From the NCBI RefSeq assembly GCF_000763385.1, contig NZ_JQFA01000002.1, positions 1,612,001 through 1,676,000 of the forward strand: DNA of 64,000 nucleotides, written 5' to 3'. Below are positions 1 to 64,000 of the stretch, piece by piece. A program made the translations under genes and the position numbers. A model generated the notes under the pieces. That model was given only the letters and a program-made list of their open reading frames with translations, was not told the origin of the DNA and did no database searches. Position 1 is the first letter of the stretch, and each line of letters starts with the position of its first letter. The DNA is from Leptolyngbya sp. KIOST-1 (GTDB lineage Bacteria; Cyanobacteriota; Cyanobacteriia; Phormidesmidales; Phormidesmidaceae).

Positions 1-28
1 ATGTATCTCCTCTTAACAGACCAGTGCC
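1..28. repeat. Dispersed repeat, copy 1 (partial, at left edge)
   Basis: These 28 bases are identical to 942-969 and related to 58423-58450. The right boundary (...CAGTGCC) is where ppa homology begins. The left part of the repeat would lie outside the window. Confidence 0.7.
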
Positions 29-204
29 ATATTCGCGACATCAGCGATATGCCCGCCATGGAGTTGGAGCGGATGGAGGAGTTTTTTGCGGTCTACAAGC
101 GCCTGCCCCAGGGTAGCGATGTGATCGAGCTGCGCGGCTTTGGCGACGCGAGGGAGGCCCAGGCGATGGTGCGTCAGGCCATTGATAGCTACCGGGCGCA
201 GTAG
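1..204 (+). pseudogene. ppa: Inorganic pyrophosphatase, C-terminal fragment
   Basis: The last 58 residues (from HIRDISDMPA to SYRAQ) resemble the C-terminal helix region of soluble family I inorganic pyrophosphatase, which hydrolyses PPi to phosphate in the cytoplasm (the D-I/L-P...E..FF..YK pattern). The catalytic Asp cluster, which lies upstream in this family, is absent. The first 28 bases are not ppa sequence but a dispersed repeat found again at 942-969, so the ATG at position 1 belongs to the repeat. Either the gene was broken by an insertion or recombination at this repeat, or the rest lies left of the window. The family assignment rests on a short stretch. Confidence 0.6.
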
Positions 205-280
205 GGGTTAGTTTCGGGAAGGGTGCGATCGCCTAGCCCTACAAATACTAGGCAATCGCACCAGCTCCACACTTAATTTT

Positions 281-904
281 TTAGTCAACTCCATCCAGAG
301 AGGCAGCTTCAATAAAGATGCGTTTCACGTCTTGATGGGTGGCGCGAATGCTCTGCTCGATACGGCATACCGCTGTTTCAATCTCATCGGCAGAGAGATG
401 ATCGCAAAATTCAATATTCATCGCCAGCATGATATCCCGAGGGCCTAGGTGCAGGGTAATCGGTGGCCCCATATCAGAGACAGCCTGGTCAGCCTTGACG
501 AGGGTTTTGATGCTGTCTCGCACCGCGATAGAAGCGCTTTCCCCCATCAGTAGACTCTTCGTTTCGATGACCAACAGCGTGGCGACTACGATGAGCAATA
601 GCCCAATCAGGATGGAAGCAACGCCGTCATAGAGAGCATTGTCGAACATCTGGGTGAGCACAATTCCACCAAAGGCAATGGCAAGCCCGACCAGCGCAGC
701 AGCATCTTCCACAATGACAATAAATGCGCTGGGATCTTTACTCTCGCGAATGGCTTGCCATAAACTAACCTCAGCTTTGCGGGGATAGTTTTTGTTAAAC
801 TCCCGAATAGATACGGCTAGGGCTAAACTTTCAAACAGGGCAGCGGCGGCCAGCACGACATAGCTGACCAAGGCATAGTTGCCAAGGCTTGTGTAGTCGC
901 TTGC
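281..904 (-). pseudogene. Cation diffusion facilitator (CDF) transporter, N-terminally truncated
   Basis: This matches the C-terminal two thirds of a CDF-family metal/proton antiporter of the inner membrane: transmembrane helices, then the conserved stretch with D in VEDAAALVG, two more helices and a C-terminal cytoplasmic ferredoxin-like domain. The first helices, including the usual first HxxxD metal site, are missing. The reading frame stays open upstream through the dispersed repeat at 931-972 and runs into the methyltransferase end, so no native start exists. The first in-frame start-like codon is a TTG at about 871. It is probably a non-functional remnant truncated by the same event that cut the methyltransferase. 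It is opposite in strand to the ppa fragment. Confidence 0.7.
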
Positions 905-930
905 TATCCACCCAGGAACTTCTCTGCCTG

Positions 931-972
931 AGAGGGTTTCAATGTATCTCCTCTTAACAGACCAGTGCCGCG
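931..972. repeat. Dispersed repeat, copy 2 (candidate insertion-sequence terminus)
   Basis: This 42-base core matches 58412-58453 at 36 positions, and all six differences are transitions. Weaker similarity (TATYCACCCAG) extends left to about 905. On the minus strand it starts GGCACTGGTCTGTTAAG, like a transposon terminal inverted repeat. It supplies the last codons and stop of the truncated methyltransferase on one side and abuts the truncated CDF gene on the other. Confidence 0.65.
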
Positions 973-2732
973 TGCTTTGATGTTATGTGGTCAGCAACAA
1001 AATCTGTAGCAGCACCATGTCTCATAGTGTCTAAAAATAAGTTTCCATTTTCCATAGGTGTATATGGAGTAAATATTTCATTATGACCATTTCCAATTGA
1101 AGGCAGATCACTGATAGCATCGCGTACAGTCACGAAACTTTTAGAGGTTCCTGGTCCATGAGTTGGAAAAGGATATGGTCCCCAATCTCCAAAGTCCTCA
1201 GAGGTGTAACCTAGGTCTGCTCTAATACCTATGGCAAAGAAACGGTAACGATATTGAGGTACTCCATACCAAGCTGCATCAAGAAGTTTTTGCGAGACAA
1301 AGTAACCTGCTTTTTCCATCCGCCGACTTAGATATCCAAGCAGACTACCATCTTGATCATTTTGATGCTGTGCCCATGCTACTCCTTGAACATTCTCGAG
1401 AAGAAAGACTGCTGGCTTAAGCTGTTCTACATAATCTAAAAAGACTGCAAATAATTTGTTATTGGGATTATTGATTCCTCCAGAATTTCGATTTGAGCTG
1501 GAAAAACCTTGACAAGGTGGGCCTCCTATAAGTAATTGGATACCTCCTGCTTCTCTAGCAATTCTGGATAGATATTGTTTGGCGTCTGGCTGACGAAGAT
1601 CAATTGGGACACTTTGCTCTGGCAACGAAAGTCCCAATTCCTTTTTGTAGATTTCAGAAGCAAAAATATGGCTTTGCTCTAAAGTTCTTACATATATTGG
1701 ATTAACTTCTCCAGAAAAAATGATTCTGTACGGGTTGGCTCCCTTATTAGCCATCAAAAAACCAAGCCCCATACCGCCTGCACCGGCGAAAAGCTCAATA
1801 ATATTTAAGTCCTCCCAGTTCTTTCTTAAAGTTCCCTTAAGTACCTGTGCCTCTCCATCTGGAAAACCTTGGCTTTTTTGCGGGAGGATAGTTTGATTAG
1901 TTAAGTTGGGTCGGGTTGCTAACTTTGAAGTTCTTTTCACTTCTCTTTTTGGAGATTGAGATATTGCAGTATCTCTTTTTTTCTGAGCACGACTGACGGG
2001 GCGAATCCACCGCGACCAACCTACAATAGAGACAAGTTCTTGCATATTTGCCTCCTTCAAAGAAGTAGCAAAAAAAATACTATTTCTGCTGATCCCTGAA
2101 ATAGCACCTCTTTGAGCCAGAAAAATTCTGCTCTCAGCACCTTTGGAGGAATCCATAACCCCTAAATCAATGCAAGAATAAGCAATGTTTTTATCACTTG
2201 TAGGCTCAAGCACAGAAAAAGTCTCCCATTTTCTGTGGATCTGAAGATCAAGTACTTCTGAGAGTTTTGGCAAGTCTTTTTTCTTCAAATCGAGAGCATC
2301 TTTTTTGTCGCTTTCGCAGGCAGATATTGAAGCCCTAAATGAGGGACGTAATTCTAATGCAAAATCAAGTCTTCTTGCAGCTAACTCCTTTAAAAACCTT
2401 GAATCACAGCCGTATACACTTCTTCCTACAATAATCGCTTGCTCCTCACTGGAAGCATTCTCATCGATCAACTTGAGAGCTAAATTAATTTTTGAAGAAT
2501 TCAATCTTCCTAGCCCGTAGTTTTCGGGAAAGAGTTTCTCTTCAGCCAATTTGACTGCTGTACCATTCCTGATTTCATGAAGTTTTATCAGTATATATTT
2601 TTGACCACCGTCAATACCGATGGAAGTTCTGCGAATAGAATTTTCAGCGTCGTCTTCAATCAAAAGAATAGTACGTTCCTCAAGTCCTAAGAACCCCTCG
2701 TCTTTTTTTCGGAAATCAAGCGTCAAATGCAT
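954..2732 (-). CDS. C5 cytosine DNA methyltransferase, C-terminally truncated, with unusual N-terminal domain
   Basis: 592 residues. From about residue 313 it shows C5-methyltransferase motif I (ELFAGAGGMGLGF), motif IV with the catalytic Cys (GGPPCQGFSS) and motif VI (FLLENVQGV), then motif VIII-like YGVPQYRYRFF. The target-recognition domain and motifs IX and X (GN.VPP) are missing: the protein ends after DHITSKH in codons supplied by the dispersed repeat. It is therefore likely inactive, since motif X helps form the SAM pocket. Residues 1-290 match no methyltransferase part. Two stretches there (VYGCDSRFLKELAARRL and FFATSLKEANMQELV...RW) recall IS701/IS4-type DDE transposases, which is weak inference. 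The coding region is AT-rich and without HIP1 sites, unlike the neighbours. It is divergent from the Z1 helicase, a pairing known from restriction-modification-like defence loci. Confidence 0.85.
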   Translation of the reverse strand: MHLTLDFRKKDEGFLGLEERTILLIEDDAENSIRRTSIGIDGGQKYILIKLHEIRNGTAVKLAEEKLFPENYGLGRLNSSKINLALKLIDENASSEEQAIIVGRSVYGCDSRFLKELAARRLDFALELRPSFRASISACESDKKDALDLKKKDLPKLSEVLDLQIHRKWETFSVLEPTSDKNIAYSCIDLGVMDSSKGAESRIFLAQRGAISGISRNSIFFATSLKEANMQELVSIVGWSRWIRPVSRAQKKRDTAISQSPKREVKRTSKLATRPNLTNQTILPQKSQGFPDGEAQVLKGTLRKNWEDLNIIELFAGAGGMGLGFLMANKGANPYRIIFSGEVNPIYVRTLEQSHIFASEIYKKELGLSLPEQSVPIDLRQPDAKQYLSRIAREAGGIQLLIGGPPCQGFSSSNRNSGGINNPNNKLFAVFLDYVEQLKPAVFLLENVQGVAWAQHQNDQDGSLLGYLSRRMEKAGYFVSQKLLDAAWYGVPQYRYRFFAIGIRADLGYTSEDFGDWGPYPFPTHGPGTSKSFVTVRDAISDLPSIGNGHNEIFTPYTPMENGNLFLDTMRHGAATDFVADHITSKHAALVC

Positions 2733-2962
2733 AACTATTCTTTTTAGAACTTCGTGAATTGAGAGGATAGCGACAAACGCTTCAGCATGACTTTTAAATG
2801 ATCTCTTATCTTATTTCAAAAATCCAAATATTTTGCATGCAGGGCTAAACTTTAAGAAAATTAATACACTTGTATCGTTTTCTTGTTGCACTCTGTTTTC
2901 TTCTTTGCAAGGAGCATTTTCCTTGTCTATTATAAAACGGTTGAACTAAATGGTCTGTCTAC

Positions 2963-4986
2963 ATGGTATTCAGCAACACTTCGAGCCGACAAGTAGTTGA
3001 AGGAACAACTGTACAAAATCTTCGGCAAACTATGTTGTTGGAAGGCATTGCGGAATCAGATTGCAACGTGATATTTACAACTGCTACTAACATTCTTACT
3101 CGTTGCGTAGCTCCAGAAGAGACAGGCTCTTCTCAGGGATTGATATATGGGAACATTCAAAGTGGTAAGACTGCCGTAATTATTGCCGTGATTGCATTAG
3201 GTCTAGATAATGGCCACCAGAATTTTGTGGTTCTAACTTCTGATTTGAATGATTTGTATATTCAAACTCTGAATAGGATACAATCTTCTCTACATAATTG
3301 CCACGTACTTGAAAAGCAAGACTTCAAACAACCCCCCAATCTTAATCCGAGTATTCCCCTAATTTTTGTTTCATCAAAAAATCCCACAGTTCTCCCAAGA
3401 CTCACGGCTGCGATAGACCAGCTTGGTCGTAACGAGAACAACTTTCTGATTATTGATGATGAAGCAGATCAAGCAAGCTTAGATACCAATATCAATAATA
3501 ATCGTCCACCTAGTAGCGTTAATAGAGAAATCACAAACCTAAGAAATTCTTTGATTTCATATACGTTTTTGCAGACGACTGCAACGCCACAAGCACTATT
3601 TCTGCAAGATAGCCAAGACGCTTTTAGGCCAACCTTTGTAGAAGTTACACAGCGAGCGAAAGTTATGTGGGAGGGAACCATTTCTTCAATGATGATGATT
3701 TTCAATCGTCACCACATTTGTGTTTAGTGCCTCCAATGGATTTAGCGTTACTTAGCAATCAGAATCAAATTCCTCCGTCACTGATAGACTCACTCTTTGT
3801 TTTCTTAACAGGAGCTGCTTCCCTCAGATTGCTAGGCAATATTAAAAATTATACATATTTACTTCATACAAGTTTTAGGCAAGCACAGCACACCCAAGCC
3901 GCTATCGTAATAAGTCAGTTTTTTACCCAGTTGCAAGGTGAGTTAGGCCCTAATCAAACTCCTTCAAATAGGACAATGAGCGGCTTTATGGAGGCATATA
4001 ATGCTTTGCAGAGCACATTTGGAAATGATATGCCTTCCTTTGAAGATGTAATAAGCGAAGTTAGAAACTACATTTTATCTACTTCCATTTCTGAAGTTAA
4101 TGCTTCTACGGGGGACGGAGTAGATCCAAACCCTACCAGAAGGCATACTATTTACATCGGTGGCGCTAAAATTGGAAGAGGAGTTACTATTAGAAATTTG
4201 CTAGTAACCTATTACGGTAGGGATGCACAAAAACCTCAAATGGATACTGTGCTGCAACATGCAAGAATGTATGGATATAGGCAAAATGAATTGCCAGCAA
4301 TTAGAATTTATTTGCCAATACATTTAGCTCGTAGATTTTATGATATACACGCTTCTGATAACGCGGTTAGAGAGGTTTGTAATCAGGTAGGTGAACCAAT
4401 TTCTGTACTTCCTCTAAGCACCAGCCTAAATCCGACCCGGCGAAATGTTCTTAACAAGATGACTGTAGATCAACGGGCTTACGTGGGTGGTCGACAATAT
4501 TTTCCTCGTCAGCCGATCGCAGAACCTCCGATTCTAGTTAACGCACAAACCCAGCAGTTAGATGAACTTCTTTCTCTCTCCCAATATCCACAGGAACGCA
4601 CTGCATACACTATTTCTATAGATTCTGCCTTGCAGATTCTCAACTTTCACTTCGGTACCATAGGAGGGCTAAATGGTGCGTGGGATGATGAGCTAATTAG
4701 AACTGCATTGGCTGAAATTCGTAATTCTTCAGAATTCGATGACAATATATCTCTTGTTATTATTAGCCGAGCTTCTAATATTTCGCGTTCATTAACTGGC
4801 TTGACTAGAGCAATTGTTCCAGGTAACGCCGGCAATCCACCCTACGGAGTTAGCAGGCAAAGGCCAGCCCTACTAATGACAAAACTGCTGGGTTCAACCT
4901 CAAGAAACTGGTATGGCCATCCTTTTTGGGTTCCAGTAGTACGTTTCCCAGATGGAAACTATGCCTTTGCGGCAAATTACAGTTGA
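2963..4986 (+). pseudogene. Z1-domain SF2 helicase-like ATPase, split by a -1 frameshift
   Basis: Two overlapping frames make one protein of about 674 residues. Frame one (2963-3727) carries Walker A (GNIQSGKT), Walker B (LIIDDEAD) and motif III (TTATPQA). Frame two (from about 3663 to 4986) carries YVGGNHFF, GGAKIGRGVTI and DTVLQHARMYGYR (motifs V/VI). Restoring one A in the run at 3659-3661 (AAA to AAAA) joins them as ...QRAKSYVGGNHFF. Z1 proteins are described beside DNA methyltransferases and MORC/MutL-like ATPases in mobile restriction-type systems. No GHKL ATPase or nuclease gene is present here. The frameshift may be a real mutation, programmed slippage or a sequencing error. It is shorter than many Z1 proteins. 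The AT-rich composition matches the methyltransferase and suggests joint acquisition. Confidence 0.8.
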
Positions 4987-5148
4987 GCGACATTATCCTT
5001 CTGCAAGTATTTTCTCTAAGTACGAAGCTAAGGGCTAGGCATTTTAGGCAATAAGCTTGGCAGCTTTGGCAGAAACTCTCACTGGGAGAATAGTACAGCT
5101 TGCCTGCGACTAGATCTAGTGTATTGCTTTGAGTGTCGCACCCGGAAC

Positions 5149-5295
5149 TGGACAATTAATTGTTTAAAACTGGTGAAGAAGTTCGCCGAACCTAGCAAAA
5201 ACGGCCCCCGATCGCTGGAAGCCCCATTCTTTCGTTAAAAATGGACACTAATCCTTTAAAGTCGGACAAATAATCCTTTAATGGACACTGAAACA
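5149..5295 (-). mobile_element. Terminus of a Tn7-like (CAST-type) transposon
   Basis: Read on the minus strand, the element begins TGTTTCAGTGTCC at 5295 and continues with repeated units of about 21 bases sharing the core TTTAAAGGATTANTGTCC. On the plus strand the units start GGACA at 5150, 5243, 5264 and 5283, and the one at 5150 is separated from the others. A terminal TGT...ACA and spaced transposase-binding repeats are typical of one end of Tn7-like elements, including cyanobacterial CRISPR-associated ones, which insert beside tRNA genes. The element interior lies to the left, so the methyltransferase/Z1 pair would be its cargo. No tns genes, Cas12k/Cascade or CRISPR repeats are seen, and the opposite end is not in the window. 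Confidence 0.7.
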
Positions 5296-5301
5296 CTTGA
5301 A

Positions 5302-5347
5302 AGCGGGTGATCGGACTCGAACCGACGACATTCAGCTTGGGAAGCTG
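5302..5347 (-). tRNA. tRNA-Gly(CCC), 3' half only
   Basis: The minus strand reads a complete anticodon stem-loop (CAGC-TTCCCAA-GCTG, anticodon CCC), variable loop, T arm (TCGG-TTCGAGT-CCGA) and the 3' acceptor strand ending CACCCGCT. The 5' half (acceptor strand and D arm) is replaced by unrelated sequence right of 5347, so this cannot be a functional tRNA. A half tRNA running from the anticodon loop to the 3' end is the usual core of a tyrosine-integrase attachment site. It also sits six bases from a transposon end, fitting insertion next to a tRNA gene. Confidence 0.75.
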
Positions 5348-5568
5348 TGAATCACTTCTTATTCAGCAAGGGTTTCAAGGCCATGAATTTAGCGTTACCC
5401 CAAACTTACCCCGATTTGGACATGGTTAAGAATTCCTACGACCTTATCTCTGGGGTGCTGACGGTCGCCTGCTGGATAGGAGCTGATCCAACGACCTTCA
5501 AGCTGCGCCACACTTGCCCACTGCTACAATTGAGGCAAGCTTGCCTAAAACCTTTCGTCCTGTCTTCT

Positions 5569-5758
5569 ATGGATATTCGGCAACGAGCGATTTCCCTGAT
5601 TGAGCATCTGCCTCAGAACAAGCTTGGAGGTCATGGTTCAGTTGTTAGAGGTCTTAGCGGAACCCGTCCATCAGGCGTCAATGCCGCCTGAGTACGATCG
5701 AGGGCCTCAACAACTCAGACGAGAGGTAGCTCAAAGAGCTCAGCACCTTGTTCGCTAG
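5569..5758 (+). pseudogene. Small antitoxin-like protein (DUF2281-like), frameshifted
   Basis: The frame starts MDIRQRAISLIEHLPQNKL and continues after a one-base shift as EVMVQLLEVLAEPVHQ, ending ...AQHLVR at 5756-5758, about 62 residues. The pattern (helix, hydrophobic LLEVLAEP) resembles short cyanobacterial antitoxin-like proteins encoded before nuclease-type toxins. An extra G at 5625-5627 (CTTGGAGG instead of CTTGAGG) breaks the frame. It lies 26 bases before the Uma2 gene on the same strand. Family assignment is tentative. Confidence 0.45.
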
Positions 5759-5784
5759 CCATATGATGATGGGGCCACCTGACC

Positions 5785-6444
5785 ATGACTCAAGCAACGG
5801 TAACCACGGATATCTATCCCGACTCCGATGGTCAGCCCATGGCTGATAACACGAAGCAATACCGTTGGATTGTGCGGTTGGTCAGCAATCTAAGAAATCT
5901 CTTGCAGGGCCAAACAGCTTTTGTCGCAGGGGATTTGCTCTGGTATCCGGTTCAGGTGGATGCTCCCCCCGTTCCTTCCCAGGCCCCTGATGCCATGGTG
6001 GTGCTGGGGCGTCCGGATGTTGACCGTGGCAGCTACAAGCAGTGGAAAGAGGACAACATCCCGCCCCAGGTAGTTTTTGAGATTATCTCTCCCAGTAATT
6101 CAGCCACTGAGATTTCACAAAAGCAAGCGTTTTATGACCGGTATGGGGTGCTGGAAATGGTCTTCTACGACCCCGACAATTTTGAGTTTTGGGGACTGAC
6201 GCGCCAGGCCCCAGATGAACGGCTAGTGCTACTAACCCGCCTCAATTTGCCCTGGACATCCCCGACCCTAGGGGTCACATTTGACATGTTTGAGGATGGA
6301 CTGGCGCTGTTCTATCCCAATGGGGAGCGCTTCAAAGACCCTGAGGAGCTGTACCAGGAACGGAACCAGACCCAGCGCAAATTAGATCGGGCTATGGAAA
6401 AACTACGGGAACTGGGTATCGACCCTAGTGAGTTGGAAGAATAG
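5785..6444 (+). CDS. Uma2-family (DUF820) putative restriction endonuclease-like protein
   Basis: 219 residues. Residues 50-150 fit the Uma2/DUF820 PD-(D/E)XK nuclease fold: GDLLWYP, then APDAMVVLG (Asp), VVFEIISPSN (the E-I-S-P-S hallmark) and KQAFYDRYGVLEMVFYDP (Lys and the following strand). The C-terminus after about residue 185 is a charged coiled coil (YQERNQTQRKLDRAMEKLRELG) ending in a typical L-G-I-D-P tail. Uma2 genes are highly multiplied in cyanobacteria; their biological role is unsettled. Start ATG 5785 has no strong ribosome site. The broken antitoxin-like frame precedes it. Confidence 0.85.
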   Translation: MTQATVTTDIYPDSDGQPMADNTKQYRWIVRLVSNLRNLLQGQTAFVAGDLLWYPVQVDAPPVPSQAPDAMVVLGRPDVDRGSYKQWKEDNIPPQVVFEIISPSNSATEISQKQAFYDRYGVLEMVFYDPDNFEFWGLTRQAPDERLVLLTRLNLPWTSPTLGVTFDMFEDGLALFYPNGERFKDPEELYQERNQTQRKLDRAMEKLRELGIDPSELEE

Positions 6445-6489
6445 GTGGGGGTTTAACATCCTATTCGATTCACAACGTCCTCACAGCTT

Positions 6490-7074
6490 ATGAATGATGC
6501 AATCCTAGCTGAACAACTGAGCAGAACAGGCAACCTGATGGACTTGCTCAATGATGAGGATTGGGTTCGGGAGGCAGATGTCGATCGCGCCAGTGAGGAA
6601 GGGAAGGTTGAGGCTGGTCTAGGTCTACAGCCGTATGTGGAGTTACTCAAGGAGGTTTCGCCGGAAGCTCTGCAGCGGCAGCGGTGGACTGTGCGAGTGC
6701 TATCCATTTTGTTACCGGAGTTGCAGGGGTGGTTAGAGTCGTGGCAGCTCGGGCGGAGTCTAGAGGCTGTCTACATGGAGGCGCAAAAATGCTTATACGG
6801 TCACCTGAGGTATCTCACCCCCGAACAAACGGCATGGATTGAGGCGCTGTTGGCAGAGGAAGAGCAGGCGTTACCCAACGAACAGAAGGGGGTTCGGGCT
6901 GAGGCGATCGCTATACTCGCTCAGATGTTCACTACAGAAGACTGGCAGAGCGTTGGCGTAGCCGCCCCAGAGGGGCATCGCGAATGTGGCCTCTCAAACA
7001 ATGGCGAAAGACATTCTACAAATGGGACAAGAAGCGGTGGTTCCTACTCTCACTATCCAGGTCTAAGCCATTAG
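6490..7074 (+). CDS. Hypothetical protein
   Basis: 194 residues, 45 bases after Uma2 on the same strand. The body is helical and acidic, Leu/Glu-rich, with no signal peptide or membrane segment; it contains VREADVDRASEEGKVEAG and PEQTAWIEALLAEEEQ. I recognise no family. From about residue 157 (after TTEDWQ) the composition changes abruptly to Gly/Ser/His/Arg-rich sequence that looks out of frame, so the true C-terminus may have been altered by a frameshift near 6950. Confidence 0.5.
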   Translation: MNDAILAEQLSRTGNLMDLLNDEDWVREADVDRASEEGKVEAGLGLQPYVELLKEVSPEALQRQRWTVRVLSILLPELQGWLESWQLGRSLEAVYMEAQKCLYGHLRYLTPEQTAWIEALLAEEEQALPNEQKGVRAEAIAILAQMFTTEDWQSVGVAAPEGHRECGLSNNGERHSTNGTRSGGSYSHYPGLSH

Positions 7075-7110
7075 ATAGGGTTGAGAACGGTATGGTGCTT
7101 TTCTCTCCCC

Positions 7111-7695
7111 TCAGGCAAACACCTCCCCATGCCCCTCGGGAGTGAAGCAGTGGCTGGATGGAGCTGGATCAAACATAACGGTGTACTGAGCTGAGGGGCT
7201 CAGCCGCTGCATAGCCCTCAAATGGGCATCAGCATCATTGCGCCGTCGAAACCGCGCCACCGTGCGCCGCTGCATGTGGGGGAGGAGTTGAACAACGCAC
7301 CAGGGATGGAGCAGCTGGTTGTAGGCCGTAGGAGCTTCCACCTCGTAGGCCGCATATGAAGAGTACTGCTGGCGCTCTAAACGGTGAGTCTCCTGCTCGC
7401 TGACAGCATCCATTGGGTAAGACTGCACGCTCTCTCCGGCACTGGCCGCGCTGGGCTTCAATGCCTGCTCAATCTTGCCCAACAGTTCAGAAGCTTCTCG
7501 ATCTGGGGGATGCAGCGTCCAAGCGTTAATCGGGGCAGGCTGGAAGGTTAGCCGGTAGGTTTTGCTGTTTCTACAGTGAACTAGCCAAACAGCCTGCCGA
7601 GGAAGCTTTTGCAGACGGTACGAGCCCTGCCCTGGCGTTGCCAGCGCCGCCCGGATACGTTTGATATCGGCCATGATTCGGTGCCCTTGGCTCAT
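7111..7695 (-). CDS. Hypothetical protein
   Basis: 194 residues starting MSQGHRIMADIKRIRAAL. This start is preferred over an upstream ATG because AGGGAGGA lies eight bases before it. The N-terminal part (YRLQKLPRQAVWLVHCRNSKTYRLTF) and C-terminal part (PWCVVQLLPHMQRRTVARFRRRNDAD followed by HLRAMQRL) look like two small alpha/beta units. There are no membrane segments. No family is recognised. It lies 100 bases downstream of the HTH gene on the same strand and may belong to that operon. Confidence 0.6.
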   Translation of the reverse strand: MSQGHRIMADIKRIRAALATPGQGSYRLQKLPRQAVWLVHCRNSKTYRLTFQPAPINAWTLHPPDREASELLGKIEQALKPSAASAGESVQSYPMDAVSEQETHRLERQQYSSYAAYEVEAPTAYNQLLHPWCVVQLLPHMQRRTVARFRRRNDADAHLRAMQRLSPSAQYTVMFDPAPSSHCFTPEGHGEVFA

Positions 7696-7794
7696 TTGAC
7701 TGTCCTCCCTGATGCTTCGATTCAGTGCAGTTGATGCCACCCTATCTGGGGGAGATTTACCAAAACAGAGCACGGTGATATTGACAATTTCGGG

Positions 7795-8106
7795 TTAGGT
7801 GTGATCGTCTTCCTGCTCGGTGGTGCAGAGGGCCTGCCGTAGGTCTGCCGGAATCTGGTCAAAGTTGTCGAGCAGAAAATCCATTAGGGCCAAATGGCGC
7901 AGGTCTACAGGGGTGGGGCGACGATAGCTGCGACCTTTGCGAAACCAGCCCCGCACCGTCGAAACTGATCGGGAGCAGATCGCCGCCATGTCTTCCTGGC
8001 TCACCTGCCACTTGGCGTAAAAACGCTGGGGCGTCATGCCCAATTGGCAGTAGCTGTACCGCTCGATTAGGCGCTGCTCGCGGGGAGAAAGGGGGCGAGG
8101 ATTCAT
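7795..8106 (-). CDS. Helix-turn-helix protein
   Basis: 103 residues. The central part (FYAKWQVSQEDMAAICSRSVSTVRGWFRKG, read as two helices and a turn) fits a HTH DNA-binding unit in which A-AICSRS-STV-GW is the recognition region. The C-terminus is acidic. The start codon overlaps the stop of the upstream gene by four bases (8103-8106), showing translational coupling. It probably regulates its own operon or acts in a plasmid-like function. The palindromes at 8556-8587 are a candidate site. Confidence 0.65.
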   Translation of the reverse strand: MNPRPLSPREQRLIERYSYCQLGMTPQRFYAKWQVSQEDMAAICSRSVSTVRGWFRKGRSYRRPTPVDLRHLALMDFLLDNFDQIPADLRQALCTTEQEDDHT

Positions 8107-8465
8107 CGGATAGGCTCCTCATCAAGGGGTTCGAGGTCGCCTTCCCAGGCGATATCGGCTCTGACCCAGGTGGCACTGGGGGAAGCAAGATCGAGCCAGA
8201 TCAGGTAGCACCACTGCCAGCGGCGGCTGTGGGGAGCGTAGCTGTAGAACTGGCCAATAACCAGGCCCCAATCGGTCGCGTTGCCATAGGGAATCCAGCA
8301 GAGGCGATCGCCGTAGTGAAAGCGGGGCGCTTCGACCTGGGGGAAGGCGGCGGGCAGGTTAGTGGTTGGTGGGAGGTGCAAGTGGCCAGGGTTAAGGGCG
8401 TACCCAAAGGCTCGATAGATGACCTGAAGCTGGCGCGATCGCTGTTTTGGAAAAGGTTGAGCCAT
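8103..8465 (-). CDS. Conserved hypothetical protein
   Basis: 120 residues, translationally coupled to the HTH protein through a four-base overlap. It is rich in Trp/Tyr (DRLCWIPYGNATDWGLVIGQFYSYA, RRWQWCYLIWLDL). The spacing of aromatic residues suggests a small beta barrel. It has no known motif. The G-D-R/W-I-P/W-G-V-I-G-Q pattern recalls proteins that bind nucleic acid or other chains through SH3-like barrels, but this is only an impression. Confidence 0.6.
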   Translation of the reverse strand: MAQPFPKQRSRQLQVIYRAFGYALNPGHLHLPPTTNLPAAFPQVEAPRFHYGDRLCWIPYGNATDWGLVIGQFYSYAPHSRRWQWCYLIWLDLASPSATWVRADIAWEGDLEPLDEEPIR

Positions 8466-8555
8466 AGGGATAGCACCTCCTGGGCGCTGGCGAAGGTCAG
8501 CCTGGCCGCTAAAAAAGCTGAGGTGGCTTGAACTAGCGAATATATCTATCTGTAT

Positions 8556-8587
8556 TAGATTAATCTACTCTAACCTAGAGTAGATTA
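8556..8587. promoter_or_regulatory. Nested palindromes, candidate operator
   Basis: Two interlocking palindromes: TAGATTAATCTA at 8556-8567 and an 11-base inverted repeat TAATCTACTCT (8561-8571) / AGAGTAGATTA (8577-8587) with a five-base spacer. They lie between the divergent coupled HTH operon (start 8465) and the RHH gene (start 8641), so either DNA-binding protein could use them. Confidence 0.55.
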
Positions 8588-8640
8588 CCCTTGAGCGCAA
8601 TGCTTCACCTAGGCTTGCTCTAGAGCTAAATAGAGCGGCT

Positions 8641-8802
8641 ATGACTACCCAAAAGCGTCAGACCAGCATTTACCTGCCAGACCCGATGAGGGAAGCTATT
8701 CAGGCGATCGCAGACAGAGAGCAGCGATCGTTTACGTTCGTGGTTGAAATGCTCTTGAGGGAGGCGTTAGAGGCAAGGGAGTCCGCTGGGAAGAATGGCT
8801 AG
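8641..8802 (+). CDS. Ribbon-helix-helix (CopG/Arc-type) DNA-binding protein
   Basis: 53 residues, MTTQKRQTSIYLPDPMREAIQ and onward. The N-terminal strand (QTSIYLP) followed by two helices (PMREAIQAIADREQ; SFTFVVEMLLREALEA) is the RHH fold used by CopG repressors and antitoxins, which bind operators as dimers through the strand. Downstream by 25 bases is the RNase III-like gene, so the two could form a regulator/enzyme or antitoxin/toxin-like pair (inference). Palindromes at 8556-8587 lie 54 bases upstream. Confidence 0.75.
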   Translation: MTTQKRQTSIYLPDPMREAIQAIADREQRSFTFVVEMLLREALEARESAGKNG

Positions 8803-8827
8803 ATAAACCCAGCAAGGACTTTTATCG

Positions 8828-9427
8828 ATGCCTGCCATCATGATCAAGCTTGAAGAGGCTAAGCGTGCGATCGCGTTTCCTGATTTTCACAGTGACGAGT
8901 TACTTAAGATCGCCCTTACGGATCCCTGCACTATCAATGAGTTGGGACTGCCGCCCAGCCAACAAGTCACACTCAAGCAAGAATACCGTCGTCTTGCTTT
9001 TCTAGGTGACATGCTGATAGACGCTATTCTGGCGGATTTTCTCTATGGCACCAGGCGCGAATTAACTCACGAAGGTTTTGATAACTATCGGCAAAATTTA
9101 GTGAATAGACCGTTTTTGGCTAACTTTGCGATCGCCCTTGGCCTACCCGAGATTAGCTCTTCTTGGAATCGGAAAAACCAGAAACCTCCTGAAGATGAAC
9201 CTGGCGTCTGGGGAGAAATGTTTGAGGCGGTCGTAGGGGTACTGTTTTTGGATGCTGACCGCGATTTTGACAAATTGGCTAAGTGGCTTTGTAACCGATT
9301 TCTTTGGGAAGCTGTTGATGACTATGAAGAAGACCCCACGCTAGTGACGGGGGACGATTATGCCGAGATACAAGGTCTACCAAGTTCTTTCGGCATTTTG
9401 TTTTCAACTAGCGATGGCAATGACTAA
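8828..9427 (+). CDS. Stand-alone ribonuclease III domain protein
   Basis: 199 residues. Residues 52-70 hold the RNase III signature in the form YRRLAFLGDMLIDAIL (LGD Asp kept), and residues 130-140 the second acidic motif GEMFEAVVGVLFLD (metal-binding Glu kept). Between them is the usual LVNRPFLANFAIALGLPE helix pair. No double-stranded-RNA-binding domain follows; the C-terminus is a short acidic tail, unlike the housekeeping enzyme of about 225-250 residues. It resembles the shorter extra RNase III paralogues of cyanobacteria. It probably cleaves structured RNA as a dimer. It follows the RHH gene by 25 bases on the same strand. Confidence 0.8.
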   Translation: MPAIMIKLEEAKRAIAFPDFHSDELLKIALTDPCTINELGLPPSQQVTLKQEYRRLAFLGDMLIDAILADFLYGTRRELTHEGFDNYRQNLVNRPFLANFAIALGLPEISSSWNRKNQKPPEDEPGVWGEMFEAVVGVLFLDADRDFDKLAKWLCNRFLWEAVDDYEEDPTLVTGDDYAEIQGLPSSFGILFSTSDGND

Positions 9428-9711
9428 GCTAGGATTTTGGGTTACTTGCTATTCCAGGAGAAATTCACCGCAGCAGGCTGAGCGTCATTTTTCCTACCCC
9501 AGCCGTGAGCTTGACAGGGCAGTGTTGCAGCAGTTCGTCACCCTCTGGGGCCTATCAGTGCTTTTTGCTCTCCGGGGTATTTCCCAGTAGCTTTTCACTC
9601 GATCTGTCTAGCCTGTGCCAGAGCTACCCCCTAGGTATATCCTCTCCCAGAAGATTTCTTCCCATCAAATGTCGATCTTCGCCCTGGTAACCCAGGCACC
9701 GGAAACGATTT

Positions 9712-10956
9712 TCACCCCGCCGCATCATCCGTTGGCCCAAAAAAGGACGCCAACCCCTCAACTGCCAAGACAACCACCTCCTCGATCGCCTCAGGGTTCA
9801 GCGCATCCCCGATCGCAGCAGCACCGGCTTCAGTCTCAAACTCGCAGATTTTACCTCCCACGCCATAGCCCGCCTCCGCTTCCAGCACGCTGATGTGGGT
9901 AATCGGAACCAGCTGATCGACCTCGCCCGGCTCAGCGATATTCAGCGCCAGGTGGCAGCCTTCGCGAAAGGTAATTTTCTCCAGCAAGTCCTGCACTCGT
10001 TTGGGCGCACCTGAGCGCCACGCTTCTGGTTCGCTGTCCTCGGCTGGATGTGCCCCCAGTAAATGCCCCTGCCCCAGAGCCTCCACAATTCTGTGGGCAA
10101 TGGCCGGGGTCTGTAAGTGGGGCGCGACCCAATAGGTCTCCAGCTCTCGCCTGAGATCCTTCCAGGGCTTGAGCTGTCGTTGGCTTAGCCCCATGTCAAA
10201 GTAGGCTGGAGCAATGCCGACGGTTGCTTGGATTTCCTGATTTTTGAACTGCAACTCCAGAACCGCCGCATCGGGCAATTCAGGATGGGAAGAAGGCAGA
10301 CTGATCAGCCAGTCGTGATCTTGAAACAGGCGATCATCCATCAGGTAACTTTCAATCAAGTCTTCCCATTTCTCGATGTCCGTTTCCTGGGGTGACTTCG
10401 GGATCCAGGGCAGAAAGTCTAGATAGGTTTTCTGGTCAATCGCCTCTTGCGCCCGAGCACTGCACGATTGAATCAGGGCTTCAGACAGTTCACCCGGCTC
10501 ACCGGCCTCTTCATAGAGAATGCTCTCAACCATGTCTACCAACGACAAGCCATGGAGAGCGTAGAAAAAGAGGAGCACCTGCCGCCGCCAGAAGTCGCCC
10601 CATTTTGAGAGGCCAGGCTCCACAGACTCAAGCTCCTGGGTCGTTTCAATCTCCATGACAATGAGACCTTTCATGCACTCAAACGGAATCGCCCCCGCTT
10701 CGGCAAGCAGGGCATTTTGCCCCCCAAGGGAAGACAACGGATCCATAATCGCGATAGCCGATTCACAGACTGCCGCTAGCTTTGTTTCGCTAGGTAGGGC
10801 ATCAAACTGCTCGGTGGCATCGATACACTCAAACGGATCGTCAACGTCGAGGTCGCGCAGCTCGTCAAATTTCTCAAAGAATGCTGCTACAAAGTTGGCG
10901 TACATCCACCGTTCGATTTCGTTGGCATAGGGTTGCCCGTGTTTGACTGGCCACAT
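9712..10956 (-). CDS. Hypothetical acidic protein
   Basis: 414 residues from MWPVKHGQPYANEIERW. This start is preferred because AAGGGGGA precedes it closely, where the longer frame has none. The protein is strongly acidic, largely helical, with no signal peptide or convincing membrane helix. I recognise no domain. The N-terminal half is helix-rich (FFEKFDELRDLDVDDPFE) and the C-terminal half has alternating beta/alpha character ending in GLASFFGPTDDAAG. It is isolated between an empty stretch (9428-9711, in which I see no gene) and the transpeptidase gene. Confidence 0.6.
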   Translation of the reverse strand: MWPVKHGQPYANEIERWMYANFVAAFFEKFDELRDLDVDDPFECIDATEQFDALPSETKLAAVCESAIAIMDPLSSLGGQNALLAEAGAIPFECMKGLIVMEIETTQELESVEPGLSKWGDFWRRQVLLFFYALHGLSLVDMVESILYEEAGEPGELSEALIQSCSARAQEAIDQKTYLDFLPWIPKSPQETDIEKWEDLIESYLMDDRLFQDHDWLISLPSSHPELPDAAVLELQFKNQEIQATVGIAPAYFDMGLSQRQLKPWKDLRRELETYWVAPHLQTPAIAHRIVEALGQGHLLGAHPAEDSEPEAWRSGAPKRVQDLLEKITFREGCHLALNIAEPGEVDQLVPITHISVLEAEAGYGVGGKICEFETEAGAAAIGDALNPEAIEEVVVLAVEGLASFFGPTDDAAG

Positions 10957-11037
10957 GATGAATTCCCCCTTGGGAAGTTGATTACAGCACGTCAATGATG
11001 CAAACATGGTGAGAGCAAGTACTAAAATCTTTGTGCC

Positions 11038-12831
11038 TCACGGCACTTCTCCAGCGCGACTCGGAGATACTCCCTGGAGCACCAACAGCGACTCCATCAC
11101 CCGTTTAACCAGAGGAGCTGCTACCGTCGAGCCGTAGGCGTTCTCGCCAGTGGGCTCATCAATGACCGCTAACACCACATAGCGGGGGGCTTCTACGGGC
11201 GCAATGCCTACAAAGCTAGTGATGCGGGCAGAACTATAACCGGTTGAGTTGTTAACTTTTTGGGCTGTGCCCGTTTTTCCAGCAACCCGGTAGCCCTCAA
11301 TTTGGGCAGGTTTACCGGTTCCCTCAGCGACCACTGCTTCCATCATGGCGAGCACCTGTTGGGTGGTTTGTAGGGAGAAGACGGCTTTAGGATCGGCATG
11401 TTCGGTCTGCCACAGATAGGTACCGTCTTCTGCCACCATACCCTCGACAATGTGAGGAGTTACCAGGTTCCCACCATTGGCTAAGGTGGCCAGCAGTTGC
11501 AGCATTTTTACCGGTGTCAGCGCAAACCCTTGACCAAATGAAGTAGTGGCCGTTTCGACCTGACTGTTGATGAATTTGTCTCGGGGTTTCATTTGCCCAG
11601 AGGCTTCCGACGGCAAGTCAATCTCTGTAGGCTGCCCCAGGGTCAGGCGTTCTAGCCAGCTAAAGTAGTTGGAAGCCGCCATTTTTTGCATGATTTGCAC
11701 CATGCCTACATTGCTGGAATATTTGAGGATATCGGTAATTGAAATGGGGCCTCGGGCACCGACCTCGCCGTAGTCGCTGTTTTTAATCAACCACTTACCA
11801 AACTGCATACGTCCGCTGTCGTTGATGACGTCATCAGGGGAAATCACTTGATCTTCTAGGGCGATCGCAACATTGATCGGCTTAAAAGTCGAGCCGGGTT
11901 CGTAGGTGTCGCTCACTGGCCAAGTGCGAAAGGCGCTGATGTCGGCATCGTAGTAGCGATTGGGGTCATAGGTGGGCACGCTGGCCAGGGTTAAGATTTC
12001 TCCAGTTGGGGCGTCCATAACCATTACGGTGCCTCGCTGGGCGTTGTATGCCTGAACCACCGCCTCTAGTTCTTGCTGGGCAATGCGCTGTAGGCGGCTG
12101 TCAAGCGTCAAGCGTAAGCTTGCGTTTGGGGATGACCCACGCGCTAACGACGGCACCGCTGGATCGACAGCTGGGGGCGCGGCGATCGCGAGTTGTTCGG
12201 CGTAGGCCATCTCTAACCCGGCCTGGGGTTTCCCATCGAGATTGATGAACCCTAGGATCGGGGCAAAGAGTTCCTGCTGGGGGTAAAACCGCTGCTGCTG
12301 AGGCACCAACTCTAGGCCATCGATGCGTAAGGATCGAATGCGATCGCCCTCCACCTCTGACAGTTGACCCGGAAACCGAATACCGGTGGATTGCTGGTTA
12401 AGTAAAGCCAAGAGTTCATTCTGTGGCATAGCCACCACAGAGGCCAATGCCTCGGTTACCTCGGCGACAGACTGCTTAAACAGCTTGGGATGCATGTAAA
12501 GGGTATAAGCAACCTGGTCAGTCGCCAGCACGCCACCGAAACGATCGACAATTGGGTAACGAGCTTGGCGAATCAGCGTCGGTAGTGTTCGCTGCTGTTC
12601 GGCTAGAGCGCTCAGGGTCTCCCCTTGCAGCAGCTGTAAGTAGACCAGCCGCCCGCCAATTCCGACTAAGGCCAGCACCAACAGCAGCCAGACGACAACG
12701 ATGCGCCGCCACGCCACCACCTGCATTTTGGCGGCCAACAGTTGACGTTGCTGAACTAGTCTCTGGTTGCGCCGAGCAGAAGCACGATTAGGGGTGGCCA
12801 TCGCTGCAAAGGGGAAAGGGCTTTTGGACAT
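11038..12831 (-). CDS. ftsI: Penicillin-binding protein 2 / FtsI-type peptidoglycan transpeptidase
   Basis: 597 residues. There is one N-terminal membrane anchor (VVVWLLLVLALVGIGGRLVY), a PBP dimerisation domain (RQARYPIVDRFGGVLA) and a transpeptidase domain with the SxxK nucleophile (EPGSTFKPINVA), SxN (YSSNVGM) and KTGT (VAGKTGTAQKV). It cross-links septal or side-wall peptidoglycan in the periplasm. The start is set at MSKSPFPF, 22 bases after the stop of the M23 gene; upstream ATGs lie inside that gene. Genes 12854-14068 and this one likely form an operon for cell-wall synthesis and remodelling. The name ftsI is by class; the paralogue could be another class B PBP. Confidence 0.9.
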   Translation of the reverse strand: MSKSPFPFAAMATPNRASARRNQRLVQQRQLLAAKMQVVAWRRIVVVWLLLVLALVGIGGRLVYLQLLQGETLSALAEQQRTLPTLIRQARYPIVDRFGGVLATDQVAYTLYMHPKLFKQSVAEVTEALASVVAMPQNELLALLNQQSTGIRFPGQLSEVEGDRIRSLRIDGLELVPQQQRFYPQQELFAPILGFINLDGKPQAGLEMAYAEQLAIAAPPAVDPAVPSLARGSSPNASLRLTLDSRLQRIAQQELEAVVQAYNAQRGTVMVMDAPTGEILTLASVPTYDPNRYYDADISAFRTWPVSDTYEPGSTFKPINVAIALEDQVISPDDVINDSGRMQFGKWLIKNSDYGEVGARGPISITDILKYSSNVGMVQIMQKMAASNYFSWLERLTLGQPTEIDLPSEASGQMKPRDKFINSQVETATTSFGQGFALTPVKMLQLLATLANGGNLVTPHIVEGMVAEDGTYLWQTEHADPKAVFSLQTTQQVLAMMEAVVAEGTGKPAQIEGYRVAGKTGTAQKVNNSTGYSSARITSFVGIAPVEAPRYVVLAVIDEPTGENAYGSTVAAPLVKRVMESLLVLQGVSPSRAGEVP

Positions 12832-12853
12832 GACAGATGCTGTAGCCAGGGCA

Positions 12854-14068
12854 CTAGCTGGCGTTTGGCTGGGCCGGGCGGAAGGGATAGTCGGCGGGAG
12901 CCGCTGCGCCACTGGCTTCACCAGCGGTACCCGCTCCCAATGCCTGCAAGGGGTTGTTGATAACGTTGAGCAGGTCAGCAATGCCGTCGTCTAAGATATC
13001 TTTGGCATCTGCTGCTATCCAGCCCTGACTAGTTAGCTGGCGGATTTCAAAGTGCAGGTTTGGGCCAGTCGCCGTGCCGGTGCTGCCCACCAGACCAATA
13101 ACCTCCCCTTGCTCAACCCATTCTCCAGCCTGCACGGCCAGCTTGGACAAATGGGCATAGCGAGACTCCAAATCCCCATCATCGTGGCGCAGAATTACCG
13201 TTAGGCCATAACCACCAAGGTAATCGGCCACCGCAACCTTGCCTGAGCGGGTGGCTAAAACCGGGGTGCCAGCAGGAGACCCCAAGTCGGTGCCAGCGTG
13301 AAATCGCCAGTTTTGATGGACGGGATGCATCCGCCAGCCGAACAGCGAGGTGATTGGGGCTGGAATAGACAGGGGGAAAACATATTCCTCATTGCCGCGA
13401 CGGAGGATGTTTAAGGGCCGCAGTCTTTCATTTAACTGGGCTCGGCTAACGATGGTGGTATCGCCCAAGCTAACACCGCGCGAGCTGATAGTAACAGGCC
13501 CCACTTGAATGCCATAGCCACTATCCGCAGGTGGGCTGGTAGAGTTTGGGGCGGTTGCTTGACAGGAAGACTGGGGAGGGGTTTGCGACCCTGCTACGGT
13601 GATTTGACAGCCCGTTGCTCGTTCTGCAAACACGAGATTAGGAGAAGCCCCTCCTGGAGCCGCTGTCGCCCCAAGGCTGTAATCAGTTGGGTCAATAAAG
13701 ACGCTGTTATAACCAGCCGGAACAGAGTCATTAGCAGGCACTTGATTGGGTACAGTCCGTTCGGGCGGTTGAGCAGGTGCGCTAACGCTTGCACTGGGTA
13801 ACGCTTCTACCGAACCCTGTATTGAAGCAGGAGCAGGAGCTTGGGGTCCGCTTTCGACTCCGGACGGACTGGCTGCGGCAGGGAGCAACGACTCTGCTGA
13901 AATGGGGGTTGATGGGTCTATCTCAGTTGTGGCCAGGGCTGGTACAACCGCCAACCCGCTGCTTAACCCACCCACAAGCAGGACAACACGCCCTAGCTCT
14001 ACCAGCCGCCTAGAGTAGCTGTACCCCAAGAACGGGTTAAATTCCCTTTTGCTACTGTCAGTCGCCAT
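12854..14068 (-). CDS. M23-family (LytM) murein peptidase or activator
   Basis: 404 residues. An N-terminal hydrophobic segment (residues 27-47, ending ALA-T) acts as export signal or anchor. A Pro/Ala/Ser-rich linker follows, and the M23 domain lies at about 250-360: FGWRMHP, HAGTDLGSP (H and D zinc ligands), SRYAHLS and GPNLHFEIR (last H ligands; N replaces the usual H of GPHLHFE). The H-to-N change in the HLH motif may remove or weaken activity, as in LytM proteins that activate amidases rather than cut. It is located directly upstream of the transpeptidase, fitting a septal cell-wall role. Confidence 0.85.
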   Translation of the reverse strand: MATDSSKREFNPFLGYSYSRRLVELGRVVLLVGGLSSGLAVVPALATTEIDPSTPISAESLLPAAASPSGVESGPQAPAPASIQGSVEALPSASVSAPAQPPERTVPNQVPANDSVPAGYNSVFIDPTDYSLGATAAPGGASPNLVFAERATGCQITVAGSQTPPQSSCQATAPNSTSPPADSGYGIQVGPVTISSRGVSLGDTTIVSRAQLNERLRPLNILRRGNEEYVFPLSIPAPITSLFGWRMHPVHQNWRFHAGTDLGSPAGTPVLATRSGKVAVADYLGGYGLTVILRHDDGDLESRYAHLSKLAVQAGEWVEQGEVIGLVGSTGTATGPNLHFEIRQLTSQGWIAADAKDILDDGIADLLNVINNPLQALGAGTAGEASGAAAPADYPFRPAQPNAS

Positions 14069-14145
14069 AGTTCAACGTTCCGTAGTGCAGCAATGTGGTT
14101 ATCGGCGGAGTTTGTGGAAAGTGCAGTCTGTTTAGCTTGGGCAGG

Positions 14146-15249
14146 CTACGACGATTGGAGTTTTTGCAGCAGCTCGTCAACAATCTGGGCGTCTTCACCG
14201 TTTTCTTGCTCCAGGAGTAACGTCTTTGCCCGTTGCAGCGCCGCGATCGCTTCTGCCCGGCGGCCCCGCGCCTCTAGCGCAACGCCTAGATGGTAGTAAC
14301 CAGGGGCGTGGTCGGGGGCCATCTCGAGCACCTCGCGATGGGCGACGATGGTCATCAGTACCTCTTGCTGCTCGAAGTAGAGATCGGCGATCGCATCGTG
14401 GGCAATCACCGAGTCGGGCTGAAGCCGGGCTGCCTGCTGATAGCTTTCTAGGGCGGCGTCTAGATTCCCCTGCTGCCAGAGCAGGTAGCCAATCTGCATG
14501 CGAATATCGGCGTTGCGGGGCTCTTCTGCCGCTGCCGCTCTAAACGCAGTTAGCGCCGAGGCCATATTCCCTGCTTTGAGGTGGGCAATGCCCAGGTTCA
14601 GCTGAATTCGGCTGGCCTGGGGGGCCAGGATAGCGGCTCGTTCTAAGGCGGCGATCGCCGCATCGGTATTGCCTTGCTGGAGCAAAATCAGGCCGATAGA
14701 TTCGGCGGCTTGTAGGTTGTTGGGGTCTTGCTGCAAAAGCTTGGTGTAGATCGCCAGAGCCTCTTCAAAGGCTGCGGTTTGAAACAGCGCCGCGCCTAGC
14801 CCCAGTTGAGCCGCCTGGTTATCGGGCTGCAATCGTAGGATTTGCCGGTAGGCATTGCCTGCCGCTTCATACTCCCCCAGGTTGCTATGGGCATGGGCCA
14901 AACCAAAGTAAACAGCCAGATTGTTAGGCTCTAGCCCAATAGCGGTTTGAAAAGCGGCGATCGCCGCTTGAAAATTGCCCTGGCGAGCCTGAAGGTAGCC
15001 AATGGCCGAGAAGATTTTGGCATTGTCCTCAGCTAGACCAGCCGCGTGCTGGTAACGAGCGAGCGCCTCAGCCAGATCACCGGCTTCGACTAGCTCTGCC
15101 CCCGACTCTAGCAAGTCGGCCAGTTCATCGCGCTGGGCCTGCTCGCTCAACGCCTGGCCGGGGCTGTGAGCACCCGCCGGAGTGGCCACTATTAGCAGCC
15201 CTCCCATCGCCATACCCGCCAGGCCCAATAGTTTACCTGTACCTCTCAA
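14146..15249 (-). CDS. Secreted TPR-repeat protein
   Basis: About 367 residues. The start is taken as TTG at 15247-15249 (protein begins LRGTGKLLGLAG, read as fMet) because AAGGAGA stands seven bases ahead and the previous gene stops 16 bases upstream. A signal peptide (residues 1-27, ending PAGA-HS) is followed by about nine tandem tetratricopeptide repeats with the canonical W/G-Y-F-A-P spacing, e.g. AIGYLQARQGNFQAAIAAF. TPR arrays act as protein-binding scaffolds. It ends the three-gene operon with the VKOR fusion and the UreH-like protein. Confidence 0.85.
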   Translation of the reverse strand: MRGTGKLLGLAGMAMGGLLIVATPAGAHSPGQALSEQAQRDELADLLESGAELVEAGDLAEALARYQHAAGLAEDNAKIFSAIGYLQARQGNFQAAIAAFQTAIGLEPNNLAVYFGLAHAHSNLGEYEAAGNAYRQILRLQPDNQAAQLGLGAALFQTAAFEEALAIYTKLLQQDPNNLQAAESIGLILLQQGNTDAAIAALERAAILAPQASRIQLNLGIAHLKAGNMASALTAFRAAAAEEPRNADIRMQIGYLLWQQGNLDAALESYQQAARLQPDSVIAHDAIADLYFEQQEVLMTIVAHREVLEMAPDHAPGYYHLGVALEARGRRAEAIAALQRAKTLLLEQENGEDAQIVDELLQKLQSS

Positions 15250-15265
15250 GGGATTCTCCTTCGCG

Positions 15266-16183
15266 CTAAATTGAATTTTGAAATGTGGTGGGGCCGGTAT
15301 AGCCCGAGAGCTGGGCAAGTTCCTCTAGGGTTTGTGTCCCCGACAGGCGCTCACCATTGATTTCCCAGGTGGGATAGCCGGTAATGCCAGCTTCCTGACA
15401 CTCGGGGGTTTGCTCTTGCCCCTCGGGGGTAGCGCACTCTACGTAGGGCATAACCTGGCTGGCTTCTTGGCCAAACAGCTGCTTTTGGTCGTGGCAGTGG
15501 GGGCACCACCAGGCTCCGTAGAAAATAGCACCAGTGTCGGCCAGGTGCTGAGCCAAAGCCATTTCAGCCGGGCCAGATTGGGTGGTGATGGCAGGCCCCA
15601 GCTGATCGCCCGAGCCCTCGGCAACTGGGTTGTTGACATTGGCATAGACGCCCAGGGTGCCCACCACCACCAGAAATGCTGTAATGCTGCCAATAAAGAA
15701 GGGTTGAGATAGATCAGACCAATTTTGGCCGATGAGGGCAAGCAAAAACAGGCTGGTAGAGAGGAGCGCTGAGCCGATGCAATAAAGACAGGCCGCCTGG
15801 ATTTCTGCGGTAAGCAGATACATGAGGTAGCCGCTAAAGACCATCATGGCGGTGCCGCCGATCAGCAGCAGGGGTTGGGTCAATCGGGTGAGTTTATCCC
15901 TGAGGTCTTTTTGCCCAGACCCATTGACCAGCAGGGGGGCGATCGCCATCACTGCCATACCCACGTAAGCCAAAAATCCAAACAGGGCCAGCGGCTGGCC
16001 AAACACCGTGGCATAGGGGCTAGAGAGCACGATGTCACAGCCCTTGGTAGGGCAGGCCGTGGCGCTACCCGTGAGCTTGTTGATCGTTAAGTAAGCGGTG
16101 ACGACAGCGCCAACCGCCGCTAACCCCGCCATCAGAGGGCGGGCATAGCGATGAATCCAGGGAGTTGATTGTTTACGCGGCAT
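15266..16183 (-). CDS. Vitamin K epoxide reductase-thioredoxin fusion (disulfide-forming oxidase)
   Basis: 305 residues. The N-terminal VKOR four-helix domain has the loop Cys pair (ACPTKGC) and the quinone-linked CxxC (ACLYCIGS). A fifth helix links to a periplasmic thioredoxin-like domain with CPHC (AWWCPHCHDQ) plus two more Cys (VECAT, PECQEAG). Such bacterial fusions (cyanobacterial LTO1-type) combine DsbB and DsbA functions, passing electrons from secreted protein thiols to quinone. The gene starts two bases after the UreH-like stop and is followed at 16 bases by the TPR gene: a clear operon. Confidence 0.92.
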   Translation of the reverse strand: MPRKQSTPWIHRYARPLMAGLAAVGAVVTAYLTINKLTGSATACPTKGCDIVLSSPYATVFGQPLALFGFLAYVGMAVMAIAPLLVNGSGQKDLRDKLTRLTQPLLLIGGTAMMVFSGYLMYLLTAEIQAACLYCIGSALLSTSLFLLALIGQNWSDLSQPFFIGSITAFLVVVGTLGVYANVNNPVAEGSGDQLGPAITTQSGPAEMALAQHLADTGAIFYGAWWCPHCHDQKQLFGQEASQVMPYVECATPEGQEQTPECQEAGITGYPTWEINGERLSGTQTLEELAQLSGYTGPTTFQNSI

Positions 16184-16185
16184 GA

Positions 16186-16848
16186 CTACACATCAATAAA
16201 AAACGTCAAAAAACCCAGAACTACGAGGACTAGACCTGTTGAGGTATGGCCACTGAGATTCCAGGTAGGGATTGCGGCAGACAACGATTTTGCCCGCTGC
16301 CAGCTCCAGTTCACGACCAACACCATGCCCAGTACCGTAACAACGGGGTACACCCCGGAGACCAGGGCAATGCCTTGCCATCCGAGCGCCCCTGCGGATA
16401 GGTAAAATGCACCAATTTCGAGGCACGGTGAGAAAAACATCGCGCTGGCAATGGCTACGACCGCTGCTACCTTACTGCGGCCAGAGGGGCTAACTGTGGC
16501 TACAACAGGGTGAGATTCGTCCGGAGAGCAGCATGGGACGCAGCGTTGACGCAGCGGTTTACTCAGGTAAACCAAGCCCAACCCAATCAGCACCGCCGGA
16601 GCGACCAGGTGCGTCACGATGTCGTAGTAGTCGGCAAACTGGTAGCCCAATAGCCCTACGGCCACCCCAATTAGGAGAGTGCTAACGGTGTGGGCCGAGC
16701 CGGTTAGGGCTGTAATCCATAGGGTTTCTTGCCGCGACCATCCTTCGGCCTTGCCCAACGCTACGAACGGTAGCCAGTGGCTGGGAATTAGCGGATGAAT
16801 CAGGCTCAGGGCTAAGGTGCCCAGCACGATTTGAAGGGAGGCAGACAT
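16186..16848 (-). CDS. UreH/NicO-like membrane protein (putative metal or thiol transporter)
   Basis: 220 residues from MSASLQIVLGTLALSLIHPL. The longer frame upstream overlaps the divergent peptide gene and is rejected. About six membrane segments, with His in the first (IHPLIPSHWLPFVAL) and in the second (GSAHTVSTLLIG), as in the NicO/UreH/HupE group. A cytoplasmic loop carries a Cys pair (RCVPCCSPDE). A further SPCLE motif lies in the next helix. Members handle Ni/Co or act in cytochrome maturation; the substrate is unknown here. It is first gene of the operon with VKOR-thioredoxin and faces the His-rich peptide. Confidence 0.65.
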   Translation of the reverse strand: MSASLQIVLGTLALSLIHPLIPSHWLPFVALGKAEGWSRQETLWITALTGSAHTVSTLLIGVAVGLLGYQFADYYDIVTHLVAPAVLIGLGLVYLSKPLRQRCVPCCSPDESHPVVATVSPSGRSKVAAVVAIASAMFFSPCLEIGAFYLSAGALGWQGIALVSGVYPVVTVLGMVLVVNWSWQRAKSLSAAIPTWNLSGHTSTGLVLVVLGFLTFFIDV

Positions 16849-16978
16849 AACTAGAAATGGGTCTCGGTCAGGACATGAACTAGGGTGACATCCTGTGACG
16901 AATTGCTCAGATGAGGGTTTTGCCCCCACCTGAAAGCTAAGATTAGAGTATAAATACTCAGCACATAAGGAGGATGCC

Positions 16979-17158
16979 ATGACACGGATTTCTATGGTTA
17001 GTGCAGTTGTCGCCGCTACGATCGCGATTTCTATGCAAGCTGTTGCATGGGGGCAGGGTAATCCTGCTGCGGTTAACTCCTCAGACATCGCTGATACTGT
17101 GATAGTCAACCACCACAACGGCACTCACGGCGGCCACCACCACGGCGGGTGCTGGTAA
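16979..17158 (+). CDS. Small secreted His-rich peptide
   Basis: 59 residues, MTRISMVSAVVAATIAISMQ and onward, with a strong AAGGAGG six bases before the ATG and a TATAAAT element at about 16950. A signal peptide ends near AVAWG. The mature part of about 35 residues ends VNHHNGTHGGHHHGGCW, with six His and one Cys, an obvious metal-binding tail. It is transcribed divergently from the UreH-like gene and convergently with the ZiaA-type ATPase. It likely buffers Zn, Ni or Cu in the periplasm (inference). Missed by ORF callers with a 60-residue cut-off. Confidence 0.75.
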   Translation: MTRISMVSAVVAATIAISMQAVAWGQGNPAAVNSSDIADTVIVNHHNGTHGGHHHGGCW

Positions 17159-17202
17159 CGGGGGGACGCTGCAATTCTCCGGAGAATGCTCATCTCAACC
17201 CG

Positions 17203-19188
17203 TTATCGAGGGTTCCGAATAATTCGACCCGCATTTAAGATGGCGAGCAGGGCAACGCCTACATCGGCAAACACGGCCTCCCAAAGGGTGGCCAAGCCGA
17301 TCGCCCCCAGGGCAATAAAGAGGGCTTTGACGGCCATGGCAAGACTGATGTTCTGCCAAACAATGCGCCGGGTTTTGTGGGCGATTTGAACGGCTTCGGC
17401 CACCTTTGAGGGCGCATCGGTCATAATCACCACGTCGGCGGTTTCGATCGCCGCATCGGAGCCCAGCCCGCCCATGGCAATGCCCACATCGGCCCGAGCA
17501 ATCACTGGGGCATCATTAATGCCGTCACCGACAAAAGCGACTTTTCCCTTGACTTGCTTGGCTTGATGGAGAAACGCCTCCAATGCCTCTACTTTGTCTT
17601 CCGGCAGCAGCTCGGCTCGATACTCGTCGAGGCCGAGCTTTTTGGCGATGCTGTCGGCCACTGACTGACTATCGCCAGTGAGCATGGCAGTGGCAATGCC
17701 CTGGGCATGGAGCGCCCGGATAGCTTCGACAGCATCCTCTTTCAGCTCATCGGCGATGATGATGCGGCCACTATATTCGCCATCCACGGCCAGGTGGGCC
17801 ACGGTGCCGTCTACCACACAGACATCGTGGGGAATGGCTTCGCGGTGCAGGAGCCGATCATTGCCCGCCAGCACCACCCGACCGTTCACCGTGGCACGAA
17901 TGCCGTGACCCGCAATTTCTTCGTAGTCTTGCACGCCGGAGGTATCGACGGTCTGTCCGTAGGCTTGACGAATCGACTGCGCCACCGGATGGTTAGACTG
18001 CGACTCGACCTGGACCGCTAACTCCAGTAGTTGGTGCTTCTTCAGGCCGTTGTGAGTCACCACATCCGTTACGCGAAAGTTGCCCTGGGTGAGGGTGCCG
18101 GTTTTGTCGAACACAACCGTTTTTACCTGGGCCAGGGTGTCTAAATAGGTGGAGCCTTTGACCAAAATGCCGCGTTTGGCGGCACCGCCCACCCCGCCAA
18201 AGTAGCCGAGGGGAATGCTGATCACTAACCCGCAGGGGCAGGAGATCACCAGCAGCACCAGGGCGCGATAGACCCACTGGGCCTGGGTAGCCCCCTCAAT
18301 GAACAAGGGCGGCAAAATCGCCACCGCCAGAGATAGAAACACCACTACAGGGGTGTAATACCGCGCAAAGCGGGTGATGAATTTTTCAGTGTCGGCTTTT
18401 TTGCTGCTGGCGTTTTCGACCAGTTCCAAAATTCTGGCGATCGACGACTCACCAAAGGGTTTGGTCACCCGTACCGTGAGCAGCCCCGACTGGTTGATCA
18501 TCCCGGCCAGCAAAGTTTCACCGGGGGCAACGGTGCGAGGCACCGATTCGCCCGTTAAAGCGGAGGTATCAACTAGGGATTTGCCCTCCAGAATGTCGCC
18601 ATCCAGGGGCACTTTTTCGCCGGGGCGCACCACAATCACATCCCCAACCCGCACGGTCTCGGGGGCAACGGTACGGATGTCGCCGTCAACACTGAGGTTA
18701 GCGGTGTCAGGCCGCACCTCTAGCAGGGCTTTGATCGAGCGGCGCGATCGCCCCACCGAGTAGCCCTGAAATAGTTCTCCCACCTGGAAGAACAGCATCA
18801 CGGCAACGGCTTCGGGAATTTCATGGATGGCGATCGCCCCCAGAGTTGCGATCGTCATCAGAAAGTTTTCGTCAAAGACGCGCCCCCGCAAAATGTTGCG
18901 CCCCGCCGTGGTCAGCACAGTCCAGCCGCTGATTAGATAAGCCGGAATCAGCACCGCGTATTCAGCGATGGCGAAGGAGGTGTTGTGCAGCGCCTCGTTG
19001 AAAATTAGCCCGATGAGGAAGAGAATGGTGGCGATCGCGATCGGCGTCAACTCTTGCCGCAGGCTGAAGTCACTTGAATCTTGGCTGTGGCCGTGGTCAG
19101 ACCCACAGCAGTCGTCATGGGCGTTTACCGCAGCTTTAGGGGTGGGGCCGGGGCTGTCGCAACAAGCCTGGGAGTGAGAGTCTGCCAT
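17203..19188 (-). CDS. ziaA: Zn/Cd/Pb-exporting P1B-type ATPase (ZiaA/CadA type)
   Basis: 661 residues. The N-terminus has Cys/His clusters (QACCDS, HDDCCGSDHGHS) instead of a ferredoxin-like HMA domain. Then come membrane helices, the actuator TGES (about 213-216), the CPC transport motif (317-319), the phosphorylation site DKTGT (361-365), NHPVA in the ATP-binding domain and GDGINDAP. CPC with this N-terminus marks the divalent-cation (P1B-2) group that exports Zn, Cd or Pb to the periplasm. A perfect SmtB-type operator lies 26-48 bases before the start, and a matching repressor gene lies at 26771-27175. The name ziaA is by class. Confidence 0.9.
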   Translation of the reverse strand: MADSHSQACCDSPGPTPKAAVNAHDDCCGSDHGHSQDSSDFSLRQELTPIAIATILFLIGLIFNEALHNTSFAIAEYAVLIPAYLISGWTVLTTAGRNILRGRVFDENFLMTIATLGAIAIHEIPEAVAVMLFFQVGELFQGYSVGRSRRSIKALLEVRPDTANLSVDGDIRTVAPETVRVGDVIVVRPGEKVPLDGDILEGKSLVDTSALTGESVPRTVAPGETLLAGMINQSGLLTVRVTKPFGESSIARILELVENASSKKADTEKFITRFARYYTPVVVFLSLAVAILPPLFIEGATQAQWVYRALVLLVISCPCGLVISIPLGYFGGVGGAAKRGILVKGSTYLDTLAQVKTVVFDKTGTLTQGNFRVTDVVTHNGLKKHQLLELAVQVESQSNHPVAQSIRQAYGQTVDTSGVQDYEEIAGHGIRATVNGRVVLAGNDRLLHREAIPHDVCVVDGTVAHLAVDGEYSGRIIIADELKEDAVEAIRALHAQGIATAMLTGDSQSVADSIAKKLGLDEYRAELLPEDKVEALEAFLHQAKQVKGKVAFVGDGINDAPVIARADVGIAMGGLGSDAAIETADVVIMTDAPSKVAEAVQIAHKTRRIVWQNISLAMAVKALFIALGAIGLATLWEAVFADVGVALLAILNAGRIIRNPR

Positions 19189-19214
19189 AGCGGCACCTTT
19201 GAAAAGCTATTGAA

Positions 19215-19236
19215 CATCTGAAAGACTATTCAGATG
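19215..19236. promoter_or_regulatory. SmtB/ArsR-type operator of the ziaA-like gene
   Basis: The perfect inverted repeat CATCTGAA-N6-TTCAGATG, flanked by AA on the left, matches the imperfect 12-2-12 operators bound by SmtB/ZiaR repressors (TGAA/TTCA core). It lies 27-48 bases upstream of the ATPase start on the minus strand. Confidence 0.8.
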
Positions 19237-19395
19237 GTACAGTAAGTATCGTACGCTGTCATGCTCTTTGCAAAAGGCTAGTCTTAGAGGTAAGGCACCC
19301 GTCGTTCCCGGCAGGGATGGAAACATCTGACGTAGACCCACCAGCCGTTAGGATTAACTGGCGAGTGTCTCCCACAAAATTTTCTGTACGCCCCG

Positions 19396-20043
19396 ATGAG
19401 TTCTATTGAGTCAACGGTTACAGACCAGTACAACCAGATCGCCAATGTCTACGATCGGCGCTGGAAGCGATATGTCACGAATACGCTGAACTTTTTCAAG
19501 GCATGGGCTGAGATTGCCCCGACGGCAGCAGTATTAGATATTGCCTGTGGCACAGGTGAGCTAGAGCGTTTGCTTTTACAAAACAACCCAACTCAAATCA
19601 TCACTGGCATCGACATCTCTGAGCAAATGTTGGTTCAAGCCCAGCAAAAACTCGAACGCTATCCAAACATTACCTTTAAAGAGGCATCAGCATCGGATTT
19701 ACCGTTTCCAGCTCAGTCGTTCGATGTTGTAGTTTCTGCCAATGCCTTTCACTATTTTTCAGATCCACAGGCTGCTTTAGCTGAGATGAAGCGCGTGCTC
19801 AAGCCAGAAGGAAAGCTAGTAATTTTAGACTGGTGTAGAGACTTTTGGTTTTGCAGACTGTGTGATTGGGTACTGCAAAGAATTGACCCGGCCCATCAGC
19901 AATGCTATAGCGAGGCTGAACTGCACACTCTCTTAGAAAATGCCGAATTTTGTATATCGCGTGCTCAACGAGTGCGATTTGATGTAATTTGGGGCCTGAT
20001 GGCAGTAGCGGCTCTGAGCGCTTCCCCAGTACAAGAACTTTAG
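19396..20043 (+). CDS. Class I SAM-dependent methyltransferase (UbiE/Methyltransf_11 type)
   Basis: 215 residues. The SAM-binding motif I is VLDIACGTGELERLL (residues 46-60), the acidic loop is GIDISEQML, and SFDVVVSANAFHYFSDP and LKPEGKLVILDW are motifs II-III of small-molecule methyltransferases. It is cytoplasmic. The C-terminus includes Cys-containing FWFCRLCDWVL. The substrate cannot be told. In metal islands such enzymes may methylate arsenite, but the Cys pattern of ArsM is not present, so I do not propose that. It starts at ATG 19396, 207 bases from the divergent ATPase gene. Confidence 0.8.
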   Translation: MSSIESTVTDQYNQIANVYDRRWKRYVTNTLNFFKAWAEIAPTAAVLDIACGTGELERLLLQNNPTQIITGIDISEQMLVQAQQKLERYPNITFKEASASDLPFPAQSFDVVVSANAFHYFSDPQAALAEMKRVLKPEGKLVILDWCRDFWFCRLCDWVLQRIDPAHQQCYSEAELHTLLENAEFCISRAQRVRFDVIWGLMAVAALSASPVQEL

Positions 20044-20165
20044 TCTGCCTCGAAAACCAAGGCATCGAGAGACAAACTGTCGAGGATCTGAGACACCGAC
20101 TCAACTTGATGCATAATTGGGCGATAAATAGGCCGTTGACTGTGCCTGTGCAGAGGAGATATGTC

Positions 20166-20780
20166 GTGACAGCATTGAGCAAACTGGGTCATCTCTGGCG
20201 TCGTGCGAGGTTTTTACGGATAGCGTTTTGCCTCGGCCTGGGGCTCTTTCTGACCCTGCACTGGCCTGGTTCATCGGCTCCTGCCTTCGCCCAAGACACG
20301 GTTGCGTTTTGGCGGCAGGCGTCCTTCCCCGTCGAAAATTTTCAGGCTTACACCTCCGCATTTGGCTATAGAACTTCTCCCACTGGCGGCGGGGAATCTC
20401 AGTTTCACTACGGGCTAGACCTGGCCGCACCCCAGGGCAGCTTTGTGCGCAACTGGTGGAACGGCAAGGTGATCGAAGTCTCTGACCACACCACCTGTGG
20501 CACCTCTGCCGTCATTCGGTCGGGCCAGTGGGAGCATCGCTATTGTCATATGAGCGGTCGGGTCGAAGTCTCAAATGGCAAGCGCTATTTGGTTGATCCA
20601 GACGGGGGCATTCGCTATGAGCAGGGGCAAGACTTGTCCACTGGGGCACGACTGGGCCGCGTCGGCATGACGGGGCGCACCACCGGCCCACACCTCCATT
20701 GGATGCTGAAATACGACGGCAATTGGGTTGACCCTGGGTTGGTGCTAAGGGCCATGTATGACGCTCAGCAAGCGGGTTAA
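20166..20780 (+). CDS. M23-family peptidase, secreted
   Basis: 204 residues. The start is GTG 20166 (MTALSKLGHLW...), chosen because AGAGGAG lies about nine bases before it and it gives a clean signal peptide (ending PAFAQ-DT). The longer open frame begins inside the methyltransferase gene. The M23 motifs are HYGLDLAAP (H, D ligands), HRYCHMSG and GPHLHWMLK (HLH intact), consistent with an active zinc endopeptidase. Insertions around WNGKVIEVSDHTTCGTSAV separate it from the 12854 paralogue. It is followed after 15 bases by the CPBP protease gene. Confidence 0.85.
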   Translation: MTALSKLGHLWRRARFLRIAFCLGLGLFLTLHWPGSSAPAFAQDTVAFWRQASFPVENFQAYTSAFGYRTSPTGGGESQFHYGLDLAAPQGSFVRNWWNGKVIEVSDHTTCGTSAVIRSGQWEHRYCHMSGRVEVSNGKRYLVDPDGGIRYEQGQDLSTGARLGRVGMTGRTTGPHLHWMLKYDGNWVDPGLVLRAMYDAQQAG

Positions 20781-20795
20781 ACGGGCACCTTTGGC

Positions 20796-21620
20796 ATGAT
20801 TCAACTGCATAAGCTGGTTCACTATCCTGCCCCGGTGAGGATTTTCTGCTTTCTGCTACTGCTAGCGCTAGTTTGGGTGCCCATCGCCCTACCTCTCTAC
20901 GCGTGGCTGGGCACTGATGGCTCCCTGAGCGTTATTCCCTTAGTTTTGCTCTACGTCTTGTTTATGGTATGGCTGGTACCGTGGGGTCGCCGCGTGCATG
21001 GCCAAGCTCAACCGCTGCGCACCCACGGTCTAGGGGCATCGGCCCGCTATGGGCGAGAGCTGGCAATTGGGGTAGTTGTGGGCCTGGTGAGCCTGGGGCT
21101 GCTATTTACCCTAGAGGGCGGGTTGGGTTGGCTGACCTGGCAACCGGCACCGCCCACCCTAGGGCGAATTGCCCTGGAGGGGTTGCTGGTGGGCCTGGGT
21201 GTTGGCCTGGCCGAAGAGCTGCTCTTTCGTGGCTGGCTGCTGGATGAACTGCGCTACGACTGGGGCTTTACTCCGGCACTGTGGGCCAGCGGCACGATCT
21301 ATGCGGCGCTGCACTTTATCAAACCCTGGGAGGCCATTGTGAAAGAGCTGCCTAGCTTTCCGGGCCTACTGCTGCTGGGGCTGACCCTGGGCTGGGCACG
21401 CCAGCGCACTGCCGGACGCCTGGGGCTGGCCATTGGGCTGCATGGGGGGCTGGTGGCGGGCTATTACCTGATCGATGTGGGCGATTTAGCGATCTACACC
21501 GGGCGAGTGCCGGAATGGGTGACGGGTCTGAACCAAAACCCGCTAGCCGGAGCAATGGGAGTTCTGTTTCTTGCCCTGATTAGCGCTGGTATTCGGTACA
21601 TTCCAAGCGCTTCCCGATGA
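20796..21620 (+). CDS. CPBP-family intramembrane metalloprotease (CAAX/Abi type)
   Basis: 274 residues with about seven membrane helices. The diagnostic motifs are EELLFRGWLLDEL (motif 1, EExxxR) and WASGTIYAALHFIKP (motif 2, with the zinc His). In bacteria these act in membrane protein processing or bacteriocin immunity; cyanobacteria have several. Fifteen bases after the M23 gene, so probably co-transcribed. Confidence 0.88.
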   Translation: MIQLHKLVHYPAPVRIFCFLLLLALVWVPIALPLYAWLGTDGSLSVIPLVLLYVLFMVWLVPWGRRVHGQAQPLRTHGLGASARYGRELAIGVVVGLVSLGLLFTLEGGLGWLTWQPAPPTLGRIALEGLLVGLGVGLAEELLFRGWLLDELRYDWGFTPALWASGTIYAALHFIKPWEAIVKELPSFPGLLLLGLTLGWARQRTAGRLGLAIGLHGGLVAGYYLIDVGDLAIYTGRVPEWVTGLNQNPLAGAMGVLFLALISAGIRYIPSASR

Positions 21621-21752
21621 GGCTTTCGCTATTGTGCTCTTACCGCCCGTGGGCCTGGGCTCTGCCGATTGTAGAGCAGGATAAAATCCGCTGGGGTTTG
21701 GGCTTGCCCGAATGAACGGCTGCAAAACTGCCTACCAATATCTCAACTCACC

Positions 21753-21938
21753 ATGAGCTGGAAATCTCGCCTGCTGCGTCTAAGTCTCTGGGGATTGCCC
21801 CTCCCTCTAGTAGTTCTCAATGGCTAGGCGCTACTGCTGCTATTTGACTACTTTCGCAACATTGTCACCGTGGTGATAGTACAACTGCCTCTATACGAGC
21901 AAAAGAAGCTAAAACGTAAATTAGCATTGACCTCTTGA
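21753..21938 (+). pseudogene. AI-2E-family transporter, N-terminal remnant with internal stop
   Basis: The frame MSWKSRLLRLSLWGLPLPL... runs to a TAG at 21825-21827 and continues as ALLLLFDYFRNIVTVVIV before diverging and stopping at 21936. This matches the N-terminus of AI-2E/PerM family membrane proteins (NGW-L-LLFDYFRNIVTVVIV), the TAG replacing the Trp codon TGG. The remaining 300 or so residues are missing. Confidence 0.5.
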
Positions 21939-21965
21939 TCTAGGCACTGAAGCTAGCTTACTTGC

Positions 21966-23921
21966 TTAACTTCTCAACAGGCGCAAACCACTGAGGGTGA
22001 CGATAACAGTAGAGCCTTCATGGCCCAACACGCCCATTGGTAGGGTGATATGCCCGCTCAAGGTACCCGCGATGAGTACCCCAATCAGCCCAAGGGCAAA
22101 GCCGATGTTTTGTCGCACGATCGCCCGTGCCCGCCGCCCTAGGCCAATAGCGTGTTCTAGCTTTTCTAGGCGATCGGCCATGAGCACAATATCGGCGGTC
22201 TCTAGGGCCACATCGCTGCCCGCAGCGCCCATGGCAATGCCGACCGTGGCCAGAGCCAGGGCGGGGGCATCGTTAATGCCATCGCCGACCATCGCCACGC
22301 TGCCATACTGCTGCTGCAATTGCCGTAGAACCGTGACCTTATCTTCAGGCATTAAATCGGCATGCACCTGATCTACCCCCAGCTGTTGGGCCATACTGTG
22401 AGCCGTGCGGGCATTGTCACCCGTTAGCATTACCACTTGCTCAATGCCCAGGTGCTTAAGGCGGGCGATCGCCCTGGCCGCCTCTGGACGCACTCGGTCG
22501 GCCACCGCAATCAAGCCCAGCACTGGGCCGCCGTGGGCCACCCAAACCACGGTTTTGCCCTCTGCCTCCCACTGCTGGCTTTGCTTCGCTAGATGAGAGG
22601 AAACGGCCTGCCCACGAGCTTGAACCTGGGCACTAACAAAGGCTGCTTTACCTACCACCGCAGACCGCCCAGCTACCTCCCCTGTGATGCCCTGACCTAC
22701 CTGGGCTTGTCCGTTAATCGCCGCTGGCCAGGTCAGGGCTCGGCGCTGCGCCGCTTGCACAATCGCCGCACCAATGGGATGCTCCGAAAGGCTCTCGAGG
22801 GCGGCGGCCACGGTGAGCAGCTCATCCGGATCGTCAGCCAGCACATTCACCACGTCGAGCTGTCCGGTCGTGAGGGTGCCGGTTTTGTCAAAGGCGATCG
22901 CTCTGATTTGGCCCATCTGCTCCAGCTGCGCCCCATTTTTGAATAAAATGCCCTGTCGCGCCCCGTTAGCAATACCAGAGAGCAGGGTCGGCATGATTGA
23001 GGCCATCAGCGCACAGGGGGAGGCCACGACCAAAAACACCAGGGCGCGGTAGATTGTTTCCTCCCAGCCCCAGCCCAGCAGCAGGGGCGGCAGCGTGGAC
23101 AGCAAAACGCCCACCGTCACAATCACCTGGGCGTAGCGACGCTCAAACCGCTCCATAAATTTTTGGGAGGGAGGCGCTTCGGTTTGGGCCTGCTGCACTA
23201 GGCGAATCACGCGTTGAATCAAGCTGCTTTCCGGCGGCTGGTGGAGCGTTAGGCGCAGCGCACCGTAGCCGTTGAGGGTGCCCGCCAAAACCTCGTCGCC
23301 CACGGTTTTCTCTACAGGAATAGATTCCCCCGTAATCGACGCCTGGTTCACCGTGCTGAAGCCTTCGGCCACGACCCCATCGGTAGGCACCAGTTCCCCC
23401 GGTTTGACCAAAACCTGATCGCCGACTTGCAGCGCTGAGATTGGCATGATCTGCTCTTGCCCCTGGCGAATCACCGTTGCGGTGTCAGCCGTCAGGCTCA
23501 TTAACCCTTGAATATTTCGCCCCGTTCGTCCCATGGCATAGCCCTCTAGGGCACCACTAATGGCAAAAATCAGAATCAGGACGGCCCCATCGACAATTAA
23601 GTTGTACTCCCGCTGCCACAGACCCAGGCTGGCGGCCCCGAGGGCAGCGATAATCATTAGCAGGTCTACATCCAGCTCTTTTTCCTGCACCAGCGTGGTC
23701 AAGCCCTCACGGGCGCTCTCAAATCCACCAATGACGTAGGCCGCCGCTAGAAACAGCAGGGCACCCCCCACCCAGCCCAGGGCCAGGGTTTGCCAGCCCA
23801 ACCCCACTAAAACCGCACAGGCGATCGCCGCCACCGCCTCGGGGTGCTCGTCAAACAAACCTTTGCACAGGTGGCCGAATCGAGACTTCGACAGAGCATT
23901 CAACGGGGCAGTAGACACCAT
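21966..23921 (-). CDS. coaT: Cobalt-exporting P1B-4 ATPase
   Basis: 651 residues. No N-terminal metal-binding domain. It has the actuator TGES (197-200), the transport motif SPC (301-303) rather than CPC, DKTGT (345-349), SEHPIG, GDGINDAP and the C-terminal helix motif HEGSTVIVTLSGLRLL. SPC plus HEGST defines the P1B-4 (CoaT) subgroup that exports cobalt and sometimes zinc. It is divergent from the CoaR regulator gene, with a long palindromic operator between them, exactly as in Synechocystis coaR-coaT. Confidence 0.93.
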   Translation of the reverse strand: MVSTAPLNALSKSRFGHLCKGLFDEHPEAVAAIACAVLVGLGWQTLALGWVGGALLFLAAAYVIGGFESAREGLTTLVQEKELDVDLLMIIAALGAASLGLWQREYNLIVDGAVLILIFAISGALEGYAMGRTGRNIQGLMSLTADTATVIRQGQEQIMPISALQVGDQVLVKPGELVPTDGVVAEGFSTVNQASITGESIPVEKTVGDEVLAGTLNGYGALRLTLHQPPESSLIQRVIRLVQQAQTEAPPSQKFMERFERRYAQVIVTVGVLLSTLPPLLLGWGWEETIYRALVFLVVASPCALMASIMPTLLSGIANGARQGILFKNGAQLEQMGQIRAIAFDKTGTLTTGQLDVVNVLADDPDELLTVAAALESLSEHPIGAAIVQAAQRRALTWPAAINGQAQVGQGITGEVAGRSAVVGKAAFVSAQVQARGQAVSSHLAKQSQQWEAEGKTVVWVAHGGPVLGLIAVADRVRPEAARAIARLKHLGIEQVVMLTGDNARTAHSMAQQLGVDQVHADLMPEDKVTVLRQLQQQYGSVAMVGDGINDAPALALATVGIAMGAAGSDVALETADIVLMADRLEKLEHAIGLGRRARAIVRQNIGFALGLIGVLIAGTLSGHITLPMGVLGHEGSTVIVTLSGLRLLRS

Positions 23922-23954
23922 AGGCCAACCTGAGAAATCTTCACTCTGTCAGGC

Positions 23955-23988
23955 TAAACCTTGACATTGACACCAATGTCAAGGTTTA
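23955..23988. promoter_or_regulatory. CoaR operator / coaT promoter
   Basis: A perfect 15-4-15 inverted repeat, TAAACCTTGACATTG / CAATGTCAAGGTTTA. TTGACA inside it can serve as -35 element. A MerR-family activator would bind and untwist the over-long spacer. It sits 12 bases before the coaR start and 34 before coaT. Confidence 0.85.
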
Positions 23989-24003
23989 GCGTAAGCTAAG
24001 CCT

Positions 24004-25116
24004 ATGACGACTGAATTTCTGACCATCAAAGAACTCACTGATGCGGTAGGCGGAGGCGTCACCCCTCGCATGGTGCGGCACTATCACACCCTGGGGTTAC
24101 TGCCTCCCGTTCCCCGCTCAGAGAGCAACTACCGACTTTACACCCAGCGGGATATACAGCGATTACAGCGAGTGATAGCGCTTAAACAGCAGGGCTTTCA
24201 GCTCTCTCACATTGGGCAAATTCTAGAGAGTGACTCTGAAGCCACCGCAGACGCGAGCCTAATGACCCAGCTACAGCAGCAGTATCAGGCTGTGATGCAG
24301 CAGATTGCCCGCCTGCGCCATACCGCTTCGGCCCTGGAGGGGCTGCTGGGGCGCGATCTAGATTGTCAACGCACCCAGGCTCAAGCTCTGGCTCAGCTCA
24401 AGCAGCTCGATGTAGACACCCAGGCGGGTCTAAGCCAGATCGATCAGCTCTGGGCTAGCCTCGATGCCGAAACCACCGCCCACCCCGAAGCCTTTCAGGA
24501 ATCGCTTCAGCGCCTGCTGCCTAACCTCTCGCACTATTCTGAAATTACCCAGCATTTGATCCAACAGCTGGTGCTGGCCTGCGGTGATGTGAGCTTAGTT
24601 AACCTCATCCAAATTAGTGGCGATGCGATCGCCGCAGCACGCACCGCTCTCAGCAGTGGGTGTGAGATCATTACCGATGTGCCTGTGGTAGCCACGGCGA
24701 TTGATCAAACTCGGCTAGCCGCTTTGGGCTGTCCGGTTACAACCTTGATTGACGATCCTCACATTACCGCCGCCAACGAGGCTGAACAGGCTTTTTGGCT
24801 CCAGAAACGCTGGCAGCAACCATTACATGACTGTCTATCCGGTAGTGTGCTGGTCATTGGCTATGCCCCTTCAGTGCTGCTCACCGTCTGTCAGTTAATA
24901 GAGCAACAGCGTTTTCAACCGGCTCTGGTAATTGGTATGCCTATTGGCTTTAATCACGCCCCTGCTGCCAAGCGGCGACTGATGGCAACATCCATCCCTT
25001 ACATTACGATTCAAGGAAGCCTTGGCGGCGGGCTCTTGGCTGCTGTAACTTTGAACGCCTTAATCGAAACACTGCTTGAGAAGCCAGATTGCCACTGCTA
25101 TCTGACTCGGCCCTAA
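24004..25116 (+). CDS. coaR: MerR-family cobalt regulator with precorrin isomerase-like sensor domain
   Basis: 370 residues. The N-terminal MerR winged helix is TPRMVRHYHTLGLLPP...NYRLYTQRDIQRL. A long helical linker follows, then from about residue 190 a domain resembling precorrin-8X methylmutase (CobH/CbiC): LSSGCEIITDVPVVATAI, VLVIGYAPSVLLTV, PALVIGMPIGFNHA. The C-terminus carries Cys-His-Cys (363-365), reported as needed for cobalt sensing in Synechocystis CoaR. It activates the divergent coaT and possibly responds to B12 intermediates. Confidence 0.95.
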   Translation: MTTEFLTIKELTDAVGGGVTPRMVRHYHTLGLLPPVPRSESNYRLYTQRDIQRLQRVIALKQQGFQLSHIGQILESDSEATADASLMTQLQQQYQAVMQQIARLRHTASALEGLLGRDLDCQRTQAQALAQLKQLDVDTQAGLSQIDQLWASLDAETTAHPEAFQESLQRLLPNLSHYSEITQHLIQQLVLACGDVSLVNLIQISGDAIAAARTALSSGCEIITDVPVVATAIDQTRLAALGCPVTTLIDDPHITAANEAEQAFWLQKRWQQPLHDCLSGSVLVIGYAPSVLLTVCQLIEQQRFQPALVIGMPIGFNHAPAAKRRLMATSIPYITIQGSLGGGLLAAVTLNALIETLLEKPDCHCYLTRP

Positions 25117-25295
25117 AAGCTATAGATAGCCCTAAGCAACGATACTTCGTTTAGTTTTAGTACTCATGCTTAGAGCGTCTACAACAGATAAAGGGGCATA
25201 GGACAGATCCTGATCGCTACTGCTGCGTAAACGCGTTTAACTGCTGTAGGCTTACTCAGTAGAGCTTGGCTTCTCTGCTGCATTCAAGATTTACC

Positions 25296-26195
25296 ATGGG
25301 AAACCGCTCGGCTCGGTTTTACACGCTGCTCTCCATCGGGGCTGCTGTTTTAACAATTTTGCTGAAAACAACGGCCTACCTGCTGACTGGTTCGGTGGGA
25401 CTACTGTCTGATGCTGCTGAATCGGTGGTGAACCTGGTGGCTGCGATCGTCGCGACCTGGGCCGTGACGTTTGCGGCTAAACCGCCGGATGAAGACCATG
25501 CCTTTGGGCATTTCAAGGCGGAATATTTTTCTAGCGGCGTCGAGAGTGTGTTGATTTTGGTGGCGGCGGGCAGCATTGCCTTTGCTGCCTGGGGTCGGCT
25601 GTTTGACCCGCAACCCCTAGAGCAGGTGGGCATTGGCTTAGCCCTATCGCTGGCGGCAACGGCGATCAATGGGACGTTGGCTATCGTTATGCTGCGGGCC
25701 AGTCGGCGGCTGCGCTCTATTACTCTGCGGGCAGATGCACACCATCTACTGACCGATGTCTGGACATCGGTAGGGGTCGTGGTGGGGGTAATTCTGATTC
25801 CCACTACGGGTTGGCTAATTCTTGACCCGATTATTGCCTTGGTTGTCGCGGCAAATATTGTTTGGGCGGGGCTGAGATTGCTGCGCGAAACGGGAATGGG
25901 TCTTTTAGATACGGCCTTACCGGCTGAGGAGCGTCAAATTGTTGCCGATACTTTGCAGCCTTTTGAGGCTGAGGGAATTCAATTTCATGCATTAAGAACT
26001 CGGGTGGCTGGTGCCCGGCGGTTTGTCTCGGTACATGTGTTGGTGCCAGGTAGTTGGACGGTCAAACAGGGACATGACCTCTGTGAAGTAATTGAGCTGG
26101 CGATCGCCCGCTCTCTACCCGGCACATTTATATTCACCCATCTAGAACCTTCAGAAGACCCGGTTTCGTGGGCAGACCAGTCCTTGGAACGTTAA
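25296..26195 (+). CDS. Cation diffusion facilitator (CDF) metal exporter
   Basis: 299 residues from [15 protein letters not shown]; a TTG 30 bases earlier is possible but has no ribosome site. Six membrane helices; metal site one is SDAAESVVN in helix 2 and [13 protein letters not shown] (HxxxD) in helix 5. The loop motif [15 protein letters not shown] is typical for the Zn/Fe branch. The C-terminal cytoplasmic domain ends THLEPSED. It exports a divalent metal against protons. It follows coaR by 180 bases on the same strand and may share the metal stress response. Confidence 0.9.
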
Positions 26196-26295
26196 CCACT
26201 TGAGGTTTAACCGACCACGCTAGCCTGCCTAAAACTGTTTTCATCACCCCTCTTCCGCATTCAAACAACTATGGAAGAGGACTTTTAACTTTTAC

Positions 26296-26679
26296 TTATT
26301 TTGCTTCATCAACCATCTGGATAGTTCTTTCTTCAACCTCTTCAGCAATTCGAGTTAATTCCGGATCCTGAGACAGAGCTGCAAGCATTTGGGCAGGCTT
26401 GATCAAACCGATCTTCGTTGTACCTTTTTCGGTAAAGACCGAGATCCGACAGGGTAATGCCATATTCAGTCGCATATCCGTTGCCATGACGGCGGCGGCT
26501 TGCTGCGGATTGCAAACCTCAAACACCTTGCACTGCGCTTCAAACTCAATGCCTTTACCACGCAGTGTTGCCCCCAAGTCGTGAATATGGAGAACGCCAA
26601 AGCCATGATGCTTAACGGCCAATTCAAGATCGGTGGCGGCCTGTTCAAAGGGTTTTGTCGTTTCGACTATGTAGTACAT
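26296..26679 (-). CDS. DUF302-family protein
   Basis: 127 residues from MYYIVETTKPFEQAATDL, the usual start of this family; an ATG ten codons upstream is also open. It has the DUF302 alpha/beta fold pattern: GFGVLHIHDLGATLRGKG, then KVFEVCNPQQAAAVMATD (the conserved Cys in E-V-C-N-P) and ALPCRISVFTEKGTTKIG (second Cys). DUF302 proteins are common in copper and sulfur-oxidising gene sets; their reaction is unknown. Located 90 bases downstream of the ZiaR-like repressor on the same strand. Confidence 0.85.
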   Translation of the reverse strand: MYYIVETTKPFEQAATDLELAVKHHGFGVLHIHDLGATLRGKGIEFEAQCKVFEVCNPQQAAAVMATDMRLNMALPCRISVFTEKGTTKIGLIKPAQMLAALSQDPELTRIAEEVEERTIQMVDEAK

Positions 26680-26770
26680 GAATACTTGCTTGGGGGTGAG
26701 AGTGAACATTTTTGCCTACAGATCGTAGTGAAGTCACCGTGACTCGATAACCTTCAAAAGAGGGATTACG

Positions 26771-27175
26771 TCACTCATCTAGGTGCGCGGCGACTTCCCG
26801 GTAGAGGGACATGATGTGATCGTCAGCCAGGCCATAGTAGACGTTGCGGCCTTGGCGACGGTAGGTGACTAGACGCTGCGATCGCAGCACCCGCAGTTGG
26901 TGCGACACCGCCGATTCACCCATTTTCACCGCAGCGGCCAGATCGCACACACAGAGTTCTTGCTGAGCTAGAGCCGACAGTAGCTTGAGCCGGTGGGGGT
27001 CAGAGAGGGCGCTAAAAAACTCCGCCATCCGCTGGGCCTTTGCGGTGCTGAGCACCTCGGGCTGAACCTGGCGAACGTTGTCTAAATGCACCAGCGACTC
27101 GTCACAACTGACGTCACAACTGGGGGCATCAACGGCTTGAATTGTAGAGTTCTCTGTAGAGCGAGAATGAGCCAT
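26771..27175 (-). CDS. ziaR: ArsR/SmtB-family zinc-type repressor (ZiaR-like)
   Basis: 134 residues. The winged helix has [20 protein letters not shown] followed by [12 protein letters not shown]. Metal ligands of two SmtB sites are visible: the alpha5 site D-H...H-E in [17 protein letters not shown], and the alpha3N Cys set (N-terminal CDVSCDE plus the CVC of helix 3) as in ZiaR/CadC. Metal binding would release DNA. An inverted repeat at 27224-27239 upstream suggests autoregulation. A matching operator precedes the ziaA-like ATPase 8 kb away, so this is the likely repressor of that gene. Confidence 0.9.
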
Positions 27176-27223
27176 CGATTAGGTTTCCTGGCTTTTTCTC
27201 TATGATACTGAGAATCGTTACCA

Positions 27224-27239
27224 CTGAACATCTGTTCAG
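27224..27239. promoter_or_regulatory. SmtB-type operator before the ziaR-like gene
   Basis: The perfect repeat CTGAACA-TC-TGTTCAG matches the TGAACA/TGTTCA core of SmtB-family operators. It lies 49-64 bases upstream of the repressor start on the minus strand. Confidence 0.75.
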
Positions 27240-27258
27240 AGGATTGAGGGCGTTGACC

Positions 27259-28047
27259 TCACGGGGTTTGCTCACTCCCCTGCTGCACCTGCTGCATGAA
27301 GTACAGGGTTTGCTGATAGCCTTGGCGATCGCCCTGGGCCTGAAACAGCGCCGCCGCCTGGCGCAAGTCGGCCATGGCGGCTTGGGAGTCGCCGAGCTGG
27401 TACTGCAAGATACCGCGATTGCCGTAGGCTTCAGCTAGCTCAGGGTTGAGGCGGAGCGCGGTATTGAAATCTGAGAGGGCGGCTTCGCCATTGCCCAGCT
27501 CGGTATAAATTTTGCCTCGGTTGTAGTAAGCATCGGCGTTGTCGGGGGCCAGGGCAATTGCGGCGTCTAGGTCGCTGAGGGCCTGGGGTAAGTTGCCGGT
27601 GGCGGCCAAGACAAGGCCGCGATCTAGATAGGGCTGGACAACATCAGGGGCTAGCGCAATGGCCTGGGTCAGATCGGCGATCGCCGCCTCGGCATTGGTC
27701 ATGTGAGCGTGGGCTTCTCCCCGGTTGTACAGGGTTTCTGGATGGTCGGGGCGAAGCTGAAGCGCTCTGGAAAAGTCAGCGATGGCGAGCTGATAATCGC
27801 CCAGGTCGTGGTAGGCAATGCCGCGATGGAAATAGGCATCAGCACTGCTGGCATCGGCTTGAATCGCCTGGCTGTAGGTGGCGATCGCTGCCTCTAGCTG
27901 CCCCTGCTCCGCCTGCTGGCGGCCTTGATTCAGGAGATTGACGGCAACTTGCTCTACCGCGTGGGCAGGCCTTATCCCCACAGCACTTCCAGGGGCTACC
28001 ACAACGGCCATTCCTAGAGCGATCGCTAACATTCTTTGGATCTGCAT
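27259..28047 (-). CDS. Secreted TPR-repeat protein
   Basis: 262 residues. Signal peptide 1-30 (ending RPAHA-VE), followed by about six tandem TPR units (NLLNQGRQQAEQGQLEAAI, AYFHRGIAYHDLGDYQLAI, ALYNRGEAH and so on). A Gln-rich C-terminus. A protein-binding scaffold in the periplasm. It lies upstream of the ziaR-like gene on the same strand, but the ziaR operator between them argues for separate control. Confidence 0.85.
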   Translation of the reverse strand: MQIQRMLAIALGMAVVVAPGSAVGIRPAHAVEQVAVNLLNQGRQQAEQGQLEAAIATYSQAIQADASSADAYFHRGIAYHDLGDYQLAIADFSRALQLRPDHPETLYNRGEAHAHMTNAEAAIADLTQAIALAPDVVQPYLDRGLVLAATGNLPQALSDLDAAIALAPDNADAYYNRGKIYTELGNGEAALSDFNTALRLNPELAEAYGNRGILQYQLGDSQAAMADLRQAAALFQAQGDRQGYQQTLYFMQQVQQGSEQTP

Positions 28048-28361
28048 GGCTTCTCTCCTAACCGCACGACTGAGCTATGGGTCTTAACCGTGAGCCTGTA
28101 CCGTAAGGCCCAGGCACGACTGCAAACCAGCGCCTTGTGACGCTTTACAAGCTGAGCTAACCCCATGAATCCGAGCCCCCATGAATCCGAGCCTATGGCG
28201 TTTCTGAGGCGAACCTTCACGCTTGGGGTAGAGCCTGCCTCCTACAGTGTAGCGACCGTTTTGAGGATGAGATTTTCTCTGAAACAAGATGAAAGGGGCG
28301 ATCGTGATGCCGTAAAATCAGGCAAAATCAAAGGCTGACCCAGCGCACTGTGAGATGCTGC
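28048..28361. other. Intergenic stretch with a tandem 16-base repeat
   Basis: No gene seen. CCCCATGAATCCGAGC is repeated in tandem at 28161-28176 and 28177-28192. Minus-strand sequence between about 28090 and 28165 has a TTAGCTCAG stretch recalling a tRNA D arm, but no cloverleaf closes. Confidence 0.5.
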
Positions 28362-29849
28362 ATGAAACAATACCGACCTCTGGTGAGCCTAATCGGCATG
28401 GTAGGTGGGCTACTGCTGGCGCTTCCAGTCGAAGCCGCTCAGTTTAGAACCTGGCGCTTTGACCCTCAGCAAAACCGGCTAGAGTTTTCGACCGATGCCG
28501 CCGTGCAGCCCAGGGCGCAGCTTCTCTTTAACCCCACCCGCATTGTGGTGGACTTGCCCGGCACCACCCTAGAGCAGCGGACGATTAACCAGGCCGTTGG
28601 CGGCGCTGTTAAAGCTATTCGCATTGGGCAGGTTGATGCTCAAACTACCCGGCTGGTTATTGAGCTAGCCCCTGGCTACACCCTTAACCCAGACCAGGTC
28701 GTGGTACGGGGGGAAACGCCACAGCAGTGGGTAGTGCAACTGCCCCCGCCCCAAGGTGTAACGCCTCCTCAGGCTACCCCCAGCCAAGTCAATGCCACCC
28801 CAGTCGCTGGAGCCGCTACCCAGGTTGAAGGCATACGCACTACCCCCGATGGCTTTTTCATCCGCACCTCTGGGGCAAGCCCAAGGTTGACGGTCGTGCG
28901 CAGCAGTGGCACTCAGGTAGTGCTTCAGCTCGAAAATGCTGCCGTGGCGGCAGCCCTAACCGGGCAAACTCTACCCGCCAATCAGTTTGGGGTCACCGCT
29001 TGGGATATTCAGCCGGTGAGCGCAGCGGTGCCGACTCTGCAAATTACCCTCACGGTGCCCGCCAACAGTGCCGAATGGCAAGCCTCGGTGAGCAACGGCA
29101 GCGGCATTGTGATTTTGCCGCCCAGGGGAGTCGCGATCGCCGCTGTCCCAGCCAGCCCAGTCGCGGCATCGGCTCAGGCACCCGCAGCTGTGTCGCCCCC
29201 CATTGCCGTACAACCGCCGTCTCAAGCTCCGGTGGTGCCCCCCCAGCCTGAGCCCATGATACCGGCTACCCCAGCGGTGCCCCCACCGAGTAGCGGCATT
29301 CCCAAGCAGGCGGTCACCATTGTGATCGACCCAGGCCATGGCGGGCGAGATCCGGGGGCGATCGGCGTGGGTGGCCTGCGCGAAAAAGATGTGGTCTCGG
29401 CGATTGCCTACGAAGTCGCCAGAATTTTAGAACAAAGCGGTGCGCAGGTGGTTCTGACTCGCTCCGACGATCGGGAGATGGACTTAGCCCCTCGGGTGCA
29501 AATTGCCGAGCGGGCCAATGCCGATCTCTTTGTCAGCATTCACGCCAACTCCATCAGCCTGAGTAGGCCCGAGGTAAACGGGCTTGAGACCTACTACCAC
29601 AGCTCAGGGAATCGTCTCGCCCAGGTGATTCATCAATCTATTTTGCGTCTGGTGACCATGCCCGATCGCGGGGTGCGCCAGGCTCGTTTTCATGTTCTCG
29701 TAAACACCTCTATGCCATCGGTTTTAGTCGAGACCGGGTTTGTCACTGGGGCTCAAGATGCCCGTAATTTCAACGACCCGGCCTGGCGCAGCCGCATGGC
29801 TCAGGGCATTGCCGCAGGCATTTTGCAGTACGCCCAGCGATCGCTCTAG
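28362..29849 (+). CDS. amiC: N-acetylmuramoyl-L-alanine amidase with AMIN domain (AmiC type)
   Basis: 495 residues from MKQYRPLVSLIG. Signal peptide ends PVEA-AQ. An AMIN domain (about 30-125) targets peptidoglycan. A Pro/Ala-rich linker follows, and the Amidase_3 domain (about 315-495) has zinc ligands in IDPGHGGRDPG (His), LREKDV (Glu) and VSIHANS (His), and the catalytic Glu in LVETGFVT. It splits daughter cells and, in filamentous cyanobacteria, perforates septa. Convergent with the next gene, three bases apart. Confidence 0.92.
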   Translation: MKQYRPLVSLIGMVGGLLLALPVEAAQFRTWRFDPQQNRLEFSTDAAVQPRAQLLFNPTRIVVDLPGTTLEQRTINQAVGGAVKAIRIGQVDAQTTRLVIELAPGYTLNPDQVVVRGETPQQWVVQLPPPQGVTPPQATPSQVNATPVAGAATQVEGIRTTPDGFFIRTSGASPRLTVVRSSGTQVVLQLENAAVAAALTGQTLPANQFGVTAWDIQPVSAAVPTLQITLTVPANSAEWQASVSNGSGIVILPPRGVAIAAVPASPVAASAQAPAAVSPPIAVQPPSQAPVVPPQPEPMIPATPAVPPPSSGIPKQAVTIVIDPGHGGRDPGAIGVGGLREKDVVSAIAYEVARILEQSGAQVVLTRSDDREMDLAPRVQIAERANADLFVSIHANSISLSRPEVNGLETYYHSSGNRLAQVIHQSILRLVTMPDRGVRQARFHVLVNTSMPSVLVETGFVTGAQDARNFNDPAWRSRMAQGIAAGILQYAQRSL

Positions 29850-29852
29850 CTC

Positions 29853-30830
29853 TCAACTCTCCCTGCTGCGGGGCAAACCATCGCCAGGGCGAGAGCGCAG
29901 CAGCAGATGGGCCACCAGCGCCATAATCGGCAGCTCTAGCAGCGGGCCGATTACCAGGGTTAGGGCAATCAAAGGGCGATCGCCAAAGGCTGCTGCTGCC
30001 ACCGCCAGCGCCACCGGAGAATTCCGCGCTAGGGTCGTGCAAGTCAGGCAAACTACCTCTGGATACGCCAGCCGCAACCGCCGCCCCAGCCATTGAGCCA
30101 GCACGAAGTTAATCACAAAAAACGAACCAATAGGCAGCAGCAACCACAGCAGCAGATCTAGACGCTGAAGTAACGCCTCGCCTTCGGCGGCAAAGATAGC
30201 CACAACGGCCAAGTTCAAACAGAGGAGCTGTACCATCGCCACCTGCGGCAGCTTTTGGTGGGGCCTGGTTGGCCCCCTTAGCCAGCTTATGCCGTAGCGA
30301 GACAGCAGCGCCAATGCCAGCGGAATCAGCAGAACGGTGGCTATTTTGCCCGCCAATACCCCAAGATCGAGTGAGACCAGCGCCTGGGCAAATAGGGCCA
30401 GATAGACGGGCAACAGCACCATCTGCAAGACAAAGTTCAGCGGTAGTAGAGCCGTCGCGAGGCTGACATTGCCCTTGGCAATGCCGGTAAACACCAGATA
30501 CCAATCAGTACAAGGGGTCACCATCAACATCAGCAGGCCCACCCGCAAATCGGGCGCATCTCGCAGAAACAGCGCCCCCAAACCCCAAGCCAGCAGGGGT
30601 GTCCAAACAAAGTTGACCGCCAGGCTGGCAAGGGTCACACGGTAGTTGCCAAAAGCTCTACCCAGGTGCCGCAGCGGAATTGGCAGAAACGCCGCGTACA
30701 GCATCCCCATCAACAGCGGTGTAATGAGATGGTCTGCCAGGGCAGCAACGTCGCCAATCTGCGCCAGACCTAGCCCCAGTAGCACCGAAAGCAGAATTAG
30801 CAGGGGCTGCGATCGCTCAAACCAGGTCAT
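29853..30830 (-). CDS. ACR3/BASS-family membrane exporter (arsenite-type)
   Basis: 325 residues with ten predicted membrane helices of the bile acid:sodium symporter/ACR3 fold. TPCTDWYLVFTGIAKGNVSLATA resembles the conserved substrate-site helix of ACR3, with the key Cys retained. A second conserved stretch is LTCTTLARNSPVALAVA. ACR3 pumps arsenite/antimonite. The T-D-W version and lack of an ars operon leave the substrate open. No operator recognised upstream, but a short merR-like remnant lies at 30848. Confidence 0.75.
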   Translation of the reverse strand: MTWFERSQPLLILLSVLLGLGLAQIGDVAALADHLITPLLMGMLYAAFLPIPLRHLGRAFGNYRVTLASLAVNFVWTPLLAWGLGALFLRDAPDLRVGLLMLMVTPCTDWYLVFTGIAKGNVSLATALLPLNFVLQMVLLPVYLALFAQALVSLDLGVLAGKIATVLLIPLALALLSRYGISWLRGPTRPHQKLPQVAMVQLLCLNLAVVAIFAAEGEALLQRLDLLLWLLLPIGSFFVINFVLAQWLGRRLRLAYPEVVCLTCTTLARNSPVALAVAAAAFGDRPLIALTLVIGPLLELPIMALVAHLLLRSRPGDGLPRSRES

Positions 30831-31131
30831 GGTTAGGGTATCTGTGGTTGCAATTTTGCGGTCGATTAGTGATTATGCCGCAGTGACTCCTGCATTTCTC
30901 CCGTGGGGTCATCGCAACACTCAGACCAAACTATCTCATCTACAGGAGTCTCACCATAACGCGTAAGATTCCCCATAGCAAAGAAACCTGTATACCTCAT
31001 TATCATGAGCCTTGTAATATTCTCAGCGACTCTCTTCCAGAAAGGTTAGCAACTATGTACTTCACCATGAATCTGGGACAGTATTAGTTATCCTTCGCTC
31101 TGGTTAAATCTCGAACGATTGGATCTGAATG
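30831..31131. other. Intergenic stretch with a short merR-like remnant
   Basis: No gene seen. 30848-30869 matches 31804-31825, inside the MerR gene, at 20 of 22 bases and in the same strand, and the decoded residues SLIDRKIAT mirror TLIDCKIAT. Possibly debris of a second merR. Confidence 0.4.
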
Positions 31132-31596
31132 TTATGACCTTACAGGCTGAATTTGACGCCTGGCAAACCAAATGGTGAGCGGAGGCACTAGAAACCACAT
31201 TGACAATGGCACTAACCCAGTGCCTAAAATCGGAATTGTTGGCATGGACTCGGCATAAGTCCACCGATTGAGGGGGCCAGTAGCCAAGGCTTCGGCAACA
31301 ACGGTGATAACCACTCCTACGAGGATAAAAACACCCATTTGGCTACGGTTTGGGTAACGTAACCATTGACGAGACTTCGATAGAGCTGCAACGGCCCAAA
31401 ATGCAATCAATATAATTACGACATCTCCGACTGTAGCGAGGGTGCAATTTCTGACTATATCGAAGTGGGAGTATCCAGCCGGAATTTGGTAAAACCGCAT
31501 TTGCTGAATTTCCCAAAAGAAAGACAGCAGATAAGAGAATATGGCAATATTGACCTCGGGTAAATTTAGCCAATTCGAGGGACTATAATAGTTCAT
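31132..31596 (-). CDS. Four-helix membrane protein, unknown function
   Basis: 154 residues with about four membrane helices. Conserved-looking features: FFWEIQQMRFYQIP in the first helix region, RNCTLATVGDVVIILIAFW in the second, and RWTYAESMPTIPILGTGLVPL before the last. It lies 46 bases downstream of the MerR gene on the same strand, so it is probably co-transcribed and metal-regulated. I do not know a function. Confidence 0.65.
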   Translation of the reverse strand: MNYYSPSNWLNLPEVNIAIFSYLLSFFWEIQQMRFYQIPAGYSHFDIVRNCTLATVGDVVIILIAFWAVAALSKSRQWLRYPNRSQMGVFILVGVVITVVAEALATGPLNRWTYAESMPTIPILGTGLVPLSMWFLVPPLTIWFARRQIQPVRS

Positions 31597-31642
31597 GGCT
31601 TTAAGCTTATTTGTAATAAATTAGGCTTGATCGGACAGTTTC

Positions 31643-32083
31643 TCAAATAGCCTCTAGACAATTCAGAGCCAGGCCCACTTCTTCAATCAGGCTGCAAATT
31701 TTAACGTCGGATGGCTTGTCTAGAGGACGGGCGGCCCAGCTCGTGCGGTAGGTTTCTAGCATGGTTTTACGGGCGGTGGCCTGCTGAATTTCTTGCTCCA
31801 GGGTCGCAATTTTGCAGTCGATTAGCGTTTTAACCAGGGTGCAGACCGGCTCCCCCTGCTTGCGAACATCAAACACCTGCTGAATTTCTGCCAGGGAAAA
31901 CTGCAATGTCTGGGCCTGCTTAATGAATAGCAGACGAGTAACGGCTTCGTCATCGTAATAGCGATAGCCATTCTCAGCTTTGCTCACCGATTCTAGTAGG
32001 TGCAGCGACTCGTAGTAGCGAATGGTGGCTACCGTCACGTGGGCCTGTTTGGCCAGCTCGCCTATTTTGAGGAGTTTCTTCAT
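31643..32083 (-). CDS. MerR-family heavy-metal regulator
   Basis: 146 residues. The winged helix MKKLLKIGELAKQAHVTVAT-IRYYESLHLL is followed by the dimer helix. Sensor Cys are in GEPVCTLVKTLIDCKIA and near the C-terminus (VKICSLIEEV). This arrangement is of the PbrR/ZntR/CadR type for divalent Pb, Zn, Cd or Hg. It is divergent from the Cys-containing peptide gene (32264), with a MerR-style promoter with long spacer in between, and upstream of the four-helix membrane protein. Confidence 0.88.
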   Translation of the reverse strand: MKKLLKIGELAKQAHVTVATIRYYESLHLLESVSKAENGYRYYDDEAVTRLLFIKQAQTLQFSLAEIQQVFDVRKQGEPVCTLVKTLIDCKIATLEQEIQQATARKTMLETYRTSWAARPLDKPSDVKICSLIEEVGLALNCLEAI

Positions 32084-32171
32084 TGTCTGAGCAGGCCATC
32101 CTTTTAGAAAAAGACCGATTGGGGATGCGCGACCATTGTCGCTAGAGCTAGCTTAGTGCAAGTTTGGGGGG

Positions 32172-32203
32172 TTGACTCTCAAGCCAACCTCAGGGTTTAC
32201 CTT
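32172..32203 (+). promoter_or_regulatory. MerR-type promoter for the small secreted peptide
   Basis: -35 TTGACT (32172-32177) and -10-like TACCTT (32198-32203) are 20 bases apart, too far for normal initiation and typical of MerR-activated promoters. The interrupted dyad ACTCT/AGGGT (32175-32179, 32192-32196) fits the spacer. Confidence 0.6.
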
Positions 32204-32263
32204 ATGGAAAGTCTCGTCTAGAGGCCGTTTGATTCACCATTCTTACCAAAGAGGTCAATTCCG

Positions 32264-32404
32264 ATGCTCAAAGTTCCTCAGATTAAGAGGCTCTCCCTGG
32301 CGGCTGTTTCTGCCCTTGTTCTGACCGCTGCCGTGGCTGGCGTTGCTGCTGCCGCCCCCTGCCTGTTCCCCACCCCTGATTGCCCCCCCTCTAACTGCGA
32401 CTAA
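32264..32404 (+). CDS. Small secreted Cys-containing peptide
   Basis: 46 residues, MLKVPQIKRLSLAAVSALVL and onward. A signal peptide (to about AAA-AP) leaves a mature peptide of only about 15 residues: APCLFPTPDCPPSNCD, with three Cys, three Asp/Asn and four Pro. Below usual ORF cut-offs. Divergent from merR and preceded by a MerR-type promoter, so it is probably induced by a soft metal that it binds. No family recognised. Confidence 0.65.
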   Translation: MLKVPQIKRLSLAAVSALVLTAAVAGVAAAAPCLFPTPDCPPSNCD

Positions 32405-32584
32405 GCTAAAGACGATAAGGCTGTTTTAGAGACCAGATAGCCTCTCAAGCCGCCCGCAGTGCCCATGCTAAAAGCGTCTTTCCAGCTTGGGCAGTACACG
32501 GACTCATACCTGTACCAGCAACCTAGCCCACACCAGATCTAACGCGCTTGTAGCGCTCAAACAAGTGGTGGCTAGGTTGTCTGG

Positions 32585-33739
32585 CTAAAATTTTACCAGC
32601 AGCGCGGTGCTGTACATCACAAGTAGCCCGGTCGTAAAGCCAGCCAAACTCAGCCCTGCCAAGCCAGAGAGACTTGACCGATGCAGTTGCTGCTGTAGGT
32701 AAGTGCCTAGTTCTACAATCACCTGCAAAATCGCTCCTGCACCAATGCCCAAGAATAGGGCCGCCCAATGGGGAGAAAAAGCAAAAGCCCCCACCCACAG
32801 CCCCACTACAGCAGGGAGTCCAGCCAGGGCGGCCAGCGCCACACAGGTCTGCCAGCGCAGTTTTTGCTTGAGCAGCGGCGCGACAATGCCCAGTCCTTCA
32901 GTCAGGTTGTGGAGCGTAAAGCCAATCACCAGAAATGAACCCAAGGCAATTTCCCCCAGGGCAAAGGCGGTGCCGATCGCCAGCCCTTCGCCCAGATTGT
33001 GCAGGCCAATACCTAGGGCCATGTAGGTAGAGAGCGCAGAGCCTTCGGGCGGTTTGCCTCGGCGTCGGCCCACGACAAATAGGGCCAGACCAGCCACTGT
33101 AGCTGCAAACCAGACCAGGGCTTGGCCTTGAAACGCGATCGCCGCCTTTCCGGCCAGCTCCAGCCCTTCCTGCAAGGTGTCTACCAGCAAAAAGGCTAGC
33201 ATCCCCAATGTCAGGGTTAAAACAAAGGTCAGCCCCCGCTGGCCCAGCACTTTCAAATAGGGGTAGCACAACATGCCTAGCCCCACCGGCACCAGGCCCA
33301 CATAGAGCCCCAGCCAGCCATAGCCCAGCAGCGTTGCCAGAGACAGAGCGGGTGTAGGTAGAGCAACGTCAATGGGGTGGGCAACGACAACACCCGTGTT
33401 GGTCAAGAACTGAACGTGATGCGCTTCACCCTCTACCCAGGGGTATGGAATTTGCACCGTTGCCGTCGCCAGTCTCCGGATCGGGCCAGGAGGCTGCTGG
33501 GTAAATGCCCAATAGGCACCATCCACTTGAACCTGGGCAATGGTCATGGGAGCTGAACCCTCCGCCCGCACCTTGAGGGTGATGCCCCGATCATTGAGCA
33601 CGGTACGCTCCACAATCAGGGACTCCAGCGGCGGTGCATTCAAGTTGAGCAACCGGGCCGGGCTCAGGGTCAGCAGCAGGGCTGCCAGCCCGGACAACAA
33701 GAGGGGCGGCAACACCCAGCGCCAGGGCAAAGCCTTCAT
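32585..33739 (-). CDS. ZIP-family metal transporter with N-terminal periplasmic domain
   Basis: 384 residues. Residues 1-30 are a membrane anchor and about 35-125 a beta-rich periplasmic domain (VERTVLNDRGITLKVRAEG...). Then come eight ZIP helices with the metal-site motifs GIGLHNLGEGLAIGTA (helix 4) and GFTLHNLTEGLGIVAP (helix 5). The usual His-rich loop is short and Arg/Lys-rich. ZIP proteins move Zn, Fe or Mn into the cytoplasm; fusion to an exported domain is unusual. The start overlaps the stop of the copper oxidase gene by four bases, so the two are translationally coupled. Confidence 0.85.
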   Translation of the reverse strand: MKALPWRWVLPPLLLSGLAALLLTLSPARLLNLNAPPLESLIVERTVLNDRGITLKVRAEGSAPMTIAQVQVDGAYWAFTQQPPGPIRRLATATVQIPYPWVEGEAHHVQFLTNTGVVVAHPIDVALPTPALSLATLLGYGWLGLYVGLVPVGLGMLCYPYLKVLGQRGLTFVLTLTLGMLAFLLVDTLQEGLELAGKAAIAFQGQALVWFAATVAGLALFVVGRRRGKPPEGSALSTYMALGIGLHNLGEGLAIGTAFALGEIALGSFLVIGFTLHNLTEGLGIVAPLLKQKLRWQTCVALAALAGLPAVVGLWVGAFAFSPHWAALFLGIGAGAILQVIVELGTYLQQQLHRSSLSGLAGLSLAGFTTGLLVMYSTALLVKF

Positions 33740-34803
33740 GCCACCACCTCAAAGGCACTCATCCAGCCCAGTTCGGCAAATTCGGCTTGGTGAGCGTGAA
33801 ACATATAGAGTCCTGGCTCAAAGTCTACAAAGGAGCATTCGATGATGCCCCGCTGCGCCTGACAGAGCATGACGGTATCAACGGTGCGGTGGGTAGGGGT
33901 TAGGGTGGTGCCATGGTCGTAGTAGTCGAAGAAATTGGCGTGCAGGTGAAAGGAGTTAATCGGGTCAAACTCGGTCACGTTAATTAGATAGACGCGCACT
34001 GGGCGATCGCGCTCAATGCGAATCGGCTGCTTCATATAGGCGTGGGGAATGGAATTAACCGCGTAGACTTCGTTCTCCTCATCAAAATTGGTGTCAAAGG
34101 CGTTCATCACCATCATCAACTCCTGCCAGCGCTGGTTTTCTGGGGAGCCCAGCAGGCGCGATCGGGCAACATCTGCCTGGTCGGGGTGCCACTGAGGGTC
34201 AGGGTCAACGATAAAGGCCCCGTAGAGCCCTTTGTGGAGATGGCGCTTAAACGGCACAGAATGACAGTGGTAGAGGTGGCAGCCAAAGGGTTTTGCATCA
34301 AACTCGTAGGTCACTGTTTGCCCCGGCGCAGCCTCCATCACTCCTGGAATGCCATCCTGCCTGGCTCCATGAATGCCGTGAAAGTGCAGGGTGTGTAGGT
34401 GAGTGCCCTGATTGGTAAAGCGAATGCGAATGCGATCGCCCTCCGTGACCCGAATGGTTGGCCCCGGCACTTGGTCGTTGTACGTCCAGGCGGGATAGAA
34501 CACCCCCGGAGCCACCTCAATTTCTCGCTCGACGGCAGTAATGTCGTACTCTCGCAGTCGCTGCCCAGTAGGCAGCATTGAGACATGTCCTCCATTCCAC
34601 TGGGTCAGCAGTACGTGAGGGTCAAAGCCATTTCTAAGGTGATCAACCTCGCCTAGGGTAGTCATGCCCTGGTGATGAAGATCCGGAGCAGTCTGGGCAC
34701 GCTCCTGAGCCAGTGCCGGTTGGCTAAACCGTCTACCCAACCAGGTGCCAGCCCCTAGAAGCCCGGCTCCAAGGAGCGATCGCCGCTGTACATGCCAATC
34801 CAT
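33736..34803 (-). CDS. Two-domain multicopper oxidase, Tat-exported
   Basis: 355 residues. Tat signal RRSLLGAGLLGAG. Copper ligands: TLHFHGIHG, HLYHCHSVPFKRHLHKG (Cys and His), NSFHLHANFF and MFHAHQAEFAELGWM. HAH replaces the usual HCH in the last motif, while the Cys sits in domain one, as in two-domain enzymes related to copper nitrite reductase. The type-1 axial Met position in KGLYG appears to be Leu. Probably oxidises Cu(I) or organic substrates in the periplasm. It is coupled to the ZIP gene. Two TTTCAT-N5-TTTCAT boxes lie at 34808-34870, the nearer only four bases from the start codon. Confidence 0.85.
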   Translation of the reverse strand: MDWHVQRRSLLGAGLLGAGTWLGRRFSQPALAQERAQTAPDLHHQGMTTLGEVDHLRNGFDPHVLLTQWNGGHVSMLPTGQRLREYDITAVEREIEVAPGVFYPAWTYNDQVPGPTIRVTEGDRIRIRFTNQGTHLHTLHFHGIHGARQDGIPGVMEAAPGQTVTYEFDAKPFGCHLYHCHSVPFKRHLHKGLYGAFIVDPDPQWHPDQADVARSRLLGSPENQRWQELMMVMNAFDTNFDEENEVYAVNSIPHAYMKQPIRIERDRPVRVYLINVTEFDPINSFHLHANFFDYYDHGTTLTPTHRTVDTVMLCQAQRGIIECSFVDFEPGLYMFHAHQAEFAELGWMSAFEVVA

Positions 34804-34807
34804 TGCT

Positions 34808-34824
34808 TTTCATAATTGTTTCAT
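34808..34824 (+). promoter_or_regulatory. TTTCAT-N5-TTTCAT box 1
   Basis: Exact direct repeat with spacer AATTG, four bases upstream of the copper oxidase start. Confidence 0.7.
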
Positions 34825-34853
34825 AATCACAAGCATAGTGGATGGCGAGGACT

Positions 34854-34870
34854 TTTCATATTTATTTCAT
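34854..34870 (+). promoter_or_regulatory. TTTCAT-N5-TTTCAT box 2
   Basis: Exact direct repeat with spacer ATTTA, 46 bases from box 1, upstream of the copper oxidase. Confidence 0.75.
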
Positions 34871-34917
34871 AATTGAGACGCCGCAGTCGCTAGGTTAGGG
34901 CTGCGGCTAGCTCTGGG

Positions 34918-35277
34918 TTATCGGCGATGGCTCTCTACCGCGTCCATCCTGGCATGGCAGCCCATACCGGTGGAGCCGCCAATTAGCGACATACCGAATA
35001 GCGCGACCAAAATTACTGCCGCCATCGCACCGCCCTTAGCTAGCCAAGAGAAGCTGGCAGGGCGTAATGTCGCCTGAATCTGTTGTGATTGAATCTGTTG
35101 CGCTGCCTGACAAATATACTCCGGCCCAATGTTAGCCTCGGCTCCTGTGTCAACTAATTCCTCCAGGGAGTAGCTGCTTTGCTGCTCAGCCTGTAGTCGT
35201 GCTGCCAGCGCCAACACTTCTGAGGCCAAGTCTGCTGAGATTCTAAGATCTGAAGGGTTTATATCCAAAGGATCCAC
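34918..35277 (-). CDS. Membrane-anchored small protein with SLEEL domain
   Basis: 119 residues. N-terminal helical region (ISADLASEVLALAARLQ), then YSLEELVDTGAEANIGPEY-ICQAAQQIQ, a short conserved unit that reappears as a fragment at 49493-49621. One membrane helix (MAAVILVALFGMSLIGG) and a short tail GMGCHARMD. The SLEEL unit might bind a partner or DNA. No established function. Transcribed towards the copper oxidase gene and divergent from the mer-like operon. Confidence 0.6.
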   Translation of the reverse strand: MDPLDINPSDLRISADLASEVLALAARLQAEQQSSYSLEELVDTGAEANIGPEYICQAAQQIQSQQIQATLRPASFSWLAKGGAMAAVILVALFGMSLIGGSTGMGCHARMDAVESHRR

Positions 35278-35395
35278 AATAGAGGCCTCGCATCAGTTGC
35301 CGCATTAACCGTCATCTCAGGCTAAACCCTAAAGTCGTTAGAGAGTCAAGGGCGTTTGGTAAATTGTCATACCGAATCGGAGTTTAGCCTCCCCC

Positions 35396-35425
35396 TTGAC
35401 CTTGAAGCTAGGTTCAAGGTTTAGA
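35396..35425 (+). promoter_or_regulatory. MerR-type operator/promoter of the mer-like operon
   Basis: -35 TTGACC overlaps the dyad ACCTTGAA (35399-35406) / TTCAAGGT (35413-35420), followed by a TTTAGA -10-like element about 19 bases after the -35. It shares TCAAGGTTTAG with the CoaR operator. Confidence 0.7.
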
Positions 35426-35451
35426 GTGAACACAACTTCCAAGGTAATGAA

Positions 35452-35727
35452 ATGACTCAACGACAAGTTGAAATTTTTGTAGCCGGTTGCCCTCGGTGCG
35501 ACGAGGCCGTGGCTCTGGTGCAGCAGATGAGCTGTACAGCCTGCCAGATTCAAGTTTGGGATGTGCGCAGTGAGCAAATCACGGCCACCGCTCGTCAAAA
35601 ACTGGAGGACTACGGCATCCATCGGCTTCCCGCCGTGGTGGTCGATGGCGAATTGGTGGACTGTTGCCGTCAACAGCAGCCGATTTCCCGCGACGCTCTG
35701 GCGGCGACGGGGATAGGGCAGGGGTAG
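35452..35727 (+). CDS. Thioredoxin/glutaredoxin-like protein of a mer-type operon
   Basis: 91 residues. FVAGCPRCDEAVALV gives a thioredoxin-type CxxC; a second Cys pair (SCTAC) and a CC (VDCCRQQ) follow. The cis-Pro is in HRLPAVVVDGELV. Such small redoxins occur beside merR/merF genes lacking a mercuric reductase and probably pass or reduce thiol-bound metal in the cytoplasm. First gene of the operon, 10 bases before merR, under a MerR-type promoter. Confidence 0.85.
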   Translation: MTQRQVEIFVAGCPRCDEAVALVQQMSCTACQIQVWDVRSEQITATARQKLEDYGIHRLPAVVVDGELVDCCRQQQPISRDALAATGIGQG

Positions 35728-35737
35728 AACCACCGTC

Positions 35738-36169
35738 ATGTTAATTCGCGATCTGAGTCGGGCCGCTGGGGTGCCCGCTTCCACCATTCGCTATTACGAG
35801 CAGCTGGGGCTGCTGCAAGCCCCCCAGCGCAGCGCGGCTCAGTATCGCCTCTACGGAACTGCCGATGTGGAGCGGCTGCGCTTTATCCAAAAAGCCAAGC
35901 GGCTAGGGCTATCGCTGACGGAAATTGGTCAGCTGATTGCGTTGCGTGCCGGGGGCACAGCGCCCTGCCAACAGCTTAAAGCGATGGTGTCCAGCCATCT
36001 CCAGCAGCTCGATCAACAAATTGCCGAGCTGCAAGCCCTCCGCCAGGAACTGGCTACCTACTACGCTAACCTGGCGGCACAACTTCCCGACGATGCTACT
36101 GTTCCAACCGAAACCCTTTGTCAGGGAACCATCTGCGGCTTTATTGAACAGGTATCCCATGCCCCCTAG
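35738..36169 (+). CDS. MerR-family heavy-metal regulator
   Basis: 143 residues. The winged helix ASTIRYYEQLGLLQAP...QYRLYGTADVERL is followed by the dimer helix. Metal-site Cys are TAPCQQL and the C-terminal ETLCQGTICGFIE, the three-Cys layout of MerR/CadR-type sensors. It is the second gene of its own operon, so it likely autoregulates through 35396-35425. Its end overlaps the merF-like start by 11 bases. Confidence 0.9.
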   Translation: MLIRDLSRAAGVPASTIRYYEQLGLLQAPQRSAAQYRLYGTADVERLRFIQKAKRLGLSLTEIGQLIALRAGGTAPCQQLKAMVSSHLQQLDQQIAELQALRQELATYYANLAAQLPDDATVPTETLCQGTICGFIEQVSHAP

Positions 36170-36371
36170 AAACACCTTGATCGCTAGTCTAATTGGCACC
36201 GTAGTGGTGGCCCTCTGCTGCTTTACACCGATGCTGGTGATTCTACTCAGTCCCCTAGGATTGGCGGTCTGGGTAGGCTATCTCAATGTTGTCCTGCTGC
36301 CGCTGTTGGGCGTCTTGATTGCTCTAACAGTGGTGGCCTATCGACAGCATCGCCGCTGCTGTGCGAAGTAG
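36159..36371 (+). CDS. merF: MerF-like mercuric ion transport protein
   Basis: 70 residues in two helices. ALCCFTPMLVILL carries the paired Cys of MerF/MerT helix 1; GYLNVVLLPLLG starts helix 2; the tail RQHRRCCAK gives the second Cys pair. MerF carries Hg(II) across the inner membrane to the cytoplasm. Start ATG 36159 overlaps the merR end. No merA or merP nearby. It could serve another soft metal. Confidence 0.85.
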   Translation: MPPRNTLIASLIGTVVVALCCFTPMLVILLSPLGLAVWVGYLNVVLLPLLGVLIALTVVAYRQHRRCCAK

Positions 36372-36406
36372 ATCAATTCAGGAAAAGTCCATTTAGGAGA
36401 CCACTG

Positions 36407-36871
36407 ATGAGCGACTGTTGTACTGACCAACCAACTACCGCCACGCAATCCCCTCAACACTGCCCCCGCAATAGGGCTAAGGGCAAACCCGTGCCGCTGA
36501 TTACCCTTAAGAGTTTGCTGGTGCCCAGTGCTCTGGCGCAGCTCAACGCCCAGCAGAGCTACCGATTTTGCGCTAGCCCTGACTGCCCGGTGGTTTACTT
36601 TGGTGCCGACGGGCAAACCTTTGAAACCGATCGCCTCAAGGTGCCGGTCTTTGCCAAAGATCCTGGCCCGGAAGTGCCGGTGTGCTACTGCTTTGACTGG
36701 CGACGGCAGCAGCTCCGCAATCCGACCAACCGACGCGCCCTTGACGACATTACGGCCCATATTCAAGCCCAGCGCTGCGGCTGCGAGGTGAACAATCCCC
36801 AGGGACGCTGTTGTTTGGCAAATGTGCGATCAACAATGGCTGTATCAAGTGAAATGGATTCTGGATCATGA
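36407..36871 (+). CDS. CopZ-like iron-sulfur metallochaperone domain protein
   Basis: 154 residues. The Cys pattern (SDCC, HCPRN, RFCASPDCPVVYF, VCYCFDW, CGCEVNNP, GRCCLANV) and LITLKSLLVP match the N-terminal zinc/[2Fe-2S] domain of Archaeoglobus CopZ and its stand-alone relatives. The HMA copper-binding domain is absent; the last 15 residues (RSTMAVSSEMDSGS) look non-family, so the end may be altered. Fourth gene of the mer-like operon, 35 bases after merF. It probably reduces or delivers metal to MerF or to a sink. Confidence 0.85.
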   Translation: MSDCCTDQPTTATQSPQHCPRNRAKGKPVPLITLKSLLVPSALAQLNAQQSYRFCASPDCPVVYFGADGQTFETDRLKVPVFAKDPGPEVPVCYCFDWRRQQLRNPTNRRALDDITAHIQAQRCGCEVNNPQGRCCLANVRSTMAVSSEMDSGS

Positions 36872-36904
36872 CAGAGTCCTGTCATTTTGCTCAGACCTGT
36901 TCCA

Positions 36905-36921
36905 TTTCACCCGCATTTCAT
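36905..36921 (+). promoter_or_regulatory. TTTCAC-N5-TTTCAT box
   Basis: Direct repeat with one mismatch, spacer CCGCA, 100 bases before the DUF305 lipoprotein start. Confidence 0.6.
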
Positions 36922-37020
36922 TTTTGAGTGTCAAACTTAGAACCGACAGTTGTGCCGGGCGCGTCAGCGCGCTTGAAAGCGAGCAATCGCCTTTGTGATG
37001 AAAAAGAGGTTTGACATCCG

Positions 37021-37686
37021 ATGACTCTGAGACGACTATTAGCTTCGTGGATAGTAGTGGGCGGACTGGTGTCCCTACCTGTAATGGTGAGCGCGTGCGG
37101 CACGTCATCCCCGGCACCTAAAGAATCAGACTCTGCCGCTATGCCCATGGGAGATGAACCCATGGCCGACCATTCCATGATGATGGATCTCGGCCCTAGT
37201 GACGAGGAGTTCGACTTACGGTTTATTGACGGCATGATTTTGCATCACCAGGGTGCAGTCATGATGGCTGAATCGGCTTTGCAAAATTCGCAGCGTGATG
37301 AAGTCAAGCAGTTGGCAGAGGAGATCATCGCCGCTCAGCAGGTCGAGATTGACCGCATGCAGCAATGGCGACAAGCGTGGTACCCAAATGCCAGCCAAGA
37401 GCCCGTCATGTACCATGCAGCCATGGGACATTCCATGGCTATGACGCCTGATATGCAGGCCACCATGATGATGAGTGGCGACTTGGGCGCTGCCGATGAT
37501 GAATTTGACCTACGTTTTATCAATGGCATGATTCCCCACCATGAGGGGGCATTAGCTATGGCGCAAGATGCCCTAGAGAAAAGTAGCCGACCAGACGTTC
37601 AACAACTCGCCCAAGATATTGTATCGACCCAGCAGGTCGAAATTGATCAAATGGAGCAGTGGCGAAAAGACTGGTACGGCCAGTAA
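37021..37686 (+). CDS. DUF305 lipoprotein with two DUF305 units (CopM-like)
   Basis: 221 residues. Lipobox VSAC (residue 26 Cys). A Met/His-rich linker (MPMGDEPMADHSMMM) leads to two DUF305 copies: DLRFIDGMILHHQGAVMMAE and DLRFINGMIPHHEGALAMAQ, each with the D-M-HH core, and a Met-rich spacer between them. Synechocystis CopM is a DUF305 protein that binds Cu(I) in the periplasm. Probably periplasmic copper buffering. Followed by a strong terminator. Confidence 0.88.
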   Translation: MTLRRLLASWIVVGGLVSLPVMVSACGTSSPAPKESDSAAMPMGDEPMADHSMMMDLGPSDEEFDLRFIDGMILHHQGAVMMAESALQNSQRDEVKQLAEEIIAAQQVEIDRMQQWRQAWYPNASQEPVMYHAAMGHSMAMTPDMQATMMMSGDLGAADDEFDLRFINGMIPHHEGALAMAQDALEKSSRPDVQQLAQDIVSTQQVEIDQMEQWRKDWYGQ

Positions 37687-37709
37687 TTTCGTTGACGAAT
37701 AAAATTTGG

Positions 37710-37742
37710 CAGGCCTCACTCCAAAAACTGAGGCCTGTTTTT
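37710..37742 (+). terminator. Rho-independent terminator
   Basis: A nine-base stem CAGGCCTCA/TGAGGCCTG with a ten-base loop, followed by TTTTT, 23 bases after the DUF305 stop. Confidence 0.9.
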
Positions 37743-37941
37743 CATGGAATATTTTCTGGCCTTAATTTTTAGAACTCAACAAGCAAAAAACTGTCGATGT
37801 GACTAAATAATCAGATGCGGGAAACCTATTGCAGCACCTTATCTAGATGCCATCTGGCCAACAATACTAAGCTTTTTCCGCAATCGCCTTAATCGCAACG
37901 ACTGGACGAGACAAAAAAACACTTTCTGAATTGAGTAGAGT

Positions 37942-37958
37942 TTTCACGTTCATTTCAT
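37942..37958 (+). promoter_or_regulatory. TTTCAC-N5-TTTCAT box
   Basis: Direct repeat with one mismatch, spacer GTTCA, 153 bases before the atypical regulator start. The rest of 37743-38110 is AT-rich and holds no gene I can see. Confidence 0.65.
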
Positions 37959-38110
37959 TTTTACTTGCCATACTGTAGCGACAAACACTGAAAGACTCAG
38001 AAAGCTTGATGCTAAGAGTGTTAAGAAGAGCCTATGTTCTAGCGCCTAGAATAGGCTTTATTTTGCCCTGCTTTCTGGTGCTTTCACTTTAGAGAGTGAG
38101 GTGGGTTTAT

Positions 38111-38839
38111 ATGGCCAAACATATTCTTGTCATAGAAAATGAATCTAGCTTTTCTCGTTTAATTGAGTCCGAGCTAATCCAAGAGAGCTACCTCGTCAGT
38201 GTTTATCAAGATGGTTTTAGCGGCCTTGTCAACGTTCGCCAAATTGAGCCAGACGCGCTAATTATTAGCTCGTCTATTTCTGATTTAACAGCTATTGATA
38301 TATGCAGAAGGCTAAGGACTACAGGCAATCCAATTCCCATTCTCTATATCGATAAGGACACTACTCCTCAAAAGCAAGCGGCTGTTCTAGAAGCAGGGGC
38401 TGATGCCTATGTCACTACACCCATAAGTCTAGATTTAGTTTTGGCTCACATTAAAGTTTTTTTAAGGAGAAACAATAGCGAAGATGCATCGAGAATACTT
38501 GTCTTCTCTGATGTGACACTCAGCCACTACAGCCGGACGGTATATCGAGGCGGTCATGAATTAACCCTGACAGCCAAGGAGTTCGATTTACTGGCTTACT
38601 TTCTTGAGCACCCTAAGGAAGCGCTTAAAAAAACACAGATCATTGATGCTGTTTGGAGCTACGACTGCGATCTTGGCCATGAGAGCAACGTGCTCCAGTT
38701 TTACATTTGCTCTCTGCGAAAAAAGATGGAAGACGGTCAAAAAGAACGGCTAATCCACACCATTCGAGGGTTTGGATACATTCTCAAGACTGCTGCTAGG
38801 GGGCGATCTAGAAATTCCCTCTCTCTAGCTTTGGCGTAG
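38111..38839 (+). CDS. OmpR-type regulator with degenerate (pseudo-)receiver domain
   Basis: 242 residues from MAKHILVIENESSFS. The N-terminal receiver fold lacks the phosphorylation machinery: Ser53 stands where the acceptor Asp belongs (DALIISSSI), Asp81 replaces the switch Thr (ILYIDKD) and Thr103 replaces the conserved Lys (YVTTPIS). The acidic pair after beta1 is E-N-E. The C-terminal winged helix is intact (LTLTAKEFDLLAYFLEHP, SNVLQFYICSLRKKM, IRGFGYILK). It should bind DNA without phosphorylation by a histidine kinase, or through ligand or protein contact. It sits before tolC (about 40 bases) with a metal box upstream, and no kinase gene is adjacent. Confidence 0.88.
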   Translation: MAKHILVIENESSFSRLIESELIQESYLVSVYQDGFSGLVNVRQIEPDALIISSSISDLTAIDICRRLRTTGNPIPILYIDKDTTPQKQAAVLEAGADAYVTTPISLDLVLAHIKVFLRRNNSEDASRILVFSDVTLSHYSRTVYRGGHELTLTAKEFDLLAYFLEHPKEALKKTQIIDAVWSYDCDLGHESNVLQFYICSLRKKMEDGQKERLIHTIRGFGYILKTAARGRSRNSLSLALA

Positions 38840-38879
38840 TTTATTTGTTGATTTAAGAGCACTCATTTCTTTGTTAAAC

Positions 38880-40286
38880 ATGCGTCAAAATTGTCGACTT
38901 TCTACATCTACCCTAGCCAGTCTGGCCATGGTGATTGCGTTGGATGTTGCTCCCCTGACTGCATCTAGAGCCCTTGCTCAATCTTTGCCTCAGCCAGGAG
39001 AAGATACCTCACGACTTGACCGTCTTTCCCCTGAGCCTAGTCCGCTATTTTTGCCAACTCAGCCAGAAGTTGTTGAAATTACTACGACAGAGACTCTCTC
39101 TATAGAAGAAGCTTTTGAGCTAGCATTGCGCAACAACGAAGATCTTCAGATTGCCTTACTAGAGCTAGAACGCAGTCAGTTTGCCCTTAGAGAAGCTAGA
39201 GCAGAACTGTATCCAACCGTTGGTTTAGCATCAACATTACAAAGTAATAGCGAAGAGAATGACAACCAAACGACTTTAAGAGGAGACCTTGAGGCCCTTT
39301 ATGACTTGGGCTTGTCAGGGGGTAGACAAGCCAGAATACAAGTAGCCGAAGAGCAAATTCGGGTCGCTGAACTAGATATCAACCGGCGTAGGGCTCAACT
39401 GCTGCTCGATACCGCCAATGATTATTACGCCTTACAGCTGACCGTTGAGCAAATTCGGATTAGCCAGGCCTTTTTAGATGAAGCGGAGCGCAATCTACAG
39501 GACACAATTTTAAGAGAGCGTGCTGGCGTAGGCACTCAGTTTGACGTGCTACGGGCAGAAGTGCAGGTGGCCAATGCCCGCCAAGACTTGACGCAGGTTC
39601 AAAGCCAACGACAAATTGCGCAGAGACAACTATCACGCAGGCTAAATTTACCAGCTTCAGTAAATGTTGAGACGTTGCCTGTCGAAATTGCTGGAGGCTG
39701 GCCGCTGACCTTAGAGGAAAGTATTGTACTGGCCTATCAAAGTCGCGTTGAGCTATCGCAGGTTTTGGCCCAACGCACGATTGCCCAACGCCAGAGACAA
39801 ATTGCCCTGGCAGCGGTAAGACCTAACCTTAGCTTAGTTGCCAACTACGGCCTTCAGCAGGCTTTGAGCGGCAATTCAACGGCACTGAATGATGGGTTCA
39901 GCGTGGGCGCTAGATTACAGTGGCAACTCTTTGATGGGGGTGCTGCTTCAGCATCGGCGGCTCAGCAAGATAAGGAGTCTGAAATTGCAGAAACTCAGTT
40001 CTCCCAAACTCGCAACAGTATTCGCTTGGAAGTTGAAGATGCTTATTTTAATTTAACGGCTAATCAAGAAAATATCACTACGGCTACTGTAGCGGTACAG
40101 CAAGCGCAGGAGGCACTTCGATTGGCCAACTTGCGGTTTAATGCAGGTGTAGGCACTCAACTAGACGTATTAAGTGCCATTGGGGATTTAGCTGAAGCAG
40201 AAGGCAATTTAGCAAACGCCATCATAGACTACAATCGGTCGTTGGCTGCAATACAAAGAGCAACTGAACAACCTTATTTAGACTAG
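38880..40286 (+). CDS. TolC-family outer-membrane efflux protein
   Basis: 468 residues from MRQNCRLSTSTL. Signal peptide ends RALA-QS. Two duplicated OEP helical-hairpin/beta-strand units: LALRNNEDLQIALLELE, RAQLLLDTANDYYAL, and LANLRFNAGVGTQLDVLSAI, with the family's G-V-G-T-Q-x-D-V-L motif twice. It forms the trimeric exit channel for RND or ABC pumps; here the CusB/CusA-type genes lie 1.4 kb downstream on the same strand, separated by two peptide genes on the other strand. Followed by a hairpin terminator. Confidence 0.9.
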   Translation: MRQNCRLSTSTLASLAMVIALDVAPLTASRALAQSLPQPGEDTSRLDRLSPEPSPLFLPTQPEVVEITTTETLSIEEAFELALRNNEDLQIALLELERSQFALREARAELYPTVGLASTLQSNSEENDNQTTLRGDLEALYDLGLSGGRQARIQVAEEQIRVAELDINRRRAQLLLDTANDYYALQLTVEQIRISQAFLDEAERNLQDTILRERAGVGTQFDVLRAEVQVANARQDLTQVQSQRQIAQRQLSRRLNLPASVNVETLPVEIAGGWPLTLEESIVLAYQSRVELSQVLAQRTIAQRQRQIALAAVRPNLSLVANYGLQQALSGNSTALNDGFSVGARLQWQLFDGGAASASAAQQDKESEIAETQFSQTRNSIRLEVEDAYFNLTANQENITTATVAVQQAQEALRLANLRFNAGVGTQLDVLSAIGDLAEAEGNLANAIIDYNRSLAAIQRATEQPYLD

Positions 40287-40355
40287 TTTTTGCAGATCTG
40301 CTCAAATACCCCGGTTAGACTTTTTCTGAAATATAAAGTAAATTAAAGTCAAAAA

Positions 40356-40390
40356 AAAGCCCATCGTAGCGTTAATCTACGGTGGGCTTT
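40356..40390. terminator. Hairpin terminator after tolC
   Basis: AAAGCCCATCGTAG / CTACGGTGGGCTTT, a 14-base near-perfect stem with a seven-base loop. A-run before and T-run soon after, so it can work in both directions. Confidence 0.85.
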
Positions 40391-40501
40391 GCAGTTTTTA
40401 GAGTGAGTAAGGTAACTTGAATCTGTCTGTGAAGAGAAGCTGCCCCCTGAAGAAACTAAAGAGTCATTACTCTTTTTGCTTTTCTCAAAGGCGATCGCTG
40501 A

Positions 40502-40678
40502 CTATTTCCCTCTGTATTCAGCGTTGTGAAACCTAAGTTCGCCAAGGGAGACAATGCCATCCCCATTCAGATCAGCAGATAAATCATTAAGATTTGTCTG
40601 TCCTGAAGCACTTGCCACAGGCGATAGCACCATTGAAGCCATTGCAATTGTCAGCACGGAAAGAAAGTACTTTTTCAT
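40502..40678 (-). CDS. Small secreted peptide A (EF-hand-like)
   Basis: 58 residues from MKKYFLSVLTIAMASMVL. Signal peptide ends ASA-SG. The mature part has QTNLNDLSADLNGDGIVSLG then ELRFHN-AEYRGK: D-L-N-G-D-G-I-V-S-x-x-E is an EF-hand/dockerin-like calcium loop. A paralogue (peptide B, 41100-41270) shares the signal, QTNL and the HN-YRG end but lacks the loop. Both have the same upstream element. The longer open frame has a non-peptide N-terminus and is rejected. Function unknown. Confidence 0.65.
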   Translation of the reverse strand: MKKYFLSVLTIAMASMVLSPVASASGQTNLNDLSADLNGDGIVSLGELRFHNAEYRGK

Positions 40679-40784
40679 TTTATTCTCTATGAAAGCAACT
40701 AGATTTCGCCTTGCATTCATCAGCGAAACTCCTATCATCGTAGATCTTCTGGTCAAATATTGGCTGATAATTGCATAAGCTAAT

Positions 40785-40812
40785 AATGAAAGTTTTATTA
40801 GAAAAATTAGAG
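40785..40812 (-). promoter_or_regulatory. Conserved upstream element of peptide A
   Basis: This 28-base stretch (AATGAAAGTTTTATTAGAAA...) is identical except for one base to 41376-41403, and each lies 105-135 bases upstream of its peptide gene. Confidence 0.6.
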
Positions 40813-40997
40813 CAAAGTTTATGGCCATTAAATCATATAGCACACCCTACTCTAGTGAGGTGCGAATCAAGAGATAAGGCTGCCATGCAGCAAGATTTTC
40901 AATTTTCTGCTGTGCCTCACTTGATTAAGAGGGGCTATATAGTACTTTGCTTGTTAGATCTTCTTAAACATAACGAGACACTATATGCTTTTCCAAA

Positions 40998-41030
40998 AAA
41001 GCCACCAGGCTTTTGAGCAATGGTGGCTTT
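40998..41030 (-). terminator. Terminator downstream of peptide B
   Basis: AAAGCCACCA / TGGTGGCTTT with a 13-base loop; on the minus strand a T-run follows. The stretch 40813-41000 holds no convincing gene; the open plus frame at 40771-41016 lacks any protein-like features. Confidence 0.75.
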
Positions 41031-41061
41031 AGAGTCTATTGAGATGAGCGACATCTTGATG

Positions 41062-41089
41062 AGTGATAGCGATTTGAAGCGCTATCACT
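41062..41089 (-). other. Perfect hairpin in the 3' region of peptide B
   Basis: AGTGATAGCG / CGCTATCACT, ten-base perfect stem, eight-base loop, 11 bases after the peptide B stop. No T-run on either strand, so it may stabilise the mRNA rather than terminate. Confidence 0.6.
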
Positions 41090-41099
41090 TAAAAAAAGT

Positions 41100-41270
41100 C
41101 TATGAACCCCTATAATCACGGTTATGCTGAATAAGTTCACTCATGGTTACAGGTCTGCCTTTTTCGGCAGCTAAGCCACGGAGGTTAGTTTGGCTAGAGG
41201 CACTGGCCACAGGAGCAAAGGCAATTGTAGCTAGTGCAATAGTTAGTGCAGAAAGAACATATTTTTTCAT
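41100..41270 (-). CDS. Small secreted peptide B, paralogue of peptide A
   Basis: 56 residues, MKKYVLSALTIALATIAF and onward, signal peptide ending ASA-SS. The mature part is QTNLRGLAAEKGRPVTMSE and ends LIQHNRDYRGS. Compared with peptide A the signal, QTNL.(D/G)L and HN.(E/D)YRG are kept while the EF-hand-like loop is not. AGGAGAAGACA precedes the start. Too short for a 60-residue cut-off. It lies between tolC and the cusB/cusA-type genes on the opposite strand. Confidence 0.65.
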   Translation of the reverse strand: MKKYVLSALTIALATIAFAPVASASSQTNLRGLAAEKGRPVTMSELIQHNRDYRGS

Positions 41271-41375
41271 TGTCTTCTCCTTGAGAACTGCTAGGATCCG
41301 CGCTTGGTTATTGGCGGAAGTTTTGTCATAGTAGATCCCATTTCAGCTAATTTGGTGATAGCTACCTAAGTCAAG

Positions 41376-41403
41376 AATGAAAGTTTTGTTAGAAAAATTA
41401 GAG
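41376..41403 (-). promoter_or_regulatory. Conserved upstream element of peptide B
   Basis: One base different from 40785-40812; surrounding promoter sequence (TCAT-GTAGATC) is also similar, pointing to duplication of gene plus promoter. Confidence 0.6.
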
Positions 41404-41575
41404 TGCATCTTTTCACTTAGAAACTTTATGAAGTTTTTAAGCTTTTTGAATTAGAGTAGAAGCCTAATCTTATTCGCCATAGTCTTTGCTTAGACGTACT
41501 TTTAGCGCGATTCAGCTTGAACTTTTGGGGGATTTTCTCTGCGCAATCTATTGATTGCTCAATTAAAGCTACAAA

Positions 41576-41592
41576 TTTCATCCTGATTTCAT
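41576..41592 (+). promoter_or_regulatory. TTTCAT-N5-TTTCAT box
   Basis: Exact direct repeat with spacer CCTGA, 75 bases before the CusB-type start codon. Confidence 0.8.
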
Positions 41593-41666
41593 TTTTCTGT
41601 GGGATGTTTGGGGAACGATGGCATTTTTCTCCAAAGACTGTAATTGAGTGGTTCAAGGGCACGCCT

Positions 41667-43313
41667 ATGACAGCTATCTTTGATCGCTTTTGTATCGCGG
41701 CTAGAGGGCGATCGCTCCCTGTAGCCGTCTTGCTGATGCTCTTGCTGGCCCCGGCCGGCGAGGTCTTGGCCCATGCTGGCCATGGAGATGAGTTTCAGGG
41801 GAGTGGAGCTGGAGCATCTCCAACCGGCATTGAGGTTGATTCTGAGATTGCTGACCGTATTGGTCTGACTGTAGAGCCCGTAAAGCGCCAGGTTTTAGCT
41901 TTTGGCGTAAAGGCAACGGGGCAAATTGAAGCCTCGCCGGGGCGACAGGTATCGGTGACGAACCCCGTCGGCGGTACGGTGACTAAGCTGCTGGTGGAGC
42001 CAGGGCAGCGCGTGGAAGCGGGCCAGGCATTAGCCGTCATCACTAGTGGAGAGCTGGCTGAATTGCGAGTGACCGCCCTGGAAAACTCTGCTGAGCGACA
42101 GGGAGACGTGCAGCAGGCCGAGGCCAATTTGCAGCTAGCTCAGCAGACCTATGCCCAACAGCAGCAGATTGCCCTAGGGGCCATTGCAGAAGCCCAAACC
42201 GATCTGCGGGTGGCCCAAGAGCAATACGATCGCGACTCGGAACTAGCCGCGCAAGGGGCGATTGCCCGCCGGGAGCTGCTGGCCTCAGAGGCGGGGCTGG
42301 CCGACGCCAAGCGGGCCTTAACCGAGGCAGAGAGTCGGTTAGAGGTGTTGAATGCCCGTACCGAGGTGGCGCGATCGCAGACTGCTTTGAATGTGGCGCA
42401 ATCTCGCGCTCAGTTGAGTACAGAGACCTACCAAACCCGATTGCAGCAGCTGGGGGCCACGGCTAACCCAGACGGCACCATCACCATCAAAGCGCCGATC
42501 GCAGGCACCATTGCCGATCGCGACGTCACCCTGGGGCAATCCGCCCAGGACGCAGGCGCGGTGCTGATGACTATCGTGGACAATCGCACGGTATTGGCCA
42601 CCGCCAATATTTTTGAAAAAGATCTGCCTCAGGTATCCCCTGGGCAACGGGTGCGAATCACCGTAGCCAGCCTGCCCGATCAAATTTTTGAAGGACAAAT
42701 TACCACGGTTGGTTCGGTAGTTGATGGCGAAACTCGGGTCGTACCTGTGCAGGCCGAGCTAGACAATGCCGATGGTACGCTCAAACCCGGTATGTTTGCG
42801 TCCCTGGAAGTGCTCACCGAGAGCACTTCTGAGGCCGTGATGGCCATTCCCCAGTCAGCGGTGGTAGAAGCCAACGGCCAACCCCTAGTGTTTGTGCGCA
42901 ATGGCAATGCCTTTGAACCCGTTGACGTCACCCTGGGAAGAACGGCGGGCGATCAAGTCGAAGTGCTCAGTGGCCTGTTTGAGGGCGATGAAATCGTTAC
43001 CCAGCGGGCTAACCAGCTCTATGCCCAGTCGTTGCGGGGCGGGAGTGCTGAAGCAGAAGAGGAACCCGCCGCCCCCGTCGAGGCGGCTGCAACTGCGGGC
43101 ATCCCCTGGTGGGCGATGGGGCTGGGCAGTGGTGCGATCGCCATGACCACCTTTGCTGCCGGAATCTGGTGGGCCAGGCGACAGCGTCCGACCTATGCCC
43201 TAGCGATCGGTGACGAGGCGGTTTCGCCTTCAGCACAAGGGCATCCTCGCTACGGCACTGGGCCAACCCTTGCTGCTCCCCTGGTCGAAGAGGGAGAGCC
43301 TTCGCGTAAGTAG
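41667..43313 (+). CDS. cusB: RND efflux periplasmic adaptor (CusB/CzcB type)
   Basis: 548 residues from MTAIFDRFCIAARG. A longer open frame includes the regulatory box and is rejected. Signal segment ends VLAHAG; HAGHGDEF is a His-rich N-terminus. Lipoyl/barrel-sandwich halves (GGTVTKLLVEPGQRVEAGQ and ITIKAPIAGTIADRDVTLG) flank a long coiled coil (about 150-260). Beta-barrel and membrane-proximal domains follow. Unusually, a C-terminal membrane helix (WWAMGLGSGAIAMTTFAAG) and a 45-residue tail are present. It bridges the RND pump to TolC. The metal (Cu/Ag, Ni, Co or Zn) is not provable; context favours copper/silver. Confidence 0.88.
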   Translation: MTAIFDRFCIAARGRSLPVAVLLMLLLAPAGEVLAHAGHGDEFQGSGAGASPTGIEVDSEIADRIGLTVEPVKRQVLAFGVKATGQIEASPGRQVSVTNPVGGTVTKLLVEPGQRVEAGQALAVITSGELAELRVTALENSAERQGDVQQAEANLQLAQQTYAQQQQIALGAIAEAQTDLRVAQEQYDRDSELAAQGAIARRELLASEAGLADAKRALTEAESRLEVLNARTEVARSQTALNVAQSRAQLSTETYQTRLQQLGATANPDGTITIKAPIAGTIADRDVTLGQSAQDAGAVLMTIVDNRTVLATANIFEKDLPQVSPGQRVRITVASLPDQIFEGQITTVGSVVDGETRVVPVQAELDNADGTLKPGMFASLEVLTESTSEAVMAIPQSAVVEANGQPLVFVRNGNAFEPVDVTLGRTAGDQVEVLSGLFEGDEIVTQRANQLYAQSLRGGSAEAEEEPAAPVEAAATAGIPWWAMGLGSGAIAMTTFAAGIWWARRQRPTYALAIGDEAVSPSAQGHPRYGTGPTLAAPLVEEGEPSRK

Positions 43314-43420
43314 CTGTGGTAATGACTGGGAAGTGTCTTTCCAGATGGTGGGCAATGCCCACCCTACGACTACAACGGCCATGGTGAGCCACCTACCCTG
43401 CCAAATTTTGAACAACAGCG

Positions 43421-46400
43421 ATGCTAGATAACATTTTGAAATGGTCGATCGCCCAGCGGTGGCTCGTGGTCATCGGGGCGATCGTGGTGACGTTTTTAGG
43501 CATTTACAACCTCACCCAAATGCCTCTGGACGTGTTTCCAGACTTTGCGCCTCCCCAGGTGGAAATTCAAACCGAAGCGCCGGGGTTGGCCCCCGAAGAG
43601 GTGGAGGCGCTGATTACCCTGCCCATTGAGAGTGCCGTCAATGGCACCCCAGGGGTCGAAACCGTGCGCTCATCCTCGGCGGTCAGTATTTCGGTCGTCA
43701 AGGTCATTTTTCGGTGGGGTACCGATGTCTACCAGGCTCGACAGCTGGTGACCGAGCGGCTCCAGCAGGTGCAGGAAAAGCTGCCAGCGGGGGTCGGCAT
43801 TCCCCAAATTTCGCCGATTTCGTCGCCTATCGGCACAATTTTGATGTACGCCTTTACGGCGGAAACCACGCCGCTGATGGAGGTGAGGCGGCTGGTGGAT
43901 CGCGATGTCACCAACCGGCTGTTGGCGGTACCAGGGATTTCTCAGGTGATTGCCTACGGCGGTGACGTGCGGCAGTACCAGGTGCTGGTGGATCCAGACA
44001 AGCTGGTGGCGTTTAATGTGTCGCTGCAAGAGGTAGCCGAGGCGACCGAGGCGGCCAACGTCAATGCCGCAGGCGGGTTTCTCAACACCCCCGATCAGGA
44101 GCTGATCATTCGGGGGGTAGGGCGGCTAGACTCGATTGAGCAACTGCAAGAGTCGGTGGTCGCCGCCCGAGATGGCCGCCCCGTAAAGCTGCAAGATGTC
44201 GCTGATGTGCGCATTGGAGCCGCCCTCCAGCGGGGCGACGGCAGCGTGGGGGGCCAGCGAGCAGTGGTGATGGTGGTCAACAAGCAGCCCCTCAACGACA
44301 CGCCCACCGTCACACGGGCGGTGGAAGCCGCGATGGAGGAGCTAAAAGCGGCTCTGCCCGAGGATGTCGTCGTCACCGAAACCTTTCGCCAAGAAAACTT
44401 TATTGAGGCGTCGGTTGAAAACGTGCTGGGTTCTCTGCGAGACGGCATCATCATCGTCTCGGTTATTCTGCTGCTGTTTTTGATGAACTGGCGCACGGCG
44501 GTAATTACGCTGAGCGCCATTCCGCTGTCGATTTTGGTGGGCATGATCATTCTCAATGCCTTTGGTCAGGGCATTAACACCATGACCCTGGGCGGGTTGG
44601 CGGTCGCCATTGGCTCCGTGGTCGATGATTCGATTGTGGATATGGAGAACGCCTATCGCGGGCTGCGCAAAAACCAGCTGGCGGGCACTCCGGAACATCC
44701 CTTTAAGGTGGTCTATGACACCTCTGTTGAGGTGCGGGTGAGCGTTATTTTTTCCACCGTCATTATTGCGGTGGTGTTTGCCCCCATCTTTAGTTTGACC
44801 GGGGTGGAGGGCCGGATTTTTGCCCCCATGGGGGTGGCCTACCTGGTGTCGATTGTGGCCTCTACGCTGGTGGCGATGACGCTCTCCCCCGCACTCTGCG
44901 CCATTCTGCTGGCCCACTGCCCGCTGCCCAGCGATGAAACCTGGGTGACGCGATCGTCGCAACGGCTGTATCAACCGGCGTTGCGGTTTGTGATGGCCCG
45001 TGCCAAGTTGGTGCTGGCCATTGCCACTGCGGCGTTGGTAGCGTCGCTGGTGATGTTTTCGAGTCTGGGGCGGGTGTTTTTGCCAGAATTTCAAGAGCCC
45101 TCGTTGGTGAACGCCATGCTCCTGTACCCCGGCATGTCTTTGCAGGCCACTAACCAGGCCGGGATTGCCATGCAGGAGGCGCTCAAGGATGACCCCCGCT
45201 TTGCGACGGTGCAGCTGCGGGCGGGGCGAGCACCGGGAGATGCCGATGCCGGTGGGGTCAATTTGGGCCACCTCGATATCGAGCTGAGCCAAGCAGGATT
45301 GCGCGATCGCGAAGCCTCCATCGAAACCATTCGAGAAGAGTTTGCCCGCATTCCCGGCATTGCCCCCAGCGTGGGCGGGTTTATCACCCACCGCATGGAT
45401 GAGGTGCTCTCGGGGGTGAGAAGCGCGATCGCCATCAAAATCTTTGGCCCCGACCTCGACCAGTTGCGCACCATCGGCAGCGATGTTGAAACCGCGATTC
45501 GCGATATCGATGGCCTGGTGGATCTGCAACTGGAGCCCCAGGTGCCCATTCGCCAGGTGCAGATTCAGTTTGATCGGCCCGCTGCAGCCCGCTACGGCCT
45601 CACCGTAGGGCAAATTGCCAGCGTGGTTGAAACGGCGCTCAACGGGCGCGTGGTGTCTCAGGTGCTAGAGCAGCAGCAGCTCTTTGATCTGCTGGTCTGG
45701 CTCCAAGATGACGCCCGCAACAACCTGGAGGCGATCGGCAATCTACTGATCGATACCCCAGTGGGCCAAAAAATTCCGCTAGCTCAGGTCGCTCGTATTG
45801 ACTATGGCACTGGGCCAAACACCATCAATCGCGAAAATGTCTCGCGCCTGATTGTGGTGTCGGCTAACGTTGCCGGGCGCGATTTGGGCTCGGTGGTCGA
45901 TGCCATTCAAGATCGCGTCAGCGCCTCTGTAGCGCTGCCGTCGGGCTACTACATTCAGTACGGCGGGCAGTTTGAGTCGGAGCAGCGGGCTAGCCGCAAC
46001 CTGTTGGTGTTTGGGGGGCTGGCGATCGTCGTCATCTCTGTGCTGATGTATTTCGCCGTTAAGTCGGTGTTAGGGGTGATCATGATCATGGCCAACCTAC
46101 CCCTGGCCCTGGTGGGGGGCATTGCCTCCATTGCGCTAGGTGGCGGGGTGGTGTCGGTGGCGTCGCTGGTTGGGTTTATCACCCTGTTTGGGGTGGCCAC
46201 CCGCAACGGTCTGCTGCTAGTCGATAACTACAACACCAAACTGGCCCAGGGAATGCCGCTGCGCCAGGTGATTGTCGAAGGCTCCTCAGAGCGCTTGGTG
46301 GCCATTTTAATGACGGCCCTCACCTCGGCCCTGGGCATGGTGCCCCTGGTACTGGGCAGTGGGGCGGGCAAAGAAATTTTGCAGCCCCTGGCCGTGGTCG

Positions 46401-46555
46401 TTTTGGGCGGGCTATTTACCTCGACGGCGCTGACGCTGCTGGTGCTGCCATCCCTGTACGCCCAGTTTGGGCGACATCTGGTTCCCAAGGCGACGGATCT
46501 GCAATCGCCCGCAGAGCTTGAACCTGAGCCCCGCGATCCTGCTCTGGTGCAGTAG
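43421..46555 (+). CDS. cusA: Heavy-metal RND efflux pump (CusA/CzcA type)
   Basis: 1044 residues, the normal length. Twelve-helix RND fold: helix 1 IAQRWLVVIGAIVVTFLG with MPLDVFPDFAPP after it, the periplasmic porter domains, the helix 4 motif LAVAIGSVVDDSIVDMENAYR with the proton-relay acidic residues, and GFITLFGVATRNGLLLV near the end, all typical of HME-RND proteins. It takes metal from the periplasm or cytoplasm and drives it out with proton import. The gene follows the adaptor by 107 bases. A close homologue lies at 62948-64000. Confidence 0.93.
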   Translation: MLDNILKWSIAQRWLVVIGAIVVTFLGIYNLTQMPLDVFPDFAPPQVEIQTEAPGLAPEEVEALITLPIESAVNGTPGVETVRSSSAVSISVVKVIFRWGTDVYQARQLVTERLQQVQEKLPAGVGIPQISPISSPIGTILMYAFTAETTPLMEVRRLVDRDVTNRLLAVPGISQVIAYGGDVRQYQVLVDPDKLVAFNVSLQEVAEATEAANVNAAGGFLNTPDQELIIRGVGRLDSIEQLQESVVAARDGRPVKLQDVADVRIGAALQRGDGSVGGQRAVVMVVNKQPLNDTPTVTRAVEAAMEELKAALPEDVVVTETFRQENFIEASVENVLGSLRDGIIIVSVILLLFLMNWRTAVITLSAIPLSILVGMIILNAFGQGINTMTLGGLAVAIGSVVDDSIVDMENAYRGLRKNQLAGTPEHPFKVVYDTSVEVRVSVIFSTVIIAVVFAPIFSLTGVEGRIFAPMGVAYLVSIVASTLVAMTLSPALCAILLAHCPLPSDETWVTRSSQRLYQPALRFVMARAKLVLAIATAALVASLVMFSSLGRVFLPEFQEPSLVNAMLLYPGMSLQATNQAGIAMQEALKDDPRFATVQLRAGRAPGDADAGGVNLGHLDIELSQAGLRDREASIETIREEFARIPGIAPSVGGFITHRMDEVLSGVRSAIAIKIFGPDLDQLRTIGSDVETAIRDIDGLVDLQLEPQVPIRQVQIQFDRPAAARYGLTVGQIASVVETALNGRVVSQVLEQQQLFDLLVWLQDDARNNLEAIGNLLIDTPVGQKIPLAQVARIDYGTGPNTINRENVSRLIVVSANVAGRDLGSVVDAIQDRVSASVALPSGYYIQYGGQFESEQRASRNLLVFGGLAIVVISVLMYFAVKSVLGVIMIMANLPLALVGGIASIALGGGVVSVASLVGFITLFGVATRNGLLLVDNYNTKLAQGMPLRQVIVEGSSERLVAILMTALTSALGMVPLVLGSGAGKEILQPLAVVVLGGLFTSTALTLLVLPSLYAQFGRHLVPKATDLQSPAELEPEPRDPALVQ

Positions 46556-46626
46556 CTCACTCTTATAGGGCAGCCCAACGCTGCCCCTAAGCAACATCCT
46601 GTTTTCTTTTTTGAAGGAATAACGCT

Positions 46627-47109
46627 ATGACCGTTAAGAAGACCCTGACCTTTTCCGCAGTAGCCCTCGGCCTGTCTCTAACCCTAGGTGCCTGTGGCAG
46701 CAGTGGAGAGCAAAGTAGTGCTCCCGCAGCGCCCGTTGCCGAAGCACCCGCTGTTGAAGCTCAAACAGCCCCCGAACCTTCCGCTGGAACGCAAGCTTCC
46801 CAAGGGGGACAGGTGGTTGAATCTGGCCCTTACCACCTAGAGCTGATCACCTCCAATGAGCCGACCGGGGTTCACCTAGATTTCTTTTTACAAAAGGGCG
46901 ACACCCACGAGGCGATCGCCGATGCCAAGGTAGTGGCGCAAGTTCAGTCTCCCGACGGCACTCAGGAGTCTATCGAGTTGAGCTATGACCCTGACGGCGC
47001 ACACTACACAGCTATGCTGCCAGCCACCGCCACCGGGGAGTATAACGTCGCTATTTTGTCGGATATCGGCGGCGAGAAGGTGAATGGCCGATTTTCCTTT
47101 ATGAAGTAA
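46627..47109 (+). CDS. Lipoprotein of the RND operon
   Basis: 160 residues. Lipobox LGAC; Ala/Pro/Glu-rich linker (25-60); a C-terminal beta-sandwich-like domain, PYHLELITSNEPTGVHLD..., ADAKVVAQVQSPDG..., GEYNVAILSDIGGEKVNG. This recalls YtkA/FixH-like or CopC-like immunoglobulin folds and may bind metal (His at Y-H-L, V-H-L, T-H-E, A-H-Y). 71 bases downstream of cusA with GAAGGAAT before the start; third gene of the operon. Confidence 0.7.
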   Translation: MTVKKTLTFSAVALGLSLTLGACGSSGEQSSAPAAPVAEAPAVEAQTAPEPSAGTQASQGGQVVESGPYHLELITSNEPTGVHLDFFLQKGDTHEAIADAKVVAQVQSPDGTQESIELSYDPDGAHYTAMLPATATGEYNVAILSDIGGEKVNGRFSFMK

Positions 47110-47122
47110 TTCGCGTTGACCA

Positions 47123-47163
47123 GAAACGCGAGTGGCTCAGCCATAGGTAGCCGCTCGCGTTTC
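47123..47163. terminator. Bidirectional terminator
   Basis: GAAACGCGAG / CTCGCGTTTC with an inner TGGCT/AGCC extension, between the convergent lipoprotein and multicopper oxidase genes. Confidence 0.8.
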
Positions 47164-47172
47164 CGTTTGCGC

Positions 47173-48678
47173 TCAGGCGGGCTGAATATCCACAGTGCCC
47201 ATCATGCCAAGATCTTCGTGGTCAAGGATGTGGCAGTGGTACACCGTTTTACCTGTAAAGGTGCGAAATGGAATGCGGATGCGCACGGCTTCGTTGCCTT
47301 TTACCAGTACCGTGTCTTTCCAAGCCTGGTAGGGTTCAGGTTGTCCGTTGCGGCTGATCACTTGAAACGGGTTGACATGTAAATGAAATGGATGATCCAT
47401 CCGGTCAGGATCGACGTTGGCCAATTCCCACTCTTCGATGGTGTTGAGTGTAGGAGTAATGTCGATCCGCTGCTCATCAAAGGTTTTGCCGTTGAACAAA
47501 AACGCCATACTCATACCTGGCCCCATCGCCATCGATAGTTCGAGGCGGCGGGTCACTGTGGGTTCTGGCAGAGGGTCTACACGACCTAGCTGTTGGGGTA
47601 GGGGTAGGGCCGCAACTGAACCGTCATAGGTCAGGGTGGCCAAAGGTTGGGCAGTGTCACCACCGCTCTGATGCGGCATATTCCCCATGCTGTGATTCAT
47701 GCCGCCCATGCCACCGCCACCCATACCCATGCCACCCCCCATCATCATGCCGCCGCGATCGTAGGGGAGGTTAAGCAAACGATATTGGCCCGGTTCGCGG
47801 TTGCCCTGCACCAGCACTTCGGCCCGCTCGCCAGGGGCCAGCAAGAGTTCAGATAGCTCGATGGGAGCGGCGATCGCCCCCCCATCCGTCGCCACCAGGT
47901 GCAACGTATGCCCCTCCAGCTGCAATCGATAGAACCGGGCCGGAGACGCATTGAGCAACCGCAGCCGCAAAAGCCCGCCCTGGGGGATGGCTAACCCTGG
48001 ATTGACCTGTCCATTCACCGTCACTATCGGCCCCTCGCGACCCATCATCATTGCCATCGGGTTAGGGGCGGCGATATCGCCAGCGCGGGTGATGTCAAAG
48101 TCTTGCAGCACCATAAACGCTTCTTGAGCAGCTTTGATTTCAGGCAGCTCATCCAGCTCGCCCCGGACGATAAACAGCCCGGCCAGCCCGCCAAACAACT
48201 GCTCGGCCACATGGCCGTGGTGATGAGGGTGATACCAAAACGTACCCGCCGGATGATCGGCTGGCAGGGTAAATTCGTAGGTCAAACGCTCCCCTGGGGG
48301 CACGCTGAGGAAAATGTTGTCTGCGTTGCCCTGGGGAGTAACGTGCAGCCCATGGTAGTGCAGATTGGTAGGTTGATTGAGCCGATTGGTGAAGCGAATC
48401 TGCACTGTGTCGCCGGGTTTGGCCTCTAGCCGAGGGCCGGGCATTTGACCGTTGAAGGTCAGCAGGTTGGCTCTGCGATTACCCAGGGGTACTGGCTGAA
48501 CATTCGCTTCTAAATCAAGGCTTAGTAATCCTCCTTGGCTGTTGATAACTCGCCCTGGCAGCAGAGTAGGGCTAGCCGTAGAGCCTTGTGTTTGTGCTTT
48601 GGAACACTGAGAGAGCAGGATAGCTGCTGTAGCTCCCGCACTTAAACCCAAAAATTCTCGTCGTTTGATAGAGCGCAT
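47173..48678 (-). CDS. Three-domain multicopper oxidase (CueO/CopA-like), Tat-exported
   Basis: 501 residues. Tat signal (SIKRREFLGLSAG). The copper ligand motifs are NLHYHGLHV, FWYHPHHHGH, DHPFHLHVNPFQ and YHCHILDHEDLGMM, all four intact. A Met/Gly-rich loop (about 300-335, GGMMMGGGMGMGGGG and following) is like the Met-rich insert of CueO that binds Cu(I). It oxidises Cu(I) in the periplasm. Two regulatory boxes lie upstream at 48829-48913. Confidence 0.93.
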   Translation of the reverse strand: MRSIKRREFLGLSAGATAAILLSQCSKAQTQGSTASPTLLPGRVINSQGGLLSLDLEANVQPVPLGNRRANLLTFNGQMPGPRLEAKPGDTVQIRFTNRLNQPTNLHYHGLHVTPQGNADNIFLSVPPGERLTYEFTLPADHPAGTFWYHPHHHGHVAEQLFGGLAGLFIVRGELDELPEIKAAQEAFMVLQDFDITRAGDIAAPNPMAMMMGREGPIVTVNGQVNPGLAIPQGGLLRLRLLNASPARFYRLQLEGHTLHLVATDGGAIAAPIELSELLLAPGERAEVLVQGNREPGQYRLLNLPYDRGGMMMGGGMGMGGGGMGGMNHSMGNMPHQSGGDTAQPLATLTYDGSVAALPLPQQLGRVDPLPEPTVTRRLELSMAMGPGMSMAFLFNGKTFDEQRIDITPTLNTIEEWELANVDPDRMDHPFHLHVNPFQVISRNGQPEPYQAWKDTVLVKGNEAVRIRIPFRTFTGKTVYHCHILDHEDLGMMGTVDIQPA

Positions 48679-48828
48679 AGGTGCTTAAATTTCAACAACT
48701 CACTCAGGTAGCTGCCTTAAACAAGAGCTAATTTCTCACTACCATGACGATAGAGATTCTAGTAAACTGTAGAGTCAAGGCAGCGAAATAATACTTAGCG
48801 TTTCTCATAGCCATATTATGACTGAACT

Positions 48829-48845
48829 ATGAAACGCCAATGAAA
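48829..48845 (-). promoter_or_regulatory. TTTCAT-N5-TTTCAT box (minus strand)
   Basis: ATGAAA-CGCCA-ATGAAA on the plus strand, 151 bases upstream of the multicopper oxidase start. Confidence 0.7.
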
Positions 48846-48896
48846 TACAGGCAATATGAAAAATAGTTGATTGTCTAAATTCACTACCATCAACTT

Positions 48897-48913
48897 ATGA
48901 AATCAAGATGAAA
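48897..48913 (-). promoter_or_regulatory. TTTCAT-N5-TTTCAT box (minus strand), in duplicated promoter
   Basis: ATGAAA-TCAAG-ATGAAA on the plus strand. It lies in about 90 bases that are near-identical to 51705-51795, upstream of the Csp gene. Here it may serve the divergent oxidase or the 49063 gene. Confidence 0.75.
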
Positions 48914-49062
48914 TTACCCTATTCAATCAGGAAGGCATTAATCTTCATGCCTTGGAAAGACGTGAATGAAAATGTTATTGATGACTTGACTCTATAGCCG
49001 ACTAGAGACTCTAGTATGGCAATAGTCACAAAATCGTTCCCGTCTTAAACAAGAGCAACACG

Positions 49063-49467
49063 ATGAAAACAAAATTCAATGCCTTTGGCATGTGTTTTGA
49101 CTGGAGAGTATTGGTGGGGCTAGTAGCCATTGGCATTGCTATTGCGATATTGGCACCGCAACTAACGCTGAGTGCATTACCATTACTGTTGCTAGCAGCC
49201 TGTCCGCTTTCAATGTTTTTGATGATGGTGATGATGAATCGAATGGACAAGGACTCAACTCCTGCTCCATCACACCGATCAGCGAGCCATTTACCCGCCA
49301 GTACACTCCTTAACCGAGATGTGCAACTGGCTCAATTGCGAGAACATCTTCAGCAATTGCAGACGCAGCACGAAGCGATCGCTCACCAGATTAATACATT
49401 AGAACAATCTGAACAGCGATCATCCAGCAGCTCTTCACTTAAGGCAGATCGTCATCTCAAGGAGTGA
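49063..49467 (+). CDS. Small membrane protein, DUF2933-like
   Basis: 134 residues. Two close hydrophobic segments (VLVGLVAIGIAIAILAP and SALPLLLLAACPLSMFLM), the second with Cys and MMVMMNRM, as in DUF2933 proteins of copper-resistance clusters. A Ser-rich, Gln-rich coiled-coil tail (QLREHLQQLQTQHEAIAHQ) follows. Possibly a membrane Cu(I)-binding helper (inference). Confidence 0.65.
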   Translation: MKTKFNAFGMCFDWRVLVGLVAIGIAIAILAPQLTLSALPLLLLAACPLSMFLMMVMMNRMDKDSTPAPSHRSASHLPASTLLNRDVQLAQLREHLQQLQTQHEAIAHQINTLEQSEQRSSSSSSLKADRHLKE

Positions 49468-49492
49468 ACTGTGTCGGATGAGATGAGAATCC

Positions 49493-49621
49493 TTGACATA
49501 TCGGTGCTCGTTAGAGGAATTAATTCAAGCCGGAGCCGCCGCTAACATTCTACCCCAATACATAGAACAAGCGGTGCAAGAGATTCGGTTGAACCAAGTC
49601 CAAATGGAGAGACGAAAATAA
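49493..49621 (+). pseudogene. SLEEL-domain fragment
   Basis: TTG-initiated frame TYRCSLEELIQAGAAANILP then QYIEQAVQEIRLNQ, 42 residues, similar to the middle of the 34918 protein (SLEELVDTGAEANIGPEYI). The N-terminal helix and membrane anchor are missing. Either a small stand-alone domain protein or a remnant. 49622-49780 holds nothing I recognise. Confidence 0.45.
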
Positions 49622-49780
49622 CAGCTCAGAGACTCTTTCGTTAGTGCAGAAATGGCGATCGCCCTACTGAGCGTTTGGAACCTCAATCAGTTCCAACCCC
49701 AAGCTTTGATCAGCCGCATAGCGACCCCTTGGCAGCATGATGGTATGAGGCAGTAACCCAAAAACTACGATAAGGACATT

Positions 49781-50806
49781 ATGAGTCAGCCAAATTCAAA
49801 CGAGGGAAAAGCTACAAAATGGTTAGCTTATGTTGTTCCTGCAACAATATTTCTCCTAATCTTGGGAGGCACAGCCTGGTTGTTTAGCCGTACCAGCCAG
49901 CCTACCGGCGGCAATTTGTCCAGTGCTGTATCTCAATCGCCATCGAACCAAGCAGATAGCGCACCAGCACCCACTACTTTAGAAGCATCTCTAAAACCAG
50001 CCGAAAACTGGCAAACAAATAATCACATTCACGGATTAACCGTCAGTCCTGACGATCCTCAAATTATTTATATTGCTAGTCATAGTGGGCTTTTGAAACG
50101 ATCTGAGACGGGTCAGTGGTTTTGGGTAAAAGAGCAGTACGATTACATGGGGTTTATCTCGCACCCCACTGATGCAAACCGCTTCTATGCCAGTGGACAT
50201 CCGCCAGAGGGTGGTAACTTAGGTTTTCAAGTGAGCCAAAATCAAGGGTTAGATTGGCAAGAAGTTTCCATGCGAGGGGTTGATTTTCATGCCATGGCGA
50301 TCGCACCTAGCAACCCTGATACCATTTACGGCTTAGCTACATCTGGGCAACAAGGCTTTTTTGTATCAAACGATGCGGGTCAAACCTGGACAAAACAGCC
50401 TGCCAGTGGTTTAGAGGCAGTACCCTTTAGCCTTAATGTTGATCCTCTTAATCCAGAACGAGTGTTAGCAACAACACAAGCGGGGCTATATGAAAGTCAG
50501 GATGCAGGCAAAACATGGTCACTGATTCCCAGTACAGCCACTGCTCCAATCGCCGGATTAGCACTACAAGCAGAGGGCGATCAAACGACGATGTTGGGAT
50601 ACCGTATCTCTTCTACGGATGCTGGATTGTACCGTAGCGTGGATGGCGGACAATCCTGGGGACCCTGGAGCGATGAATTAGAGGGCACAATTTTATATAT
50701 GGCTGCTGCTCCTACTAACGCCCAAGTTCTCTATGCTGTCAATGAGAACAATGTTGTCTTTCAATCACAAGACGGTGGCAAAACATGGAATGAGCTGGAT
50801 TCGTAA
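49781..50806 (+). CDS. Membrane-anchored beta-propeller protein (sialidase/YCF48-like, F510_1955 type)
   Basis: 341 residues. One N-terminal membrane helix (VVPATIFLLILGGTAWLF), a Ser/Pro linker, then a beta-propeller built of BNR/Asp-box repeats (SNDAGQTWTK, SQDAGKTWSL, SVDGGQSWGP, SQDGGKTWNE). NNHIHGLTVSPDDP is the usual first blade. Such proteins recur in copper/metal islands beside DUF305 genes, but enzymatic sialidase activity is not indicated (no Arg triad apparent). Likely a periplasmic metal or protein-binding module. Confidence 0.8.
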   Translation: MSQPNSNEGKATKWLAYVVPATIFLLILGGTAWLFSRTSQPTGGNLSSAVSQSPSNQADSAPAPTTLEASLKPAENWQTNNHIHGLTVSPDDPQIIYIASHSGLLKRSETGQWFWVKEQYDYMGFISHPTDANRFYASGHPPEGGNLGFQVSQNQGLDWQEVSMRGVDFHAMAIAPSNPDTIYGLATSGQQGFFVSNDAGQTWTKQPASGLEAVPFSLNVDPLNPERVLATTQAGLYESQDAGKTWSLIPSTATAPIAGLALQAEGDQTTMLGYRISSTDAGLYRSVDGGQSWGPWSDELEGTILYMAAAPTNAQVLYAVNENNVVFQSQDGGKTWNELDS

Positions 50807-50958
50807 CCGTGAGTCAAATAATGCGATCGCTCTCACTGCTTGGAGATATCTAAAAAAGCTAGACAGCTGCGATCTATCCGCTGTGAAGGCGCTCCATAAT
50901 GCTAACACTGCCCGTACACCAGAATGTTACAACAGGCAATCCCCTGGTTAGTCTTTTT

Positions 50959-51660
50959 ATGAAGCGTAAGCGACTAGGGAAGCAGCGATTTCTCAATCGG
51001 CAGAATGCGATCGCCCTCAGCATTCTGTTGCTGTGCCTACTAATTTGCAGCTGGATTTGGGTTCAACCAGACTTTGATTTATTCTCTGCACAAGGTTTGG
51101 AGCAAGCTATTCAAAGCTGGGGATGGTTAGGAGTACTAGCCTACATTGGTATTCTAATTTTGTCTGTTGTCCTTAGTCCCATTCCAAGCGCTCCTCTGGC
51201 GGTAGCGGCTGGTATGGTTTGGGGGCCAGTTTGGGCAGGAATCTATAGTATCATTGGTGGCTTCTTAGGTGGTTTGCTGGCGTACTTTATTGGATACACC
51301 TTAGGGCGATCGGCTGTTCGTGCATTGACGGGCAAACTCATCTACTTTTCTAAAAATCGAGGAGAAGTTTATCTAGGTTGGGTAATCTTCATCACGCGCC
51401 TGCTTCCTATCTTGTCATTTGACCTAATTAGCTATGGGGCCGGTATCACAGGGCTTTCGCTGCCAATTTATGCCACTGCAACTCTACTTGGCATGATTCC
51501 ATCAACCTTTTTTCTAACTTTTATGGGCTCAACTTTTGCAGTTAGTCTACCGTTTGGGATTGTTCTTTCTGTTTTGTTTCTGACTTTTTTGATTGGCTTT
51601 CCGTATGGCATTCATCGATATAACTGGTTTAACATGAGAGACATCATTCATGTGAAATAA
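50959..51660 (+). CDS. TVP38/TMEM64 (DedA-like) membrane protein
   Basis: 233 residues from MKRKRLGKQRF; an ATG 20 codons earlier is also in frame and no ribosome site decides. Five to six membrane helices with the SNARE-associated/VTT pattern: PIPSAPLAVAAGMVWGPVWAG, GGLLAYFIGYTLGRSAV, RLLPILSFDLISYGAGITG. In bacteria these proteins act in lipid scrambling or membrane homeostasis and are frequent in metal-resistance clusters. Confidence 0.88.
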   Translation: MKRKRLGKQRFLNRQNAIALSILLLCLLICSWIWVQPDFDLFSAQGLEQAIQSWGWLGVLAYIGILILSVVLSPIPSAPLAVAAGMVWGPVWAGIYSIIGGFLGGLLAYFIGYTLGRSAVRALTGKLIYFSKNRGEVYLGWVIFITRLLPILSFDLISYGAGITGLSLPIYATATLLGMIPSTFFLTFMGSTFAVSLPFGIVLSVLFLTFLIGFPYGIHRYNWFNMRDIIHVK

Positions 51661-51715
51661 GTGCTTGTCATAGTATTTCAACCGATTTAGAGGCAGAGCA
51701 CAGTACCATCAACTT

Positions 51716-51732
51716 ATGAAATCAGGATGAAA
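51716..51732 (-). promoter_or_regulatory. TTTCAT-N5-TTTCAT box (minus strand), in duplicated promoter
   Basis: ATGAAA-TCAGG-ATGAAA on the plus strand, 109 bases before the Csp start. Confidence 0.75.
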
Positions 51733-51841
51733 TCACCCTATTCAATCAGTAAGAAATTGATCTTCATACCCTGGAGAGGTGTAAATGAAGGAATTCTAAT
51801 CTAAATTTCTATTGTCAAATAGAAATTAATGGAGAATGATC

Positions 51842-52186
51842 ATGCTTCTCAATCACGAAAAATATCAATCTAGCTTCGATGAAGCCATGGCTTGTGTAGT
51901 GGAATGTGAGCACTGTGCTGAAGCCTGTATGGGACAGGCAGAAATGGTGAAGTGTGCTCGGATGTGCCTGGATACTGGTGATAGCTGTCGCACGCTAGCA
52001 ACCTTTATGGTACGGGGTTCCTACTTCATTGCCCCCTTAGCGAATGCCTGTGCCGAGATTTGTGAAGCTTGTGCAACTGAGTGTGAGAAACACGACATGG
52101 AGCACTGTCAAAAGTGCGCTCAGGCTTGTCGTACCGCAGCTAATACTTACCGTCGGATTGCCAATACAGCCGTAGCAACGAAATAA
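51842..52186 (+). CDS. Four-helix-bundle copper storage protein (Csp/DUF326)
   Basis: 114 residues from MLLNHEKYQSSFDEAM. This ATG is chosen over one two codons earlier because GGAG is seven bases before it. Cys are regularly placed along the helices: CVVECEHCAEACMG, CARMCLDTGDSC, CAEICEACATEC and CQKCAQAC, giving about 14 Cys facing the bundle core. Csp proteins store many Cu(I). No signal peptide, so it is the cytosolic (Csp3-like) form. Next to DUF305 and CopB genes. Confidence 0.92.
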   Translation: MLLNHEKYQSSFDEAMACVVECEHCAEACMGQAEMVKCARMCLDTGDSCRTLATFMVRGSYFIAPLANACAEICEACATECEKHDMEHCQKCAQACRTAANTYRRIANTAVATK

Positions 52187-52405
52187 CCACAGTTTTTGCT
52201 GCATTCTAAGTATTGAAATCCTGACTATCGCCAGTAATTTTTACTGGCTTTGATGGCTATCGCACAGATAGAATGCTCCGTTGAGCTTGCTGGAGTTGAT
52301 AGCCAAGATTAGAGTTTAGGACAAGCAATTAAGCCTATCTCATCAACACTTCAAACCCCAATCATAAGGCTCATTAGGCGCATCTAATAAGGAGTATTAA
52401 ACGAC

Positions 52406-52894
52406 ATGTCTACTCAAAAAGCGATGAAAAACGAAACAATGTTTATGGGAAAGTATGGAAGATTTGCCGCAATGGTGGCAACATCGACCGTTGCAATGTT
52501 CTTTCTGATGTACTTGAATGTTTACCGGCTAGATCACATTTACTTCAGTGAGACGCGAGTCTATATGGCTCTAATCATGGGAGCAGTCATGGCTGGTATC
52601 ATGCTTGGCTTTATGCTAAATATGTATGGCAACCGAAAAGTAAACACAAGTATCTTTGTGGGCAGCATTATAGTATTTGCCCTGTCGCTATGGCTTGTTC
52701 GTAGCCAGACCACTGTTGGGGATATCGCCTGGATGAAGGCGATGATTCCGCACCACTCAATTGCAATTTTAACGAGTGAGCGGGCTAATCTCTCAGATCC
52801 GCGTGTTCAAGAGCTTGCCGGAGAGATTATTGAGTCCCAGGTTAGAGAGATTGATGAGATGAAGGCACTAATTGAGGAGCTTGAGAATAGATAA
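52406..52894 (+). CDS. Membrane DUF305 protein
   Basis: 162 residues. Three membrane helices (about 20-38, 52-74, 82-97), then one DUF305 unit: DIAWMKAMIPHHSIAILTSE with the HH pair, RVQELAGEIIESQVREIDEMKALI. Met-rich first half. AAGGAG lies 13 bases ahead of the start. Membrane-bound copper handling is likely. Situated between Csp and CopB. Confidence 0.85.
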   Translation: MSTQKAMKNETMFMGKYGRFAAMVATSTVAMFFLMYLNVYRLDHIYFSETRVYMALIMGAVMAGIMLGFMLNMYGNRKVNTSIFVGSIIVFALSLWLVRSQTTVGDIAWMKAMIPHHSIAILTSERANLSDPRVQELAGEIIESQVREIDEMKALIEELENR

Positions 52895-53018
52895 TCACAT
52901 ACCAAGCTCAGTTCAGTATCTGAATTTTTCTACAGCCAAAATTTAGACTTCAATCTTAGTTGCATAGAAATAACCTCTAGGCTGGATGAAAATAAGATGT
53001 GTTGCTGCTCGGGAGTGA

Positions 53019-53035
53019 TTTCATCCTGATTTCAT
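53019..53035 (+). promoter_or_regulatory. TTTCAT-N5-TTTCAT box
   Basis: Exact direct repeat with spacer CCTGA (identical to the box before cusB), 116 bases before the copB-type start. Confidence 0.8.
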
Positions 53036-53150
53036 ACTTCTCTCGTAAATCTGTTCGTAAGTATCTTGGCGTTGGGTTCTCCTGGTCACTCAGGAAAAAG
53101 ACCTACAGACAGATCCCCTGGTACTCACGTCAGTCAATAAGGGCGCAACC

Positions 53151-55187
53151 ATGAACCACGACCACGCGACACAGCATGATCACTCTGGAATGCATCATGG
53201 CACTTCAGAGCATGGTGCTGTTTCTAGCCACGACAAACATGCGGGGCACAGCCCTGGGATGTTCAAAAAGAGGTTTTGGGTCTCCCTGCTGCTAACCCTG
53301 CCAATTCTCTACTTCTCGCCGCAATTGCAGGGCTGGCTAGGCTACGAGGCGATCGCCTTTCCCGGCTCAACCTGGATTAACCCAGTCCTTGGCATTGCCC
53401 TCTACTTCTATGGGGGCTGGCCCTTTTTGCTGGGGGCATGGCACGAACTGACAAGCCAAATTGGCATGATGACGCTGATTGCCCTGGCGATTACGGTGGC
53501 CTTTGTCTACAGCCTGGCGGTTTCCCTGGGGCTAGACGGTATGCCCTTTTATTGGGAACTGGCCACGCTGATTGTGATTATGCTGCTGGGCCACTGGATT
53601 GAAATGGCCTCAGTGCAGGGGGCCAGTAAGGCTCTAGAAGAACTCTCGACCTTAGTACCCAGTGCAGCCCACCGCATGCGCAACGGCCAGATCGATGACG
53701 TTCCCGCCAGCGACATTCAGGTAGGCGACATCATTCTGATTCGCCCTGGCGAGCAGATTCCCAACGATGGGGAAATCATTGAGGGCAGCACCAGCGTCAA
53801 TGAGTCGTTTTTGACCGGCGAGTCTAAGCCGGTACACAAACAGGTGGGCGATGAGGTGGTAGCAGGCTCCATCAACACTGATGGCTCTGTGCAGGTCAAG
53901 GTCACACGGGTGGGTGAAGACACGGCGATTAGCCAGATTATGCGGCTAGTGGAAGAAGCGCAGTCGTCGCGCAGCCGCTATCAGGTGTTGGCTGACAAGG
54001 TGGCCTACTGGCTCACCCTGATTGCGATCGCAGCGGGCACCCTGACCTTTATTGTCTGGCTCACCCTGAGCGACCTGGTGTTTGCCATTAACCGAGCGGT
54101 AACGGTGCTGGTCATTACCTGCCCCCACGCCCTGGGCCTGGCCATTCCTCTGGTGATTGCCAACTCGACCGGGCTAGCCGCCCGCAATGGAATTTTGGTG
54201 CGCAACCGCGACTCGATGGAGCGGGCCAAAGATATCAAAATCATGGCCTTTGACAAGACCGGAACCCTGACCCAGGGTAAGTTTGGCGTGCAGCAGATCG
54301 CGGTAGACGGCATGTTAGAAGATGAGGCCCTAGCGATCGCCGCTGCCCTCGAAAATCCCTCTGAACATCCCCTGGCCAAGGCCATTGTTGACTCGGCCCA
54401 CCAGCGTCAGCTTGACGTGCCCCCCATGAACGACTTCCAAACCATCACCGGACGCGGCGTGGAAGGTCAGGTCAATGGGCAGACCTACCGAGTGGGTCGG
54501 CCAGAATGGGTACAGGAGCAAAACCTGGCTTGGCCAGAGCCCCTGCAAGCAGCGCTCGATCGGGCTGATGAGCGGGGCGAAAGTGCGGTGGTGCTGATGG
54601 CGCTCGATCGGGCGATCGCGGTGATTTCGATGGCTGACCGGGTGCGCGACAGCGCCCGCACTACTATCGATCGCCTGCACCAGATGGGCATTCAGGCGGT
54701 GATGATTACCGGCGACGCCGAGGCGGTAGCCCGTGCGGTGGCTGAGGATTTGGGCATCGATCGCTACTACGCCCGCGTACTGCCAGAAGACAAAGTCAAC
54801 CGCATTAAGGAACTGAAAAAAGAAGCCCCCACCGCCTTCGTTGGCGACGGCGTCAACGATGCCGCAGCGTTACTGGAGGCCACGATGGGGCTAGCCATTG
54901 GGGCCGGAACAAACGTGGCGATCGAGTCGGCTGACCTAGTACTGATCGAAGACGATCCGCTCGATGCCGTCAAGGCGCTGGTCTTGGCCAAAAAGACCTA
55001 CCGCAAGATGATCCAAAACTTGTTCTGGGCTACGGGCTACAACATCTTTGCCATTCCCCTAGCGGCGGGGGTACTGGCAACCTGGGGAATTTTGCTGTCC
55101 CCAGCGGTGGGTGCCCTACTGATGAGCCTTTCGACTGTGATTGTGGCGATTAACGCGGTGCTGCTGCGACGGGCGAAGCTGGCCTAG
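53151..55187 (+). CDS. copB: Copper-exporting P1B-3 ATPase (CopB type)
   Basis: 678 residues. The N-terminus of about 35 residues is His-rich (HDHATQHDHSGMHHG, SSHDKHAGH) with no HMA domain. Transport motif CPH (324-326), TGES (222-225), DKTGT (368-372), SEHPLA, GDGVNDAAAL. CPH plus His-rich N-terminus defines the CopB subgroup, exporting Cu (and Ag) from the cytoplasm. It has its own promoter with a regulatory box. Confidence 0.93.
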   Translation: MNHDHATQHDHSGMHHGTSEHGAVSSHDKHAGHSPGMFKKRFWVSLLLTLPILYFSPQLQGWLGYEAIAFPGSTWINPVLGIALYFYGGWPFLLGAWHELTSQIGMMTLIALAITVAFVYSLAVSLGLDGMPFYWELATLIVIMLLGHWIEMASVQGASKALEELSTLVPSAAHRMRNGQIDDVPASDIQVGDIILIRPGEQIPNDGEIIEGSTSVNESFLTGESKPVHKQVGDEVVAGSINTDGSVQVKVTRVGEDTAISQIMRLVEEAQSSRSRYQVLADKVAYWLTLIAIAAGTLTFIVWLTLSDLVFAINRAVTVLVITCPHALGLAIPLVIANSTGLAARNGILVRNRDSMERAKDIKIMAFDKTGTLTQGKFGVQQIAVDGMLEDEALAIAAALENPSEHPLAKAIVDSAHQRQLDVPPMNDFQTITGRGVEGQVNGQTYRVGRPEWVQEQNLAWPEPLQAALDRADERGESAVVLMALDRAIAVISMADRVRDSARTTIDRLHQMGIQAVMITGDAEAVARAVAEDLGIDRYYARVLPEDKVNRIKELKKEAPTAFVGDGVNDAAALLEATMGLAIGAGTNVAIESADLVLIEDDPLDAVKALVLAKKTYRKMIQNLFWATGYNIFAIPLAAGVLATWGILLSPAVGALLMSLSTVIVAINAVLLRRAKLA

Positions 55188-55195
55188 GGGTGTGC

Positions 55196-55460
55196 CTGAA
55201 CTGGCGAGGGGGAGCTTAATGGTAAAGGTGCTGCCCTTGGAGACGGCACTTTTGACGTGAATGCTGCCGCCATGGGCCTGGGCGATCGCCAGCGCGATCG
55301 ACAGCCCCAGACCCGCTCCACCGCTCTGGAGTAATCGATCTTTCTCGATGCGGTACGGTATTTGCACCGGCTCCAGCGCCACCCTCACCAGCCACGACCC
55401 CACCGCCGCAATCAGGGCCAGAGCCAGGGTAACCCTAAGGCCATCCCTGGGCCGGGCCAT
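55196..55460 (-). pseudogene. Histidine kinase remnant (copy of the NrsS-like kinase with internal deletion)
   Basis: LRVTLALALIAAVGSWLVRVALEPVQIPY corresponds to the last membrane helix of the kinase at 58435-59817, and RIEKDRLLQSGGAGLGLSIA through KGSTFTIKLPL to its C-terminal G2 box. The H-box, dimer helices and most of the ATP domain are gone, joined at TACCGCA, a sequence present at both deletion ends in the intact gene. The C-terminal tail runs into copB. Non-functional. Confidence 0.8.
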
Positions 55461-55496
55461 CCATCGTCTAAGGAGCCCGAGCCGAAGGGATAGAGA

Positions 55497-56125
55497 TTTT
55501 CACCGTCATTTAGTTCAGGCGCTCACCGCCCGAGGGGTGCAGGGACAGGTAAAGGGTGAACCGGCACGTGTCGGCAGTCGCCGCCTACTGCAGGAGGCCG
55601 GGATCTCTTCTCAATCCCTGGAAGCAGCCCTAGCGGAACTGAATGCCTAGGGCAAAACCGCCGTGGCCATTGGCAACCAAGCCGCTAGGGTGATCGCCAT
55701 TTCGGATACTGTCAAGGCCGATTCTAAAGCAGCCATTGCTACCCTCAAAGCCCAAGGCACTCAGCCAATGATGGTCGCGGGCGACAAAGTGGACGCCATC
55801 AGGCACCTACAACGCAAACACGGCAAGGTGGCCATTATGGTGACAACATTAACTACGCCCCGGCACTAACTCAGGCAGCTGTGGGCATTGCCATCGGGGC
55901 TGGGGCTGATGTGGCCATTCAGGCCGCCGATGTCACCCTGGTGCAGGAGGAACTCTCCAAGGTGAATACCGTGCAGAACCCGTTTTGAGCATCTATTTAC
56001 AGTCTGTTAACGATTCCCATAGCGGCTTTAGGTCTGCTGCATCCGGTAATTGGGGTGGTGGCCATGGTCGTTAGTTCACTCTCGGTGATCGGCCCACTCA
56101 ATGCTGGTGAAGCGACTGTAATTTG
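55497..56125 (+). pseudogene. CopA-type P-ATPase, degraded C-terminal remnant
   Basis: Several frames together read as the end of the ATP-binding domain (GEPARVGSRRLLQEAGI, then GKTAVAIGNQAARVIAISDT), the hinge ([23 protein letters not shown] missing; [22 protein letters not shown]), and the last membrane helix (LLHPVIGVVAMVVSSLSVIG). There are internal stops (55648, 55986) and at least two frameshifts. The copper-binding CPC region is absent. With the kinase remnant it suggests an older, decayed copper/kinase unit. Confidence 0.75.
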
Positions 56126-56282
56126 AGAAGTCATAATGAATCTCCATGCTGTCTACGGCACCCATGGGTGAGCGCTGGGCACGGCTTAGGTCGTTGAGTG
56201 ATCGAGCGATGGATTTAGACAAGCAATGGCTGCTGGAGGGCATCTGGAGCGGAGCTTAGGGAGAGGTCTAATTTCAACAAAA

Positions 56283-56331
56283 AAAGCTACTTTTTTGACT
56301 TGGCAAACCTAGGTAGCGAAAATCGCTAGCC
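56283..56331 (-). terminator. Terminator of the porin gene
   Basis: On the minus strand, the TAGCG-ATTTT-CGCTA hairpin follows the stop codon, with T-runs soon after. 56126-56282 holds no recognisable gene. Confidence 0.55.
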
Positions 56332-56338
56332 TCTCAAC

Positions 56339-57805
56339 TTAGAACCGGAAGGTGGCGCGCAGGACACCCCAGAAACCAGTTTCATCGGTACCACCCAGGT
56401 TGGTATCCCCATAGATGAGGGCAGGAGTGATAGTTAGGAATTCGTTAAAGGGCACCTCGTAGTAACCTTCAATAAGAGTGGGGTTGTTGGTGGTACCACG
56501 CACCTGGGGTAGCTGACCACCGTAAACGCCTAGCTGAGCACCCTCAGCCAGGAAATCGTTGATGCCAAGACCAGCGGTCCAGCTAAAGTCGTTGCCGCCG
56601 TTGTAGGTTTGATACGCACCATGGCCAGCGATGAAGAATCTACCAAAGTCAAGGTTCAACAGACCAGCATAGGTGTCAGTACCACCGGGTAGACCACCTT
56701 GGAAGGTGATAGACCGGTCGTTGTGTAGGTAGGCAATACCAGCATCTAGAAAACCATCGCTCAGGAAGCTAAGCTGAGCAATGTAGCTCTGGTTGGCAGC
56801 AGCAAAGATACCAACCGCAGGACTGGTAGCCTGGGGATTAGTGGCTGATCCGTTGCCAGCCGTGTAACCAGCATCAAAAACGATGCTGTCAGTCAGGGCG
56901 ATGCTGATACCAACACCAGCACCGTTGGAGCTACTGCCGCCGCTGGTATAAAAAGCTGGTTCTCCATATTGGGCGACAGAGGGGCCATCAAAAGGAACGA
57001 TGGTGTCGGTGACCCAGTCGTCGCCCTGAAGACCACGGGCAGAAGCAGTTAGAGTGATGCGGTTACCAACGGGGAATCGGTAGTAGAAGTCGTCAACGGT
57101 TACGTTGTAGTCGCTACCCCGAGCGTTGGCCAAGCCACCGAGCACACCTGGGGAAATGGCGTTACCATCACCAGCCTGCAGGCGAATACGCAAGCGATCG
57201 TCGCCAGTGAAGCTGGAGTCGAAGTTTAAGCGAGCGCGGTTGGCAACGCTGGTGTTTGCTTCACCGGTAATGCCGTCAAAAGGGGTAACCAAATGAAAGT
57301 CAGCTTGCCCCCGCAGCTTGGTGGTGGTGGAGAATTGCTGAGCGCGCAGGGCAGCGGTTTCAGCTTCGAGAGCATCGACGCGACCACGCAGGGTAGCCAG
57401 TTCAGCCTGGAACTCTTCTTGCAGGCGACGGATGGTAGCTAGATCGTCGGGGTTGATGCCCGACTGAGCGATTAAGGTGGCAATGACATCCAAGCAGGAG
57501 TTCAGACCAGCAGCGAACTCGAAGCGCGTGAGGCTGCGTTGACCACGGAAGGTGCGGTCAGGGTAACCCTGAATACAACCGTAATTCTCCACCAGGCTTT
57601 GCAGCGCCTGGAAGGCCCAGTCGGAGGGCAGCACATCGGTCAGATCCGACACGCTGGTGATCTGAGCCAGTTGAATCGAGTCTTGGTTGAAGCTGTCCAC
57701 TTGAACGGTGGCCGACTCAGCAGCGACAGCTGTACTAGAAACAGCCACAGCAACACCCCAGGCAGCGGGTACCGCTAGCAAAAATCGCCACATTAGTTTA
57801 GTCAT
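56339..57805 (-). CDS. Cyanobacterial SLH-domain porin (iron-uptake/OprB type)
   Basis: 488 residues from MTKLMWRFLLAVPAAW; GAGGAG lies about ten bases ahead. Signal peptide ends AVAA-ES. An SLH domain (about 55-105, LTDVLPSDWAFQALQSLVENYGC...) anchors to peptidoglycan-linked polymer; a coiled coil (ATIRRLQEEFQAELATLRGRV) follows. A C-terminal beta barrel ends in aromatic F-R-F. The major outer-membrane porin family of cyanobacteria, moving inorganic ions such as iron. Confidence 0.9.
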   Translation of the reverse strand: MTKLMWRFLLAVPAAWGVAVAVSSTAVAAESATVQVDSFNQDSIQLAQITSVSDLTDVLPSDWAFQALQSLVENYGCIQGYPDRTFRGQRSLTRFEFAAGLNSCLDVIATLIAQSGINPDDLATIRRLQEEFQAELATLRGRVDALEAETAALRAQQFSTTTKLRGQADFHLVTPFDGITGEANTSVANRARLNFDSSFTGDDRLRIRLQAGDGNAISPGVLGGLANARGSDYNVTVDDFYYRFPVGNRITLTASARGLQGDDWVTDTIVPFDGPSVAQYGEPAFYTSGGSSSNGAGVGISIALTDSIVFDAGYTAGNGSATNPQATSPAVGIFAAANQSYIAQLSFLSDGFLDAGIAYLHNDRSITFQGGLPGGTDTYAGLLNLDFGRFFIAGHGAYQTYNGGNDFSWTAGLGINDFLAEGAQLGVYGGQLPQVRGTTNNPTLIEGYYEVPFNEFLTITPALIYGDTNLGGTDETGFWGVLRATFRF

Positions 57806-58411
57806 TCGGGAATATCTCCTCACACTGGATAAAACTGGATAGCGTCGGTGGGTGGCATAGAGCCTCTCAATTTCGACGTATAGCTGTGGTCACCGAGATT
57901 AGGACAATCAGAAAACGTTCCACCATTAAAACGTTTCAACCTCTAGAGAGGTCATGCCTTAACTAGACTGGCCACAGCTATACCAGAAACATATAGGAAA
58001 TCTGCGGCGGTAAAATGAGAGCCACTTGGAAAATAGCTGAGTGTCTAGTAAAGGCTGAATTAACGGATTAACAAGACGTTAAGAACCTATTTATAAAACC
58101 GTCAGAACAATATCTGTTTAACGCCATAAAACACATGATAAAAAGGTTATGCAAATCATAATGTGGGCGTGAGACTTATAAGAGGGGATCTAAAAATGCG
58201 GCTCTGAGACGATGGTGCAGTATGTATCATCGGCGTCGAATTTCTATGGCAAGACTCAGGCGGGCTCATAGCATATGTTGGATGTCCAGCGGAACATCCA
58301 TAATTGGCTGAGGCAACAATAAGGATTAGGGAAGCGGGTAACTCCGACGATAGCGATAGGCCTTTGCTCTCACCCCTTATTCACCCAGAAAGTCAGCATA
58401 TCCTCTGTATC
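57806..58411. other. Porin upstream region
   Basis: No gene seen. It is AT-rich at 57990-58160, probably holding the porin promoter and a long leader. A hairpin (TGGATGT-CCAGCGGA-ACATCCA) lies near 58280-58302. Confidence 0.5.
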
Positions 58412-58453
58412 AGAGGGTTTCGATGCATCTTCTCTTAACGAACCGGTGCCGCG
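58412..58453. repeat. Dispersed repeat, copy 3
   Basis: 36 of 42 bases match 931-972. It supplies the last codons (AAPVR-stop) of the NrsS-like kinase, after the native end IKLPL. Weak similarity continues left to 58378, where a small CCTCTG/CAGAGG palindrome lies beside it. Confidence 0.65.
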
Positions 58454-59817
58454 AGCGGTAGCTTAATACTAAAGGTGCTGCCCTTTGAGACGGCGCTTTT
58501 GACGTGAATGCTGCCGCCGTGGGCCTGGGCGATCGCCAGCGCGATCGACAGACCCAGACCCGCTCCGCCGCTCTGGCGAGACCGATCTTTTTCGATGCGG
58601 TAAAAGCGATCAAAAATTCGGGGTTGATCGTCGGGGTGAATGCCCACTCCGGTATCTTCTACCGTAATCAGAGCGTGCTTATCTACGGCTCTAAGGCAAA
58701 GAATGACTTTCCCGTTGGCAGGGGTGTGCTGTAGGGCATTGCTGACCACATTCAGCACCAGACGGTAGAGCTGCTCTTCGTGACCAATCACCACCAGGGG
58801 CGGGGTTGCAGGCTGATCGAGCACTAGGCCAATGCCCTTGGCCATAGATAGCGCCGCCATCTCTTCCTCAATATCGCTCAGCACGTCTTGTAAGCAGCAG
58901 GCAAAGCCAGGGGTAGCAGTTTGGATATCGAGCCGCGACAAGAGCAGCAGATCGCTGACTAAGAGGGTTAGGCGATGGTTTTGGCGAGCAACCACCTGGA
59001 GTGTATCTCGCGCCTCCGCATCGGAGATGTCTGGCAGCCGAATCACCGACTCGGTGGTGGCTTGAACCGCCGCCAGCGGGGTTCTCAGCTCGTGGGCGGC
59101 ATCTGCCGTAAACTGCTGAATGTTGCGGTACGACATTCGCACTGGCTTTAGCGCCACCCCCGCCAGCCACCACCCAGCGATCGCCGTGAGCGCTAGAACA
59201 ATGGGTAGACCTAACGCCATATTCCAGCGAACCGTGGCGAGGTAGGCGGCAAAGTCATTGAGCGAACGGCCCACCACGACCCGGCCCACCAGTTGTTGAT
59301 CATCGAGGGCATACAGGGGCAGAATAATCTGGCGGTAGGGCTGACCCGACCCATCGCGCAGGCTTTGCCAAAGGGCAGAAACATCAGGGCTGGGTAGTCC
59401 TGGGGGGTAGTCACCAGCGGTCGCAACTAATGCCCCATTAGTGCCTAGCACTCGGATATAGTAATTGCCGGAGTATAGGTCGCCGGGGTGATAGTGGTTC
59501 TGGCTGTGCTCAAAGGGGGCCAGGCAGGGATCCCCAGTTAGACAAAGGCTCGGCAGCAGTTCAGAGGAACCGCTCTCAATCTGATCGCCAGAGGTGAGAG
59601 ATTTCTCTAGGTTGTCGTGAACGGCTTCAGCGACCGATTTTAGCTCGCGATCGGCGGCTACCCGATGGGCGTGGGCGATCGCCTCGTACATGCCCAAAGC
59701 ACTGATCGCCAGCACGACGGCCATGACGCCGGTATACCAACCCGTGAGCTGCCAGCGGCTGCGGCGAAACAGTCTATTCAGCTTTGAACCGGTATCCCAT
59801 GCCATAGACGGTTTCAA
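58435..59817 (-). CDS. nrsS: Sensor histidine kinase, NrsS/RppB type
   Basis: 460 residues. Two membrane helices (about 25-47 and 205-225) enclose a periplasmic sensor domain with Cys/His (SLCLTGDPCLAPFEHSQNHYHPG). The H-box is QFTADAAHELRTPLAAVQ; N box NVVSNALQHTP; G1 DTGVGIHPDD; G2 GGAGLGLSIALAIAQAHGG. It phosphorylates the partner regulator in response to periplasmic Ni or Cu; the Synechocystis homologue is NrsS (RppB). The start overlaps the regulator gene by 44 bases. The C-terminal residues come from the dispersed repeat but the catalytic core is complete. Confidence 0.9.
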   Translation of the reverse strand: MKPSMAWDTGSKLNRLFRRSRWQLTGWYTGVMAVVLAISALGMYEAIAHAHRVAADRELKSVAEAVHDNLEKSLTSGDQIESGSSELLPSLCLTGDPCLAPFEHSQNHYHPGDLYSGNYYIRVLGTNGALVATAGDYPPGLPSPDVSALWQSLRDGSGQPYRQIILPLYALDDQQLVGRVVVGRSLNDFAAYLATVRWNMALGLPIVLALTAIAGWWLAGVALKPVRMSYRNIQQFTADAAHELRTPLAAVQATTESVIRLPDISDAEARDTLQVVARQNHRLTLLVSDLLLLSRLDIQTATPGFACCLQDVLSDIEEEMAALSMAKGIGLVLDQPATPPLVVIGHEEQLYRLVLNVVSNALQHTPANGKVILCLRAVDKHALITVEDTGVGIHPDDQPRIFDRFYRIEKDRSRQSGGAGLGLSIALAIAQAHGGSIHVKSAVSKGSTFSIKLPLAAPVR

Positions 59818-60466
59818 TCATATCGTCATAGCCATACTGCCCCAGCTTACGGCGCAGCAGCCGCACCTGGGCCGCCACCACGTTGCTGATGGGCTCTGCG
59901 CCAAATTCCCACAGCTGGTTGAGCACCTGCTCTTGGGTGAGAATTTGGTCGGGGTGCTCCATCAAATATTGCAAGAGCTGAAACTCTTTTTGGGTCAGTT
60001 CAATCGCCTGCTCGGAGGCGGTATCACTGTGCAGCAGGGCAATTCTGCGATCGCAGTCCAGCGTCAGCGGCCCAACGTGAATCTGAGCTGGCTTGAAGTC
60101 AGCGGGGCGGCGTCTCAAGGCCCGCAACCGGGCCAGCAGCTCATCCATGCTGAAGGGTTTGACCAGATAGTCATCGGCCCCGGCATCGAGCCCGGCAATC
60201 CGGTCTTCGATGCGATCGTTGGCGGTCAGCATGAGAATCGGCAGCGCATTCTGCCGTGCCCGTAGCCAGCGACAGATCTCTAGCCCCGTTAGCCCTGGCA
60301 GCATCCAGTCAAGTACTCCAAGCACGTAGGTGACAGTGCTGCTCTCCAGATAGGTCAGCGCTTCATCCCCAGACTGCACCCAGTCCACCACGTAGGCTTC
60401 TTGAGTTAGCGTGCGCTTAATCGCTCGCCCCAAGTCGGGCTCATCTTCGACCAGCAAAATACGCAT
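59774..60466 (-). CDS. nrsR: OmpR-family response regulator, NrsR/RppA type
   Basis: 230 residues. The receiver is complete: acidic pair LVEDEPD, acceptor Asp in LGVLDWMLPG, Thr in MLTAND, Lys in YLVKPFS. Winged helix: IELTQKEFQLLQYLMEHP, SNVVAAQVRLLRRKLG, YGMGYRFKAE. It is most like RppA/NrsR, which activates nickel-resistance genes in Synechocystis. A TTTCAT-N5-TTTCAT box 78-94 bases upstream suggests autoregulation and makes this protein the best candidate to read the boxes at the other operons. Confidence 0.9.
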   Translation of the reverse strand: MRILLVEDEPDLGRAIKRTLTQEAYVVDWVQSGDEALTYLESSTVTYVLGVLDWMLPGLTGLEICRWLRARQNALPILMLTANDRIEDRIAGLDAGADDYLVKPFSMDELLARLRALRRRPADFKPAQIHVGPLTLDCDRRIALLHSDTASEQAIELTQKEFQLLQYLMEHPDQILTQEQVLNQLWEFGAEPISNVVAAQVRLLRRKLGQYGYDDMIETVYGMGYRFKAE

Positions 60467-60543
60467 TGATAGTGCTCAAGCTACCGAAAAAAGGGTGGCA
60501 GCCAGTGGTTATCCTCTCCAATCTAAGACCGTAACATCTGACT

Positions 60544-60560
60544 ATGAAACCAGGATGAAA
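60544..60560 (-). promoter_or_regulatory. TTTCAT-N5-TTTCAT box (minus strand) before nrsRS
   Basis: ATGAAA-CCAGG-ATGAAA on the plus strand, between nrsD and nrsR, 78 bases before the nrsR start. Confidence 0.8.
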
Positions 60561-60597
60561 TTACTATGCCAAAGAGCCTGTCACCCCGGCGGCTCAT

Positions 60598-61959
60598 TTA
60601 GCCAATCTCATAAAGCTCTGATTGGAGATTGTGATGAAAGTGAAGATGGCTGTGAGCATCTCTAACCTTTTGATTGCGCCTGTGGCGATGCCAATGCTCT
60701 TCATCGTGGAAGTGTTGATGGTCGTGCCACAGCCCACTGGGCCACTCGGGCTGTGCAATGGGTCGGAAAACGAGTTGAGCAATACTCCAAACCGCTACAC
60801 CAATTAGACTGCTCCCCAAAAAAGTAGCCGTAGAAAAATGGCTCCCCATCCATCCTGCCAGGGGATAAGAGAACGCCCACCACAGATGGCTCCAGGCAAA
60901 GTGGGCACCGTAGACTCGACCTTGAATATCGACAGCTACCCGATCGGCAATTAAGGTTTGGGTCGGCACATTCACCAGGGTTTGCCCTGCCCCGGCGACA
61001 GCCCACAGCAGCAGTAGCCCGCTCAGGCTAACCCAATTTGCGGGTAAAAGAGCCAGGGTAATCAGAGCCGCCCCCAGGCCAGTGAGTACCGTCTGTTTCG
61101 GCCCAGGGTTGACGGTGCCTAGACCAATGGATGCCAAGGTTGCCCCTATACCAAAGGCGGCCATAACCCAGCCATACTCCAGCTTGCCCATTTGAAGAGT
61201 GCCCTGGACATACCCGACGGTGTTGACCAAGATGGCAGCCCCGGCGATCGCCGCCACCAACTGCATGACTAAGGCATATCTAATCATTGGATCATTGAGT
61301 AGACAGGTGGTGCCCAGGCGAATATCCTGGAGCGTCCTGCGAACTGTTCTAGCCTCCTGCGGTTGCTGCGTGACCATCAGTTGCCCTGGCAGAGTAACGA
61401 TCAAAATGGCAGCGGTCAGAAACGTGATGCCATCTAGAAAAAATACCTGCCGGGTACCCACAAAGGCGGCAACGCTACCGGCTAAACCGGGGCCAAGTAC
61501 GCCTAAAAGCTGATAGGTAGCACTGGAAAGGGCGATCGCCCTGGGGTACTCCTCAGATGTCGCGATCAAGGGAATAGTGGCGGTGTACGTGGGCGTAAAA
61601 AAGGCAGAGAACATGTTCAGGGCCAACACGATCGCGTAAATTTGCCAGATCTGGGTGACAAAGGGCAGCAGACACACAATTACCATCCGCGCCAAATGGG
61701 TGATGACCATAATGCGTTTGCGGTCAATGCGATCAGCGATCGCCCCCGCTAGCGGCGACAGCACCACGTAGGCCACAACTCGCAGGGTCAGCGCTCCTGA
61801 CAAAATCAGCCCAGCGTTTTCGTTTGCCAACTCAAAGGCAAGTAGCGCTAACCCCAGCCAAGTCAGGGCATCACCAACCAGGTTAATGGTCTGGGCCGCG
61901 TAGAGGCGAGCAAAGGTAGGATTTCTAAGACACTGTAATAACCGAGGAGTTGGAATCAT
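60598..61959 (-). CDS. nrsD: MFS nickel exporter with His-rich tail (NrsD/NreB)
   Basis: 453 residues. Twelve membrane helices with the MFS loop DRIDRKRIMVITH. The cytoplasmic C-terminus (about 405-445) is His-rich (WHDHQHFHDEEHWHRHRR, HSHLHFHHN), the hallmark of NrsD/NreB nickel exporters. It pumps Ni(II), perhaps Co(II), out of the cytoplasm. In Synechocystis it ends the nrsBACD operon; here the order nrsA-nrsC-nrsD is kept and nrsRS follows on the same strand. Confidence 0.9.
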   Translation of the reverse strand: MIPTPRLLQCLRNPTFARLYAAQTINLVGDALTWLGLALLAFELANENAGLILSGALTLRVVAYVVLSPLAGAIADRIDRKRIMVITHLARMVIVCLLPFVTQIWQIYAIVLALNMFSAFFTPTYTATIPLIATSEEYPRAIALSSATYQLLGVLGPGLAGSVAAFVGTRQVFFLDGITFLTAAILIVTLPGQLMVTQQPQEARTVRRTLQDIRLGTTCLLNDPMIRYALVMQLVAAIAGAAILVNTVGYVQGTLQMGKLEYGWVMAAFGIGATLASIGLGTVNPGPKQTVLTGLGAALITLALLPANWVSLSGLLLLWAVAGAGQTLVNVPTQTLIADRVAVDIQGRVYGAHFAWSHLWWAFSYPLAGWMGSHFSTATFLGSSLIGVAVWSIAQLVFRPIAQPEWPSGLWHDHQHFHDEEHWHRHRRNQKVRDAHSHLHFHHNLQSELYEIG

Positions 61960-62070
61960 GGGGCTTAAACAAGCTCATAAAGCTTACGGCAAAACTTGGA
62001 TTACAATTCTAGGATATCCCCCCTGGGGGCATTTTTTAGGAGTTGAAAGATACATTCATGATGGCGAGCA

Positions 62071-62087
62071 TTTCATCATTCTTTCAT
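62071..62087 (+). promoter_or_regulatory. TTTCAT-N5-TTTCAT box before nrsD
   Basis: Exact direct repeat with spacer CATTC, between nrsC and nrsD, 111 bases before the nrsD start. Confidence 0.7.
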
Positions 62088-62143
62088 CGCCTGGAAAAGC
62101 AATTTAAAAGTCCAAGCGAAGTCATCCGCTTTAGATCTGAAAT

Positions 62144-62848
62144 TCAATTCCGCAGCTCTTCACTGAGTAGCTGTCGATAGAGACTAGGCAAATAAGGTGT
62201 CATCGAGTTATCCTCAATGCCGTTGCCCAGACTTGTCCAAACATTAGATAGTTCAGTCAAGACTTCTTCAACTCGATCTTCTTTAAGCAAAGCTAAAATA
62301 TCAATATTCCATTGATGATGATCACTGAGCCAGCGATATACCACAATATCCTGATACTGTGGCTCGAAGCTGTAGGTCATTCCATGATTAGTCTGGTGGG
62401 GATGTGGGTGATACTTGACGGCTTTCTCTATCCAGGTAGAAGTCAGGAATTGATATCGCCCAGCCGCCGTTGAGCACTGACCTTGGTTTGGGCCAGTTTT
62501 AATTGGCCTACATTGGTTGGGGTGTTGTCCTAAATCATGGACATGTTTACTGCCATACAAAAGAAAATAAGAATTTTTGCTATTTGACTCACTGGCCGAG
62601 ATAGTTAACATCAGTGCTCGAATGTACGGATCACCGTCTGACATAGCTAAATCAGGTAGCTGCCCGAGTAAAGGTGATTGAAACCGAAGATGACTCCCCG
62701 GCTGTTCCAGAACAAGACCGATAATGAGGAATAATCCCAAAATAGGGAAAAGGGGCCAATATTTTTTAAGGCTAGAGGATTGAAATCGAAATCCTCTCTT
62801 TTTAAGAGGCGATGATTTTGTTGTAGGTAAAGAGCTGTCTTGTGTCAT
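62144..62848 (-). CDS. nrsC: Membrane-anchored phage-lysozyme-like protein (NrsC)
   Basis: 234 residues from MTQDSSLPTTK; the longer open frame has an unlikely N-terminus. One membrane helix (FPILGLFLIIGLVL), then a lysozyme-like domain with MLTISASESNS and STAAGRYQFLTSTWIEKAV (the G-R-Y-Q-F-L-x-x-T-W motif). A His-rich KYHPHPHQTNH lies in the loop. In Synechocystis NrsC is also lysozyme-like and may help assemble the pump through peptidoglycan. Located between nrsA and nrsD, as there. Confidence 0.8.
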   Translation of the reverse strand: MTQDSSLPTTKSSPLKKRGFRFQSSSLKKYWPLFPILGLFLIIGLVLEQPGSHLRFQSPLLGQLPDLAMSDGDPYIRALMLTISASESNSKNSYFLLYGSKHVHDLGQHPNQCRPIKTGPNQGQCSTAAGRYQFLTSTWIEKAVKYHPHPHQTNHGMTYSFEPQYQDIVVYRWLSDHHQWNIDILALLKEDRVEEVLTELSNVWTSLGNGIEDNSMTPYLPSLYRQLLSEELRN

Positions 62849-62947
62849 AAATTTTTGGCTCAAACAGTTTGAAGTGATGAGTAAAAAATGCGCGATCTCA
62901 TTTTTCGACAAGGTGACGAGATCGCGCATCTAGCTCATCTTCACTAA

Positions 62948-64000
62948 CTACTGCCTTGCCCCTATGGTAGAACCCGCCGCCGCATTGACAGCGATCGCAA
63001 CCTCCAAGGCAGTTTGCTTTCGTTTTGGCATCAGCCACTTACCAAACTTGGCGTAGATCGCCGGGATCACCAGCAGCGTCAGAGCGGTGGAGGTGAAGAG
63101 GCCACCCAGCACCACGATCGCCAGCGGTTGCAGAATCTCATTCCCAGCCCCGCTGGCGATCGCCAGGGGCAGCATCCCCAACGCCGAGGTCAGCGCCGTC
63201 ATCAAAATGGCGTTGACCCGGTCAAGCGATCCACCAACTATCACCTCCTTGAGCGGTAATCCCTGGGCGAATTTGCTGTTGTAGTTATCGACCAACAGCA
63301 GGCCATTGCGCACGGCCACACCGAACAGGGTAATGAAGCCAATCAGCGAGGCGATGGACATCACGCCGCCGGTCAGCAGGATGGAGATAATGCCCCCCAC
63401 CAGCGCCAGGGGCAGGTTGATCATGATGGCAACCGTAGCGGGCAACGACTTAACCGAGAAGAACATCAGCACGGCGATCGCGATCGCCGCCAGAATGCTG
63501 TAAATCAGCAAGCTGCTGGTGGCCCGCTGCTCTGACTCAAACTGGCCCCCGTACTGGATGAAGTAACCGTTGGGCAATTGCACATTCTGCTGAATCTGGG
63601 CTTGAATATCGCCCACCACGCTGCCCAGGTCGCGCTCGGCCACGTTGGCCGAGACCACAATCAGCCGCGACACATCTTCCCGATTCACCACATTCGCCCC
63701 CATGCCGTAGTCAACGGCGGCCACATCCCCCAGAGAAATCGTCTCGCCCGTGGGAGTAGCAATGGGGATAGCGCGAATCGCATCCAGGTTGTTGCGGGCC
63801 GACTCTTGGAGACCGACGGCAATATTGACCAACTGCTGGTCTTCCGGCACCTGGGAGACCACCCGACCGTTCAGCGCCGTTTCTACCACATCGGAGATCG
63901 CCGCCATGCTGAGACCATAGCTCGCGGCTGCGGTGCGATCGTACTGGATCTGCACCTGGCGAATGGGCAACTGCGGCTCTAGCTGGAGGTCAACGACCCC
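62948..64000 (-). CDS. nrsA: Heavy-metal RND pump, C-terminal part (NrsA-like), runs off right edge
   Basis: At least 350 residues of the C-terminal half of an HME-RND pump, with the 5' part outside the window. The frame continues open to 64000. It closely parallels residues 710-1030 of the 43421 pump (PIRQVQIQYDR, YFIQYGGQFESEQRA, GFITLFGVAVRNGLLLVDNY). The position beside nrsC and nrsD points to the nickel pump NrsA. Its end (TALEVAIAVNAAAGSTIGA) is followed after 99 bases by nrsC. Confidence 0.88.
   Translation of the reverse strand, partial: GVVDLQLEPQLPIRQVQIQYDRTAAASYGLSMAAISDVVETALNGRVVSQVPEDQQLVNIAVGLQESARNNLDAIRAIPIATPTGETISLGDVAAVDYGMGANVVNREDVSRLIVVSANVAERDLGSVVGDIQAQIQQNVQLPNGYFIQYGGQFESEQRATSSLLIYSILAAIAIAVLMFFSVKSLPATVAIMINLPLALVGGIISILLTGGVMSIASLIGFITLFGVAVRNGLLLVDNYNSKFAQGLPLKEVIVGGSLDRVNAILMTALTSALGMLPLAIASGAGNEILQPLAIVVLGGLFTSTALTLLVIPAIYAKFGKWLMPKRKQTALEVAIAVNAAAGSTIGARQ

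Follow-up and report, generated by a model that had tools for sequence, protein, structure and literature searches.

In the 64,000-nucleotide stretch of Leptolyngbya sp. KIOST-1 DNA analysed here (the window), a small open reading frame for a His-rich peptide lies beside a heavy-metal ATPase gene and on the opposite strand. This layout raises the question of whether the frame is a real gene and, if so, whether its product handles metal. The features concerned are as follows.

14146..15318, minus strand: TPR protein, which would follow in the putative operon; its start codon is uncertain
15266..16183, minus strand: VKOR-thioredoxin (VKOR-Trx) fusion
16186..16848, minus strand: UreH-like protein of 220 aa, divergent from the peptide gene (ATGs 130 bp apart)
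16905..16937, either strand: imperfect inverted repeat (CTCAGATG...CACCTGA) between the peptide and UreH-like genes
16938..16959, plus strand: 22-bp element TAAGATTAGAGTATAAATACTC (consensus TAGGATNAGAGTATAAATACTC, up to 2 mismatches)
16946..16959, either strand: near-palindrome GAGTATAAATACTC, the core of the 22-bp element
16967..16973, plus strand: ribosome-binding site AAGGAGG, 5 nt before the peptide ATG; similar sites in relatives
16979..17158, plus strand: gene for the His-rich, exported-looking mini-protein (ATG ORF, 59 aa plus stop)
17203..19188, minus strand: P1B-type heavy-metal ATPase (TIGR01512/01525; the sequence shows a CPC motif)
19215..19236, either strand: CATCTGAAAGACTATTCAGATG before the ATPase, a predicted SmtB/ZiaR-like operator

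The peptide gene and its neighbours

Translation of the ORF gave MTRISMVSAVVAATIAISMQAVAWGQGNPAAVNSSDIADTVIVNHHNGTHGGHHHGGCW. The last 17 residues (VNHHNGTHGGHHHGGCW) contain six His and one Cys, and a simple hydropathy rule together with inspection by eye indicated a Sec-signal-like N-terminus with an Arg in the n-region, a hydrophobic core, and A-V-A at residues 21-23. Both features bear out the exported-looking peptide with a His/Cys tail that a sequence-only reading of this DNA had proposed, and the perfect ribosome site that it had claimed was confirmed as AAGGAGG. Neither Pfam nor NCBIfam assigned the peptide to a family; the latter gave only a sub-threshold match to Spy (12.4 bits where 174 are required, E 0.14). 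A PDB profile search with the peptide returned two chance-level matches only (E 0.27 and 1.7), Rfam had no match within the window, and a scan of 16700-17400 for sigma-70 promoters and terminators found no match.

When the window and 34 loci (35 sequences) were scanned for small signal-like ORFs with a ribosome site, 10 of the 32 ORFs passed the His filter and nine of these ten were the window peptide or its homologues; this rate is biased, because several loci had been chosen for holding a homologue and L074 and L129 carry the same gene. The real evidence for the gene is its conservation, its dN/dS, and the upstream element common to its homologues, which are described below.

The ATPase gene is convergent with the peptide gene, their stops being 44 bp apart, and its product is predicted to be of the Zn/Cd type. 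The N-terminus of this ATPase is Cys/His-rich (ACCD...DDCCGSDHGHS), and no heavy-metal-associated (HMA) domain was matched there in Pfam. On the other side, the UreH-like protein contains a Cys/His-rich stretch, RQRCVPCCSPDESHPV. Its name was given by eye in the sequence-only reading, since the 220-aa protein had no match in Pfam or NCBIfam; the flanking genes were otherwise as described there. The position that had been given, between a UreH-VKOR operon and a zinc ATPase, is also correct, although the ATPase and the UreH-VKOR genes look like one operon.

Another pair of genes was observed at 21966-25116 of the window, where the minus strand encodes an SPC-motif P1B ATPase and the plus strand, divergently, a MerR + CbiC-domain regulator whose C-terminus reads ...CHCYLTRP, with the inverted repeat AACCTTGACATTGACACCAATGTCAAGGTT between the two. 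We take this pair to be CoaT/CoaR-like and presumably concerned with cobalt.

Homologues and selection

A protein search of 26 genomes of the genus gave matches in 21 at E ≤ 1, and seven of these genomes, the window's own included, were convincing; the weak matches (E ~0.01 to 1) were left out. Identity to the window peptide was 100% in G004, 81% in G005 and G015, 72% in G022 and G003, and 51% in G016. Searching the 63 genomes of the family with a profile added G027, G030, and G041, so that 10 of 15 matching genomes were kept as convincing (E < 1e-15) and five weak ones (E 0.01-0.1) were left out. Class-wide (388 genomes), 16 genomes matched at E ≤ 0.01, of which 11 were convincing (E < 1e-20), with G040, G067, G089, G142, and G356 left out. 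The class-wide addition was G370, which comes from another GTDB family than the rest, one represented by a single genome; a search of 291 genomes of its order gave G370 itself and two weak matches (G442 and G455), and one of the three was kept. Plasmids searched by tblastn with two homologues gave no match.

Nine columns were invariant among eight distinct sequences from two GTDB families (A23, N28, T40, V41, H45, G48, H50, G56, and C58 in window numbering), the last five of which lie in the tail. The number of tail His is 4-6 in relatives, and the tail ends in GCW in most homologues, GCCW with two adjacent Cys in G027, GCY in G041, and GC in G370, which has no final aromatic residue. A lack of conservation in the His tail had been set beforehand as one of the points on which the proposal could fail, and the His/Gly tail is kept in the homologues. 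Among nine coding sequences, dN/dS was 0.12-0.31 wherever a pair reached a pS of 0.56 or more, many such pairs being near saturation, and 0.54-0.65 in close pairs, with few changes each. The region codes for a protein that is kept by purifying selection.

Two further traces adjoin the ATPase and lack the upstream element, namely the tail-like remnant FHHGGHRSHGGCW in G040 and FHHGGHGGCW, in a frame with stops, in G045; neither was counted as a member. Literature searches on small His-rich proteins of cyanobacteria, zinc and histidine in Nodosilinea, ZiaR/SmtB/CoaR, and bufferins turned up nothing recognisable as this peptide, which is no proof of its absence from print. The homologues form a small family that has no model in Pfam or NCBIfam and probably a function of a known type; its place in the genome is unusual and its regulatory signature clean.

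Upstream element and control of the pump

The 22-bp element precedes the peptide gene in 11/11 peptide-bearing genomes. With up to 2 mismatches, it was found in 13 of the 388 genomes, that is, at the peptide gene in 11 and additionally in G085 and G160, and a reversed-pattern control gave one match. The sequence TAGGAT-N-AGAGTATAAATACTC, directly ahead of the ribosome site, is common to the homologues with at most 2 differences. A stricter composite of AGTATAAATACTYA, ribosome site, and ATG occurred in 10 of the 388 genomes, nine times at the peptide gene; this pattern misses the copies of G030 and G041, and the tenth match, in G168, belongs to a dissimilar gene. The G168 and G160 matches look like chance. 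In G085 (L178, ~1507, reverse strand), the element stands with 2 mismatches ahead of an open frame that is unrelated and contains a DFDGP motif; this frame may be another gene controlled by the same regulator, or the match may be due to chance.

The near-palindrome could serve as an operator, as a -10 region, or as both. G030, G041, and G370 do not retain its full symmetry, so the symmetry itself may not be selected. The window's genome contains one exact GAGTATAAATACTC site, the peptide's own, and four one-mismatch sites, none of which was seen by eye ahead of a comparable gene among the listed ORFs of at least 60 aa. A literature match to its letters, in work on T4 late promoters, was taken as coincidence. 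The conserved palindrome provides a handle for finding the regulator.

Inspection by eye showed the inverted repeat between the peptide and UreH-like genes in G000/G004, G005, G015, and G022, both of its arms differing in places. The minus-strand RNA folded at -20.5 (L123), -23.5 (L124), -14.8 (L126), and -11.2 (L128) kcal/mol and the plus strand at -10.7 to -15.3 kcal/mol, all as raw, uncalibrated energies; minus-strand pairing was strong in the three repeats folded and weak in G016. The repeat was considered as a second SmtB-type site and dropped, its half-sites being oppositely oriented and the window gap containing no TGAA-N4-8-TTCA.

For the pump itself, the site CATCTGAAAGACTATTCAGATG upstream of the ATPase is one that we label SmtB/ZiaR-like. 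TGAA-N4-8-TTCA was found upstream of the ATPase in 19 of 26 loci (the window and 25 cyanobacterial loci among 80 ATPase-relative loci) and not in the other 7, and in G016 and G022 ArsR-family regulators are encoded a few kb or less from the ATPase, an arrangement that resembles SmtB/ZiaR control. The 130-bp peptide/UreH gap of the window has no SmtB-like site, and the peptide is therefore probably under different control.

Layout of the locus across genomes

In nine of the 11 genomes, the peptide gene adjoins the UreH-like gene and has the ATPase on its other side. G041 and G370 have other settings: the G041 gene is beside a SulP-like gene and that of G370 between cysK-like and ygfZ-like genes (names by eye), and no relative of either window ATPase was found near these copies (16 and 14 kb regions). 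A radical-SAM-like gene (by eye; CNLDCPYC motif) is convergent to the G041 copy (L131 8375-10268), and a small gene adjoins.

Within the nine genomes, a further gene separates the ATPase from the peptide gene in G016, G027, and G030. It is of the Na/Ca-exchanger type in G016 and G030 (Pfam was run on the G030 copy), appearing as one ORF in G030 and as two ORFs in G016 (L128 8196-9224). In G027 (L130 7296-7994), it encodes a Met/His/Cys-rich, exported-looking protein with GMMGGDHMMCGD repeats.

A peptide-profile scan of the 80 loci around the closest ATPase relatives, many of which are not cyanobacterial, found the peptide in only three, all already-known homologues. Among the 63 family genomes, the UreH-like protein (E ≤ 1e-30) occurs in 11 and the peptide in 10; nine have both, G024 and G025 have UreH only, and G041 has the peptide only. 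Fisher's test of this distribution gave p 2e-8, a value that is too small because one linked locus is inherited.

In G024 and G025, the ATPase is followed head-to-tail on one strand by UreH, VKOR, and TPR, without the peptide gene and with only 32 and 37 bp between the ATPase and UreH-like genes. We infer that the cluster forms one operon, and, given that its four genes run head-to-tail in these two peptide-less relatives, the peptide gene probably lies antisense inside it. The sequence-only reading had described neither the antisense position of the peptide gene within the ATPase-UreH-VKOR-TPR cluster nor its own conserved upstream palindrome. A tree of six concatenated proteins from 11 genomes placed G024 beside G000/G004 and G025 beside G005/G015, with the peptide-bearing G016, G030, and G027 outside; from these positions, two independent losses of the peptide are the simplest history.

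Discussion

We consider it somewhat probable (about 0.6) that the peptide is a secreted, disordered His/Cys metal buffer, zinc being favoured through the neighbouring genes only. The peptide would be exported by Sec and its signal cleaved near residue 23-25, giving a mature chain of ~34-36 residues, mostly unstructured. Its tail HHNGTHGGHHHGGCW would loosely chelate a divalent metal, most likely Zn(II), with six His imidazoles and one Cys thiol. The P1B ATPase would move metal out of the cytoplasm, and the peptide would lower free metal in the periplasm. Judging from its own upstream palindrome and its antisense position between the ATPase and UreH-like genes, the expression of the peptide is probably set independently of the pump operon and possibly opposed to it. 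An AlphaFold model of the peptide was of low confidence (mean pLDDT 58.7, ~50 over the tail), which is consistent with a disordered tail.

The metal-buffer reading is the simplest one for a short, signal-bearing-looking chain with His-Gly spacing and a terminal Cys. It is consistent with the conserved tail, the dN/dS values, the ATPase context in 9/11 genomes, and the metal-sensor-type operator of the pump in 19/26 loci, and also with the Met/His/Cys-rich protein in the same gap in G027 and the CoaR/CoaT-like pair in the window. Against it stand the copies of G041 and G370 away from the ATPase, the occurrence of the peptide in 3/80 ATPase-relative loci and 7/26 genus genomes, the ATPase-UreH-VKOR-TPR cluster kept in the peptide-less G024 and G025, and the absence of an SmtB-like site ahead of the peptide; moreover, His-rich tails can have non-metal roles, and the final aromatic residue is missing in G370. 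Zinc is a plausible metal in view of the neighbouring ATPase, and nickel in view of the provisional UreH name. The original interpretation is supported in part: the gene is real and conserved, its product looks exported, and a P-type ATPase of predicted Zn/Cd type is encoded next to it, while buffering of zinc or nickel by the peptide is plausible.

The picture in its entirety, namely a new cyanobacterial family of periplasmic His/Cys buffers, a regulator binding GAGTATAAATACTC, a noncontiguous operon, and mutual antagonism between the buffer and a Zn pump, is doubtful. If true, the buffer would be made at low metal load and the pump at high load. The family itself adds to what may be metal handling in cyanobacteria, whose cytoplasmic metal sensing has received more study than buffering in the periplasm. 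The antisense position in a metal-efflux cluster, together with two peptide-less relatives, makes reciprocal buffer/pump regulation directly testable.

A possible but tentative alternative is that the peptide mRNA, as antisense RNA or through transcriptional interference, tunes the ATPase-UreH-VKOR-TPR genes reciprocally, the peptide being secondary. The gene does interrupt from the other strand an apparent operon whose ATPase and UreH-like genes are adjacent on the same strand in G024 and G025, a layout that fits the noncontiguous operon as defined in PMC7154746. However, selection at the protein level shows that the peptide has importance of its own. G041 and G370, moreover, have kept the gene together with its element although neither the ATPase nor the UreH-like gene is near it, and the 130-bp gap may hold a separate promoter for UreH.

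An unlikely explanation is that the VKOR-thioredoxin oxidises the C-terminal Cys to a disulfide dimer or adduct, the tail having a role in redox or folding and not in metal buffering. The Cys near the C-terminus is invariant, and tblastn located VKOR-Trx in each of the nine clusters of peptide-bearing genomes (7/9 with a separate ORF for it). On the other hand, no VKOR was seen next to the G041 and G370 copies, it is kept in the peptide-less G024 and G025, and G027 has two adjacent Cys.

Still less probable is a secreted signal, antimicrobial, or modified (RiPP) peptide. Its small size, exported look, Gly/His/Cys-rich composition, and patchy distribution with two inferred losses would suit such a role, as would the radical-SAM-like gene adjoining the G041 copy; yet this neighbour was seen only in G041, where it is convergent, and MNIO (PF05114), the one RiPP enzyme searched for, was found in none of the 11 peptide-bearing genomes. 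Finally, a chance ORF or non-coding region, suggested by the shortness of the frame and by the failure to find a Pfam/NCBIfam family or a consensus sigma-70 promoter, is hardly credible, because two GTDB families contain homologues, dN/dS is far below 1, and an upstream element is common to these genes.

Comparison with known systems

As a metal buffer, the peptide would have several counterparts. It is like the bufferins (Buf1/DUF2282 and Buf2) in its predicted Sec signal, small size, Cys content, and proposed metal buffering; bufferins are MNIO-modified copper buffers (PMC12452194). Membership was dropped, since the search for MNIO that matched 2 of 14 control genomes found 0/11 in the peptide-bearing ones and Pfam matched no DUF2282, the Buf1 precursor domain, in the window peptide.

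In gene order, the locus is like menE-menC-MW1733-ytkD-MW1731 of Staphylococcus aureus, where an opposite-strand gene is interspersed among same-strand genes (PMC7154746). Correspondingly, in gene layout, the ATPase and UreH-like genes that are adjacent in G024 and G025 are split by the peptide gene in the window. If both strands are transcribed across this region, the antisense position could set the two transcripts against each other, as in noncontiguous operons (PMC7154746).

The small, His-rich, nickel-binding Hpn and Hpn-like proteins of Helicobacter share the idea of binding metal. Hpn is cytoplasmic and far richer in His than the window peptide, and in NCBIfam, where the comparison was made, no model of a His-rich nickel protein matched the peptide.

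A further likeness is to SilE, which is longer than the window peptide and with which PcoE is grouped as a periplasmic metal sponge. SilE is exported, disordered, and rich in metal ligands; it acts as a sponge in Ag/Cu resistance, and its operon also encodes a P-type metal ATPase (PMC5008109). The peptide is likewise ligand-rich and encoded beside such an ATPase gene, and it may be exported and disordered as well. It differs in having His/Gly/Cys where SilE has His/Met motifs and in lying antisense within its cluster. The search for homology covered Pfam, NCBIfam, and PDB and found no curated family at threshold and no solved structure above chance level. Detected as a member of none of these families, the peptide would nevertheless work like SilE and, in concept, like Hpn and the bufferins.
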